A program made the translations under genes and the position numbers. Positions 1-50,113 of a stretch of DNA of 50,113 bases are shown here, one piece after another. Position 1 is the first letter of the stretch; every line of letters starts with the position of its first letter. Location of the stretch: the NCBI GenBank assembly GCA_902826145.1, contig CADEDT010000005.1:1-50113 (forward strand), written 5' to 3'. This DNA is from an uncultured Caulobacteraceae bacterium. GTDB lineage: Bacteria > Pseudomonadota > Alphaproteobacteria > Caulobacterales > Aquidulcibacteraceae. The notes beneath the pieces were generated by a model, which saw nothing but the letters and a program-made list of their open reading frames with translations, had not been told where the DNA came from and searched no databases.

Positions 1-1
1 T

Positions 2-615
<614 letters not shown>

Positions 616-616
<1 letters not shown>

Positions 617-1485
617 TGCCGGTGCCGCGCGAGATTCCGCGAGAACTTGCGTATCCCGAACTCGTCTGGCCCACAATTCTGGCCATTCGAGAGAAAGGTG
701 GATCCGCGAGCATTGAGGAAATCGAGGACGGTGTTGCTCGTTTGCTTCAACTGTCAGATGAAGCCCTCGCCGCGCCACACACCCAAGGCTCGCGAACGGA
801 ATTTCAGTATCGACTTGCCTGGGTTCGGACCTATCTCAAGAAGATTGATGCACTGAACAACAGCGCACGCGCTGTATGGTCGCTGACGGACGTCGGCGAC
901 AAAATCACCGAAACCGAAGCGCGCGACGTCTTCCGGAAAGTGAACGCTGAGGCGCGTGCCAGCGAGGAAGAGGAAACGTCCGCTGCCGAATCTGAGGCAG
1001 TGGCCGTGGCTTCGCCAATCGAAGAAGCCAGTTGGGTGGATCGCCTGCTCGAAGTCATTGGGACCATTTCACCCGACGCCTTCGAACGATTAGCGCAACG
1101 CCTCCTTCGAGAGTCAGGCTTCACCAAAGTTGAGGTCACCGGAAAGTCCGGAGACGGGGGCATCGATGGCATCGGTGTCCTCCGCATGAACCTCGTGTCC
1201 TTTCAAGTCTTGTTTCAGTGTAAGAGATGGAAGGGCTCCGTCGGCGCGTCGGTCGTCAGAGATTTCAGAGGTGCCATGGTTGGACGTGCGGACAAGGGTC
1301 TAGTGATCACGACCAGCACCTTCACCGCTGAAGCGAGGCGCGAGGCAACCCGTGACGGAGCGCCAGCCATTGATCTGATCGACGGCGAAAGCCTCTGTCA
1401 GTTGCTCAAGGAGCGCCGACTCGGCGTAGGCGTACAAATGGTTGAAGAGATCGCGGTCGATGAAGCGTTCTTTCGCGCGATCTGA
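616..1485 (+). CDS. mrr: Mrr-type restriction endonuclease
   Basis: Predicted modification-dependent type IV-like DNA endonuclease of 289 residues. Residues about 8-95 resemble the Mrr N-terminal winged-helix DNA-binding domain. Residues 113-137 form an acidic linker. Residues about 150-275 form the Mrr catalytic domain of the PD-(D/E)xK fold. Candidate active-site positions are E157 (DAFERLAQRLL), D184 in SGDGGIDGIG and Q201-C-K203. All expected catalytic positions appear intact. The ATG at 616 overlaps the rpoD stop (TAATG), so expression may depend on rpoD transcription. Wobble positions look richer in A/T than in rpoD, which would fit acquisition by transfer but was not quantified. Family assignment is confident. 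Methyl-DNA specificity is unknown, and the symbol is given by family only. Confidence 0.85.
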
Positions 1486-1491
1486 CACGGC

Positions 1492-1521
1492 ATTCCGGAA
1501 GTGTGGAGCGCAATCCGGAAT
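1492..1521. terminator. Inverted repeat after the mrr-like gene
   Basis: ATTCCGGA (1492-1499) pairs with TCCGGAAT (1514-1521) around a 14-nt loop, just after the stop of the endonuclease gene. There is no T-run on either strand, so it is at best a weak or Rho-assisted terminator. Each arm also contains TCCGGA, itself palindromic, so it could be a protein site instead. Confidence 0.35.
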
Positions 1522-1644
1522 CAAGAGAAGCATAAAGCGCCACGACGCCGGCAGCAGTTCTTGGACAAATCGTGCAAAAGATCGATAGCGATCCGATCGT
1601 GGAACCTTCCTGATTCATTAACCGACAAAACTGAGCCTGCTCAT

Positions 1645-2256
1645 ATGGGCAAGTTCGATTCTCGAATCATTGCGGTCGCTGGAAATGGGTCCGCTCAGAT
1701 CGAATACTGGAAGCAGAGCGTCGCAGCGACGATTCATTTCAATGATATGTGTATTCGTCTGCGCGTGCTGAGCATAACTGTCCTCGCAACATTCTTCGCC
1801 GGCGCGGCAATTTCGATGGCGCAATATCCGAACGGCGTAATTGGTTTTCTAGGCATTCAGGCGCACGTGTCTGCTGCCCTCCACCTGATCGCAATGATCT
1901 TCGTCGCGACGCTTTGGCTGCTCGATCGGTCCTATTATTACAACATGCTGGTGGCTACCGTTGGACACTCCGAGCGTATCGAACCGAAGGTTCGAGAGTT
2001 AGTCCACGACATGGTCCGCGGCCCAACGCTAACTCAAGCGATCAGCGAAGCTATTCCACGAGCCGCATCTAGCCGCATCGCCAATCTGTTCTACTTCACA
2101 CAGATCGCCATCGCCGCCGCTATGATATTCTTAGCGATCGACTACCAAATCGAGCGAGCGGAAGTGCCCATACCAACCCCACCATTGAATGCCGGCGCGG
2201 ACACGCCCTACACCCCTACCGAGCCATATCTGCTTCGAGATCGTTTGAGCGAATAG
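1645..2256 (+). CDS. Hypothetical membrane protein, three predicted transmembrane segments
   Basis: Function not recognised. The ATG at 1645 begins a protein of 203 residues. An upstream in-frame ATG at 1501 would add 48 residues of poor coding character, so the shorter form is preferred, though no strong ribosome site is seen for either. Hydrophobic stretches are residues about 38-60 (RVLSITVLATFFAGAAIS), 70-92 (SAALHLIAMIFVATLWLL) and 150-168 (IAIAAAMIFLAID). The loop between segments two and three is about 60 residues and rich in charge. The C-terminal tail is proline- and threonine-rich (IPTPPLNAGADTPYTPTEPY). It lies 159 bases after the Mrr-like endonuclease and shares its less GC-rich look, so both may belong to one acquired segment. 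No domain could be named. Confidence 0.6.
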   Translation: MGKFDSRIIAVAGNGSAQIEYWKQSVAATIHFNDMCIRLRVLSITVLATFFAGAAISMAQYPNGVIGFLGIQAHVSAALHLIAMIFVATLWLLDRSYYYNMLVATVGHSERIEPKVRELVHDMVRGPTLTQAISEAIPRAASSRIANLFYFTQIAIAAAMIFLAIDYQIERAEVPIPTPPLNAGADTPYTPTEPYLLRDRLSE

Positions 2257-2332
2257 GCCTTCGGCATGAGCAGGTGTCCAACACCAAACACCGCTCTCGC
2301 CCTTTGCAAACCCGCCTCCCCCAAAAATCTAT

Positions 2333-2514
2333 CCCACACCTCCAAACGTGAGCAATAATCCTCCTGTCCGCACACGGGAGATTTCGAAGACGTCCGAAAC
2401 TTTGGAATGTGTGGGCGCGGATCGGCGGGATTTTGTTTGCGGGGAGTGAAACCGCAAAGTCCGAAGCAGCGGCGCCCGTAGCACTGGAGAATTGGGCTTG
2501 GGACGCTCAAGCCC
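2333..2514 (+). ncRNA. Candidate structured RNA in a 600-bp gene-free stretch
   Basis: Bases 2257-2856 hold no convincing gene. Within them strong pairings follow one another. CCCACAC (2333-2339) pairs with GTGTGGG (2409-2415), continued inwards by TCCAAA (2341-2346) with TTTGGA (2401-2406). This encloses a hairpin CTCCTGT/ACGGGAG (2361-2367/2374-2380, one G-U pair). Downstream are hairpins TTTGCGG/CCGCAAA (2436-2442/2452-2458) and GGGCTTG/CAAGCCC (2494-2500/2508-2514). I compared it by eye with RNase P RNA, SRP RNA, tmRNA, 6S RNA and the cobalamin and TPP riboswitches, and no signature motif matched. Strand and ends are guesses. It could be a small RNA, a long leader of the gene at 2857, or chance pairing in GC-rich DNA. 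Confidence 0.3.
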
Positions 2515-2654
2515 CAAAGGGAAGTGCCGTCGATGGCGGCTCGACCCGGAAGGTCCATCGTCCAGGAGGCGAAGCGCGCGCGAGCGCGCTCAAGCACAAC
2601 TCCTCACGCCCAGGCCGGGAAAAACGATCACGTAACGGAGCGCGTGAAACGCGC

Positions 2655-2714
2655 GGCGTTGTACGGCGACGTGCAACGCATCTCTCAGGCACCACCTAGC
2701 GCGTCTCGCGCGCC
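2655..2714 (+). repeat. 60-bp intergenic repeat, copy A
   Basis: This 60-base stretch aligns without gaps to 3786-3845, with 47 of 60 positions identical by hand count. Its core is an inverted repeat, GCGTTGTAC (2656-2664) and GTGCAACGC (2671-2679), around GGCGAC. It ends 142 bases before the start codon at 2857. Confidence 0.65.
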
Positions 2715-2856
2715 CCGCTCCCGATCTCGTGGAGCCGCTCTTGAAAACCCGCATCGGCGGCCACGCTCGCGCGTCGAGCGCTCGGCCAAATGTCGATTGC
2801 GCCGCCAGGAACTACTAACGCAGGATGGAGCAGCACAACGCGGGGGGAAGCGCACT

Positions 2857-3192
2857 ATGAACACCGACACGGCCAACGCGCGGCGCTTTGCGCTGCTGGG
2901 CGGGCACGGCGCGATCATCTTCTTCGTTTTCCAGCGACTGTCCGAAGAGCGCCCTGCACCGATCTCGCAGGAAGAATACGGCGCCAGCGCCGCGATTTGC
3001 GTGATCAGCTTTATCGGCTTGATCGCGGCCTATTTCGCGATGCGCAACGACTCCAAGCCGCGCCTCGCCGGCGCGTTGGAAGGCATCGCCGCCACAATCA
3101 TCTTCCTCTGCATCGCCGCTTTCATCGCCATGATGATCGTTCTGGCGCTAACGCCCGTCGAACTCCGCATGCCGGAGGGCTCGCCCGCCTAA
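2857..3192 (+). CDS. Hypothetical small membrane protein
   Basis: A 111-residue protein that I do not recognise. The ATG at 2857 is preceded by a purine-rich ribosome site (GGGGGGAAG, 2842-2850), while the in-frame extension back to 2524 would run through the repeat and is not protein-like. Three hydrophobic segments are seen: residues about 12-26 (LLGGHGAIIFFVFQ), 43-62 (AAICVISFIGLIAAYFAM) and 73-98 (GALEGIAATIIFLCIAAFIA and on into MMIVLAL). A charged, glycine-containing loop separates segments two and three. It stands alone, with a repeat-bearing leader upstream. Likely an inner-membrane protein of unknown role. Confidence 0.65.
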   Translation: MNTDTANARRFALLGGHGAIIFFVFQRLSEERPAPISQEEYGASAAICVISFIGLIAAYFAMRNDSKPRLAGALEGIAATIIFLCIAAFIAMMIVLALTPVELRMPEGSPA

Positions 3193-3303
3193 TGCGCGCG
3201 CGCTTGTTCGCTCCGCGTCAGCAGCTCACGAGCGGCCAAGGCAGCTTCGCATTGTTGACATCACCACCAATCCGGAAAACCTTCCCGCCCTACGGAGGTG
3301 GGT

Positions 3304-3759
3304 ATGAGAGTTATGTTGTTTGCCGTCGTCGCGGCGTTTGCATTGTCACCAATGGCCGCTCACGCGCAGACGCCATCGCCTACCGCGCAGGCGCTGTCGA
3401 ACTGCATTCAGCGATCGACGACGGCTGAGGACAATGTAGTGCTCATGCGCTGGATGTTCGTCGCCATGGCGCGTCATCCGAGCGTGTCGTCGCTCTCCAA
3501 CGTGTCGGACGCGGCGCGCACGTCGGCAAATCGCGACATGGGAACGCTCTTCAACAGGCTCGTGCTTCAAGCGTGCCCAAACGAGGCGCGCGCAGCGCTC
3601 CAAACCGACGGCCAGGCGGCGTTTCAAGTTGCGTTCGCCGCGTTCGGCCAGCGCGCGATGACCGGGATCATGGGACACCCCGATGTCACCGCCGCCGTTT
3701 CAGAATGGGCGACGTTCATCGACCAGCAAGGCTTGGCCGGCCTAGCGACGAGACAATGA
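3304..3759 (+). CDS. Hypothetical secreted protein
   Basis: A 151-residue exported protein with no recognised domain. The ATG at 3304 follows GGAGG (3294-3298) at good spacing. A GTG at 3298 in the same frame would sit inside that ribosome site and is rejected. Residues 1-22 are a classic Sec signal peptide, with a hydrophobic core FAVVAAFALSPMAAHA cut before QTPSP. The mature part is predicted helical and has two cysteines, at about residues 35 and 91, that could form a disulfide in the periplasm. The C-terminal half (AAFQVAFAAFGQRAMTGIMG) is amphipathic. It sits between two genes whose leaders carry related repeats. Function unknown. Confidence 0.7.
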   Translation: MRVMLFAVVAAFALSPMAAHAQTPSPTAQALSNCIQRSTTAEDNVVLMRWMFVAMARHPSVSSLSNVSDAARTSANRDMGTLFNRLVLQACPNEARAALQTDGQAAFQVAFAAFGQRAMTGIMGHPDVTAAVSEWATFIDQQGLAGLATRQ

Positions 3760-3785
3760 CGCTTAGCGCCCCTTGAGGATTCGCT

Positions 3786-3845
3786 GGCGTTGCACAGCGA
3801 CGTGCAACGCACATCGATGGCGCCACTCAGCGCTTCTAACGCGCC
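3786..3845 (+). repeat. 60-bp intergenic repeat, copy B
   Basis: Second copy of the repeat at 2655-2714, in the same orientation. The core inverted repeat is perfect here: GCGTTGCAC (3787-3795) and GTGCAACGC (3802-3810) around AGCGAC. It ends 134 bases before the ATG at 3980, nearly the same offset as copy A has from its gene. Confidence 0.65.
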
Positions 3846-3979
3846 TACTCCGGGCTTTCGCGGCGGGCCGCAAGCACGCGCTCCGCAAATACCGCCGCAC
3901 GTTTCTTATGATCCAACACACGTCAGCGCGCGTAGCCCTTTCACTGGTCATGGCGGGGAACCATGAAAAGGGGAACTCC

Positions 3980-4804
3980 ATGACTAAACTACTCGCGACT
4001 ACGGCGGCGATCGCCGCGCTTATAGGTCTGAGCGCCACTGCTCAGGCGCAGGAATTCAACGGCCCATACGTCGGCGGCCACGTCGGCTACGCTTTCCAAC
4101 CTGACGACGACAGCGAGACCATTCTCTTCGACACCAATCTCGACGGTACTTACGGCGACACCGTCAACACCACCGCGCCAGCGAATGCCTTTTCACCGGG
4201 CTTCTGCGGCGGCCGCGCAAACGGCCCAACGCCGGCTGATGGTTGCTCAGACGACGAAGATGCCGCCGATATCGGGCTTCGTGCAGGCTATGACTGGCAG
4301 TGGGGCAATTGGGTGTTTGGCGGCCTCGGCGAAGTCTCGTTCAGCGAAATCGATGACAGCGTCTCGGCATTCTCAACCACGCCCGCGCGCTACACCATGA
4401 CGCGCGAATTGAACTGGATCGCGGCAGCGCGTCTTCGCGGCGGCTTCGCACTCTCGAACATGCTGTTCTATGGCACCGGCGGCCTCGCGTGGGCCGATGT
4501 CGACCACAGCTTCTCGACCAGCAACGGCGTCAACACCTTCACCGAGACGAGCGATGACCAGGTCATGGGTTATCAGCTCGGGCTCGGCGCCGAATGGGCG
4601 CTCACCGATCGTTGGCGCCTTGGCGGCGAATACATCTACACGAACCTCGATGACGACGATTACACCGTCCGCGCCAGTGGCCCCGCGCCCGCAACCAACC
4701 CGTTCATTCTGGTTAATCCAGCAGGCACGGACTTCCAGCGCAGCGAAGAAGAATTCGATTTCAACAGCGTGCGTCTGACTCTCACCTACCGCCTAGGTGG
4801 CTAG
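3980..4804 (+). CDS. Outer-membrane beta-barrel protein (Omp25/OmpA-like porin family)
   Basis: Predicted eight-stranded outer-membrane barrel of 274 residues. The ATG at 3980 has AAGGGGAA (3968-3975) upstream and starts a signal peptide (KLLATTAAIAALIGLSATAQ, cut near AQAQ before EFNGPYVGG). The mature start GPYVGGHVGYAF is typical of the small alphaproteobacterial surface antigens of the Omp25/Omp31 type. Later strands alternate aromatic and polar residues (WNWVFGGLGEVSFSEIDDS, NMLFYGTGGLAWADVD, WRLGGEYIYTNLDDDDY) and the protein ends VRLTLTYRLGG, a barrel-closing strand without a terminal Phe. Long acidic loops after residues 30 and 65 contain Cys, possibly a loop disulfide. It is a single-gene unit with its own terminator at 4815. 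Exact role is not determinable from sequence. Confidence 0.85.
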   Translation: MTKLLATTAAIAALIGLSATAQAQEFNGPYVGGHVGYAFQPDDDSETILFDTNLDGTYGDTVNTTAPANAFSPGFCGGRANGPTPADGCSDDEDAADIGLRAGYDWQWGNWVFGGLGEVSFSEIDDSVSAFSTTPARYTMTRELNWIAAARLRGGFALSNMLFYGTGGLAWADVDHSFSTSNGVNTFTETSDDQVMGYQLGLGAEWALTDRWRLGGEYIYTNLDDDDYTVRASGPAPATNPFILVNPAGTDFQRSEEEFDFNSVRLTLTYRLGG

Positions 4805-4814
4805 ACGCACAAAT

Positions 4815-4862
4815 CCGGGAGGCGCGCTCCCCACCTAAGACCAAGCGCCTCCCGGTACTTTT
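4815..4862 (+). terminator. Rho-independent terminator of the outer-membrane protein gene
   Basis: CCGGGAGGCGC (4815-4825) and GCGCCTCCCGG (4845-4855) form a perfect 11-bp stem with a 19-nt loop, followed by TACTTTTTC. It stands 10 bases after the stop codon at 4804. Confidence 0.85.
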
Positions 4863-5936
4863 TCATTCGCTCCGCGCAAGCAGCTCCACCAAATCCTGCT
4901 GCCAATTCACCGCCCACGTATGCGTGCCGTGACCGCGCGTGTTGGCGGCCTCCTCCACCATCCGAAACCGCGCATTCGCCCCCATGCGTGCCAGCGCTTC
5001 CTGCGGATAAGTGAAGTTGCGCGGGTTGATGAAATCGTCGGCGCTATTGATCCACATTGTGGGCGCCGTGATGCGATCGAGATTGGGCCAGGGATTGTAG
5101 GTCCGCGAACTCTCGAACTGATAGATCATGTCATTGGCGTCGAGCCCGGCGATGGCGCGATCGACGCGCGCGCGGATCTCCGCCGTCGCCGCATCGCGCG
5201 CCGGCCATTGCGCCTGAAAATAAAGCGGCGCCGCGCCCGCAATCTGCAGAATGGAAGCCGCCGTGCGCAGGCCTTGCGCCGGCTGCGCGGCGTACTCACC
5301 ACCGCTCCAAGCCGGATCGTTCTGAATGCCGTCAATGATGAGCTGCCGCCACATCCGGTTCAGCCCCGCAATCTCGATTGGCTCGCACGCGAGCGGCATC
5401 AGCGCCTGCGCGAACTCCGGATGCGCCTCGCCCCACACGAACGCATGCATGCAACCCATCGACGTGCCGAGAATAAGCCGCGCCCGCCGCACGCGGAGGC
5501 CATCGGTCAGCAGCAGATGCTGCAACGCGACCATGTCGTCATAGTCGTACTTCGGAAACCGCATCCGCAGCCCATCCGACGGTTTCGACGATCGCCCGTG
5601 CCCGACATTGTCCGGCATGATGATGTAGTAGCGCTCGATATCGAGCGGCTGGCCCGGGCCGAAAAGTTCGCCCGCAAACTGCGGCGCGAGAAATTGCCGC
5701 CCACTGCCCCCCGTGCCGTGCAACAGCAGCACCGCGTTATCGATCCGCCCGCCGCGCCCGCGATGCGGCCGCCCCAGCGTCTGATAGTGAATGCGCACCT
5801 CGTCCAGCCGCTCGCCCGATCGGAACTGACAATCACGCGCGATGTAATCAGCTTCAGCCGGCGCGTACTGCTGCTGCGGCGGACTTTGCGGCGCGCCTTG
5901 CAACGCCAACGCGATCACAGCTGCGATGAGGGACAT
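4863..5936 (-). CDS. Secreted alpha/beta-hydrolase, homoserine O-acetyltransferase-like
   Basis: A 357-residue alpha/beta-hydrolase related in sequence to MetX acyltransferases. Motifs are the oxyanion region LLHGTGGSG (71-79), DNVGHGRSSKPSDG (109-122) and the nucleophile elbow GTSMGC with Ser159. Near the C-terminus are NSADDFINP, carrying the likely acid Asp, and RGHGTHTW, carrying the His, so the triad looks complete. Unlike true MetX it begins with a signal-like hydrophobic stretch (SLIAAVIALALQG), so the mature enzyme is probably periplasmic and a role in methionine synthesis is doubtful. The ATG at 5936 has GGAG six bases upstream. It is monocistronic, convergent with the barrel gene. 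Substrate unknown; an esterase or acyltransferase is the safe statement. Confidence 0.8.
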   Translation of the reverse strand: MSLIAAVIALALQGAPQSPPQQQYAPAEADYIARDCQFRSGERLDEVRIHYQTLGRPHRGRGGRIDNAVLLLHGTGGSGRQFLAPQFAGELFGPGQPLDIERYYIIMPDNVGHGRSSKPSDGLRMRFPKYDYDDMVALQHLLLTDGLRVRRARLILGTSMGCMHAFVWGEAHPEFAQALMPLACEPIEIAGLNRMWRQLIIDGIQNDPAWSGGEYAAQPAQGLRTAASILQIAGAAPLYFQAQWPARDAATAEIRARVDRAIAGLDANDMIYQFESSRTYNPWPNLDRITAPTMWINSADDFINPRNFTYPQEALARMGANARFRMVEEAANTRGHGTHTWAVNWQQDLVELLARSE

Positions 5937-5970
5937 GAAGTACTCCGTTGGCGCGGAGCCTAGAGCGTCA

Positions 5971-6570
5971 TCAGCTATAATTGAAGCTCACGCTAATGCG
6001 AGCTTTCTTCGCGGTGTTCATTGGCACCTCATGACGAATGAAGCTCTCCCACATCAGCGCCTCCCCCGCTTCAGGCTGCACATAGATGAAAGTCCGCTCC
6101 GATTCCGGCGCATCGGCCGTTCGCTGCGGCGCCGACATCATCGAGGCGTGACGCGGATCTTCAAGTTTCAGCGCCGACGCGCCTGGCGGGACATCGACGT
6201 AATAGGTGCCGGAGAGCACGCTCTGTGGATGAATGTGGCTGGTGTGCACGCCGCCCGGCTCCAGCACGTTGACCCACATGCTGTCCAAGCCAAGCCTGCG
6301 GCCGCTGAGATCGAGATGCAACTCGCGTGCAAACGCCATGGCGTGCTTGTCGAGCGCCGATTTCAGCGCCGCGAAATTCGGATCGCGCTTCGGCAGATCG
6401 TTGAGCGATGCATACGACGTGTAGCCCGCGTAGTTGTTTTCTCTGCTCCAACGCTGCCCTGCCTTGTCGCCGGAAGCGATGGCGCGACAGCTCTTCAGCA
6501 ATGACGCATTGTCGATGCCCTCCACCGCGGCGCGGTAGAGCTTGGTGACGAAGAGCGTCTTGATCTCCAT
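5971..6570 (-). CDS. 2-oxoglutarate/Fe(II)-dependent oxygenase family protein
   Basis: A 199-residue protein resembling the family annotated as putative 2OG-Fe(II) oxygenase (TIGR02466-like). The jelly-roll core has HTSHIHPQSVLSGTYYVDVP (109-128), with H112 and H114 as candidate iron ligands. Near the C-terminus, SFIRHEVPMN contributes H180 and KKARISVSFNY contributes R191, the likely 2-oxoglutarate anchor. The spacing matches the usual double-stranded beta-helix arrangement. The ATG at 6570 is preferred over an in-frame GTG at 6600, which would add ten residues of low-quality sequence. It lies upstream of the hydrolase in the same direction, with 34 bases between, so the two may be co-transcribed. 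No substrate can be assigned. Confidence 0.75.
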   Translation of the reverse strand: MEIKTLFVTKLYRAAVEGIDNASLLKSCRAIASGDKAGQRWSRENNYAGYTSYASLNDLPKRDPNFAALKSALDKHAMAFARELHLDLSGRRLGLDSMWVNVLEPGGVHTSHIHPQSVLSGTYYVDVPPGASALKLEDPRHASMMSAPQRTADAPESERTFIYVQPEAGEALMWESFIRHEVPMNTAKKARISVSFNYS

Positions 6571-6621
6571 GCGCCGAGGCTTACGGGCGCAGACCCACAC
6601 GCGGCAAACCCATTCGCCAAG

Positions 6622-6653
6622 AAAAAATGGCGCCCTCGGGGAACGAGGGCGCC
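6622..6653 (-). terminator. Rho-independent terminator
   Basis: On the minus strand GGCGCCCTCG (6653-6644), a 5-nt loop and CGAGGGCGCC (6638-6629) are followed by ATTTTTTC. It ends transcription of the small secreted-protein gene at 6705-7022 and separates it from the oxygenase gene. Confidence 0.88.
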
Positions 6654-6704
6654 AGGCAGATTACGTCCGCGCGGGAGGCGGAGGACGTATGGTCGGGGCA
6701 GGAG

Positions 6705-7022
6705 TTATCGGGCGATAGATGCTGTCTGCAGCGCCGGCGTGATCGAAGCGATCTGCAGCTGTTCACCGCGTGTGCGGGTCACGTCGCAACGGACGTTTTG
6801 CAGGCGATTGCCGCGCCACAGGTCGAAGTCGACGCGAACGGCGCGGGGGCGCACCTGAACCTGATCGAGGCGCACCGTGGCGTCAGCGCCGGCCTGCGCC
6901 GTCACTTCGGCACGGCAAAGCGCGATAGCAGCGCTCCGGTCGGCGATATCATCGGCGCTGGCGATGCTTGGCATGACCAGAACTGCGGTTAACGCCATAG
7001 CAGACATAAGGAAATTCTTCAT
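6705..7022 (-). CDS. Small secreted protein of unknown function (weakly UrcA-like)
   Basis: A 105-residue exported protein. The ATG at 7022 follows GGAGGG with a 5-base spacer. Residues 1-23 form a signal peptide (KNFLMSAMALTAVLVMPSIA, cut before DDIAD). The mature part has two cysteines (in ALCRAEV and QNVRCDV) and a strand-rich middle (VRPRAVRVDFDLWRG). The combination of RV-x-F-DL and a later Cys is faintly like the UrcA family of small alphaproteobacterial exported proteins, but I would not assert membership. It is divergent from a TetR repressor gene and both promoters contain the same operator pair, so it is the likely regulated partner of that repressor. Its own terminator follows. Confidence 0.65.
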   Translation of the reverse strand: MKNFLMSAMALTAVLVMPSIASADDIADRSAAIALCRAEVTAQAGADATVRLDQVQVRPRAVRVDFDLWRGNRLQNVRCDVTRTRGEQLQIASITPALQTASIAR

Positions 7023-7060
7023 TTGACCCTCCGGGGAGATGAGGAACCGGCCGAACTATG

Positions 7061-7102
7061 ATGACCGGTCTATTTCCCAATTATCACTAGACCGGTCGTC
7101 AT
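7061..7102. promoter_or_regulatory. Twin TetR-type operators in a divergent promoter region
   Basis: Two copies of the palindrome GACCGGTC lie at 7063-7070 and 7090-7097, 27 bp centre to centre, each with partial flanking match to TAGACCGGTCTA. That pattern is known for the LmrA/YxaF branch of TetR repressors. For the TetR gene, a candidate -10 TATTTT (7111-7116) lies six bases before its ATG, and the -35 position (7088-7093, TAGACC) is inside the second operator. The sites also lie upstream of the minus-strand gene starting at 7022. Confidence 0.7.
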
Positions 7103-7122
7103 ACAAGTGCTATTTTCAGGTC

Positions 7123-7704
7123 ATGGCAAAAGTTTCATCGGCCCGTGAGGACATGCTCACCGCCGCCGTCGATCTGTTTGGCGAGCGCGGTTACGAGGGC
7201 GTCGGCATCGCCGAATTGCTGGCGCGCGCCAACGCGCCGCGCGGCTCGCTCTACTTCCACTTCCCCGCCGGTAAAGAGCAGATCGGCGTTGAGGTGGTTC
7301 AACGCGTCGGCGCCGAAGTCGCGTCGCGCTTTCGTGGGCTGCATGATAGCGGCGTTGATCTAAACACCTTCGTCGAGCGCGTGTTCAAGACGACCTCGAA
7401 GGAATGCAAGGACCGCAACTACGTTGCGTCATGCCCGATGGCCGCGATCGCCACCGGGTTTGGCGAAGGCAGCCCTAAGCTCGCGGCCGCCGTAGGCGAA
7501 GCGTTCTCCATGTGGGAGCACGAAATCGCGATCGCCGCTGAAGCACGCGGCCTAAGCGCCAAGAACGCAGCTATCTTCGCGTCCGCCATGGTCGTGGCCA
7601 TCGAGGGCGCGTTCGTTGTCTCCAAGGCGCAGCGTTCGTCCGCGCCGCACATCAACGCCTCGCGCGCTATCCAGGCGTTGGCCGCTTCGCTCCTCCTCAA
7701 CTAG
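7123..7704 (+). CDS. TetR/AcrR family transcriptional repressor (LmrA/YxaF-like)
   Basis: A 193-residue dimeric repressor. Residues 1-50 form the TetR DNA-binding domain: SSAREDMLTAAVDLFGERGY, then GVGIAELLARANAPRGSLYFHFPAGKEQI, where SLYFHFP is the family hallmark. The C-terminal region with CPMAAIATGFGEGSP and a late helix (AAIFASAMVVAIEGAFVVSKAQ) matches the LmrA/YxaF ligand-binding type, which usually senses small hydrophobic compounds. The ATG at 7123 is chosen because the in-frame extension to 7039 would run through the operators. There is no clear ribosome site, and a -10-like TATTTT ends six bases before the ATG, so the mRNA may be leaderless. Likely autoregulated and controlling the divergent gene. 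It overlaps the DUF1203 gene tail-to-tail by eight bases. Confidence 0.88.
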   Translation: MAKVSSAREDMLTAAVDLFGERGYEGVGIAELLARANAPRGSLYFHFPAGKEQIGVEVVQRVGAEVASRFRGLHDSGVDLNTFVERVFKTTSKECKDRNYVASCPMAAIATGFGEGSPKLAAAVGEAFSMWEHEIAIAAEARGLSAKNAAIFASAMVVAIEGAFVVSKAQRSSAPHINASRAIQALAASLLLN

Positions 7705-8164
7705 CTCGCTCGATTAAAGCCGCGAAGCAACCGCGCCGGGCGTAGTGAGCGTGGATGTAAGCCACGTCCTCGTTTGCGAAGAAGCGATTGATCAACGCTG
7801 CCGCGTCCGCGCCTTCCGTGAGATCCGCATTGACCATCATATGCTTTGCATCGAAGGCGCGCAGGGACAGCGTGCGGCGGGCTAGAGCCGGTGGAACTGC
7901 GTTGCTCACATCGAAACGAGCGTCCGTTTCGCGGACAAAGATCGGCCCTTGCTGGCGATAAGGCGTGTCGGCGGGCTGATGTGCATAGTTCAGCAACAGC
8001 ACGACTTCGCCGATTTCGGCGTCGTCTAACGAAATCCTGCACGGTGCAGCGGGTTTCTCGGTGACGCGCACGCGTTGCGCGCCGGCGGCAGCAAGTTCTG
8101 CGTCGCTCAACGCATGCAGGCGCTGGAACGGCAAAGGATCAAGGCCAGAGATGCGAAAGCTCAT
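7697..8164 (-). CDS. DUF1203 domain-containing protein
   Basis: A 155-residue cytoplasmic protein matching the DUF1203 family along its whole length. Hallmarks are FRISGLDPLPFQRL at the start, PCRISLDDAEIGEVVLLLNY in the middle, TPYRQQGPIFVRE, and a C-terminal IHAHYARRGCFAALIER. The conserved Pro-Cys-Arg, Tyr-Arg and His/Cys residues suggest an enzyme, but no activity is established for the family. The ATG at 8164 is preferred to a GTG two codons earlier. It is convergent with the TetR gene and divergent from the VOC gene (67 bases apart). Confidence 0.82.
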   Translation of the reverse strand: MSFRISGLDPLPFQRLHALSDAELAAAGAQRVRVTEKPAAPCRISLDDAEIGEVVLLLNYAHQPADTPYRQQGPIFVRETDARFDVSNAVPPALARRTLSLRAFDAKHMMVNADLTEGADAAALINRFFANEDVAYIHAHYARRGCFAALIERAS

Positions 8165-8231
8165 GCGCACACGATGGCGTATGTTCGTTGGCGATGCTGG
8201 CCGTATTCGGACCTTGTGCTAGCGTTCACGC

Positions 8232-8867
8232 ATGCGCTTGAACCAAGTCACCGCCGCCGCATCCGATCTAGATGCGTCGATCGCCTTCTACCAGCTGCTC
8301 GGTCTCAAGCTTATCGTGAAAAGTCCGCACTACGCGCGCTTCGAACTGCCACGCGGCGAAGCGACGTTTTCGCTCCACATCACCAACACGCCGATCCCAC
8401 GCGAGAACGCGCCGCAAATCTATTTCGAGTGTTCGGACGTCGGCCTCGAAGCAGAAGTAGAGCGCTTGAAGCGGGCGGGAGTCGCGTTCGAGAGCGAACT
8501 TGCACAAAAGAGCTGGCTATGGCGCGAAGCCTGGTTGCGCGATCCTGCAGGCAACGCGATCTGTCTTTATCACGCGGGCGACAATCGCCGGCATCCGCCT
8601 TGGCGCGTTGATGCGTCAAGCGGCGCGGCGAACTTGCACCTAGTGATCCGTGAAGGCGAACTCTGGGCCATCGCCAAACACGATGGCGGCGCTGAGGCGT
8701 GGCGCGAGCTTCAGGACCGCTTCTCCGATTTCAAGACGTCGCTCGGCCCATATGACCTGGACAATCTGCTCGCGGTTATGGAGTTCGAGTGGCTCGATCT
8801 CTTTCTGGCCCACGAAGAGAAAATCCGCGCGTTCGCGAAGAGTGGCGACCAGACCCTTGAGTTTTAG
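8232..8867 (+). CDS. VOC (glyoxalase/bleomycin-resistance fold) family protein
   Basis: A 211-residue protein with one vicinal-oxygen-chelate module at residues 1-118. It contains NQVTAAASDLDASIAFYQLLGL, GEATFSLHITN, IYFECSDVG and the closing WLRDPAGNAICLYHAGD. Residues 119-211 are an added C-terminal region, mostly helical, with LHLVIREGELWAIAKHDGG and a long acidic stretch, which I do not recognise. The family includes glyoxalases, dioxygenases and drug-binding proteins, so the reaction cannot be named. Its end overlaps by four bases the convergent gene at 8864. Confidence 0.8.
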   Translation: MRLNQVTAAASDLDASIAFYQLLGLKLIVKSPHYARFELPRGEATFSLHITNTPIPRENAPQIYFECSDVGLEAEVERLKRAGVAFESELAQKSWLWREAWLRDPAGNAICLYHAGDNRRHPPWRVDASSGAANLHLVIREGELWAIAKHDGGAEAWRELQDRFSDFKTSLGPYDLDNLLAVMEFEWLDLFLAHEEKIRAFAKSGDQTLEF

Positions 8868-9346
8868 AAATTCCAACCGCCGCTATGCCAGATGCTGGCC
8901 CAGCCGACGGTGCCGACGAATGCGATGATCGCTAAAACGGCGAGCACACTGATGGCGAGCAGCACGAGCGCGCCAATCCAAGAGATGCGTGACAGCACGA
9001 GCCCGGTTTCGTCGTTCTCCGCGCGCGCCTGGCCTGCGCCGACGACGCCAAGCACAAACGCGGCGATCGTTGGGATCAGCGGGATCACGAACCCAACGGC
9101 AAGGCAGACAAGGCCGATTATGCCGAGCACTGTGGCGCTGGAGCGCGGCGCCGAGAATGACGAACTCGCGCCCGGCACGGCGAACACGCCGCGCGCTTGG
9201 CCGCCCTCCTCGATGAAATCGACGACCTGACCGGCGAACGGTGCTCCGGCGGAACGCCATTCAGTCAGCGGAAACTCAAGCCGCCGCTCGCCGTCAGCCA
9301 GAAGAACGCCGCGCCCGTCATGAACGCCAAGAATAGTGCCACGCAT
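8864..9346 (-). CDS. Membrane protein: cold-shock-like N-domain plus DUF4190-like membrane domain
   Basis: A 160-residue protein. Residues 1-58 (MRGTILGVHDGRGVLLADGE, then RLEFPLTEWRSAG, VDFIEEGGQARGVF) have the pattern of a cold-shock/OB-like beta-barrel: G-x-I, an internal glycine turn, aromatic F and a final V-x-F strand. Residues 70-105 and 120-148 are two hydrophobic regions (VLGIIGLVCLAVGFVIPLIP; IAAFVLGVVGAGQA; WIGALVLLAISVLAVLAIIA), as in DUF4190 proteins. This domain pairing is seen in uncharacterised bacterial proteins. The OB-like part would face the cytoplasm. No function is known. It converges with the VOC gene. Confidence 0.65.
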   Translation of the reverse strand: MRGTILGVHDGRGVLLADGERRLEFPLTEWRSAGAPFAGQVVDFIEEGGQARGVFAVPGASSSFSAPRSSATVLGIIGLVCLAVGFVIPLIPTIAAFVLGVVGAGQARAENDETGLVLSRISWIGALVLLAISVLAVLAIIAFVGTVGWASIWHSGGWNF

Positions 9347-9404
9347 GAGCGTGAGGTAGAGCGCCGGTCACGCCGGCGCAATGCGTCGCACTAAAGTGCG
9401 CCCG

Positions 9405-9710
9405 CTAACTACCGCCAGCGCGGCAAGTCCATTCGCCCCGGCCACTGCGCCAAACGACTTCCTGCATGGACCCGCGAAGTTCGTGGGAACTGCGGCGCGT
9501 GTAGCGGAATCCTTCGCCGTTCGAGTCCGCGCGCGTAAGGCGAATGCTTGGACGCCCGTACGGCACCACAGTCGCCGTGCCACGCTCTTCGTCGAAGATC
9601 ACACGCAGCACAGTGCTGTTGGAGCAGCGATACGAATTGTAGTCCGCAGCATTCGCTGCTGGTGACGTGATCGCGGCGAGCAACAAGCCCGCAGCCAGGA
9701 TGCGCTTCAT
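9405..9710 (-). CDS. MliC-like lysozyme-inhibitor family protein
   Basis: A 101-residue exported protein. Residues 1-21 are a Sec signal peptide (KRILAAGLLLAAITSPAANA, cut before ADYNSYRC). The mature part follows the MliC/PliC pattern: an N-terminal YRCSNSTVLRVIFD, a central strand with basic residues, a glycine-containing FRYTRRSSHELRG, an E-V-V-W strand and a C-terminal WTCRAGGS whose Cys can pair with the first one. MliC proteins block C-type lysozymes from the periplasm or outer membrane. No lipobox is visible, so this would be a soluble periplasmic form. The typical W-x-K-G segment is altered, hence moderate certainty. Confidence 0.65.
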   Translation of the reverse strand: MKRILAAGLLLAAITSPAANAADYNSYRCSNSTVLRVIFDEERGTATVVPYGRPSIRLTRADSNGEGFRYTRRSSHELRGSMQEVVWRSGRGEWTCRAGGS

Positions 9711-9724
9711 GCCTTCCTCCCAGA

Positions 9725-9743
9725 CACAACGTTCCCCGTTGTG
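9725..9743. terminator. Small inverted repeat upstream of the MliC-like gene
   Basis: CACAACG (9725-9731) and CGTTGTG (9737-9743) form a 7-bp stem with loop TTCCC. It lies 15 bases before the minus-strand start at 9710, so it would be in the 5' leader of that gene or act as an operator. There is no T-run. Confidence 0.3.
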
Positions 9744-9799
9744 CGAAAGAAGAGCATGAGCCGCGCGCGTTCGCCGCTCACGCTTCCGCGATTGCGACG

Positions 9800-9815
9800 A
9801 ACGGCGTTCGCCGTT
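9800..9815 (-). terminator. Hairpin after the TPR gene
   Basis: AACGGCG (9800-9806), loop TT, CGCCGTT (9809-9815) lies directly downstream of the stop codon at 9819 on the minus strand. There is no following T-run, so it is only a possible terminator or mRNA 3'-end stabiliser. Confidence 0.4.
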
Positions 9816-9818
9816 GGA

Positions 9819-11084
9819 TTATCTTGCGGGTAACAGCGCCGCATCTATCGGAAAGCCATAGCCGGCGTATCTCTGCGCGACGCCCGCATCCATCGCCACG
9901 GCGCGTGCGAAATCGGAGCGCGCATCTTCGGTGCGGCCGAGCCGTAGAGCGGCGATGCCACGACCAAACAGATAGCCGCCACGGCTTGAATCGGTGTTCG
10001 CAGCAGCGTTGTAATCGGTCCAAGCGTCCTGATAGCGCTCCTGCTTCAGATTGAGCATGCCGCGGCTGTCGAGGACGTTGGCAAGCTCGACGGGAACACT
10101 GGCGTAGCCAACGATGCCACGGTCGCAGGCGGCGCGGGCCACATCGAGCTGCGTATTCGCCATGATCCGATACCAGCAGCGGGCGTTGTCGTAGCCGTGG
10201 CTGTTGGGCTCCAACACTGCGGCGCGATCAAAGTCAGCGATGGCTCGAACGTAGTCGCGCGCGTTGACATAAGCGTAGCCACGATTGTTCAGATCAATGG
10301 CGCCTTCGCGGATGGCCAGCGCCGCTGTGAGGTCGGCGATGCCTCCTGGCACGTCGCCATTGTGCGCTTTGAGATTGCCGCGATTGCCCAGCGCGTTGGC
10401 GTAGCGCGGGTCGAGGCGGAGTGTTTCGGTGTAGTCGGCGATTGCCTGCGGCGTTGAACCAGCGCGCTCGTTGGCGACGCCGCGATTGTAACGGTGTAGC
10501 GCCACATTCGGCTGGAGACGTATTGCCTGATCAAGATCCGCGATCGCTTGCGGGAATTGTTCCGTCATAATGTAGGCATTGGCGCGGTTGGTGTAGGAAT
10601 CCGCATGGTTTGGCGCGAGGCGGATCGCCTCGGTGCTGTCCACGATCGATTGCTGGTACTCGCCGCGATTGTAGCGCGTGAGACCGCGCTGATACCAAAT
10701 GGGCTGGTGGTTCGGCGCGTAGCGTACGCCGATGTCGTAGTCCGCAAGGGCGCCGACAACGTCTCCGGCCTGCAGGCGAACGTTGCCGCGGTTATAGTAG
10801 GTAATCCCGTCACCCGGATTGTATTGAAGCGCAGTATCCTGATCGGCGAGCGCGCTGCGCAGATCGCCGGCGCGTTTCCACGCGTTGCCGCGATTGGAGT
10901 AAATGATCGCCAAGTCGTTCTTGCCGTAGCCGCCGCCATTGACGAGAGCGGTGCATGCCTTGATCACTTGCTGAGGCGTATAGGCCTCCGCGTTGGAGCC
11001 GCACATATCTGTATTGCTTTGCGCACCTGCCGGCCCCGCGACCAACACCGCGCCAACGAACAAAAGCCCCGAAAATTTTCGCAT
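9819..11084 (-). CDS. Exported tetratricopeptide-repeat protein
   Basis: A 421-residue TPR protein sent across the inner membrane. The ATG at 11084 follows GGGGAG by eight bases; an in-frame GTG three codons earlier is less likely. Residues 1-22 are a signal peptide (RKFSGLLFVGAVLVAGPAGA, cut before QSNTDMC). Then come about ten 34-residue repeats with the motif Y-N-R-G-N/A (NRGNAWKRAGDLRSALADQD; YNRGNVRLQAGDVVGALADY; NRANAYIMTEQFPQAIADLD). TPR arrays are protein-binding scaffolds, so it probably organises an envelope complex. It resembles in design the exported TPR protein at 27657-28994. No partner is obvious in its neighbourhood. Confidence 0.85.
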   Translation of the reverse strand: MRKFSGLLFVGAVLVAGPAGAQSNTDMCGSNAEAYTPQQVIKACTALVNGGGYGKNDLAIIYSNRGNAWKRAGDLRSALADQDTALQYNPGDGITYYNRGNVRLQAGDVVGALADYDIGVRYAPNHQPIWYQRGLTRYNRGEYQQSIVDSTEAIRLAPNHADSYTNRANAYIMTEQFPQAIADLDQAIRLQPNVALHRYNRGVANERAGSTPQAIADYTETLRLDPRYANALGNRGNLKAHNGDVPGGIADLTAALAIREGAIDLNNRGYAYVNARDYVRAIADFDRAAVLEPNSHGYDNARCWYRIMANTQLDVARAACDRGIVGYASVPVELANVLDSRGMLNLKQERYQDAWTDYNAAANTDSSRGGYLFGRGIAALRLGRTEDARSDFARAVAMDAGVAQRYAGYGFPIDAALLPAR

Positions 11085-11134
11085 GATGATCACTCCCCAA
11101 CCAGGGGAACATAATCACGGAAATTTCCGCCGCG

Positions 11135-12309
11135 CTACTCCGCGATAAGCCTGCTTGGCGCGCGGATGGCGTCCGGCGATTGGTTCAGCGCCAATATCTC
11201 CGCAATCAACGATAGAACTGACGAGGAGCGATCCCCCTCCTGCGCGGTGTCGGCGCACCGACCGTCAGGCGCGGCTTCGCCACACGAGCGGCCAATTGCG
11301 GGACCAGCGCGATAGCGCTCCCCGCCGTACGCAACTTCCGCGGTGTAGGGATGATGTGTCGTGTGTCCAGCCGGCACGACACGGAAGAGCGGCACACCGC
11401 GGCCCCCACCGCGAAGGCCCGCGGCGCGCACGGTGACTTGCGCTTCGAGCGACTCGCAAGTTCGGCGTGCGTGCTGTCAGCGCGAAGAAGCTCGCCGACA
11501 TAGTAGACCATGTCGTCCAACGAACGCAGGCGCAGACGGATCGTTGTTTGGCCTACGGCGAACACAGGATCGCAATCGAGACCCGGCGCGGGCTCGACAG
11601 GACGGATCGGTGTTGTCGGACCATACGCGTCGATCAGACCGCAGAGCGGCCGGCCGCGGCGGCGATCGATGCCGCTCTCGCGCGGATGCTCCGCGTCAGT
11701 GATCATGAAGTCACGGACTTCACGGACGAAGTCGCAGCCTTCGGTGCGCACGCTTTCTGGGCAATCCTCGAAGATCGTGTTGGCTTCGTTGACGAAGACA
11801 TGGGTGTGATTGTTGCCGTCGGTCTTCTCGATCTGCTCGACCATCATCAGCAGCAAGAGATCGCGCGGCCAGCCGCTGCGCCAGTAATGCTCGAAGACAT
11901 GCGGCGGCGTTGGGCTGAACGCTGTGCGCGTCAGGGTTTGAGCGTCGAAAGGCTGCACGGCATAGCTCGGGCGCGTCGCGTTTTCGCGCGAGACACCCGC
12001 GCCGGCGACGCCCCACGGCGAACCAATGTCGCCAAGCTGGATATCCCCCAGTGCGGCGCTACGGGTAGTTGTTGAGGACGGGCTATCAGAAATGCCTGTC
12101 ATGGCGAGATAGTAACGCGGGAGCCGGTCGCGGGAGCGTAGGATGTTGAGCAGGATTTGGGCTGAGACCGCCTGCGCGTAGGCCTCGTTGAACGCGACCG
12201 CGTCGTCCGCGATCTGCCGCGTCAGCTGTTCGCGCGACGAGGGAACCGACGTCGCGGTCGCGCAGGACGCCAAAAGGGCGGCCGCGCACGCCGCCAGCAC
12301 CGACCTCAT
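11135..12309 (-). pseudogene. Lipoprotein of unknown function, interrupted by one frameshift
   Basis: The reading frame starting at ATG 12309 (GGAGG upstream) encodes a lipoprotein: MRSVLAACAAALLASC with lipobox LASC, then helices with AVFNEAYAQAVSAQILLNIL-like content and a central segment RDLLLLMMVEQIEKTDG. Up to about residue 285 (SLDDMVYYVGELLRAD) it reads well. After about 11460 that frame becomes arginine- and proline-rich nonsense. The other frame, entered by a one-base slip between about 11450 and 11478, gives SLEAQVTVRAAGLRG, PLFRVVPAG, AEVAYGGERYRAGP and DRSSSVLSLIAEILALNQSP, a sensible C-terminal domain ending at 11135. So the gene is about 390 codons with one indel, either real or a sequencing error. 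It is divergent from the carbonic anhydrase gene. Family function is unknown to me. Confidence 0.7.
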
Positions 12310-12382
12310 ATTCCCTCCTCCAAAGCGCGCCGAGCTTGCCTGCTTGGTTGACGGCGCCAAGCAGGTTCGCTTGAAGGACGCC

Positions 12383-12988
12383 ATGGAGCACCTCATCGAG
12401 GGGTACCGCGTCTATCGCGAGACGCGCTGGCCCGAACTCCGCAGTCTGCATCAGTACCTAGCCAAGCGCGGGCAGGCGCCTAAGACGCTGGTGATCGCCT
12501 GCGCCGATAGCCGCGTCGACCCGGCGACGATCTTCAACGCCGGGCCGGGCGAGCTTTTCGTAGTCCGCAACGTCGCAAACCTGGCGCCGCCGTTCGAAGA
12601 GGCGCCAGGTTTTCACGGGGTCAGTGCAGCGATCGAGTTTGCCGTGAAGCAACTCAAGGTCGACACCATCCTGGTGCTGGGCCACGCCCAGTGCGGCGGC
12701 GTAGCGGCGGCTTTGGAGGATCGTCCGCGCGATCCACACTCCTTCCTCGACGCGTGGATCAGCCTTCTGGACACGGCCAAGGCGCGCATCCCTGAAGGCG
12801 GCGACCGCCTCTCCGAACTCGAGCACGAGAGCATCCGGGTGACGCTCGAGAACCTTGCCACATTTCCGTTCATTCAGGATGCCATCAAAACGCGCGGGCT
12901 TAACCTTATCGGCATGCGCTATGGCGTGGCTGATGGCGGGCTTGAGCTACTGGATACAGTTACTGGCGCCTTCGAACCGGTGCTTTGA
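12383..12988 (+). CDS. Beta-class carbonic anhydrase
   Basis: A 201-residue enzyme catalysing reversible CO2 hydration in the cytoplasm. All beta-class residues are present: C40-A-D42-S-R44 (zinc ligand Cys and the Asp/Arg dyad), and H101-A-Q-C104-G-G, which completes the zinc site. Other family motifs are ELFVVRNVANLAPP (57-70) and GFHGVSAAIEFAVKQL (77-92). The ATG at 12383 is used because it opens the usual N-terminal helix (EHLIEGYRVYRETRWPEL). The frame stays open upstream to 12188, but that part lies over the divergent lipoprotein gene. A GC-rich hairpin at 13005-13031 follows. This looks functional. In heterotrophs such enzymes supply bicarbonate for carboxylases and carbamoyl-phosphate synthesis. 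Confidence 0.95.
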   Translation: MEHLIEGYRVYRETRWPELRSLHQYLAKRGQAPKTLVIACADSRVDPATIFNAGPGELFVVRNVANLAPPFEEAPGFHGVSAAIEFAVKQLKVDTILVLGHAQCGGVAAALEDRPRDPHSFLDAWISLLDTAKARIPEGGDRLSELEHESIRVTLENLATFPFIQDAIKTRGLNLIGMRYGVADGGLELLDTVTGAFEPVL

Positions 12989-13004
12989 CGCGAATTCACA
13001 GTAT

Positions 13005-13031
13005 TGCCGCGCGTACCCCAGTGGCGCGGCA
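13005..13031 (+). terminator. Possible terminator after carbonic anhydrase
   Basis: TGCCGCGC (13005-13012) and GCGCGGCA (13024-13031) form a perfect 8-bp stem with an 11-nt loop, 17 bases after the stop. It is followed by GTTGTTCC, so the T-tract is poor. Confidence 0.45.
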
Positions 13032-13088
13032 GTTGTTCCGTGGTATTGCGGACACGGGTGGTGACTGGAACGGGGCGCAGGAGACGTC

Positions 13089-14747
13089 ATGGCGGACGTG
13101 CTCATCGTATGTGTCCGTGAGGACGAGCCGCAGGCGAAGGCGCTTGCGGACATGTTCGAGGCTGCCGGTTTTTCAATCGGCGGAGCGCCTTCGAGCGATG
13201 GCGCACTGCGCTCGAGCGGCGCCGGCGTCGTGGTCTGGTCGCAGGCCTCAATCCGCTCGCGGCCTTTCCTTGATGCCGCTCAGCGCGTCATCAACGCCGA
13301 CAAAGCCGTTGTCGCCAGCCTGATCGAACCGCCGCCGCCGTCGAGCATCGGTTCATCGCCCGCTTTCGATCTCTCACGCTGGGATGGCGATCCGAACGAT
13401 CCCGCGCTCGATCCCCTCTTCTTCGCCGTCGACCGCATGGTGAACACAGCGCGCGCCGGTGTTGGCGCCGCGCAGCGTGAGACGCGCGATTACGATCCGC
13501 CGCCGTCGACCCGCGCGCCAATCCGCGCCGAGCCGCCGCCGCGCCGTCAAGAGCCGGCGTACCGCGCGCCGCCGCCGGAGCCGCCGCCAAGCTATCGCGT
13601 ACCGCCGTCATCAGACCCGCTTGGCTCTGAAGCCGAGCACTGGCGCGCCATCCGGGACAGCCGCAACCCGTCCGACTTCATGGACTACCTTGCCCGCTAC
13701 GGCCCAGACGGCGCGTTCTCTGAAGTCGCCGAGCTTCGTCTGAAGCAACTCACCGGCCCGGGCGACGTGCGCATGCCGGCGGCGCCTTCGCGGCCTCCCG
13801 TGCGCCAATCACCGCCAGCGCCACGTGCTGAAGCGCCGCCACAGCGCCGCGCCGAGGCGCTGCCGCCAACGCAACGCCGCGCCGAGCCGCCGCCGCCAAG
13901 CCGGCGTCCACCGATCGAGCGCGACTACGCACGCGATCTGCGCGATCCGCCGAAGGGTGAAGGCGGCCCACTGCGTGCGTTCATCCTGATTGCGCTGCTT
14001 GGCGGCGCGGCCCTCGCCGGCGGCCTCTATTTCGGTGGCGGCCTGGGTAATTCCACGCCCCGCCAGGAGCCTGCGGCGGTTGAAAGCGCACCTGCGCCAG
14101 CCAGCGACGAAAGTAGCTTCTCTGAACTCGAAGAAGCGCCGAGCGTGCCCCTTTCGCAGGCCGTGACTTCGCAGCCCGATCGCCAAGCACAAGCACGAGA
14201 GCGCGAACGCGAGAGAGAGCGCGAGCGGGAACGTGCGCGCCAGCAAGCGCAACGCGAAGAAACGCCGCCGTCGCGGATCATCGAACGCAATCAGCCGCCC
14301 GCGGCGACCAATACGCAGACCGCGAGCTCATCCAGTGGCGGGCCCGTGCCGCTGTCGCCGAACCAAGGCGCAGTGCCGGTACCGCCCATCACGTCCCAGC
14401 CGACGCAAACCGCAAGCGTCGAGCCATCGATCACGGGCGCAACGCCGCAGCGCGCGGCTGGGTCGGTCGTTTGGACCTCTCGTCCGTCCGCGCGACGGAT
14501 TGCAGAGCTCTATCCTGAGCGCGCGTCGCGCGATGGCCTTGGTGGCCGCGTGGCGCTCGACTGCCGGGTACAGGGCGACCTTTCAGTTGCCTGTTCCATC
14601 GCGTCGGAAACGCCAGCGGGCTTCGGCTTCGGCCGAGCGGCACTGTCTGCGTCAAGCGCCTACCGCGCGCGCGGTACGTTGTCCGACGGCTCAAGCGCCG
14701 TCGGCTCAAGCGCCCGCATCGTCGTGGCGTTCCAAGCGCCGCAATAG
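13089..14747 (+). CDS. TIR-like / TonB C-terminal domain fusion membrane protein
   Basis: A 552-residue protein with unusual architecture. Residues 1-122 look like a TIR-type flavodoxin fold (ADVLIVCVREDEPQAKALAD, GFSIGG, GVVVWSQASIRSRPFLDAAQ, KAVVASLIE). The usual catalytic Glu of TIR NADases, expected after S-x-W, is not seen (SRPFLDAAQ). Residues 130-180 are Pro-rich. Residues 184-221 (EHWRAIRDSRNPSDFMDYLA to ELRLKQL) match the short W-x-x-I-x-x-S-x-x-x-x-D-F element found next to effector domains. Residues 222-295 are Pro/Arg-rich. Residues 297-316 span the membrane. A linker with an Arg-Glu repeat (369-383) follows. Residues 457-552 resemble the TonB C-terminal domain (IAELYPERASRDGLGGRVAL). 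The TIR-like part would be cytoplasmic and the TonB part periplasmic. AGGAG precedes the ATG. No ExbB/ExbD is nearby. Confidence 0.75.
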   Translation: MADVLIVCVREDEPQAKALADMFEAAGFSIGGAPSSDGALRSSGAGVVVWSQASIRSRPFLDAAQRVINADKAVVASLIEPPPPSSIGSSPAFDLSRWDGDPNDPALDPLFFAVDRMVNTARAGVGAAQRETRDYDPPPSTRAPIRAEPPPRRQEPAYRAPPPEPPPSYRVPPSSDPLGSEAEHWRAIRDSRNPSDFMDYLARYGPDGAFSEVAELRLKQLTGPGDVRMPAAPSRPPVRQSPPAPRAEAPPQRRAEALPPTQRRAEPPPPSRRPPIERDYARDLRDPPKGEGGPLRAFILIALLGGAALAGGLYFGGGLGNSTPRQEPAAVESAPAPASDESSFSELEEAPSVPLSQAVTSQPDRQAQARERERERERERERARQQAQREETPPSRIIERNQPPAATNTQTASSSSGGPVPLSPNQGAVPVPPITSQPTQTASVEPSITGATPQRAAGSVVWTSRPSARRIAELYPERASRDGLGGRVALDCRVQGDLSVACSIASETPAGFGFGRAALSASSAYRARGTLSDGSSAVGSSARIVVAFQAPQ

Positions 14748-14786
14748 GCCCCACGCGCCTCGCAGCTCGCGCAGTCGTTCTGCGCG

Positions 14787-16754
14787 TTAGCGCGTCAGAC
14801 GCAAAGCGCCGATTCCGCTCCCGATCGCGTCGAACGCGGCAGAGAGTTCAGCTGCGTTGTTCGCATTGAAGAAGTGATCAGAGTCGGTCGCGCAGCTGCG
14901 CATCACGCTTTCATCACCGTCGCGGAAACGCACCACGTAAATCTCAATGCCGGCATTCTTGATCGCCGTGCACAGAGCGCGCTGCCGGTTGTTGACGTAG
15001 CTGATGTATTCGTTCTCGGAATCGATGTCGCGGCGCAGCTCCGGCGGCAACAGCCCGTGCAGGATGCCGAACAGAAGTTGCGTGATCAGGTTGCCCTGGG
15101 CGTAGTTGCGCCAGAAGCCGCGGTAGTTGTAGGCGGCGTAGTCGCTTTCCATGACGGCATCGGTCCCGACGTTGGTGTTCTCACCATCCGACATCAACAC
15201 GATCACCTTGCGAACGTTCGGGCCGTAGGCCTCGCCCTCAGTGAACGGCGCCGTCGGCGAGAGCACGCGCCAACCCCAAGCCAAACCTTCGGCTTGGTTT
15301 GTACCGCCGCCCATCCAATGCTGCATCGCTGAGATATTCGTCTGGATTGTGCTCTCCGCCGATGTCAGCGGCACGATTGGCGTCGGGCAACCACGGTTCG
15401 GCGTGCGCGTGTCCGGCGCACTTGTATCGATCGAGGCGTTCGCAGCACGATACTTGAACACATTGAAGAACCGCGCTTCGCGCTGCTCCTGCGCCGAAGG
15501 GCTGCCGAGCAGCGGATTGGTGTTGCCCATCGTAACTGCCGTGGAGTGGCTGTTCCGCACGGAGCCAGCCACGCCGCTGCTGCCATTGTTGTCGCGATAG
15601 CGCGTCGTGCTGCGCAAATTGCCTTGCGTGTCAGCAATGTAAGACTGGCTGTTGTTGCGATAGTTTGGGTCGCCCGAGTTGTTCGAATTGCTTTGGTTCG
15701 CGTCGCCGCCGGTGTCGAGCCAGAAGAATGGCACGAACATGGACGAGGGATCGTTCGGGTTCGGAGCGGCATCGTTGATATCGTACGGCTCTGGTCGCGC
15801 TTCGACGCAACCCTTCCAATCAACGCCGATGAGATTGAACAGCGTGAAGTGGTTGATGCCGTCGCCGGCAACATTTGGGTCATCATCCGGCGTAAAGGCA
15901 AAGCAACGTTGCTGAAGCAATGTGCCGCCACGACGCCAGACCACGCGATACGGGCCCGGATAGCTCTGATCACCTGCCGTCTGCGGATTCTCGAAATACG
16001 GGCGCGTACTCAGCGCTTGGCAATCAGCGCCAGTGTAGGCGTTGTTGGTCTGTTCAGTGCCGCTTGTATCGATCGCGCGATATCCTAGCAGGCGATCCTC
16101 AAAGAGCTCGCCGTTGTATGGCGCGTTGCCGGCCACATCCATCCAAGGCATGCGACTAGGCTGGTTGCCGATATTCACCTGCGCCACGAAGGGCACCAAA
16201 GCGATACGCACGGTGTCGCCATCAAGCGACAACAGATCTGTGGCGAGTTGGGAGGCAGCGCTGCGCAGCGCGCCCATGTCGTTCGCCATCGACCCGGTGT
16301 TGTCCAACACGAGCGCGACCTCAATTGGCGGACTTGCGTTGGCCTGAGCCTCGGCTTCAACGCCGATTACCCAGTCGCGGTTGTTGATGATGCGCGCCAA
16401 GGAAACTGGCATCGGCGCCGTGGCTTCGACGCGGTGGCCGCCCTCATCGAGCTGACGGACGTTGAATGTAACGCTGCCGACCATGTCGCCCACTTCGGCG
16501 TCGAAGAAGGCGCGTGCGGCGGCAGTCCGGGCCGCCATGGACAAGTTGGAGCTCCGTTCGGCCACCAGGGCAGCGCCATCTGCGGCGTTCTGCATGGCGT
16601 TGCGGATGGCCTGCGCGCGCGTGAAGTCGACGGTGAGACCGACCAGGCCGATCAGCACCGTACCCATTAGCGCCCACATCATCGCGACGTTGCCGCCTCG
16701 ATCGCGCAACATGGCGCGCCGTGAACGCGTCGTGGTGAACCGCCCGATAACCAT
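14787..16754 (-). CDS. TadG-like Flp pilus assembly protein with von Willebrand A domain
   Basis: A 655-residue membrane-anchored protein. The N-terminus (RDRGGNVAMMWALMGTVLIG, then LVGLTVDFTRAQAIRNAMQN and AADGAALVAE) is the TadE/TadG prepilin-like anchor, with one transmembrane helix. A von Willebrand A domain begins at about 145 with the metal-site motif LVLDNTGSM (D151-x-T-x-S155). Further parts are TVRIALVPFVAQVNIG, a long Asn-rich insertion around 330-390, and KVIVLMSDGENTNVG, which completes the metal site. The C-terminal motif IKNAGIEIYVVRFRDGDESV is typical. ATG 16754 is preferred over an upstream TTG. TadG proteins belong to tight-adherence pilus machinery, but no other tad gene is in the window, so this is an orphan copy. 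Surface or periplasmic adhesion is a plausible role. Confidence 0.85.
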   Translation of the reverse strand: MVIGRFTTTRSRRAMLRDRGGNVAMMWALMGTVLIGLVGLTVDFTRAQAIRNAMQNAADGAALVAERSSNLSMAARTAAARAFFDAEVGDMVGSVTFNVRQLDEGGHRVEATAPMPVSLARIINNRDWVIGVEAEAQANASPPIEVALVLDNTGSMANDMGALRSAASQLATDLLSLDGDTVRIALVPFVAQVNIGNQPSRMPWMDVAGNAPYNGELFEDRLLGYRAIDTSGTEQTNNAYTGADCQALSTRPYFENPQTAGDQSYPGPYRVVWRRGGTLLQQRCFAFTPDDDPNVAGDGINHFTLFNLIGVDWKGCVEARPEPYDINDAAPNPNDPSSMFVPFFWLDTGGDANQSNSNNSGDPNYRNNSQSYIADTQGNLRSTTRYRDNNGSSGVAGSVRNSHSTAVTMGNTNPLLGSPSAQEQREARFFNVFKYRAANASIDTSAPDTRTPNRGCPTPIVPLTSAESTIQTNISAMQHWMGGGTNQAEGLAWGWRVLSPTAPFTEGEAYGPNVRKVIVLMSDGENTNVGTDAVMESDYAAYNYRGFWRNYAQGNLITQLLFGILHGLLPPELRRDIDSENEYISYVNNRQRALCTAIKNAGIEIYVVRFRDGDESVMRSCATDSDHFFNANNAAELSAAFDAIGSGIGALRLTR

Positions 16755-16850
16755 TTTTCGCCCCAAAAACGGACCTTTAGACAGTCCGCTTGGGTATCAG
16801 ATTGCGCTTAATACGAGATTTTAGAACTTGGTGAACGGAACCGAATTCGC

Positions 16851-16888
16851 TTGCCTATGGCATCGTTATGGTATTATGATGATATCAT
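16851..16888 (+). promoter_or_regulatory. Promoter of the SPFH operon with a palindrome at the start site
   Basis: TTGCCT (16851-16856) and TATGAT (16875-16880) are spaced 18 bp and fit sigma-70 boxes. The perfect 10-bp palindrome ATGATATCAT (16879-16888) overlaps the end of the -10 box and the expected start site. It could bind a regulator, perhaps the ribbon-helix-helix protein encoded in the same operon. AGAGGG (16901-16906) is the ribosome site for ATG 16913. Confidence 0.5.
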
Positions 16889-16912
16889 TCTGATGGCATG
16901 AGAGGGTATGTC

Positions 16913-17803
16913 ATGGCCGCTGCTGATCTGAATCGTACACAAGAACGCAAAGCCAATACGTCGAACGGCGGGATGATGCTCTTGCTCACCCTGCTCGTTC
17001 TGATTGCACTGATCTACTTCACGGTTGAGCTGATCCGGAACGAGAATGCCGTGGGCGGCGTCGGCACCATCGCGCTGGCTTTCCTTTTCGTTCTGCAGCT
17101 CTGCGGCTTCTACTCGCTGCAGCCTAACGAAGGCGCGGCGATCACCCTCTTCGGCAACTACAAGGGCACGGACCGCCAGCCAGGCCTGCGCTGGGTCCTG
17201 CCCTGGTACACGAAGAAGAAGATCAGCCTCCGCGTCCGCAACGTCACCGGCGAGAAGCTCAAGGTTAACGACAAGCGAGGCAACCCGATCGAAATCGCCG
17301 CCGTCGTCGTGTGGCGCGTCACCGACACGGCGCAAGCGCTGTTCGACGTCGACGCCTACCAAACCTTCGTCGACATCCAGATCGAGACCGCCGTGCGCGA
17401 GATCGCCTCGCACTTTGCCTACGATCACGCCGAGCACGAAGAACCGACATTGCGCACTGACGCCGACCAGGTCTCGAGCCTGCTGCGTGAAAAGCTGCAA
17501 GAGCGCGTCTCGGTCGCGGGCGTCGTCATCGACGAGACCAAGCTCAGCCACCTCGCCTACGCGCCTGAAATTGCCGGCGCGATGCTGCGCCGCCAACAGG
17601 CAGAAGCCGTGCTCGCCGCACGCCGCTACATCGTGCAAGGCGCGGTGCAGATGGTCGAGCACGCGCTCGAGCAGCTGAGCGAACGCGACATCGTCAAACT
17701 CGACGACGAACGCCGCGCGGCGATGGTGTCGAACCTGCTGGTCGTCCTCTGCGGTGATCGCGACGCCCAGCCTGTCGTCAACGCGGGCTCGCTCTACCAG
17801 TAG
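16913..17803 (+). CDS. SPFH (band 7/stomatin-like) domain membrane protein
   Basis: A 296-residue protein starting at ATG 16913 with AGAGGG upstream. Residues 19-36 and 45-68 are two membrane-spanning stretches ([38 protein letters not shown]). The SPFH domain follows: [80 protein letters not shown], then the coiled-coil start [20 protein letters not shown]. Such proteins build large ring or cage assemblies in membrane microdomains and often hold proteases. It heads a tight operon with a ribbon-helix-helix protein (11 bases downstream) and a CPBP membrane protease. The pairing with a protease agrees with the role of HflK/C-like proteins in controlling proteolysis, but that link is inference. 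Confidence 0.9.
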
Positions 17804-17814
17804 GCGCACCGGCC

Positions 17815-18009
17815 ATGGCTGCAGAACGCAAAGCCTTCGCGCTCAGGTTAGATCCGGCGCTGCATGACGCGATCGCCCGCTTGGCAAACACCGAGCTGCG
17901 CAGCGTCAACGCCGAGATCGAATTCCTGCTGCGCGAAGCGCTGCGCGCCCGCGGCGTGCGGCTCGGCGAGCCAGCGCCGGCGGAAGACAACAAAAACGGG
18001 GGTGAGTGA
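17815..18009 (+). CDS. Arc-like ribbon-helix-helix DNA-binding protein
   Basis: A 64-residue protein with the full ribbon-helix-helix fold: strand KAFALRLDPALHDAIARLA (RLD-P start), helix A (LHDAIARLANTE) and helix B (SVNAEIEFLLREALRARG, with the typical N-A-E-I-E). The strand residues that insert in the DNA groove would be K6, F8 and L10. The tail (EPAPAEDNKNGGE) is disordered. It begins 11 bases after the SPFH gene and its stop overlaps the next start, so the three are co-translated. SPFH genes are often followed by such a small Arc/CopG-like gene in alphaproteobacteria. It may autoregulate the operon or act as a non-toxin partner. No toxin gene is adjacent. Confidence 0.8.
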   Translation: MAAERKAFALRLDPALHDAIARLANTELRSVNAEIEFLLREALRARGVRLGEPAPAEDNKNGGE

Positions 18010-18896
18010 TGTCGAAGACGCAAAAATCCATCATCTTCCTGGCAATCACGTTCGCGATCTCTTGGGCGATCGTAGTCGGCAGCTGGGCGCTCAAGCTGCA
18101 CGAAAATCCGGTCATGCTGACGCCAGTGCTCGGCGCTTCGATGTTCGGCCCTGCCATCGCGGCCTTCATCTGCGCGATGGCGTTCGAGAAAGGCCGCCGC
18201 GCTGAATCTTTGGGTCTGCGCTTCAAGCCAAACTGGTGGTGGCTCGCGGCCTTCGTGACGCCAATCCTGATCGCGGCCACATCGGTGGCGCTGTCGATCG
18301 CATTCGGCGGCAGCACCTTCGTCGACCCTGCTGCAGGCACGATCGCCATGGTCGAACAGGTGGCGCCTGACCAGGCCGAACAAGTTCGTGCACTGGCGCC
18401 GATCTTGACGCCGCTCTTGCTGGTGCAACTACTTGTCGGCTGCTTGATCAACGCGGTGGTGCTGACGTTCAGCGAAGAACTCGGTTGGCGCGGCTATCTG
18501 CATGACCTGTGGCGTGGCGCTGGCTTTTGGCGCGCATCAGTCAGTACGGGTTTCATCTGGGGCATCTGGCATGCGCCCGCGATCTTAGTCTTCGGCCTAA
18601 ACTACCCGGACAACCGCGCGGTGGGCGTCGCCTTGTTCGTGGCCTTCTGCATGCTGCTCGCACCCCTCCTCACTTTCATCCGAGACCGCGGCGCGTCGGT
18701 GTGGGCGGCGGGCATTTTCCACGGCGCCTTCAACGCCGTCGGCGGGCTCACGCTGATCATGCTGAGCAACCCAGTGTTTCCGTGGAACGGCGTCGTAGGC
18801 ATCGGCGGCTTCATCGCCTTGGCGCTAGGCGTGGCGGTCATGTTTGCTCTACAGCGCGGCGGACCGCGTGTTGAGCCAGCGCCGGTTCAAGCCTAA
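18009..18896 (+). CDS. CPBP family intramembrane glutamic endopeptidase
   Basis: A 295-residue polytopic membrane protein with eight or so hydrophobic segments. CPBP (type II CAAX-prenyl-protease-like, ABI) motifs are all present: E156-E157-x3-R161 in FSEELGWRGYL, IWGIWH188 for motif two, and H238-GAF-N242 for motif three. Family members cut proteins within the membrane, and some bacterial ones confer bacteriocin immunity or process peptides. The ATG at 18009 shares one base with the preceding stop (TGATG); the GTG three bases earlier is the alternative. It is the third gene of the SPFH operon, where the scaffold could recruit it. Catalytic residues look intact. Substrate unknown. Confidence 0.9.
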   Translation: MSKTQKSIIFLAITFAISWAIVVGSWALKLHENPVMLTPVLGASMFGPAIAAFICAMAFEKGRRAESLGLRFKPNWWWLAAFVTPILIAATSVALSIAFGGSTFVDPAAGTIAMVEQVAPDQAEQVRALAPILTPLLLVQLLVGCLINAVVLTFSEELGWRGYLHDLWRGAGFWRASVSTGFIWGIWHAPAILVFGLNYPDNRAVGVALFVAFCMLLAPLLTFIRDRGASVWAAGIFHGAFNAVGGLTLIMLSNPVFPWNGVVGIGGFIALALGVAVMFALQRGGPRVEPAPVQA

Positions 18897-18905
18897 GGAC
18901 CACAC

Positions 18906-19277
18906 ATGAAGATCACGCCGTATTCGCCGAACACGGAAACGGCGTTTGCTGAAGCCTGCGAAGTCACCGGCTTCTCGCGGCTCCTCTTCATCAGCGGACA
19001 AGTTCCGACGGACGAAAGCCAGGTCGTGCCGCCGGACTATCCCAGCCAATACCGGCTGGCGTGGTCGAACGTGGAACGTCAGCTCAAGGCAGCCGGCATG
19101 AGCTTCGACAACCTGGTGAAGGCGACGATCTTCCTGTCCGACCGCTCGCTCATCGCACAAAGCAAAGGCCTCCGCGCCAGCATCCTCGGTCAACGGACGC
19201 CAGCGATCACCATTGTGCTCACAGGCATCTACGACGAGGCGTGGTTGCTTGAAATCGAGGCCGTTGCAGCAGCGTAG
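18906..19277 (+). CDS. RidA/YjgF/UK114 family protein (no catalytic Arg)
   Basis: A 123-residue small trimeric-fold protein. Typical features are the N-terminal YSPNTETAFAEACEVTGFSR, FISGQVPTDES, the YRLAWSNVERQLKAAGMSFD helix and the closing LLEIEAVAAA. In RidA itself the signature P-A-R-x-x-V carries the Arg needed for hydrolysing 2-aminoacrylate-type imines. Here the segment reads TPAITIVLTGIYD, with Ile in place of that Arg, so it is probably not an imine deaminase and belongs with the other Rid subfamilies of unknown activity. It starts 9 bases after the CPBP gene and is likely the last gene of the SPFH operon. A 14-bp palindrome overlaps its stop codon. Confidence 0.85.
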   Translation: MKITPYSPNTETAFAEACEVTGFSRLLFISGQVPTDESQVVPPDYPSQYRLAWSNVERQLKAAGMSFDNLVKATIFLSDRSLIAQSKGLRASILGQRTPAITIVLTGIYDEAWLLEIEAVAAA

Positions 19278-19290
19278 TCTTGTACAAGAC
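19277..19290. promoter_or_regulatory. Perfect 14-bp palindrome GTCTTGTACAAGAC
   Basis: It overlaps the last base of the Rid gene stop codon and lies 66 bases before the three-gene cluster starting at 19356. It could be an operator for that cluster. No T-run follows, so it is not a usual terminator. Confidence 0.4.
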
Positions 19291-19355
19291 ATTCGCTCCA
19301 GTCCCATCTTGACTTCACCCCACGCGCCATTTCAATCTATGATAGCGGGGGCCTC

Positions 19356-19805
19356 ATGGAACGGCTGAAGGTATTTGAGCTGGTTGTAGCCTTGGCCGCG
19401 CTTGTGCTTTCCGTTGTCGCACTCTGGCGCCAGCAAACCTATCCGTATCAAGAAACGATCTTCGCGGAGCGCGTGACCGCCGTCGCCGCGCTTAACGAAA
19501 CAGTCGAACAGTCCGTATCTGTGGGTCTAAGCGCCGTTGGAACGACGCCGGACTCAATCGCTCAGGCCCAATTTGGCGAGACACTCCCTCGAATGTACTC
19601 GGCCTTCGATCGTGTCGACCTCCTTATGCTGGATGCGTTGCAGAATGAGCGCGATGCTTATCGGCAGTCGGCGGAGAACTTCATCGACACGATCGACGAC
19701 TCCGATGTCAGGCAAGCTGAAGACCGCGCTTCAGAGTTGCAAAGCGCGAGAAGGCGCTTTGAGGCGGCGTTCCGTGACTCCTACATTGGCAGATATGAGC
19801 CATGA
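19356..19805 (+). CDS. Hypothetical membrane-anchored protein
   Basis: A 149-residue protein that I do not recognise. Residues 5-24 are one N-terminal membrane helix (KVFELVVALAALVLSVVALW) followed by RQQ, which suggests an N-in anchor with the rest outside the cytoplasm. The remainder is predicted to be almost all alpha-helix, with amphipathic stretches (ETIFAERVTAVAALNETVEQ; MYSAFDRVDLLMLDALQNER; EDRASELQSARRRFEAAFRD) likely to form a helical bundle or coiled coil. The start overlaps nothing, and the stop overlaps the next start by four bases (ATGA), so it heads a coupled cluster of three. Function unknown. Confidence 0.7.
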   Translation: MERLKVFELVVALAALVLSVVALWRQQTYPYQETIFAERVTAVAALNETVEQSVSVGLSAVGTTPDSIAQAQFGETLPRMYSAFDRVDLLMLDALQNERDAYRQSAENFIDTIDDSDVRQAEDRASELQSARRRFEAAFRDSYIGRYEP

Positions 19806-20368
19806 GCACCCGCGCGATTGTAGCATCGCTGAGCGTCACCCTCGCCGCGTGCGCCTCAGCGTCAGTTGAAGATCAGCTGGCCCGTCAAGCGTATTATGGC
19901 CTGACGCCGGCCAGTTATGGAACGCTTCGAGATGGCCCCGGTGATCGGTATTGCAGATACTCCGAGGCCCTCATCCGCAATGCCAGACCCTCCCGAAGCC
20001 AACGCGGCAATCGCGAAGCGCAAGCGGATGAGACCATCGCCGCTGAGCAACTTCAGCATCACTTTGCGAACCTTGTCGGCTCGACCATGCATCAGGGCTG
20101 GCTGTCGGGCGGCGCCGTCGTCGCCATTATTGACCGCACTCCTAACCGGGTGGTCTTCTGGCGCGTAGTGACAGAGACGCCTTATACGTCAGTTGAGGCC
20201 GCAGCCGCGCAGTATTGCGAGACTCGCGGTCTTCGATCTCGGACTGCGGGGCAATCTTTCAGTTGTTCGCAGGTCTATCAACCAATCCGCGGACAACCCA
20301 TACAAGGGCAGAACATCGATGTCCGGATGCAACAAACCTACGCCATCAGCGCATTCAACTGCCGTTGA
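19802..20368 (+). CDS. Hypothetical lipoprotein
   Basis: A 188-residue predicted lipoprotein. Residues 1-17 are a lipoprotein signal (STRAIVASLSVTLAAC) with lipobox LAAC and Ala at +2, which by the E. coli rule would favour the outer membrane. The mature part is not recognised. It has an Arg/Gln-rich central stretch (NARPSRSQRGNREAQADETI), a hydrophobic strand pair (GAVVAIIDRTPNRVVFWRVV), and five further cysteines that may form disulfides in the periplasm. It is translationally coupled to the gene before (ATGA) and overlaps the next by 50 bases. Second gene of an undescribed envelope cluster. Confidence 0.7.
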   Translation: MSTRAIVASLSVTLAACASASVEDQLARQAYYGLTPASYGTLRDGPGDRYCRYSEALIRNARPSRSQRGNREAQADETIAAEQLQHHFANLVGSTMHQGWLSGGAVVAIIDRTPNRVVFWRVVTETPYTSVEAAAAQYCETRGLRSRTAGQSFSCSQVYQPIRGQPIQGQNIDVRMQQTYAISAFNCR

Positions 20369-21149
20369 TCGCTCCCGTCGCAGCCTGCTGTTTGGTGCAA
20401 GCGCAACAATGCTGGCGATGCCGGCCGAGGCGATCACACAATGCCGAGTGCCTGGATACCGAACGGTTATTACCTGTGGGACGTATTGTTCCGACGCGAC
20501 ACAGCGTTGCGCATGCCAATATCGCGCGCTGTTTCCGGGCGAGGATGACATCAGGCGCAACAACACTCTCGTCGGCGCCGTGCTCGGTGGGGTCATCGCA
20601 TACGCCATGGGCCGACCTGACCTGGTTCTCGGCGCGATCATTGCAGGCGGTGTGATTGGCGGTGTGCTTGACGGTCGCGACACGTACATTCGCTACCGAG
20701 TGGCGCGCGCCAACGGAAATATGAGGCGAGCTCTTTCGAGTGTTGTTGAAGATCGCCGCGCCAGCGAAAGCTACATCTCCTCCATGGCGTATGATGACGC
20801 AGCGCTGGTTTTTGAACGGACTCTGGCTGAACTTGAGCTACAACTAGAGAACTTGCCCGCGCGCGCGCCAAGAGCGCGCGCTCGGCAGATAAACGCGAAC
20901 ATCGAGTTTAGCGAGGAGTTGGCCTCGCTACTGGGATCAACGCACACAAATTCTCAGCAAGGCCTGCAGATTTCGGACGACGCCTCTGTCGAACTGGCGC
21001 GCGCCGCCAACGTGGCACCTACCCAGGGTAATGCAACGATCAGAACATCGCTAGCGCGTCGCGGCGACCTGCGAGAACCGTACTGGCAGCGTTATCGTCG
21101 CGTTCGCCGCAACGCCTACTACGTAGCACAAGTGGGACGTCAGGGTTGA
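20319..21149 (+). CDS. Hypothetical exported protein with twin-arginine-like signal and glycine zipper
   Basis: A 276-residue protein of unknown function. ATG 20319 overlaps the previous gene by 50 bases and has AAGGGC upstream; earlier in-frame starts would overlap more. Residues 19-37 read RSRRSLLFGASATMLAMPAE, a twin-arginine-like export signal ending AEA. Next is a Cys-rich segment (six Cys in about 30 residues: QCRVPGYRTVITCGTYCSDA and QRCACQY). Residues 80-115 hold a glycine-zipper hydrophobic region (VGAVLGGVIAYAMG, then VLGAIIAGGVIGGVLDG), which could enter a membrane. The rest is helical with Arg-rich parts and a basic C-terminus (YWQRYRRVRRNAYYV). The Cys-rich region beside a Tat-like signal could hint at a folded metal or disulfide domain, but this is only inference. 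Confidence 0.65.
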   Translation: MSGCNKPTPSAHSTAVDRSRRSLLFGASATMLAMPAEAITQCRVPGYRTVITCGTYCSDATQRCACQYRALFPGEDDIRRNNTLVGAVLGGVIAYAMGRPDLVLGAIIAGGVIGGVLDGRDTYIRYRVARANGNMRRALSSVVEDRRASESYISSMAYDDAALVFERTLAELELQLENLPARAPRARARQINANIEFSEELASLLGSTHTNSQQGLQISDDASVELARAANVAPTQGNATIRTSLARRGDLREPYWQRYRRVRRNAYYVAQVGRQG

Positions 21150-21246
21150 CCTGAACCAGGTACTTGCCCCACCCGCCTGCTTGCCGTAAGCACGCGCGAT
21201 CCGCTGAATGGATCGATTCTTAGCCGCACAAAGCGGGCGGAGACGC

Positions 21247-24524
<3,278 letters not shown>

Positions 24525-24528
<4 letters not shown>

Positions 24529-24554
24529 CGTCGGGCCGGATCGGACACAGATTT
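24525..24554 (+). promoter_or_regulatory. Possible promoter for greA
   Basis: TTGACG (24525-24530) overlaps the carB stop codon and is followed, after 18 bp, by AGATTT (24549-24554). The -35 is good and the -10 poor. If real, greA has its own promoter besides readthrough from carB. Confidence 0.3.
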
Positions 24555-24586
24555 TCATCTCCTAGTCGGACTATTACACCACACCC

Positions 24587-25060
24587 ATGGAAAAAATCCC
24601 AATGACCGCCGAGGGTTATACCGCCCTCGACGCAGAGCTAAAGCGTCTCAAGACGGTGGAGCGCCCAACGGTGATCCAGGCGATCGCGGAGGCGCGCGCC
24701 CACGGCGACCTGTCCGAGAACGCCGAATATCATGCGGCTAAAGAGCGCCAGGCCTTCATCGAGGGCCGCGTGACTGAGCTTGAGGACAAAATCGCCCGGG
24801 CTCAGATCATCGATATCTCGAAGCTCTCCGGCAAACAGGTCAAATTCGGCGCGACCGTGAACCTGCTCGACGAGGATTCCGGAGCTAAGGCCAAATACAA
24901 GATCGTTGGCGAGGACGAGTCCGACGTGAAAGGCGGCAAGATCTCCATCACCTCCCCGATCGCGCGTGCGCTGATCGGCAAGGAGGAAGGCGACGTCATT
25001 GAAGTCATGGCGCCGGGCGGTCCGAAGTCCTACGAAATCACCAAAGTCAAATACCTCTGA
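24587..25060 (+). CDS. greA: Transcription elongation factor GreA
   Basis: A 157-residue factor that enters the RNA polymerase secondary channel and stimulates cleavage of backtracked RNA. Residues 1-75 are the antiparallel coiled coil, with the acidic tip D41-L-S-E44 in [17 protein letters not shown]. The C-terminal FKBP-like domain (about 80-157) shows [42 protein letters not shown] and YEITKVKYL. All family features and the length are standard. It lies 58 bases after carB in the same direction and 23 bases before the ELM1-like gene. Confidence 0.97.
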
Positions 25061-25083
25061 CGTTGCAGCCGGGCGGGGGCTGA

Positions 25084-26091
25084 ATGCGCAGCGCCGGCTA
25101 TCAGCCAGCAGAGCCACTGAATGTGTGGACCGTCACGGACGGCCGCGCAGGCATTGAGGCGCAAGCTCTTGGGCTTGCTGAGGCGATCGCGCGGCGCGCA
25201 CCGATCTCGCTGACGACGAAGCGCGTGCGCCTTCGGACGCCGTATTCGTGGATGCCGGCGGGCCTCGTGCCCGCGCCAATCAACGCAATGACCATCGACT
25301 CAGATCGCATCGACCAGCCTTGGCCCGATATACTCATCGGCTGCGGCCGCGCCTCGATCCCGTTCTCACTCGGCATGCGTGACTGGTCGAACGGCAAGAC
25401 GCTCGTCGTGCAGTTGCAAGACCCACGCATGAACCCGCGCGAGTTCGATGTTGTCGTGCCGCCAATGCATGATGGACTGGAGGGGCAGAACGTCATTCCA
25501 ATCGTCGGCGCTTGCCATCGCGTCACACCGGAGCGGCTCGAAGACGCGCTTTCCGAGTACAAATCGGCAAATCTTGAGGAGCTACCGGCGCCGCGTTTCG
25601 CCGTGCTGATTGGCGGAAAATCCAAGCGCCAGGACATCTCCGCGGCCCGAGCGCGCGAAATTTCGGACTCGCTCGCCGCCGTGCAGCGCGAAACCGGCGG
25701 CACGTTGATGGTGACGCTGTCACGCCGCACCGGCAATGCGGCGCGCACGCAGTTTCGCACCTGGCTCGCACCGCACAGCGCCATCTTCTTCGAGGGCGAA
25801 GGGGCCAATCCCTATCCGGCCATCCTCGGCGCGGCGGACCACATCTTCGTCACCGCCGACAGCGTGAACATGGCGACGGAAGCCTCCGCCACCGGCAAGC
25901 CCGTGCACATCCTCGCGGTCGATGGCAGCGCGGGGAAACTCACCCGCTTCCACCAAAGCCTGGCGCGGCGCGGTTGCGCCCGGCCTTTCAATGGCAAGCT
26001 TGAGACGTGGTCCTACCCGGCGCTGTTGGAGACGGATCGCGTGGCTGCGGCCGTGCTCACCGCGTGGGCGGCTCGCGTTCGCCCCAACTAG
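25084..26091 (+). CDS. ELM1-like (mitochondrial fission ELM1 / COG3660) family protein
   Basis: A 335-residue protein of the ELM1 family, found in alphaproteobacteria and, as a mitochondrial fission factor, in plants. It has a GT-B glycosyltransferase-like fold. Visible landmarks are VWTVTDGRAGIEAQALGLAE near the start, DILIGCGRASIPFSL, VVQLQDPRMNPREFDVVVPP, then RFAVLIGGKSKRQDIS and, in the second half, ADHIFVTADSVNMATEASAT and GKPVHILAVDG. These last motifs correspond to the nucleotide-sugar-binding half. Activity in bacteria is not known. GGGGG lies just upstream of the ATG. Likely co-transcribed with greA. It converges with the response-regulator gene, overlapping by four bases. Confidence 0.85.
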   Translation: MRSAGYQPAEPLNVWTVTDGRAGIEAQALGLAEAIARRAPISLTTKRVRLRTPYSWMPAGLVPAPINAMTIDSDRIDQPWPDILIGCGRASIPFSLGMRDWSNGKTLVVQLQDPRMNPREFDVVVPPMHDGLEGQNVIPIVGACHRVTPERLEDALSEYKSANLEELPAPRFAVLIGGKSKRQDISAARAREISDSLAAVQRETGGTLMVTLSRRTGNAARTQFRTWLAPHSAIFFEGEGANPYPAILGAADHIFVTADSVNMATEASATGKPVHILAVDGSAGKLTRFHQSLARRGCARPFNGKLETWSYPALLETDRVAAAVLTAWAARVRPN

Positions 26092-26435
26092 CTCAGCAGC
26101 TTCTCAATACCGGCACGCAGCTCGGCGTCAGTGAGCGGCTTGGTGAGCACGAGCGCTTTCTCGAGCGAAGGCGGCAAGTTCTTGACCGCGTCATAGCCAG
26201 TGCAAAACGCCACCGGCACGCCGCGTTCCGCCAGAACCGCGCCAATCCCAACGCTAGTCTGCCCCGCCACGTTCGCGTCCAGCAGCGCCGCATCCGGCGT
26301 GTCCGAAGCAATCAGCGCCTCGGCCTCGGCGATCGTGTGCGCAGGCCCGAGAACAGCGTAGCCCATGTCGGCCAGCCGCTCCTCCAGTTCCATGGCAATG
26401 AGCGCATCGTCCTCGACGACCAGAATTCTGCGCAA
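26088..26435 (-). CDS. Single-domain response regulator (receiver)
   Basis: A 115-residue receiver domain with no output domain. The phosphorylation chemistry looks complete: acidic pair D9-D10 in VVEDDALI, acceptor D53 in ALLDANVAG, Thr in AFCTGYDAV and Lys in LVLTKPLTD. It resembles the small receivers common in alphaproteobacteria that accept phosphate from HWE or HisKA_2 kinases. The only fitting start is TTG at 26435, with GGAG very close upstream (two bases), so translation may be weak. No histidine kinase lies nearby. It is divergent from trxB. Confidence 0.85.
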   Translation of the reverse strand: MRRILVVEDDALIAMELEERLADMGYAVLGPAHTIAEAEALIASDTPDAALLDANVAGQTSVGIGAVLAERGVPVAFCTGYDAVKNLPPSLEKALVLTKPLTDAELRAGIEKLLS

Positions 26436-26533
26436 AGCTCCGTCCGCCCGTTGTCTGAACCCTATCCCCGGCGATCAGCATAGCTGTGGAAAAAGCCTAT
26501 GCAAATCGAAGCGTCAGCGCCGTTTAACTGTGA

Positions 26534-27604
<1,071 letters not shown>

Positions 27605-27656
27605 CTAAGCTTCACACACGCAACAGACGCGGTATCCTCCCGGCAGAGGCGGGCGA

Positions 27657-28994
27657 ATGCGTGTCGCGATTTTTGCCGGACTTGCGATCGTGTTGGCGGG
27701 CGCGCCACTGGCGTTCGCGCAGACGCGCGAAGATGCCGACCTTTGCGCAAACGGCGAAGGTGCTGCGGCGAGCGCAGCGTGCACGCGTGTTCTTGAAGCA
27801 ATGCCAGCAGACAACGCCCGGCGCCACGAAATCTTGGAGCATCGCGGCTGGGCTTCGTTTGACCAAGACCAAGTCGACCAAGCCCGCGCGGACTTCACCG
27901 CTGCACAAACCCTGGCGCCGAACAGCTACCAGGCCGCTGTCGGCTTGGGCGCGGTGCATATCCGCAGTCGAGATTACAATAGCGCAGCAATCGCCTATTC
28001 GCACGCGATCGAATTGAACCCAACGGCCTTCGCCTACAGCGCCCGCGGCTCGTCTTTCCTCTACCTTGAGGACTATCCCCGCGCGATCGCCGACTATACG
28101 GCGGCGCTCGCGCTCGATCCCAACAATGCGGATGCGTACAACAATCGCGGTTGGGTCTACTATCTTCAGAATGACAACACGCGCGCATTGCAAGACTACA
28201 ACCGTGCGCTTTCCATCCGCCCTCACGCCATCGACTTCAACAACCGCGGCCTTGTGCATTCCGCTTTGCGCAGAAACGCCGAAGCGATCGCGGACTTTGA
28301 CGAGGCTACCCGCCTCGATCCGAGCCTCTCAGAACCATTCTTTAATCGCGGACAGGTCTACGAGCGATTGGAGCAAGAAGACCGTGCGCTGGCGGACTAC
28401 ACACAAGCTATCCGGGTTTCGCCGCAATATGCGCGGGCCTACGAGGCGCGCGCGCTGTTGCTACAGGATCGGCGAGACAATGAGGCGGCGCTAGCGGATT
28501 TCGACACTGCGCTGCGCATCGCCCCTGATCGCATTGAGTCACTGATCGGACGCGGCGTTGCACGGCGCGCGACCCGTGACTATCAGGGCGCACTCACCGA
28601 CTACGCCCGCGCCTTGGACATCGCCCCGAACCGGGCATACGTATGGAGCAATCGCGGCAACGTTTATCGTGATCTCGACGATTTCGAACACGCGATGTCC
28701 GACTTCAACACGGCGATCCGCCTGGCGCCCCACGATCCGCGTTTCTTCTACAATCGCGGCGCCCTCAACTACGACCGGAATGAAATTGAAGCCGCGCTTG
28801 CCGACTACAGCGAAGCTATTCGCCTCAGCCCCGGCTATGTTGACGCTCTCTACGGCCGCGGCGACATCTATTTGCTGCAAGGACGCGTGGACGACGCTAT
28901 TCACGACTTAGAGACAGCCGCCCGCCTCGCGCCGGATCGTCAGGGCATTCGCGATCTGTTGAATCAAGCGCGCTCGCGCGGGCGAGCACTCTGA
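27657..28994 (+). CDS. Exported tetratricopeptide-repeat protein
   Basis: A 445-residue exported scaffold protein. Residues 1-21 are a signal peptide (RVAIFAGLAIVLAGAPLAFA, cut before QTRED). Then follow about eleven TPR units of the Y-x-N-R-G type (NNRGWVYYLQNDNTRALQDY; NRGQVYERLEQEDRALADYT; NRGNVYRDLDDFEHAMSDFN; YGRGDIYLLQGRVDDAIHDL) ending RDLLNQARSRGRAL. Two cysteines near residues 32 and 43 sit before the first repeat, in the same place as in the TPR protein at 9819-11084, so the two may be paralogues. It is downstream of trxB by 52 bases and converges with the serine hydrolase gene. Partner proteins unknown. Confidence 0.85.
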   Translation: MRVAIFAGLAIVLAGAPLAFAQTREDADLCANGEGAAASAACTRVLEAMPADNARRHEILEHRGWASFDQDQVDQARADFTAAQTLAPNSYQAAVGLGAVHIRSRDYNSAAIAYSHAIELNPTAFAYSARGSSFLYLEDYPRAIADYTAALALDPNNADAYNNRGWVYYLQNDNTRALQDYNRALSIRPHAIDFNNRGLVHSALRRNAEAIADFDEATRLDPSLSEPFFNRGQVYERLEQEDRALADYTQAIRVSPQYARAYEARALLLQDRRDNEAALADFDTALRIAPDRIESLIGRGVARRATRDYQGALTDYARALDIAPNRAYVWSNRGNVYRDLDDFEHAMSDFNTAIRLAPHDPRFFYNRGALNYDRNEIEAALADYSEAIRLSPGYVDALYGRGDIYLLQGRVDDAIHDLETAARLAPDRQGIRDLLNQARSRGRAL

Positions 28995-29010
28995 AAATGA
29001 CCGACGCAGC

Positions 29011-30768
29011 TCAGTTGACCGCAGGCAGAATGAACTCCGGAACGTAGACGCGTTGCGCTGTTAGTGCAGCTCTGTGGCCAAAATCGCCGGAGTAGAACGC
29101 AATCACGAGATCAAGCTCGGGCACGGCCATCACGATCTGGCCCCCATTGCCAGCCGCGTAGACCGCGCGCACTTGGCGGCCGCGATACGGATAGTCCTGC
29201 GACCACCAATAATAGCCGTAGCGGCGCTCCTGCATCTCCACGAGAGGTGCCGCCATCTGTTCGGCATACTCACGATCGAGCACACGCCGGCCATTCCATG
29301 TGCCACCGTTGAGCACGAGCTGCCCCATCTTCATGAAGTCTCGCAGCTCAAATTGCGCGCCGCCGCCGAGATACCAATCGCCCGTTGGCGTGAGGTTCAG
29401 GAAATAGCGATTGATCTGCAGCGGCTGCGCGACTTGCTCGGCGAACACTTCCGGCAGCCATCGGCCTGTCTCATGAGAAACGACCGCGCCCGCCAGCATC
29501 GGGTTCATGCTGCAATAGATGGCTTGCGTGCCCGGATCGCGCGCCATCGGCACGGCGAGACCAAAGCGCCACCAATTGCGCTCGTTGCGCTGCTCCTGAA
29601 TCGCGTCTTCGTTACCGGGCGAGTCGCCGTTGTCGTCATCGCAATCGAAACCGGAACTCATCGTCAGCAAGTTCTGCACCTGCATCGACGCCAGACGTGG
29701 ATCAACGGTCGCGGGAAGCAGTGCAGGATCGACGCTCTCCACGACACGGCTCTGCACGGTAAACGGCGCGCCATTGCGCATCGCGGCCCCGACCAGGATA
29801 GCGCCCATGCTCTTTGAAGCGGAGCGAGTATCGTGGGCGCTATGACGGCCATAGCCGTGGAAATATTCCTCCAGCACCAGGCGGCCATGCCGCGCGATCA
29901 GCATGGCGTGCACCTGCGGCGTCGCCAGCGATTCCTGCGGCTCTCGCGCTATCCGCTCAACGAGCGCACCGATCTGCGCACGATCGATGCCCACTTCCTC
30001 AAGCGTCGCGGTGCGCCATCCATCATCCAGCACAGGTGGCGACGCGTAAGAGTACGCCTCTGGCGTTTCGCCACGCGAATAGAACTGCCGCTGGTCCTCC
30101 GGCGATGCCTGCGCGAAATCCATCGTCACGCCGAATTGCGCGAAGTGAAACGGGATCAGATCGTTGTTGTGATCGTAGTTCGCCTCCCCAAACACCTGCT
30201 CCTGCCCGCGCCCGCGAAAGCGGCCGATCATGGTGAGATGATTGCCGCGCCGCTCGATGCGGTCGATCTGCTGAAACACGCCGACGTTTCGTTCGGGATT
30301 GCGTAGATACGCTCGGATCACACCTGCTTCGTCGGTGCGTATGGACAAGAACATGGTGATCTTGTCTTCCATTGGCGCCACGTTGCCCTGCCACGCGCCC
30401 GCGCGCAGGCGCGCGAGGGTCACCGGCGACGCCATCGCCATACCGCCTGACATCGTGCGCGGCTGAATCCAGTGACCGGTGATCGACGCTTCGCGATTGG
30501 TGAAATGACCCCGGAATGAACCCGCGTCGTTCGGAAGGTCGAAGCGAACCTCGCGCCCCTCCACGCGAGCCTCTGCGCGCACGCCCGCAATTTCCGCGAT
30601 CAACGCGTCGCCACGCCGCTCGATCAACAAAGCCCCACGAATATCCGGTCCGTAGCGCATGTGCGCGGCCCAGAGGCCATCGATGTTGGGCGCTTCTGAC
30701 GGCGTCTGCGCGACAGCCGGCGCAACCGCGAGCGCCATCGCGCAGGCCCAAGCCTTCACCCACTTCAT
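29011..30768 (-). CDS. Exported serine hydrolase (class C beta-lactamase / penicillin-binding-protein fold)
   Basis: A 585-residue secreted enzyme. Residues 1-20 are a signal peptide (KWVKAWACAMALAVAPAVA). Residues 25-245 form an extra N-terminal beta-rich region (IDGLWAAHMRYGPDIRGALL; GHWIQPRTMSGGMAM) that I do not recognise. The beta-lactamase-like domain (about 275-575) carries S316-A-S-K319, the second motif Y418-C-S, and a late GNGGQIVMAV segment in the place of the third motif. Such proteins include esterases, peptidases and amidases. A beta-lactam target is not implied. It starts nine bases after the GntR gene in the same direction, so it is probably under that regulator. GGGGGCGGG precedes the ATG. 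Confidence 0.85.
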   Translation of the reverse strand: MKWVKAWACAMALAVAPAVAQTPSEAPNIDGLWAAHMRYGPDIRGALLIERRGDALIAEIAGVRAEARVEGREVRFDLPNDAGSFRGHFTNREASITGHWIQPRTMSGGMAMASPVTLARLRAGAWQGNVAPMEDKITMFLSIRTDEAGVIRAYLRNPERNVGVFQQIDRIERRGNHLTMIGRFRGRGQEQVFGEANYDHNNDLIPFHFAQFGVTMDFAQASPEDQRQFYSRGETPEAYSYASPPVLDDGWRTATLEEVGIDRAQIGALVERIAREPQESLATPQVHAMLIARHGRLVLEEYFHGYGRHSAHDTRSASKSMGAILVGAAMRNGAPFTVQSRVVESVDPALLPATVDPRLASMQVQNLLTMSSGFDCDDDNGDSPGNEDAIQEQRNERNWWRFGLAVPMARDPGTQAIYCSMNPMLAGAVVSHETGRWLPEVFAEQVAQPLQINRYFLNLTPTGDWYLGGGAQFELRDFMKMGQLVLNGGTWNGRRVLDREYAEQMAAPLVEMQERRYGYYWWSQDYPYRGRQVRAVYAAGNGGQIVMAVPELDLVIAFYSGDFGHRAALTAQRVYVPEFILPAVN

Positions 30769-30777
30769 ACCCGCCCC

Positions 30778-31440
30778 CTATTTCGTTTTGCGCGCGACGC
30801 GCTCTTTGAGCCACGTCACGATCGGCTCTCGTCCGCTCTGCATGTTGCGTTTTAGTGCCGCGCACGCGGCTTCGAGATCGTTCTTCTTGAGTGCGACGAT
30901 GATCTTCTCGTGATCCGTAGTAGCGTTGCCGACATTCACCTTCTCGCGCATCAGTGCGAGTTCGTAACGGCGCGTGCGGACCATGATGTTGCGGATCAGC
31001 TCGACAAGAACCTTGTTCGGGCACTCGGCAATCAGCTCTATGTGCCATGCATCGTCCAGATCGATCGCGCGAACGCCTTTCGCCTTGCTCAGGTCCGCGT
31101 TCAGCTTTTCGAGTTTCGCAATGCGCTTCGCAGCCGGAATGCCAGCAAGCCGCAGCGCCTCAGGATCGAGCAACGGGCGGATTGCGTAGACTTGCTCGAA
31201 GTCTTCGAGCGAAAGCGGGCGCACGAAATAGCCTAGACGAGGACGCGCAATGAGTGCGCCCTCGGCGACCAAGCCGCTCAGTGCTTCGCGCAGCGGTGTT
31301 CGGCTCAAGCCAAGTTGTTGGGCGAGCCTCACCTCGTTGAGGCGGTCGCCGGCCGCGAGCCGGCCGTCAACGATCATCGCGCGAACGGCGTCCGCCGCCG
31401 CCTCGCTGATATTACCTCGTTCGGTTTCGAGCAAATGCAT
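30778..31440 (-). CDS. GntR family transcriptional regulator (FCD/FadR type)
   Basis: A 220-residue regulator. Residues 8-75 form the winged helix-turn-helix (AADAVRAMIVDGRLAAGDRL; NEVRLAQQLGLSRTPLREAL; GYFVRPLS). Residues 80-215 form the all-helical FCD ligand domain (QVYAIRPLLDPEALRLAG; DDAWHIELIAECPNKVLVEL; DHEKIIVALKKNDLEAA), with Asp/His residues in the places that usually bind metal and an organic acid. A 12-bp palindrome touches the start codon, and the ATG at 31440 is the first possible one because a stop lies four codons upstream. It probably represses itself and the serine hydrolase gene nine bases downstream. Confidence 0.9.
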   Translation of the reverse strand: MHLLETERGNISEAAADAVRAMIVDGRLAAGDRLNEVRLAQQLGLSRTPLREALSGLVAEGALIARPRLGYFVRPLSLEDFEQVYAIRPLLDPEALRLAGIPAAKRIAKLEKLNADLSKAKGVRAIDLDDAWHIELIAECPNKVLVELIRNIMVRTRRYELALMREKVNVGNATTDHEKIIVALKKNDLEAACAALKRNMQSGREPIVTWLKERVARKTK

Positions 31441-31452
31441 ACTGTATACAGT
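31441..31452 (-). promoter_or_regulatory. GntR operator ACTGTATACAGT directly before the start codon
   Basis: A perfect 12-bp palindrome containing TGTATACA, the kind of core bound by FCD-type GntR regulators. It occupies positions -1 to -12 relative to the ATG at 31440. A -10-like TATAAA lies just upstream, so a transcript would start inside the site and have almost no leader. No ribosome site fits between. Confidence 0.65.
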
Positions 31453-31490
31453 TTATATGAAACTTGAGCATCTGCAAGCCCTTGAGGGTG

Positions 31491-32519
31491 CTAGGCTCGG
31501 CGCTGCTCTGGGGTGGGTGGAGGCGGGTTTTCGGGCTCTGGCTCCATATCCTCAGGCCGCAGCAGGTCTTCGGCGGCATCGTTGACCGTCGAAGTCGGCG
31601 CCGTCTGCACGGCGTGCACGGCGGGCTTCATGCTGAGCGCGGCGAGCGCGTCGTCACCCTCTTCACCAAAGAACGCTCGCAAGCGGATGTCGCGCTGCGG
31701 ATACGGAATCTCGATGCCAGCGCCGCGAAGCGCATCATCAATCGCCCATGTGTAGGCAGCGTTCATCGCCTTAGGCCGCTTCACGGCTTCAAGCGTCGGC
31801 CACACGATCAGTTCGAACTTCAACGCACTATCACCGTAACCAACGAGCCAGACTTGCGTGCGATGCTTGTCGGTGTCCGGCAATGTGAACGGTACATCGC
31901 GCGCGGCGGCGAGCACGCACTCGCGAACGCGTTCCTTATCCGCGCCAATCGCAACTTGAAACGGCACGTGGATGCGTCGCGTCTCTCCGCGCCGCGTCCA
32001 GTTAATCATGGTGTTTTCGATGAGCTTTGAGTTTGGAATGAGCAGATAGACGTTGTCGTTGTTACGTACACGCGTGGCGCGCGGGCCAATCTCCTGCACG
32101 ATACCACGCGTACCATCATGCATCTCGACATAGTCACCGATCTGCACGGCGCGATCGAAGACGAGTGTAAGTCCCGAAACGAACTCTTTGATGATCCCCT
32201 GAAGGCCAAGCCCCAAGCCGATGCCAAGACCGCCGGCGAACACTGCGAGCGATGTGAGATCGATGCCGAGCGTTGAGAGCCCAGCGATAAGGCCAACGAC
32301 AACGAGCCCGTAGCTGAGCACCTTCTCCGAAATGTAGAGCGCCGCGTTTCCCGGCTCGGTGCGCATCCGCACGCGCTTCAAAGCTGAGCCGATCAGCCAA
32401 GCGCCGGCCATGAACATGATCAGCAGGAAGAGCGCGCCGCCGACGCCGCCAACCGTCACGGACGACGCACCCAGCCGGAACAGCGTGATGTGGGAGACTT
32501 CCTGGAAGCCGTTGAGCAT
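31491..32519 (-). CDS. MscS-family small-conductance mechanosensitive channel
   Basis: A 342-residue inner-membrane channel that opens under membrane tension. It has three N-terminal membrane helices (GALFLLIMFMAGAWLIGSAL; ISEKVLSYGLVVVGLIAGLS; SLAVFAGGLGIGLGLGLQGI). The third is the Ala/Gly-rich pore helix and continues into IKEFVSGLTLVFDRAVQIGD. The beta domain follows (GDYVEMHDGTRGIVQEIGPR, then NNDNVYLLIPNSKLIENTMI), and then the cytoplasmic vestibule domain ending PYPQRDIRLR. A Pro/Glu-rich tail (about 300-342) is non-conserved. The gene is divergent from a LysR regulator. It is not close enough to the GntR gene to suggest an operon. Confidence 0.93.
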   Translation of the reverse strand: MLNGFQEVSHITLFRLGASSVTVGGVGGALFLLIMFMAGAWLIGSALKRVRMRTEPGNAALYISEKVLSYGLVVVGLIAGLSTLGIDLTSLAVFAGGLGIGLGLGLQGIIKEFVSGLTLVFDRAVQIGDYVEMHDGTRGIVQEIGPRATRVRNNDNVYLLIPNSKLIENTMINWTRRGETRRIHVPFQVAIGADKERVRECVLAAARDVPFTLPDTDKHRTQVWLVGYGDSALKFELIVWPTLEAVKRPKAMNAAYTWAIDDALRGAGIEIPYPQRDIRLRAFFGEEGDDALAALSMKPAVHAVQTAPTSTVNDAAEDLLRPEDMEPEPENPPPPTPEQRRA

Positions 32520-32572
32520 TCGGGCGAATCCTTCGGGCCAGCGCCGTTATCTATCGACCCACCGTTCGAGCT

Positions 32573-32586
32573 ATGCAATATTGCAT
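32573..32586. promoter_or_regulatory. Perfect 14-bp palindrome ATGCAATATTGCAT between mscS and lysR
   Basis: The site lies 54 bases from the mscS-like start and about 41-44 bases before the LysR start. Location and dyad symmetry fit an autoregulatory LysR site, which often has a palindromic recognition half upstream of the regulator gene. Confidence 0.5.
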
Positions 32587-32629
32587 CGACGGGGACGCCA
32601 GGACGGGCGTCTCAGGCGTGGGCGTCATG

Positions 32630-33520
32630 ATGGATTGGGACAAGCTCAAGACCTTCCACTTCGCGGCTGAGACCGGCAGCCTCACCGCCGCCGCCGAAAA
32701 GCTTGGCGTCAGCCAGTCCTCCGTCAGCCGCCAGATCGCCGCGCTGGAAAACGACATGGGTGTGCCGCTGTTCCAGAGGCACGCGCGCGGCCTCCTCCTC
32801 ACCGGCCCCGGCATGGCGCTACGCGAGTTCACGCGCGAAATGGCGGGCGCCGCGGTGATCGCGGAATCCACGCTGAAAGACGCGCGCGAGAAGGTGATCG
32901 GCGATTTGACCGTCACAGCCCCGGTCGCGTTCGGCTCGACATGGCTTGCGCCGCGGCTTGGCGCCTTCGCGGACACCTACCCCGAGACGCGCCTCAAGGT
33001 GATGCTCGATGACCGCGAATACGATCTGCTGAAGCTTGAAGCCGAGTGCGCGATCCGCCTGTGGGCGGCGACGCACGCGGATCTCATACAGCGCAAACTC
33101 TTGGAGGTGCGCGTCAGCCTCTATGCGTCGGCGGGCTATCTGCAGCGGCATGGCACGCCAAAGACTGTTGAGGACCTCGATCATCACCGCATCATTGCCT
33201 ACCAAGCCGGTGTGCCGACGCCGATGCGTGAGCTTGATTGGGCGCAACGTGCCGGCCGTGAAGATGCCAAGCCCCGCGCGCCCCTTCTCGAGATCAACAA
33301 CGTCTATGGCATGCTGCGCGCAGTAGAGTCCGGCTTCGGCATCGGCAGCGCCCCCGACTACATGGCGCGCGAAAATCCACAGCTGGTGAAAGTGTTGCCT
33401 GATCTGCCGGGACCGAGTTTCGAGGTCTATTTCATCTATCCAAGCGACCTTAAACGCTCGAAGCGTATCGCCGCGTTCCGCCAATTCCTGATTGATCAAG
33501 CGGCGGATTGGGAGCCCTGA
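32630..33520 (+). CDS. LysR family transcriptional regulator
   Basis: A 296-residue regulator. The winged helix-turn-helix is MDWDKLKTFHFAAETGSLTA, then AAEKLGVSQSSVSRQIAALE and LFQRHARGLLLT. The substrate-binding half runs from about 90 to 290 (GDLTVTAPVAFGSTWLAPRL; YETRLKVMLDDREYDLLKLE-like content; LEINNVYGMLRAVESGFGIG; YFIYPSDLKRSKRIAAFRQF). The start is ATG 32630, or ATG 32627 one codon earlier; starting at 32573 would begin inside the palindrome. Target genes are unknown. It may control itself and the divergent channel gene. An inverted repeat encloses its stop codon. Confidence 0.9.
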   Translation: MDWDKLKTFHFAAETGSLTAAAEKLGVSQSSVSRQIAALENDMGVPLFQRHARGLLLTGPGMALREFTREMAGAAVIAESTLKDAREKVIGDLTVTAPVAFGSTWLAPRLGAFADTYPETRLKVMLDDREYDLLKLEAECAIRLWAATHADLIQRKLLEVRVSLYASAGYLQRHGTPKTVEDLDHHRIIAYQAGVPTPMRELDWAQRAGREDAKPRAPLLEINNVYGMLRAVESGFGIGSAPDYMARENPQLVKVLPDLPGPSFEVYFIYPSDLKRSKRIAAFRQFLIDQAADWEP

Positions 33521-33531
33521 GGGCTCCCAAT
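33507..33531. terminator. Hairpin whose loop is the LysR stop codon
   Basis: ATTGGGAGCCC (33507-33517) and GGGCTCCCAAT (33521-33531) are perfectly complementary. The three loop bases TGA are the stop codon. It lies between two convergent genes and could end transcription of both, but there is no clear T-run on either side. Confidence 0.6.
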
Positions 33532-33539
33532 CCAATTCG

Positions 33540-34451
33540 CTAAAGCCGCCCCGCCGGCACGTTGAACGTATCGCACTGGCGCGCGTCGCCACTATCAAAG
33601 CCGCGGCGGAACCACGTCATGCGCTGAGCGCTGGTGCCGTGAGTGAACTGGCTCTCATTTTGCTGACCGAGCGTGTCATCGCCGATCGCGTGCGCTGCAT
33701 TCAGCGCCTCACGCAAGTCGGCGTCATCGATCGCCAGCGTGGAGCGCGCGGTGTGTCCCCACACGCCAGCCAGGCAATCGGCCTGCAGTTCGACGCGCAC
33801 TGACGTTTGGTTCTGCGTTTCGCCGGGCACCTGCACTTGCGTCGCGCCGATCAGGTTCTGCACGTGGTGACCAACCTCGTGCGCGATGACGTAAGCCTGC
33901 GCGAAATCACCCGGCGCGCGCAGACGGCTTTCCATGACTTGGTAGAAGCTCGGATCGACATAGAGCTTGCGATCCGTCGGGCAGTAGAACGGGCCGACAT
34001 CAGAGCTGGCGTTGCCGCAGCCTTCTGTCGACACGCCGCCCGAGAACACGACGAGCGTCGGCGCCTGATAGGCGCCCGGCTGCGTGCGATAGTTCGGCAA
34101 GCGCCCTTGCGAGAACTGCTGCGTCCACACGTCTTCCGTCGAGCCCAAGACGGCGCGCGAGAAATCGCAAGCCTGCGCATTGCTCTCGCACACGCTGCCC
34201 TCGCCTTGCGCTTGAGTTTGGCCCGGCACGCCGCCAAGCAGCGCGCCGAAGATGGCATTCTTGATGCCGGGCGGCGCGAAGAAGTAGATGCCGGCGAGCA
34301 CGATGCCGACGATGAGAATGCCGCGCAGACCGATGCGGCGCAGGATCGCGAACAGCGCGCCCCCGCCCAAGCCGCCGCCACCCATGCCGCCGCCAGAGCC
34401 TCGGCCGCGATCTTCGAAATTGTCGGAACGGCGTTGGCCTTCAGTGCGCAT
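33540..34451 (-). CDS. Neutral zinc metallopeptidase, YpfJ family
   Basis: A 303-residue membrane-anchored protein. The N-terminus is charged and glycine-rich (residues 8-31). Residues 42-60 span the membrane (LRGILIVGIVLAGIYFFAP). The peptidase-like domain outside the membrane has H191-E192-V-G-H195-H and E221-L-Q-A-D, the usual zinc-binding pattern of the family. Paired cysteines (88/95, 145/157) fit an oxidising compartment. Typical family segments TLVVFSGGV, FYCPTDRKLYVDPSFY, DFAQAYVIAHEVGHHVQNL and QRMTWFRRGFDSGD are all present. GGGGAG precedes the ATG. Physiological substrate unknown. Confidence 0.92.
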   Translation of the reverse strand: MRTEGQRRSDNFEDRGRGSGGGMGGGGLGGGALFAILRRIGLRGILIVGIVLAGIYFFAPPGIKNAIFGALLGGVPGQTQAQGEGSVCESNAQACDFSRAVLGSTEDVWTQQFSQGRLPNYRTQPGAYQAPTLVVFSGGVSTEGCGNASSDVGPFYCPTDRKLYVDPSFYQVMESRLRAPGDFAQAYVIAHEVGHHVQNLIGATQVQVPGETQNQTSVRVELQADCLAGVWGHTARSTLAIDDADLREALNAAHAIGDDTLGQQNESQFTHGTSAQRMTWFRRGFDSGDARQCDTFNVPAGRL

Positions 34452-34479
34452 GGTCGCGTCTCCCCTTTGAGGCGAGACC

Positions 34480-35718
34480 CTACTCCGCCGCTTCCCTCTC
34501 GGGCAACGCGGAACTGGCGCTGTTCAGGCGCAAGACGATCACTAGCGCCATCAATGCGAGTATGCTCGCCAGCAGAAATGCAGCGCCGGGGAAGTAGATC
34601 GGCGCGTCCGGCGCGGAGAAGCGGCCGAGCGTCTGCGTCAGCAACACGGGGCCGATAATGGTTGTGAGGCTCGACATGCTGGCTACACCGCCCTGCAACT
34701 CACCTTGGCTGTCGGGCGGCACCTGCTTCGACATGATCGCGTTCATCGACGGGTACGCCACGAACTGCAGCATGCCTGCCGTCATCGCCACGTAAGCCAA
34801 CCAGCCGACGTTCGAGAACGCGATAATCAGCATGCCGGCGATGCCGCTGGTGAGGCCGATGACCACGGCGCGATACTCGCCGACCCATTTGACGATCCGG
34901 CCAGTGAGCACCGCTTGTGTGAACGCCATCAGCACGCCGACGAATGTGAGCGAAGCGCCGATCTCGGCAGAACTCCACCCGAAGCGAATCTCCGCGAAGA
35001 ACGACCACGTCGCCGGATAGATCTGATGCGCCAGCTGCCAAAGAAATACGGCGCCTGCAATTGAAACCACTGCGGGATAGCGGCGCAGCGCCATCAACGC
35101 GCCGAACGGATTGGCACGGCGCCATTCGAACTTGCGGCGTTTGTCGGCGGGCAAGCTCTCCGGCAGCACGAAGATGCCGTAGATGAAGTTGATCCCGCCC
35201 AACGCGGCGGCGGCAAAGAATGGCGCGCGTGGGCCAAGCTCGCCGAGAAAGCCGCCAATGGCCGGGCCGATGATGAAGCCAACACCGAACGCCGCGCCCA
35301 TAATGCCGAAGCTCTGCGCGCGCTTCTCCGGCGCGGAAACGTCCGCGACATAAGCCCAGGCCGGCGAATAGACAGCACCGGCAACGCCCGCGAGCAGGCG
35401 CCCAAGGAAAAGCCACGCCAACGTCGGCGCAAAGCCCATCAGCGCGTAGTCGACCGCGAACGCCGCGAGCGAGGCGAGCAGCACAGGCCGGCGCCCGAAG
35501 CGATCGCTCAGATTGCCCATGATCGGGCCGCAGACAAATTGCATAACGGCGTAGCTCGTCAGCAGCCAGCCACCGATGAACGTCGCCTCGGCAAGCGATT
35601 TACCGGTCAACTCGACAATGAGCTGCGGCATGACAGGCATGATGATGCCGAAGCCGATCGTATCGATCAGCACGGTGAGAAAGATAAACGCGAGTGCGTG
35701 TTTGCCGGGGCCGCGCAT
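34480..35718 (-). CDS. MFS transporter, TetA-like (DHA1) family
   Basis: A 412-residue inner-membrane exporter with twelve predicted membrane helices. It has the MFS motif [12 protein letters not shown] (68-78) between helices two and three, preceded by [15 protein letters not shown] as in TetA-type drug/H+ antiporters. Motif C-like [20 protein letters not shown] is in helix five. The first helix shows [19 protein letters not shown], also TetA-like. The family exports tetracyclines and other compounds. This protein is chromosomal, without a linked TetR gene, so resistance is not implied. It follows the metallopeptidase gene by orientation only, with 28 bases between them. Confidence 0.9.
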
Positions 35719-35771
35719 TTGCGCTCCATGCCGCCCGCCGCGGACAGCGTCAAGGATATTTCTATTTTTCG

Positions 35772-36854
35772 TTAAATATCTTCGGCGCCGCCGAATAGGT
35801 CTTGCTGGCCGCCCTGCTCCAGTGGCCGCCGGAATTGCGTATGATCGAGCGGCAACCGGGGCCTCTCCAGCCCGAACCTCTTGATCGCCGCCGCAAAACG
35901 ATCGGCGATCAGTTTGGCGTAAGGGCCATCACCCTTCTGCCGCTTGCCCCACTCGGGATCGTAGTCACGTCCGCCACGCATGCCGCGGACGAGCGACATC
36001 ACTCGCGTCGCGCGATCGGGAAAGTGTTTGTGGAGCCACTCGCGAAAGAGATCCTTGATCTCCAGCGGCAAGCGCAACACCACATAGCCAGCTGAACTCG
36101 CGCCCGCTTTCGCGCATTCTTCCACAATAGCCTCGATCTCGCTGTCATTGATGGCCGGCACGATAGGCGCAACCATCGCTGTCACCGGAACGCCGGCTTC
36201 AGCCAACATGCGGATCGCTTCGATGCGACGATGCGGTGCGGCGGCGCGCGGCTCCATCACACGTGCGATGCGGCGTTCGAGGCTGGTAACAGAAATCGCC
36301 GCTTTCGCGAGGCCGCGCTCGGCGAGGCGCGCGAGAATATCGATGTCGCGAATGACCAGTTGCGACTTGGTGATGAGCGACACCGGATGCCGCCAGCGCT
36401 CCATCGCTTCGAGAATGCCGCGCGTGATGCCGTAGCCACGCTCGATCGGCTGATAGATGTCTGTGACGCCGCCCAGCATGATCGTTTTCGGCTTGTAGTT
36501 TGGCTTCGCAAATTCGCGTTCGAGCAACTCGACCGCGTTCGCCTTCACGAACAGCTTGGTCTCGAAATCGAGCCCCGGCGACAACCCGACATAGGCGTGG
36601 TTCGGACGCGCGTAGCAATAGATGCAACCGTGCTCGCAGCCGCGATACGGATTGATCGATTGGTCGAAGGAAATGTCGGGGCTTTGGTTGGTGGAGATGA
36701 TGCTCTTCGCCAATTCCGGCGTGACGATCGTCTCGAATGGCCGCGCGTCCTCCTCGCCGACCCAGCCGTCGTCAAAGGCCTCGCGTACGAAGCGCTCGTA
36801 GCGGCCACTAGCGTTGGTGCGTGCACCCCGCCCATGCAGAGGATCGGATTTCAT
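35772..36854 (-). CDS. PA0069-family radical SAM protein
   Basis: A 360-residue radical SAM enzyme, similar to the spore-photoproduct-lyase-like proteins known as PA0069 family. The cluster-binding cysteines are C73, C77 and C80 in GCEHGCIYCYARPNHAY. Other features are TIMLGGVTDIYQPIERGYGI, the SAM-contact segment ISVTSLERRIARVMEPRAAA and APIVPAINDSEIEAIVEECA. The C-terminal part is basic and ends QGGQQDLFGGAEDI. The reaction is not known; homologues of this family are widespread and often adjacent to DNA-repair genes, which is not the case here. The promoter just upstream predicts a leaderless mRNA. Confidence 0.9.
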   Translation of the reverse strand: MKSDPLHGRGARTNASGRYERFVREAFDDGWVGEEDARPFETIVTPELAKSIISTNQSPDISFDQSINPYRGCEHGCIYCYARPNHAYVGLSPGLDFETKLFVKANAVELLEREFAKPNYKPKTIMLGGVTDIYQPIERGYGITRGILEAMERWRHPVSLITKSQLVIRDIDILARLAERGLAKAAISVTSLERRIARVMEPRAAAPHRRIEAIRMLAEAGVPVTAMVAPIVPAINDSEIEAIVEECAKAGASSAGYVVLRLPLEIKDLFREWLHKHFPDRATRVMSLVRGMRGGRDYDPEWGKRQKGDGPYAKLIADRFAAAIKRFGLERPRLPLDHTQFRRPLEQGGQQDLFGGAEDI

Positions 36855-36855
36855 G

Positions 36856-36891
36856 CATTAGGACTATAGTCCCAATACTAGAACATATCAA
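36856..36891 (-). promoter_or_regulatory. Promoter with palindrome for the radical SAM gene, likely leaderless
   Basis: On the minus strand TTGATA (36891-36886), a 17-bp spacer and TATAGT (36868-36863) give a strong sigma-70 promoter. The start site would fall at about 36855-36856, one or two bases before ATG 36854, so no ribosome site is possible. The -10 lies inside the perfect 12-bp palindrome GGACTATAGTCC (36861-36872). Confidence 0.65.
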
Positions 36892-36901
36892 GAACTTCTG
36901 C

Positions 36902-37072
36902 TTAGCGCAGTTTGGCGTCGTGGACGGGCTTGCTGTGGTGAGCGACCTGACCGTGATCCCGGCAATCGAATATCTGCCCACATACAGGGCAGATGATCAT
37001 GTGCTCGACCGGGCTGTCGGACGTGATGCCCTCGCAGAGCTCTTTGACGTTCGGGAGGGATCGCGCGTTCAT
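36902..37072 (-). CDS. Small zinc-finger-like protein (56 residues)
   Basis: A very short gene, read by hand on the minus strand. It encodes MNARSLPNVKELCEGITSDS, then PVEHMIICPVCGQIFDCRDH and GQVAHHSKPVHDAKLR. It contains C-P-V-C-G-Q-I-F-D-C-R-D-H-G-Q-V-A-H-H, a compact Cys/His arrangement suited to binding one zinc ion, related in look to C2H2 or ribbon-type knuckles. GGAAC lies six bases before the ATG. It is separated from the radical SAM promoter by only 10 bases. Function unknown; nucleic-acid or protein binding is the usual role of such modules. Confidence 0.6.
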   Translation of the reverse strand: MNARSLPNVKELCEGITSDSPVEHMIICPVCGQIFDCRDHGQVAHHSKPVHDAKLR

Positions 37073-37142
37073 CAAAGTTCCAACGGCTTGCCCGTTTGGA
37101 AAGTTCCCAGCCAGGGATCAATGCGCCTTCATTGAGATCAGG

Positions 37143-37310
37143 TCAGTCGTCAGAGGCCCGGTCGGCTTCGCTTTCGGCCGCCTCAAGCCTGCGCAACTGA
37201 TCTTCGAACAGATCCGGCGCAGTCGAAGCTTCTGACTTGTAGGCCCGCCGCAGTGAATCGCGGAGCTCCTCAAGTCGTTTGCCCTTCGTCTGGTGGACGA
37301 AACCTTCCAT
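37143..37310 (-). CDS. Hypothetical 55-residue helical protein
   Basis: A short gene read by hand. It encodes MEGFVHQTKGKRLEELRDSL, then RRAYKSEASTAPDLFEDQLR and RLEAAESEADRASDD. The protein is highly charged and predicted helical, with a likely amphipathic helix in the first half and an acidic end. The reading frame is open upstream to about 37376 and also looks coding there (GNSCGGNRLAKV precedes the ATG), so the true start may be earlier with a non-standard codon. AAGG lies two bases before the ATG, too close to be a good ribosome site. It lies 70 bases upstream of the zinc-finger gene in the same direction. Not recognised. Confidence 0.45.
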   Translation of the reverse strand: MEGFVHQTKGKRLEELRDSLRRAYKSEASTAPDLFEDQLRRLEAAESEADRASDD

Positions 37311-37356
37311 GACCTTGGCAAGCCGGTTACCGCCGCAAGAGTTCCCAAAATGCGAA

Positions 37357-37384
37357 AGGGCGCCGGCGGAAACACCAGCGCCCT
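37357..37384. terminator. Possible terminator hairpin
   Basis: AGGGCGC (37357-37363) and GCGCCCT (37378-37384) pair around a 14-nt loop. On the minus strand it is followed by TTCGCATTTT, which would suit ending the tiny gene at 37465-37557. On the plus strand the following bases are not T-rich. Confidence 0.4.
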
Positions 37385-37464
37385 AGCTTTGTGGGCTTAT
37401 CATTTGAACTCTGCCTGTTTTCTTGCGCCCTCGCGGGCTTGGGAAGCTTCAGGTCAGAGGCTCT

Positions 37465-37557
37465 TCACGCAACCATTTGCGCGGCTTGGTTCATGGTGGC
37501 GAACGCAACAGGGGCAAACACCGCGAGCGCCGCAACGAGGCAATAAAACTTGGCCAT
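37465..37557 (-). CDS. Tiny membrane or secreted peptide (30 residues)
   Basis: A minimal gene read by hand: MAKFYCLVAALAVFAPVAFA then TMNQAAQMVA. It has one hydrophobic stretch (residues 5-20) that looks like a signal peptide or a single membrane helix. A GGAG-containing purine stretch (GGAGCGGGAA) directly before the ATG is a strong ribosome site, and a hairpin terminator candidate lies 80 bases downstream, which together support translation. No homologue is known to me. Chance cannot be excluded at this length. Confidence 0.45.
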   Translation of the reverse strand: MAKFYCLVAALAVFAPVAFATMNQAAQMVA

Positions 37558-37658
37558 TTCCCGCTCCATCTCTTCTCGAACCGTCCGTCGATCCGATGAG
37601 ATGAAGGTAATAGGTCGTTTGCCTTGTCGATGTGACGGCGGTCACGGAGCACGAGCGC

Positions 37659-38408
37659 TCACATGAACCCCATGTCGCGATCGTACGTACGGAAGCGGCG
37701 CCCAGCGTCGACATAGATGGTCTGACCGGTGATCACGTCGTTCTCGAGCAAGAAGCGCACAGCGTGTGCGATGTGCTCAGGCGTCGGGCCAAGCTTCAGC
37801 GGCGTGTCGTCGTGCAACCGCTTCCAATCTTCCTCCGCCTGCCCCGGCGCCGGCAGCACGTAGCCAGGCGCAACAGCGTTGACCCGCACCCGGGGCGCAA
37901 GCGCGCGGGCCAACAGCTCGGTCGCGCCAGCGAGCGCATATTTTGAAAGCGTGTAGGAGAAGTGATCCGGGTACGGGTTCGCCAGTTTGAAATCGAGGAA
38001 GTTGACGACGCACCCCTGCACGCCATCCGGCAAAGCTTCCGCAAACTCGCGCGCAAGCATCGCCGGCGTCATGGCGTTGAGCGCGATGTGGCGTTCGAGC
38101 AATTCTTGGCTGAGCGTATCGATCGTGTCGTGTTCGAACATCGCCGCGCAGTTGACGAGTGCGCCGAGCGGCGCGCCTGCGGTAGCGACAGCCCTAGCGA
38201 TTAGAGCGCCTCGTTCAGCGGCATCATCAAGATCGGCGCCCACCGTTACGGCCTTCGCACCCGCCTCGCGCGCTTCGGCTGCCACGGCTTCCGCCTCGCT
38301 GTTTGAGCGGCGATAGTGGATGGCGACGTTCCAACCGTTGCGAGCCAAATCTAATGCCACACCCCGACCGAGGCGCTGGCCTGCGCCAGTGACAAGCGCC
38401 CATTTCAT
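37659..38408 (-). CDS. Short-chain dehydrogenase, probably a FolM-like dihydropteridine reductase
   Basis: A 249-residue NAD(P)H-dependent reductase. The cofactor loop is T-G-A-G-Q-R-L-G (7-14), the T-G-x3-R-x-G form used by pteridine reductases (PTR1/FolM) rather than the usual T-G-x3-G-x-G. HYRRSNSEA (31-39) fits NADPH preference. The active-site Y152-x3-K156 is in FSYTLSKYALAG, and NCAAMF and VNAVAPGYVLP are standard. Its start overlaps the folB stop by four bases (ATGA), so both are made together. That coupling and the loop sequence support a role in reducing dihydromonapterin or dihydrofolate. Substrate remains inference. Confidence 0.85.
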   Translation of the reverse strand: MKWALVTGAGQRLGRGVALDLARNGWNVAIHYRRSNSEAEAVAAEAREAGAKAVTVGADLDDAAERGALIARAVATAGAPLGALVNCAAMFEHDTIDTLSQELLERHIALNAMTPAMLAREFAEALPDGVQGCVVNFLDFKLANPYPDHFSYTLSKYALAGATELLARALAPRVRVNAVAPGYVLPAPGQAEEDWKRLHDDTPLKLGPTPEHIAHAVRFLLENDVITGQTIYVDAGRRFRTYDRDMGFM

Positions 38409-38770
38409 ATACGCTCTCTCCTGATCGTCACCGCGACCAAGCCATCACCCGAAAGCACAGACGGCTTCTTCACTGTTACTTCCACCCAACGCGCGCGATC
38501 CGAAAGCGAAAGACAGTGTCCTGCAACGCGATCGGAGAGCGTCTCGATCAGGTGCGCGGGTTCGCCGAGATCGTCGCGGATGAAATGGATGATCTTGTCG
38601 TAGTCTACGGTTTCGCTGATGCGATCATGCTTCGTGTAGAGCGGCGGTTCGGCGAGCGCGAGTGTCACCGAAATGCGCACCTCCTGCGGCGTTGCGCGCT
38701 CCGGGTCCGGCACGCCGACGCGGACGAGCGCCTTGGCGTCATCGATGCGGATGATATGAAGATCGGCCAT
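38405..38770 (-). CDS. folB: Dihydroneopterin aldolase
   Basis: A 121-residue FolB-fold enzyme that converts 7,8-dihydroneopterin to the hydroxymethyl pterin in folate synthesis. Family landmarks are ALVRVGVPDPERATPQEVRI near the start, SETVDYDKIIHFI (the Tyr that closes the pocket), HLIETLSDRVAGH (the Glu that binds the pterin) and VEVTVKKPSVL (the catalytic Lys). It lies 16 bases after the EamA-type gene and overlaps the reductase gene by four bases, so the three probably form one operon. Length is standard. A dihydroneopterin-triphosphate epimerase (FolX) is the main alternative. Confidence 0.85.
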   Translation of the reverse strand: MADLHIIRIDDAKALVRVGVPDPERATPQEVRISVTLALAEPPLYTKHDRISETVDYDKIIHFIRDDLGEPAHLIETLSDRVAGHCLSLSDRARWVEVTVKKPSVLSGDGLVAVTIRRERI

Positions 38771-38786
38771 GTAGCGCTCAACTTAG

Positions 38787-39620
38787 TCAGGCGAAGGCGA
38801 TCAGGCCAGCGCCGGCCGCGACAATCGCCGCGCCAAACCAACGGCGAAGCCCCAAACGCTCGCGCAGGAACACGAACGCGATCAGCGCACCCCAGACGAC
38901 AGAGGTCTCACGCAAAGCCGTCACCTGCGCGATCGGTGCGAAGGTTTGCGCCCAGAGCACGAGGCCATAACCCAAAAAACTAATGACGCCGATAGCGAGT
39001 CCGCGCCATGGCGCAACACTGGCGTCCTTCAGCAACTGTTTGGTCCCGCGACGCCAGCAGGCAAAGGCAATCATCGGCACGCCCATGATCCCAGACGTCC
39101 AGGCCACATAGACGAGCGCATTGCCGCTAGCGCGCGCGCCGAGCGCGTCCACCAGCGAATAGGCCGAGATACAAAGCCCAATCGCAAGCGCCCAAAGCGT
39201 TGCCTTCAACGGCGCGCGTGGGCTCGCGCCAACCGCGAGCACGCCGAGCGAAACGAGCGCGATGCCGCCCATCTTGATCGGCTCCGGCACTTCGTGCGCG
39301 GCGAACGCAGCGCCCACCGCCACCAATAACGGCGCCGAGCCGCGCGAGAGCGTATAGATGTGGCTCATGTCGCCAGCGTCGTAGGCGCTGAACAGCGCGA
39401 ACCAGTAGACGAGGTGAATGAGCACCGAGGCCGCGAGATACGGCCACGACGCAGCGTCAGGCAGCCCCCAAAACGAAGCGACGACAACGCACGTGAGAAT
39501 CCCACCCACAGCTATCAAAAACGCATCGACGATACGATCGCTGCCGCCTTTCAGCGCAGCGTTCCAACTGGCGTGGATCACGGCCGAAGTGATGGCGGCG
39601 GCAATGGCGAGTGGCGGCAT
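38787..39620 (-). CDS. EamA/DMT-family transporter
   Basis: A 277-residue inner-membrane protein with ten predicted helices arranged as two EamA repeats. The first repeat is about residues 4-130 (IAAAITSAVIHASWNAALKG; YTLSRGSAPLLVAVGAAFAA). The second is about 140-277 (LWALAIGLCISAYSLVDALG; QVTALRETSVVWGALIAFVF; LRERLGLRRWFGAAIVAAGA). The family moves amino acids, nucleotide precursors or other metabolites, usually outwards. It is the first gene before folB, so a link to pteridine or folate metabolites is possible but not shown. Confidence 0.88.
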   Translation of the reverse strand: MPPLAIAAAITSAVIHASWNAALKGGSDRIVDAFLIAVGGILTCVVVASFWGLPDAASWPYLAASVLIHLVYWFALFSAYDAGDMSHIYTLSRGSAPLLVAVGAAFAAHEVPEPIKMGGIALVSLGVLAVGASPRAPLKATLWALAIGLCISAYSLVDALGARASGNALVYVAWTSGIMGVPMIAFACWRRGTKQLLKDASVAPWRGLAIGVISFLGYGLVLWAQTFAPIAQVTALRETSVVWGALIAFVFLRERLGLRRWFGAAIVAAGAGLIAFA

Positions 39621-39725
39621 GAGTCCGCACGGTTAGAGCACGGCCACCGCTTGGCGCGAACGCCATTCGATGGGCGCCTCCCCTCCTTTGTTGCAACGTG
39701 CTAGGCGTGCCCCGCGGAGGCGGGA

Positions 39726-42175
<2,450 letters not shown>

Positions 42176-42277
42176 CTAGAGCAATTCAACTTACGTTGCG
42201 AAAATCCGCCGCATAGGAAGCGGGGTTTTCTCCATGCGTTTTTTGCCTACATGCCTTGCAACAATGGAGGAGGACCA

Positions 42278-42661
42278 ATGCCGCTCTTGATGTGCCCGAA
42301 CTGCAGCGCCTCGATGACTGAGGTGAAGCGCAACGATGTCGCTTTCGATATGTGCCCGACCTGCCGCGGCGTGTGGCTGGATCGCGGGGAACTCGAAAAG
42401 ATCATCTCCGGCGTTCAGAGCGAGCAAGGCAGCTACGATCAGGCCCCGCAGGCTCAATTCTCGCAAGGCCAGCGCCCGCCGCAGCAACCGCAGCAATACC
42501 AGCAGCAGCGCCCGCAACAGGGCTACGGCGAGCGCGGCGAGTATGGGGAACGCGGCGAGTACGGCGAGCGTGGCGAAGGCGGTTACGACCAACAGCGCGG
42601 GAGCCAGCAGCAGCGCCGCCGGCGCGGTGGCTTCGACCTGATGGATATCTTCGGCGACTGA
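42278..42661 (+). CDS. Zinc-ribbon (zf-TFIIB) protein with Gly-Glu-Arg repeats
   Basis: A 127-residue protein. ATG 42278 directly follows the strong ribosome site GGAGGAGG. Residues 1-45 form a TFIIB-type zinc ribbon: M-C-P-N-C (C6, C9), then DMCPTCRGVWLDRGELEKI (second Cys pair), as in the small YjdF/zf-TFIIB proteins. Residues 50-118 are low-complexity, Gln/Pro-rich, then three GERGEY-like repeats, and the end is basic with FDLMDIFGD. Such tails are disordered and often bind protein or RNA. Function of this family is not established. It is divergent from the aminotransferase gene. Confidence 0.8.
   Translation: MPLLMCPNCSASMTEVKRNDVAFDMCPTCRGVWLDRGELEKIISGVQSEQGSYDQAPQAQFSQGQRPPQQPQQYQQQRPQQGYGERGEYGERGEYGERGEGGYDQQRGSQQQRRRRGGFDLMDIFGD
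42527..42580 (+). repeat. Tandem repeat, three units of 18 bp
   Basis: Units at 42527-42544, 42545-42562 and 42563-42580 each encode G-E-R-G-E plus Y or G. The first two differ by few bases. They lie in the tail of the zinc-ribbon gene and could vary in number by slippage. Confidence 0.8.
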
Positions 42662-42795
42662 GGTCGTATCGTCGGACAAACAAAGGCGTTTGTCTGAAAC
42701 ATTTCGCCAAATCTTGGTGACAAATGGCGGCTATCGCTTGCCCGTTGACGCTTGAGGTCGAGTCCTGAGACTTCCGGCGAAGCGGGGATCAATCG

Positions 42796-44973
42796 ATGAA
42801 GCGTCTTATCCACTCAGGCGTGGCCGCCTTTCTGGCGAGCGCTGCTGTTGCACATGCTCAGCAGACGCCGCCGGCATCGCCCCCGCCTCCTCCACCACCG
42901 GCTGCGGCAGCTGAGGAGGACGAGGAAAGCAACGACGATATCGTCGTGCTGGCGCAACCAGGCGATCAGGTGCGCATCGACCGGCGGACATACACCCTGC
43001 GCGACGATGCTGCAGCGCAAAGCTCAAACATGTTTGACGTGCTGGGCAAGATCCCGTCCGTCAGCGTTTCGCCGGGAGGCGACGTCACTTTGCTCGGCGC
43101 GTCAGGCGTGGTCATCCAGATCAACGGCCAACCCGTTCCAGGCGTGAATCTCGAACAGGTGTTGCGCGGGCTGCAAGGTGGCGAAGTCGAGCGCATCGAA
43201 GTCATCACCAATCCTTCGGCTCAATACTCAGCTGAGGCTTCGGGCGGCATCATCAACATCATCACGCGCAGGCGCTTCAACGCCGGCTTCAACGGCTCGA
43301 TCCAAGCAAGCGTCGAATATCCAGAAGGCTACCACTTCGGCGTTGGCCCGAGTTACTCGGTTGGCCCTTGGACGTTCAGCGGCCAGATCGGCACGTACGG
43401 CGGTGGTCGCGAAAACGATCTGTTGCGCGAGCGCGAGGAAGTCCCAGGCGGCGCGCTCACATCGGAAGAAGGCCTACGCGACATTGAATGGAGCGGCGTC
43501 TATCTGAGCCGCCTGCAAGTCGCGTACGCGCCAACCGAAAAGCAGCGCATGAGCCTTGCGCTCGACGGCGGCCATCACAACACCGATGTGACGCAAACAT
43601 CGCTTCTCTCAGACACAGTGGGACCGTTGTTCGCAACCGACGTTGATAGCCAGAACACCTTCGACAACACACAACTGATCTTCGACTTTCAACAAAGCGG
43701 CGACACGCCGCGTGAGTTGATCAAGTTCAACGCGGTGGCCGGTCGATCGGTCAATCAATCCGATGCCGTGTTCACAAACACGCCCGCGGGCGGCGGCGGA
43801 TCAAACAGCTACGCGACCAATTTTGAGAATGAAACGACGGGTCTGAGCGCCAAGCTCGATGCTGAGCAGCCGCTGCCGAGCGAACAATTCCTGACGTTTG
43901 GCGGATCGTACGATTACGTTGATCAGACCTTCGAGAACGGCCTCACCCCGCTCACGGGCACGACACCTCCCGCCTACTTTGCCACGCTCGACGGCACGTC
44001 GCAGACGCTCGCCGGCTACGTCACCTACCAGTTCGACATCGGCGATTGGACGATCCTTCCCGGCTTACGCGCAGAGGGCTATTGGCGCGAAGTCAATTCA
44101 GGCGCCCTTACCACCGAGGACGACGACACCCGCCTCTTCCCGAGCATCCACATCCGCAACGAGCTGACGCGGAACATCAACATCGACCTCAGCTACACAA
44201 GCCGCATCTCACGCCCCGGTTTTCAGCAGCTCGATCCAGCGTTGCGCTTCGTCGATGTGGGCCGCGCCATCTCTGGCAACCCCAATCTCGATCCAACAAC
44301 CACGGACGCCTTCGAAGCAAACTTCGTCTATCAAAAGAATGGCGCCAGTTTCAGTGTCACCTTCTTCGATCGCATCAGCGATGACATCGTTTCCAACTTC
44401 ACCGAGCTCACGCCCGGCGGCGTCATCGTGTCGATGCCGGTGAACGCCGGCGAGAGCGAGCAGCGCGGGCTGCAAGCATTGCTGCGCGGGCCGATCGGCG
44501 AACGCTGGCGCTATTCGCTGAGCGGCAACGTGTTGAGCCGCGAGTACGATGTGCTGAGCAGCGGCGGCGCGATCACGCGGCGCGAGGACGTCGAGTACGA
44601 TGGCGTGGCTCAGCTCGACTATCGCGATCCAGATCAGGACGCGGTCGGCGCCAACCAATTCCAATTCGAAGTACGCTTCGCTGGCCCGCGCCACGGCCTG
44701 CAAACCGAAATCGACCCATTCTATGTGGCGAACTTCACCTGGCGACGTCGCCTCGGGCCGAAGCTCTTCGGTGTGTTCATGGTGCAAGATATTTTCGACA
44801 GCACCGATCAGATCTCGGAGGTCACGACGGCGGACTACATCGAGCGCGCCGAGTACGAGAGCTCCGGCACACGCTTCCGGCTCGCGCTAACATATCAGTT
44901 CGGCTCCGGCCCGCAGCGGCCGCCTTCGGATCAACAACCAGGCGGGCCACCCATCCCCGGCGGCGGCCCGTAA
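42796..44973 (+). CDS. TonB-dependent outer-membrane receptor (outer-membrane beta-barrel family)
   Basis: A 725-residue outer-membrane receptor. Residues 1-21 are a signal peptide (KRLIHSGVAAFLASAAVAHA). A Pro-rich and acidic linker (24-48) follows. The plug domain (about 60-155) has SNMFDVLGKIPSVSVSPGGD, VVIQINGQPVPGVNLEQVLR, VERIEVITNPSAQYSAEASG and IINIITRRR. The rest is a large beta-barrel of the outer-membrane beta-barrel family that includes FecA-like and SusC-like relatives (RPGFQQLDPALRFVDVGRAI; GNPNLDPTTTDAFEANFVYQ). No obvious C-terminal aromatic is present; it ends in a Pro/Gly tail GGPPIPGGGP, which is unusual because barrels normally end in Phe. Substrate is not predictable; no TonB/ExbBD genes lie next to it. 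Confidence 0.88.
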   Translation: MKRLIHSGVAAFLASAAVAHAQQTPPASPPPPPPPAAAAEEDEESNDDIVVLAQPGDQVRIDRRTYTLRDDAAAQSSNMFDVLGKIPSVSVSPGGDVTLLGASGVVIQINGQPVPGVNLEQVLRGLQGGEVERIEVITNPSAQYSAEASGGIINIITRRRFNAGFNGSIQASVEYPEGYHFGVGPSYSVGPWTFSGQIGTYGGGRENDLLREREEVPGGALTSEEGLRDIEWSGVYLSRLQVAYAPTEKQRMSLALDGGHHNTDVTQTSLLSDTVGPLFATDVDSQNTFDNTQLIFDFQQSGDTPRELIKFNAVAGRSVNQSDAVFTNTPAGGGGSNSYATNFENETTGLSAKLDAEQPLPSEQFLTFGGSYDYVDQTFENGLTPLTGTTPPAYFATLDGTSQTLAGYVTYQFDIGDWTILPGLRAEGYWREVNSGALTTEDDDTRLFPSIHIRNELTRNINIDLSYTSRISRPGFQQLDPALRFVDVGRAISGNPNLDPTTTDAFEANFVYQKNGASFSVTFFDRISDDIVSNFTELTPGGVIVSMPVNAGESEQRGLQALLRGPIGERWRYSLSGNVLSREYDVLSSGGAITRREDVEYDGVAQLDYRDPDQDAVGANQFQFEVRFAGPRHGLQTEIDPFYVANFTWRRRLGPKLFGVFMVQDIFDSTDQISEVTTADYIERAEYESSGTRFRLALTYQFGSGPQRPPSDQQPGGPPIPGGGP

Positions 44974-44981
44974 CAATGCTT

Positions 44982-45002
44982 GCGCCTTTGCGACGAAGGC
45001 GC
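44982..45002 (+). terminator. Hairpin after the receptor gene
   Basis: GCGCCTT (44982-44988) and AAGGCGC (44996-45002) form a 7-bp stem with a 7-nt loop, starting nine bases after the stop codon. There is no T-run, so termination would need help. Confidence 0.4.
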
Positions 45003-45107
45003 GGCAATCCTCGATAGTCGTGGGTATTGAGGCGCCACGCGCTGTTGCTGGCGCAGGCCCCGAGGCCTATGCCGTCCGCCAATATTCCTTGGAAGGACGT
45101 TGTTCCC

Positions 45108-47158
45108 ATGCGTGTTTTGTCAGCGTTCGCTATGAGCGCGGTTTTGGTCTGCGGCGTTGCCGCCTGTAATCGCAACGCGGCGCGCGAGATTGGCCTCGAT
45201 GTCGCAGCGATGGACACCAATGCCCAGCCCGGCAACGATTTCTACGGCTACGCCAACGGCACTTGGCAACGCACGACGGAAATTCCCGGTGACCGCTCAA
45301 GCATCGGTTCGTTCTACCGCGCCTCGCTGGAGACTGAACGTCAAACCACCGAACTCGTGAACGACATCGTGCAATCCAATCCGGCGGCCGGCACGAACGA
45401 AGCGCGGATCGCGAACTTCTACAACGCCTACACCAACACCGCCGCGATCGACGCCGCTGACATGGCGCCGACGCAAGCCGATCTCGCGCGCTTCAATGCT
45501 ATCGCCAACAAGGCCGATCTTTCGCGTGTCCTCGGCGAACAGATCCGCGCGGACGTCGATCCGCTGAACGCGACGAATTACAACACCGAGAACCTCTTCG
45601 GGATTTTCGTCACCCAAGGCTTGGCGACACCGGGCGAGGTGCTGCCCTACATCCTGCAAGGCGGATTGGGTCTGCCGGAGCGCGAGTACTATCTGTCGAA
45701 CGACGCCTCGATGGTCGAAATTCGCGGCCAGTACCGTGCCTATATCGAACAGCTGCTGACCGCCGCCGGCATCACCGACGCGCGCACCAAGGCGCAGCGC
45801 ATCTACGATCTCGAAGTGCAGATCGCCCGCGCGCACATGACGCGCGAGCAGAGCGAAGACATGGCCGCTCGCGGTGATGCCCGGCGCGCGCCGAACTGGC
45901 GCAGCGCGCGCCGGGCATCGACTGGAACGCATTCCTCACCGCCGCGCAGCTCGGCAATCAGCAACGCTTCGCGGCCTATCATGCGCAAGCGATCACGCGG
46001 CTTTCGGCGCTTGTCGCTTCAGCGCCGTTGCAATCGTGGAAGGATTGGCTGGCATTCCACCAGATCAATTCGCACGCCGACGTTCTACCGACAGCGATCG
46101 ACCAAGCGTATTTCGGTTTCTACGGCACCACCCTTTCCGGCACGCCGCAGCAGCGTGACCGCGCCAAGCGTGGGCTCGATGCGCTTAACGTCTCTCTCGG
46201 TGACGCCGTCGGCCAAGCCTACGTCCAGCGCTACTTCCCAGCTTCCGCGCGCGAAGAAGTGCAAGGCATGGTCGAGAACATCAAGACCGCTTTCGCCGCA
46301 CGCATCCAAGGGCTCGACTGGATGGCAGAGCAAACGCGCGCCGAAGCGCTCCGAAAGGTTGAGACGATCGTTGTTGGCGTTGGCTATCCGGACGCGTGGC
46401 GCGACTATTCGCACTACGAAGTTTCCGCCAGCGACGCTTACGCCAACGCCATCAACGGCGAGCGCGCCGAGTATGCGCACCAGCTCGCCAAGCTTGGTCG
46501 TCCGATGGATCGCAACGAATGGTGGATGACGCCGCAGACGGTCAACGCGGTGAACCTGCCGGTGCAGAACGGCCTAAATTTCCCAGCCGCCATCCTGCAG
46601 CCGCCATTCTTCAACGCGAACGCCGACGCAGCCTACAATTACGGCGCCATCGGCGCGGTGATCGGCCACGAAGTAAGCCACAGCTTCGACAACAACGGCG
46701 CCGCGTTCGATTCAACCGGGGCGCTGCGCAATTGGTGGACGGACGCCGACCTCGCCGCCTTCCGCACGCAAGGTGAAGCCCTGGCCCGCCAATACGACAC
46801 CTACGAGCCGCTTCCCGGCCTGCACGTGAATGGTGCGCTGACGCTCGGCGAGAACATCGCCGATGTCGCTGGTCTGCAAGCCGCGTACGACGCCTACCAC
46901 GCCTCGCTCGGCGGTCGCGAAGCACCGGTGATTGGCGGCCTGACGGGCGACCAACGCTTCTTCATCGCCTACGCGCAAACCTGGGCCAGCAAGATGCGTG
47001 ACGAAGCCATGCGCCAGCGCATCGCCACCGATGGCCACGCACCTGGCGTGTATCGCGCGCTCACCGTACGCAACATCGACGCCTGGTACACAGCCTTCAA
47101 CGTCCAGCAGGGCCAGACGCTCTACCTAGCGCCAGAGCAACGCGTCCGGGTCTGGTAA
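45108..47158 (+). pseudogene. M13-family metallopeptidase (neprilysin-like), interrupted by a frameshift
   Basis: A gene of the usual M13 length (about 683 codons) broken into two frames. The first frame starts at ATG 45108 with a lipoprotein signal (RVLSAFAMSAVLVCGVAAC, lipobox GVAAC) and runs through AMDTNAQPGNDFYGYANGTW, LGLPEREYYLSND and IARAHMTREQSEDMAA. Between about 45868 and 45895 the sense moves to another frame: AELAQRAPGIDWNAFLTAAQ, then the catalytic HEVSH (46667-46681), GENIADVAGLQAAYDAY and the C-terminal VRNIDAWYTAF, ending RVRVW. The zinc ligands and the second-domain motif are intact, so one indel could restore the gene. It could be a real pseudogene or a sequencing error. 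A strong terminator follows. Confidence 0.85.
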
Positions 47159-47181
47159 CGGCGCAAGCGCAATACAAAATG

Positions 47182-47215
47182 AAACGGCCCGGGATTGCTC
47201 CCGGGCCGTTTTTTT
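47182..47215. terminator. Strong bidirectional terminator
   Basis: AAACGGCCCGGG (47182-47193) and CCCGGGCCGTTT (47200-47211), with loop ATTGCT and further T to 47215, form a 12-bp stem. On the minus strand the stem is followed by CATTTTG. It serves the M13 gene and the convergent rpoC gene. Confidence 0.92.
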
Positions 47216-47236
47216 ATTGGACGTTTCTTCCCTGTC

Positions 47237-50113
47237 TTATTCGGCCGCTTCCGAGGAAGCCAAACGCGCGTCTTCGGCGCGATCGATAGCCAATTGTTCG
47301 TCGCGTTCCGCCGCGAGCTTCTGGTAGCGCCGCAGCTGACCGCCAGTGCCGGCCGGGATAAGGCGGCCAACGATGACGTTTTCCTTGAGGCCTTCGAGCG
47401 TGTCCGACTTGCCGTAGGAGGCAGCTTCGGTGAGCACGCGCGTGGTTTCTTGGAACGATGCCGCCGAGATGAACGAACGCGTCTGCAGCGAGGCCTTGGT
47501 GATGCCGAGCAGCATGGGCTGCGCCGTCGCCGGAGCGAGGCCCAGTTCCTTCACGCGCTTGTTCTCGTCTTCGAGATCGAGCGCTTCCACGGCTTCGCCT
47601 TTCAGGAACTCGGTGTCGCCGGATTCCATGATCTCGACCTTCTGCAGCATCTGGCGAACGATCACCTCGATGTGCTTGTCGTTGATCGGCACGCCTTGCA
47701 GGCGATAGACCTTCTGAATTTCCTCAACGAGGTAATTCGCGAGCGCTTCAACGCCGAGAATGGAGAGGATGTCCTGCGGCGCGGGGTTGCCGTCGAGCAG
47801 GTAATCGCCCTTCTTCACGAAGTCGCCTTCTTGCACCGGAATGTGCTTGCCCTTCGGGATCATGTACTCGATCGCTTCGAGGCTCTCGTCTTCCGGCACA
47901 ACGCGCAGGCGGCGCTTGTTCTTGTAGTCCTTGCCGAACTCAACGCGGCCATCGCCTTCCGAGATGATCGCGTGATCCTTTGGACGGCGGGCTTCGAACA
48001 GTTCCGCGACGCGTGGCAGACCGCCCGTGATGTCACGGGTTTTGGCGCCGCCCGTCGGCATACGCGCGAGGTCTTGGCCCGGCGTCACGTCATCACCATC
48101 GGCCACCGAGAGAATGGCGCCGACCGGCAACGAGTACGTCTTCACCGCAACGCCCTTGGCGTTGAGCACGGAGATGCTCGGCTTCAGATCCGAACCCTTT
48201 GTGGTCGAGCGCCAGTCGATAACAACCTTCGACGAAATGCCGGTGGCTTCATCGAACTCATCACGCACGGCGACGCCTTCGTTCAGATCTTCGAAGCGGA
48301 CCTTGCCGGCCACCTCGGTGAGGATCGGTGTCGCGTAGGGATCCCACTCGGCGATACGATCGCCGCGCTTGATCTTCGACTTCTCGTCGACCTTCAGACG
48401 CGCGCCGAACGGCGGCTTGAAGCTCTGACGCTCCTTGCCATCCGCATCGACGACCGAGATCTTCATGTTGCGGCTCATCACGATGAGATCGCCTTGGGCG
48501 TTCTTAACCGTGTTGCGGTCGATCAGGTGGACCGAGCCGTCGTGCGCCGATTCCATCACGGACGATTCCGCGAGCTGCGCGGCGCCGCCAATGTGGAACG
48601 TACGCATCGTGAGCTGCGTGCCAGGCTCACCGATCGATTGCGCCGCGATGACGCCGACGGCTTCGCCGATATTCACCTGCGTGTTGCGTGCGAGGTCGCG
48701 GCCATAGCAAGAGCCGCAAACACCAGTACGAGTTTCGCACGTGAGCACCGAGCGAACCTTGACGGCTTGGACGCCCGCCTTCTCGATCAAGGCAACGGTG
48801 TCTTCGTCGAGGAAGCCACCGGCCGGCACGAGCGGCTTGCCGGTGCCAGGGTCGTTGATCGGAAGTGCAGCCGTACGGCCGAGGATGCGGGTGCCCAGCG
48901 AGACGACGATGTCGGCGCCGTCGATGACAGCCGTCATCTGGATGCCGTCCTGCGTGCCGCAATCTTCCTCGGTGATGATGCAATCCTGTGCGACGTCGAC
49001 GAGGCGGCGCGTGAGATAGCCCGAGTTGGCGGTCTTCAACGCGGTATCCGCGAGGCCCTTACGGGCGCCGTGAGTCGAGTTGAAGTACTCGAGAACCGAG
49101 AGGCCTTCCTTGAAGTTCGAGATGATCGGCGTCTCGATGATTTCACCCGACGGCTTGGCCATCAGGCCGCGCATACCGGCGAGCTGCTTCATCTGGTTCT
49201 TCGAACCGCGGGCGCCCGAATGCGCCATCATGAAGACGGAGTTGAGTTCGCCGAGACGACCGTCCTTCAACCTGGCCGGCTTTGACGCCTCTTCCATCAT
49301 CGCGTCAGCGACCTTGTCGGTGCACTTCGACCAAGCGTCGACGACCTTGTTGTACTTCTCGCCCTTGGTGATCAGGCCGTCGGCGTACTGCTGCTCATAC
49401 TCGGAAGCCCGCTTGCGCGTTTCCTCGACCAGCGTTTCCTTCGCCTTCGGCACAACCATGTCGGCCATGCCGAAGCTGATGCCGGCCTTGGCGGCTTCCT
49501 TGAAGCCCAGCTGCATGATGCGATCGGCGAAGATCACCGTCGCCTTCTGGCCGCAGAAGCGATAAACCTGATCGATCAGGTTGCCGACTTCCTTCTTGGT
49601 CATCGTCTGATCGAGCAGCTTGTGGCTGATCTTCGGGTGACGCGGCAACAGCTCGGCGAGCTTCATCCGGCCCGGTGTTGAATCGATCGTCAAGCGGATC
49701 GGCTTGTTGTCGGCGTCCACGGTTTCAAAGCGCGCTTTGATCTTGGTGTGCAGCGTAACAACGCCCGCTTCGAGCGCCGATTCAATTTCACCGATCGAGC
49801 CGAACAGCTTGCCTTCGCCCGGCTCACCGTCTTTGACGGTCGAGAGATAGTAGAGGCCGAGAACGATATCCTGCGACGGCACAATGATCGCCTTGCCGTT
49901 GGCGGGCGAGAGGATGTTGTTCGTCGACATCATTAGCACGCGCGCTTCCAGCTGCGCTTCGAGCGACAGCGGAACGTGCACGGCCATTTGGTCGCCGTCG
50001 AAGTCAGCGTTGAACGCGGCGCAGACCAGCGGGTGCAGCTGGATCGCCTTGCCTTCGATGAGCTTCGGCTCGAACGCTTGGATGCCGAGGCGGTGAAGCG
50101 TCGGCGCGCGGTT
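47237..50113 (-). CDS. rpoC: RNA polymerase beta' subunit, C-terminal two thirds
   Basis: The catalytic large subunit of RNA polymerase, running off the right edge, with 958 residues plus stop visible. At the cut end it reads [20 protein letters not shown], then the Mg2+-binding active site [11 protein letters not shown] (about 50011-49985, the three Asp intact). Next are [20 protein letters not shown], the trigger-loop and bridge-helix region ([20 protein letters not shown], then [20 protein letters not shown]), the zinc site cysteines ([20 protein letters not shown]), [20 protein letters not shown], and the C-terminal ALGIT-type end ([33 protein letters not shown]). rpoB is expected upstream, outside the window. 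The usual downstream rpsL/rpsG is replaced here by a convergent peptidase gene. Confidence 0.98.

Follow-up and report, generated by a model that had tools for sequence, protein, structure and literature searches.

The window analysed here, a stretch of 50,113 nucleotides, is contig 5 of a 3.6-Mb genome that comprises 270 contigs and is 92% complete. It contains a gene for a protein in which a degenerate TIR domain, a W-x-x-I helical element (W element), a membrane helix and a TonB C-terminal (TonB-C) domain follow one another (Table 1). Homologue searches yielded 274 family members at E ≤ 1e-3, some of which are annotated as energy transducer TonB. Alignment A1 contains the window protein, 94 of 120 listed homologues and one paralogue; counts over 95 members are those of A1 minus the paralogue. 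Since Met 1 is kept in 92 of the 95 members and the open frame extends upstream by eight codons only (560 versus 552), the annotated start looks right.

Table 1 Features of the TIR/TonB-C locus. Positions are those of the window; residues are those of the encoded protein.
Feature	Residues	Position	Strand	Basis or remark
Beta-carbonic anhydrase, conserved upstream neighbour		12377..12988	+	synteny
GGAG, possible ribosome-binding site		13080..13083	+	sequence; inference
TIR/W-element/membrane-helix/TonB-C protein gene	552 plus stop	13089..14747	+	ORF and homologues
Degenerate TIR domain	1-122	13089..13454	+	fold comparison, alignment
Ala63 codon, catalytic-Glu column	63	13275..13277	+	Glu in 36/36 TIR domains with the full WD/BB-loop stretch
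W-x-x-I helical element	177-222	13617..13754	+	caspase- and TIR-associated elsewhere
Membrane helix, predicted, Gly-rich, no His	294-315	13968..14033	+	prediction, alignment
Arg-Glu-repeat helix, outer linker	365-390	14181..14258	+	variable among relatives
TonB C-terminal domain	456-552	14454..14744	+	fold comparison, alignment
Tad/VWA-domain protein, conserved convergent downstream neighbour		14787..16766	-	synteny

Scans of the interval 12900-14900 found neither promoters (0.2 expected by chance) nor terminators (1.5 expected by chance), a result that carries no information. An overlapping frame at 12985-13323 is conserved in relatives, but less so than the TIR frame, which accounts for the signal; the overlapping frame was therefore rejected as a gene. 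Two sets of database matches were also discarded: a PDB sequence search with the protein returned ephrin-receptor rows alone (E 0.08-0.12), which were taken as chance, and two NCBIfam splicing-factor models (E 4-7) that fall on the Arg-Glu repeat were ignored.

Distribution and gene block

The homologue search proposed with the original prediction revealed that the architecture is conserved, within a conserved gene block, in six genera of one Caulobacterales family (g1, g2, g8, g159, g160 and g161). Named homologues include Hyphomonadaceae, Terricaulis, Vitreimonas flagellata and 'Candidatus Viadribacter manganicus'; in the accessible part of PMC12700997, Terricaulis and Vitreimonas are placed in a clade proposed as the family Aquidulcibacteraceae. 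In the window's genus, 25 of the 30 sampled genomes carry a full match to the N-terminal domain; one of the remaining five is matched over residues 1-64 only, and four show no match. The frame spans at least 551 residues in 21 of the 25 carriers. The copies of G005 and G018 end at a contig edge (inferred for G018 from its twin L023), and in G024 and G014 the frame is interrupted between the W element and TonB-C, with TIR, W element and TonB-C all remaining. Fourteen of the 16 named loci feature the three modules in a single frame of 539-570 residues, and the other two end at a contig edge. The 29 other genomes of the family contain eight intact copies and a ninth that is split over two contig ends.

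A carbonic anhydrase gene is found upstream in all 16 named loci and in 8 of 10 further loci (none was found at L186 and L051). The Tad/VWA gene is found downstream in 14 of the 16, both misses falling at contig ends. These counts exclude L025 and L026, which show TonB-C similarity only. Carbonic anhydrase was considered as a functional partner and set aside, as other flanking genes are conserved too and the block may simply be inherited. The neighbourhood consists of carbonic anhydrase, Tad/VWA and Band 7 genes; it is not of the conflict type and includes no defence island. The locus looks like a vertically inherited, housekeeping-like block, so that little about function can be read from the neighbours, and the conserved synteny makes a mobile origin unlikely.

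Two minor observations concern the surrounding genes. The window ORF at 11206-12396 (minus strand) is matched by relatives to about residue 312 only, and its end looks like another frame. A contig titled Hydrogenophilaceae (L025, JACAEE010000095.1) carries a TonB-C end followed, as in the window, by Tad/VWA and Band 7 genes, and is probably a mislabelled or mixed assembly.

The TIR domain and its active-site region

The N-terminal domain had been described as TIR-like, and when modelled with its relatives it indeed matches the TIR fold, with animal adaptor-TIR structures among the matches. Its PF13676 (TIR_2) score, 16.1 bits, is below the curated Pfam cut-off of 28, and in a model built from the family only, TIR and receiver domains are tied. 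Searched alone, the domain matches intact TIRs from the same genome at 35% identity (E 9e-7); together, this match and the model that includes relatives rule out a chance resemblance.

Fifty-nine TIR domains were aligned, the 40 TIR paralogues having been chosen by hand from the own-genus list of N-domain matches. The catalytic column was set from what we take to be the W-x3-E position of SARM1-type TIRs. The full ten-residue WD/BB-loop stretch is present in 36 of the 59 domains, and Glu occupies the catalytic column in each of the 36. Seventeen further rows, those of the window family and of nine shorter paralogues, have either no loop residue or one, and no Glu; six other odd TIR domains include one with Glu. 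The window TIR retains none of the ten loop residues, and all 95 family members have Ala in the catalytic column, in agreement with the earlier remark that the usual catalytic Glu is not evident. We infer that the window TIR is devoid of NADase activity.

Sequence conservation is unevenly distributed along the protein. Mean identity to the window protein (94 homologues of 120 listed) is 94% in the TIR domain and 91% in the W element, compared with 85% in the helix region, 70% in TonB-C and 32% in the outer linker. Ratios of pN/pS, which are uncorrected proportions (pS 0.45-0.76) from 10 codon comparisons of chosen loci, range from 0.048 to 0.089 in the TIR domain, from 0 to 0.156 in the W element, from 0.090 to 0.467 in the membrane helix, from 0.238 to 0.530 in TonB-C and from 0.469 to 0.841 in the outer linker. 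By these measures constraint is greatest in the TIR domain and the W element, both of which are under strong purifying selection. The low pN/pS values in both exclude the view that the TIR is a neutral remnant.

The strong constraint would also suit a TIR that is still an enzyme, its active site rebuilt around another acidic residue such as Asp62, which adjoins the lost Glu column and is invariant in the 96-row alignment. However, the WD/BB-loop stretch is deleted too, and Asp62 is not kept in other genera (Ser in L051, Glu in L179); we regard a rebuilt active site as highly improbable.

In a tree of 72 domains, 14 TonB-type and nine short degenerate domains group together (96/85), and the short domains probably arose inside the TonB-type group. 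Having few columns (130), this tree is suggestive only; its bootstrap is unsettled and its root serves for drawing only. Paralogues that are shorter, evolve fast and share the degenerate TIR were recorded at L027:4761-5723, L045-L050, L125 and L126, with no TonB-C end in those read. Other odd, degenerate TIR-like domains that do not feature the BB-loop stretch occur at L128, L129, L130, L131 and L132, and some of them precede Sel1-like repeats.

The W-x-x-I element and the TIR repertoire

The short W-x-x-I element had been called effector-associated, and its company in other proteins bears this out. It was detected in 21 of 142 sampled alphaproteobacterial genomes, the own genome included, at E ≤ 0.05, a threshold at which the weakest rows may be chance. 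Ten of the 11 distinct motif-bearing ORFs among 29 loci (L054-L082) were scanned with Pfam; nine contain a caspase domain, which precedes the element in all nine. Within the order, 46 of 249 genomes carry the element (E ≤ 1e-3). Of 48 rows from the order search, 14 proteins (L168-L181) were inspected by eye, 8 of them drawn from the 19 rows that do not belong to the TonB-type family; in every one the element is preceded by a TIR or a degenerate TIR. Nine of these ORFs and L051 were scanned with Pfam. All six scanned W-element proteins that have no TonB-C contain an intact-type TIR, and four of the six feature an FGE-sulfatase domain.

TIR-W-helix-FGE proteins of Caulobacterales (L168, L170, L172 and L173) are a grouping made here, for which no published name was found. 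They resemble the window protein in the order of TIR, W element, Pro-rich linkers, membrane helix and outer domain; unlike it, their TIRs keep both the BB loop and Glu, and the outer domain is an FGE-sulfatase. Such a layout suggests an effector inside the cell and a ligand-binding domain outside. Because the W element follows caspases and, in relatives, links an intact TIR to a membrane helix and an FGE-sulfatase, we read the window protein as receptor-type: it looks like a TIR-adaptor-membrane-sensor receptor in which the TIR has turned into a scaffold and TonB-C serves as the outer module.

That small adaptor domains are common to effectors is a published idea (PMC7159879, PMC8195603 and PMC10907252, as far as their text is accessible), which the TIR and caspase company of the W element fits; this W element is not mentioned in the accessible text of the three papers. 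The available sections of PMC8195603 also propose FGS domains as invader sensors. Effector-associated-domain/FGS conflict systems, as outlined in the accessible parts of PMC7159879 and PMC8195603, share with the window protein a small helical adaptor next to TIR/caspase effectors and a ligand-binding outer module. They differ in that the window protein has no STAND or MoxR core and no second W element, and its TIR is degenerate; TonB does not occur in the text of either paper.

The own genome contains no second W element, the single match at E ≤ 10 being the own gene, so no partner is in sight for a pairing of W elements in trans. A single caspase-like match exists in the genome, at L203 (G000 contig 116), and the W element was not found in it. 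By eye, L195 (G000 contig 85) encodes an intact TIR, a membrane helix and an FGE-like end, apparently with no W element.

TIR domains are numerous in this lineage. The own genome (3.6 Mb) has 19 TIR_2 matches, 18 of which score above the Pfam cut-off. Counted as matches at E ≤ 1e-3, a few of which are under the cut-off, there are 8-25 per genome in 30 genomes of the genus and 0-10 in 24 sampled genomes from other families of the order. Among the 29 other genomes of the family, the nine carriers of the TonB-type gene have 9-21 matches each, and the 20 non-carriers have 0 (seven genomes), 1 (six), 2 (three), 5, 7, 12 or 21, with a median of 1. The rank test for this difference (p 1.2e-4) ignores descent, by which the association is confounded. 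Two non-carriers, G306 (21) and G336 (12), are TIR-rich, and active TIRs therefore do not require the TonB-type protein. One TIR match of the own genome (L198, G000 contig 10) ends an ORF whose start is, by eye, like a retron-type reverse transcriptase.

The large TIR repertoire, the caspase link of the W element and the layout common to TIR-W-helix-FGE proteins would all be expected of an anti-phage or conflict receptor, in which TonB-C would sense an envelope attacker and the TIR end would trigger death or dormancy through partners. We nevertheless consider this role unlikely, as the gene sits in a conserved core locus with no defence neighbours and its TIR is strongly conserved rather than variable. 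Moreover, none of the anti-phage models of PADLOC-DB 2.0.0 matched the protein at E ≤ 10.

TonB-C, topology and possible roles

The C-terminal domain matches the TonB-C fold, and one membrane helix is predicted, so that both remaining modules of the original prediction stand. The helix contains G-x3-G in 92 of the 95 members and His in none. The proposed split between compartments is likewise supported: all 95 members have more Lys and Arg on the N side of the helix, a charge bias that predicts a cytoplasmic TIR and a periplasmic TonB-C. Two cysteines of TonB-C (Cys 492 and Cys 502), present in all 95, are in keeping with a periplasmic disulfide.

Four ExbD matches were found in the own genome, on contigs 55, 56 and 70, and none on contig 5. 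On contig 55 (L183), an ExbB-like gene and two ExbD genes accompany three tandem TonB-like genes, in which, by eye, a membrane His is not evident either. These data bear on an alternative role, in which ExbB/ExbD would drive the protein as a dedicated energy transducer of the TonB type and the TIR would regulate or anchor it from the inner side. The TonB-C fold, the Pro-rich linkers, the single membrane helix and the naming of relatives as energy transducer TonB speak for this role; TonB energy transducers (PF03544) have the same fold, linker type and helix number. Unlike them, the window protein carries a large N-terminal TIR and W part, has no membrane His and has no ExbD gene on its contig. 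According to the accessible text of PMC12204202, motor contact requires the SHLS motif with its His, but the absence of His in 95 of 95 members is a weak test and not decisive against energising, since the ExbD-linked TonB-like genes also seem to have none. In addition, TonB-like proteins in general have no cytoplasmic domain, as stated in the part of PMC8262864 that is available. We regard the transducer role as improbable. The original prediction left open whether the protein would sense or drive outer-membrane traffic, and driving is the weaker option because there is no ExbD on the contig and no His in the helix. A signalling use of a related domain is on record: VreA of Pseudomonas aeruginosa (PMC2729926, available sections) has a TolA/TonB-like C-terminal domain and acts in cell-surface signalling, not in energising. 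VreA differs in that it has no TIR but an STN-type N-domain and is for the most part a soluble periplasmic protein.

A structural part in the envelope may also be considered, in which TonB-C would hold a partner in the outer membrane or the wall, with the TIR serving only as a dimer module in the cytoplasm. A precedent is SjdR of Anabaena, a TonB-like membrane protein with a non-transport role, needed for septal structures; in the accessible part of PMC8262864, it has a GltJ/AgmX-like region and no TIR is mentioned. The status of a core gene and the Gly-rich helix would suit a tether or organiser, and the title of one reference indicates that the lineage has prosthecate or budding relatives. 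Yet most of the constraint falls on TIR and W element rather than on the outer part, which a mere anchor would not need, and a purely structural part seems improbable.

We tentatively propose that the protein is receptor-like and resides in the inner membrane, where its inactive TIR would act as a scaffold that reports the state of the outer membrane, via TonB-C, to other TIRs. The 18 TIR domains above the cut-off in the genome underlie this proposal, and the same layout with an intact TIR and an FGE-sulfatase in four scanned relatives supports it. TonB-C would touch outer-membrane receptors at their TonB boxes, or else a different partner in the envelope; a change at this contact would alter clustering through the Gly-rich helix and the W element, and the TIR surface would then recruit, hold or block active TIR proteins. 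The simplest reading of an effector domain that has no active site and is joined to TonB-C as an outer module is an adaptor that would assemble with other TIR proteins through its TIR and W element. Against the scaffold proposal stand the five genus genomes that have no full N-domain match and the two interrupted carrier frames, as well as the housekeeping-like locus, the lack of a PADLOC match and the absence of an evident partner at either end. In a stronger form, which we hold to be quite doubtful, the dead TIR would be a master switch: TonB-C would sample TonB-dependent receptors, and their engagement by phage, bacteriocin or a failing transporter would change clustering and release or recruit active TIRs. 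If true, this would give bacteria an outer-membrane alarm whose construction resembles that of a Toll receptor.

MyD88 and MAL are scaffold TIR adaptors of animals that use the TIR fold for assembly and not for catalysis. Adaptor TIRs of this kind are familiar in animals, and bacterial TIR work has been mostly on enzymes. The window protein resembles MyD88 and MAL by fold only, its use in assembly being our reading, and they have no part corresponding to the membrane helix and TonB-C. A TIR that has lost its catalytic parts but is more constrained than the rest of the protein, in a genome with about ten or more other TIRs, would be a bacterial TIR adaptor, and its fusion to TonB would physically couple receptors of the outer membrane to TIR signalling in the cytoplasm.

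The architecture had been put forward as undescribed, and no report of a TIR-TonB fusion protein was found in the open full-text literature, a body of text that leaves most subscription journals outside and the absence unproven. The joining of a degenerate TIR to TonB-C is new in this sense, whereas systems akin to a receptor-like TIR with an outer sensor domain have been proposed. TonB-C itself also occurs in other settings. Two loci (L005 and L007) encode small proteins with a signal-peptide-like start and little beyond TonB-C, which suggests that this domain is a freely used periplasmic module in the lineage.
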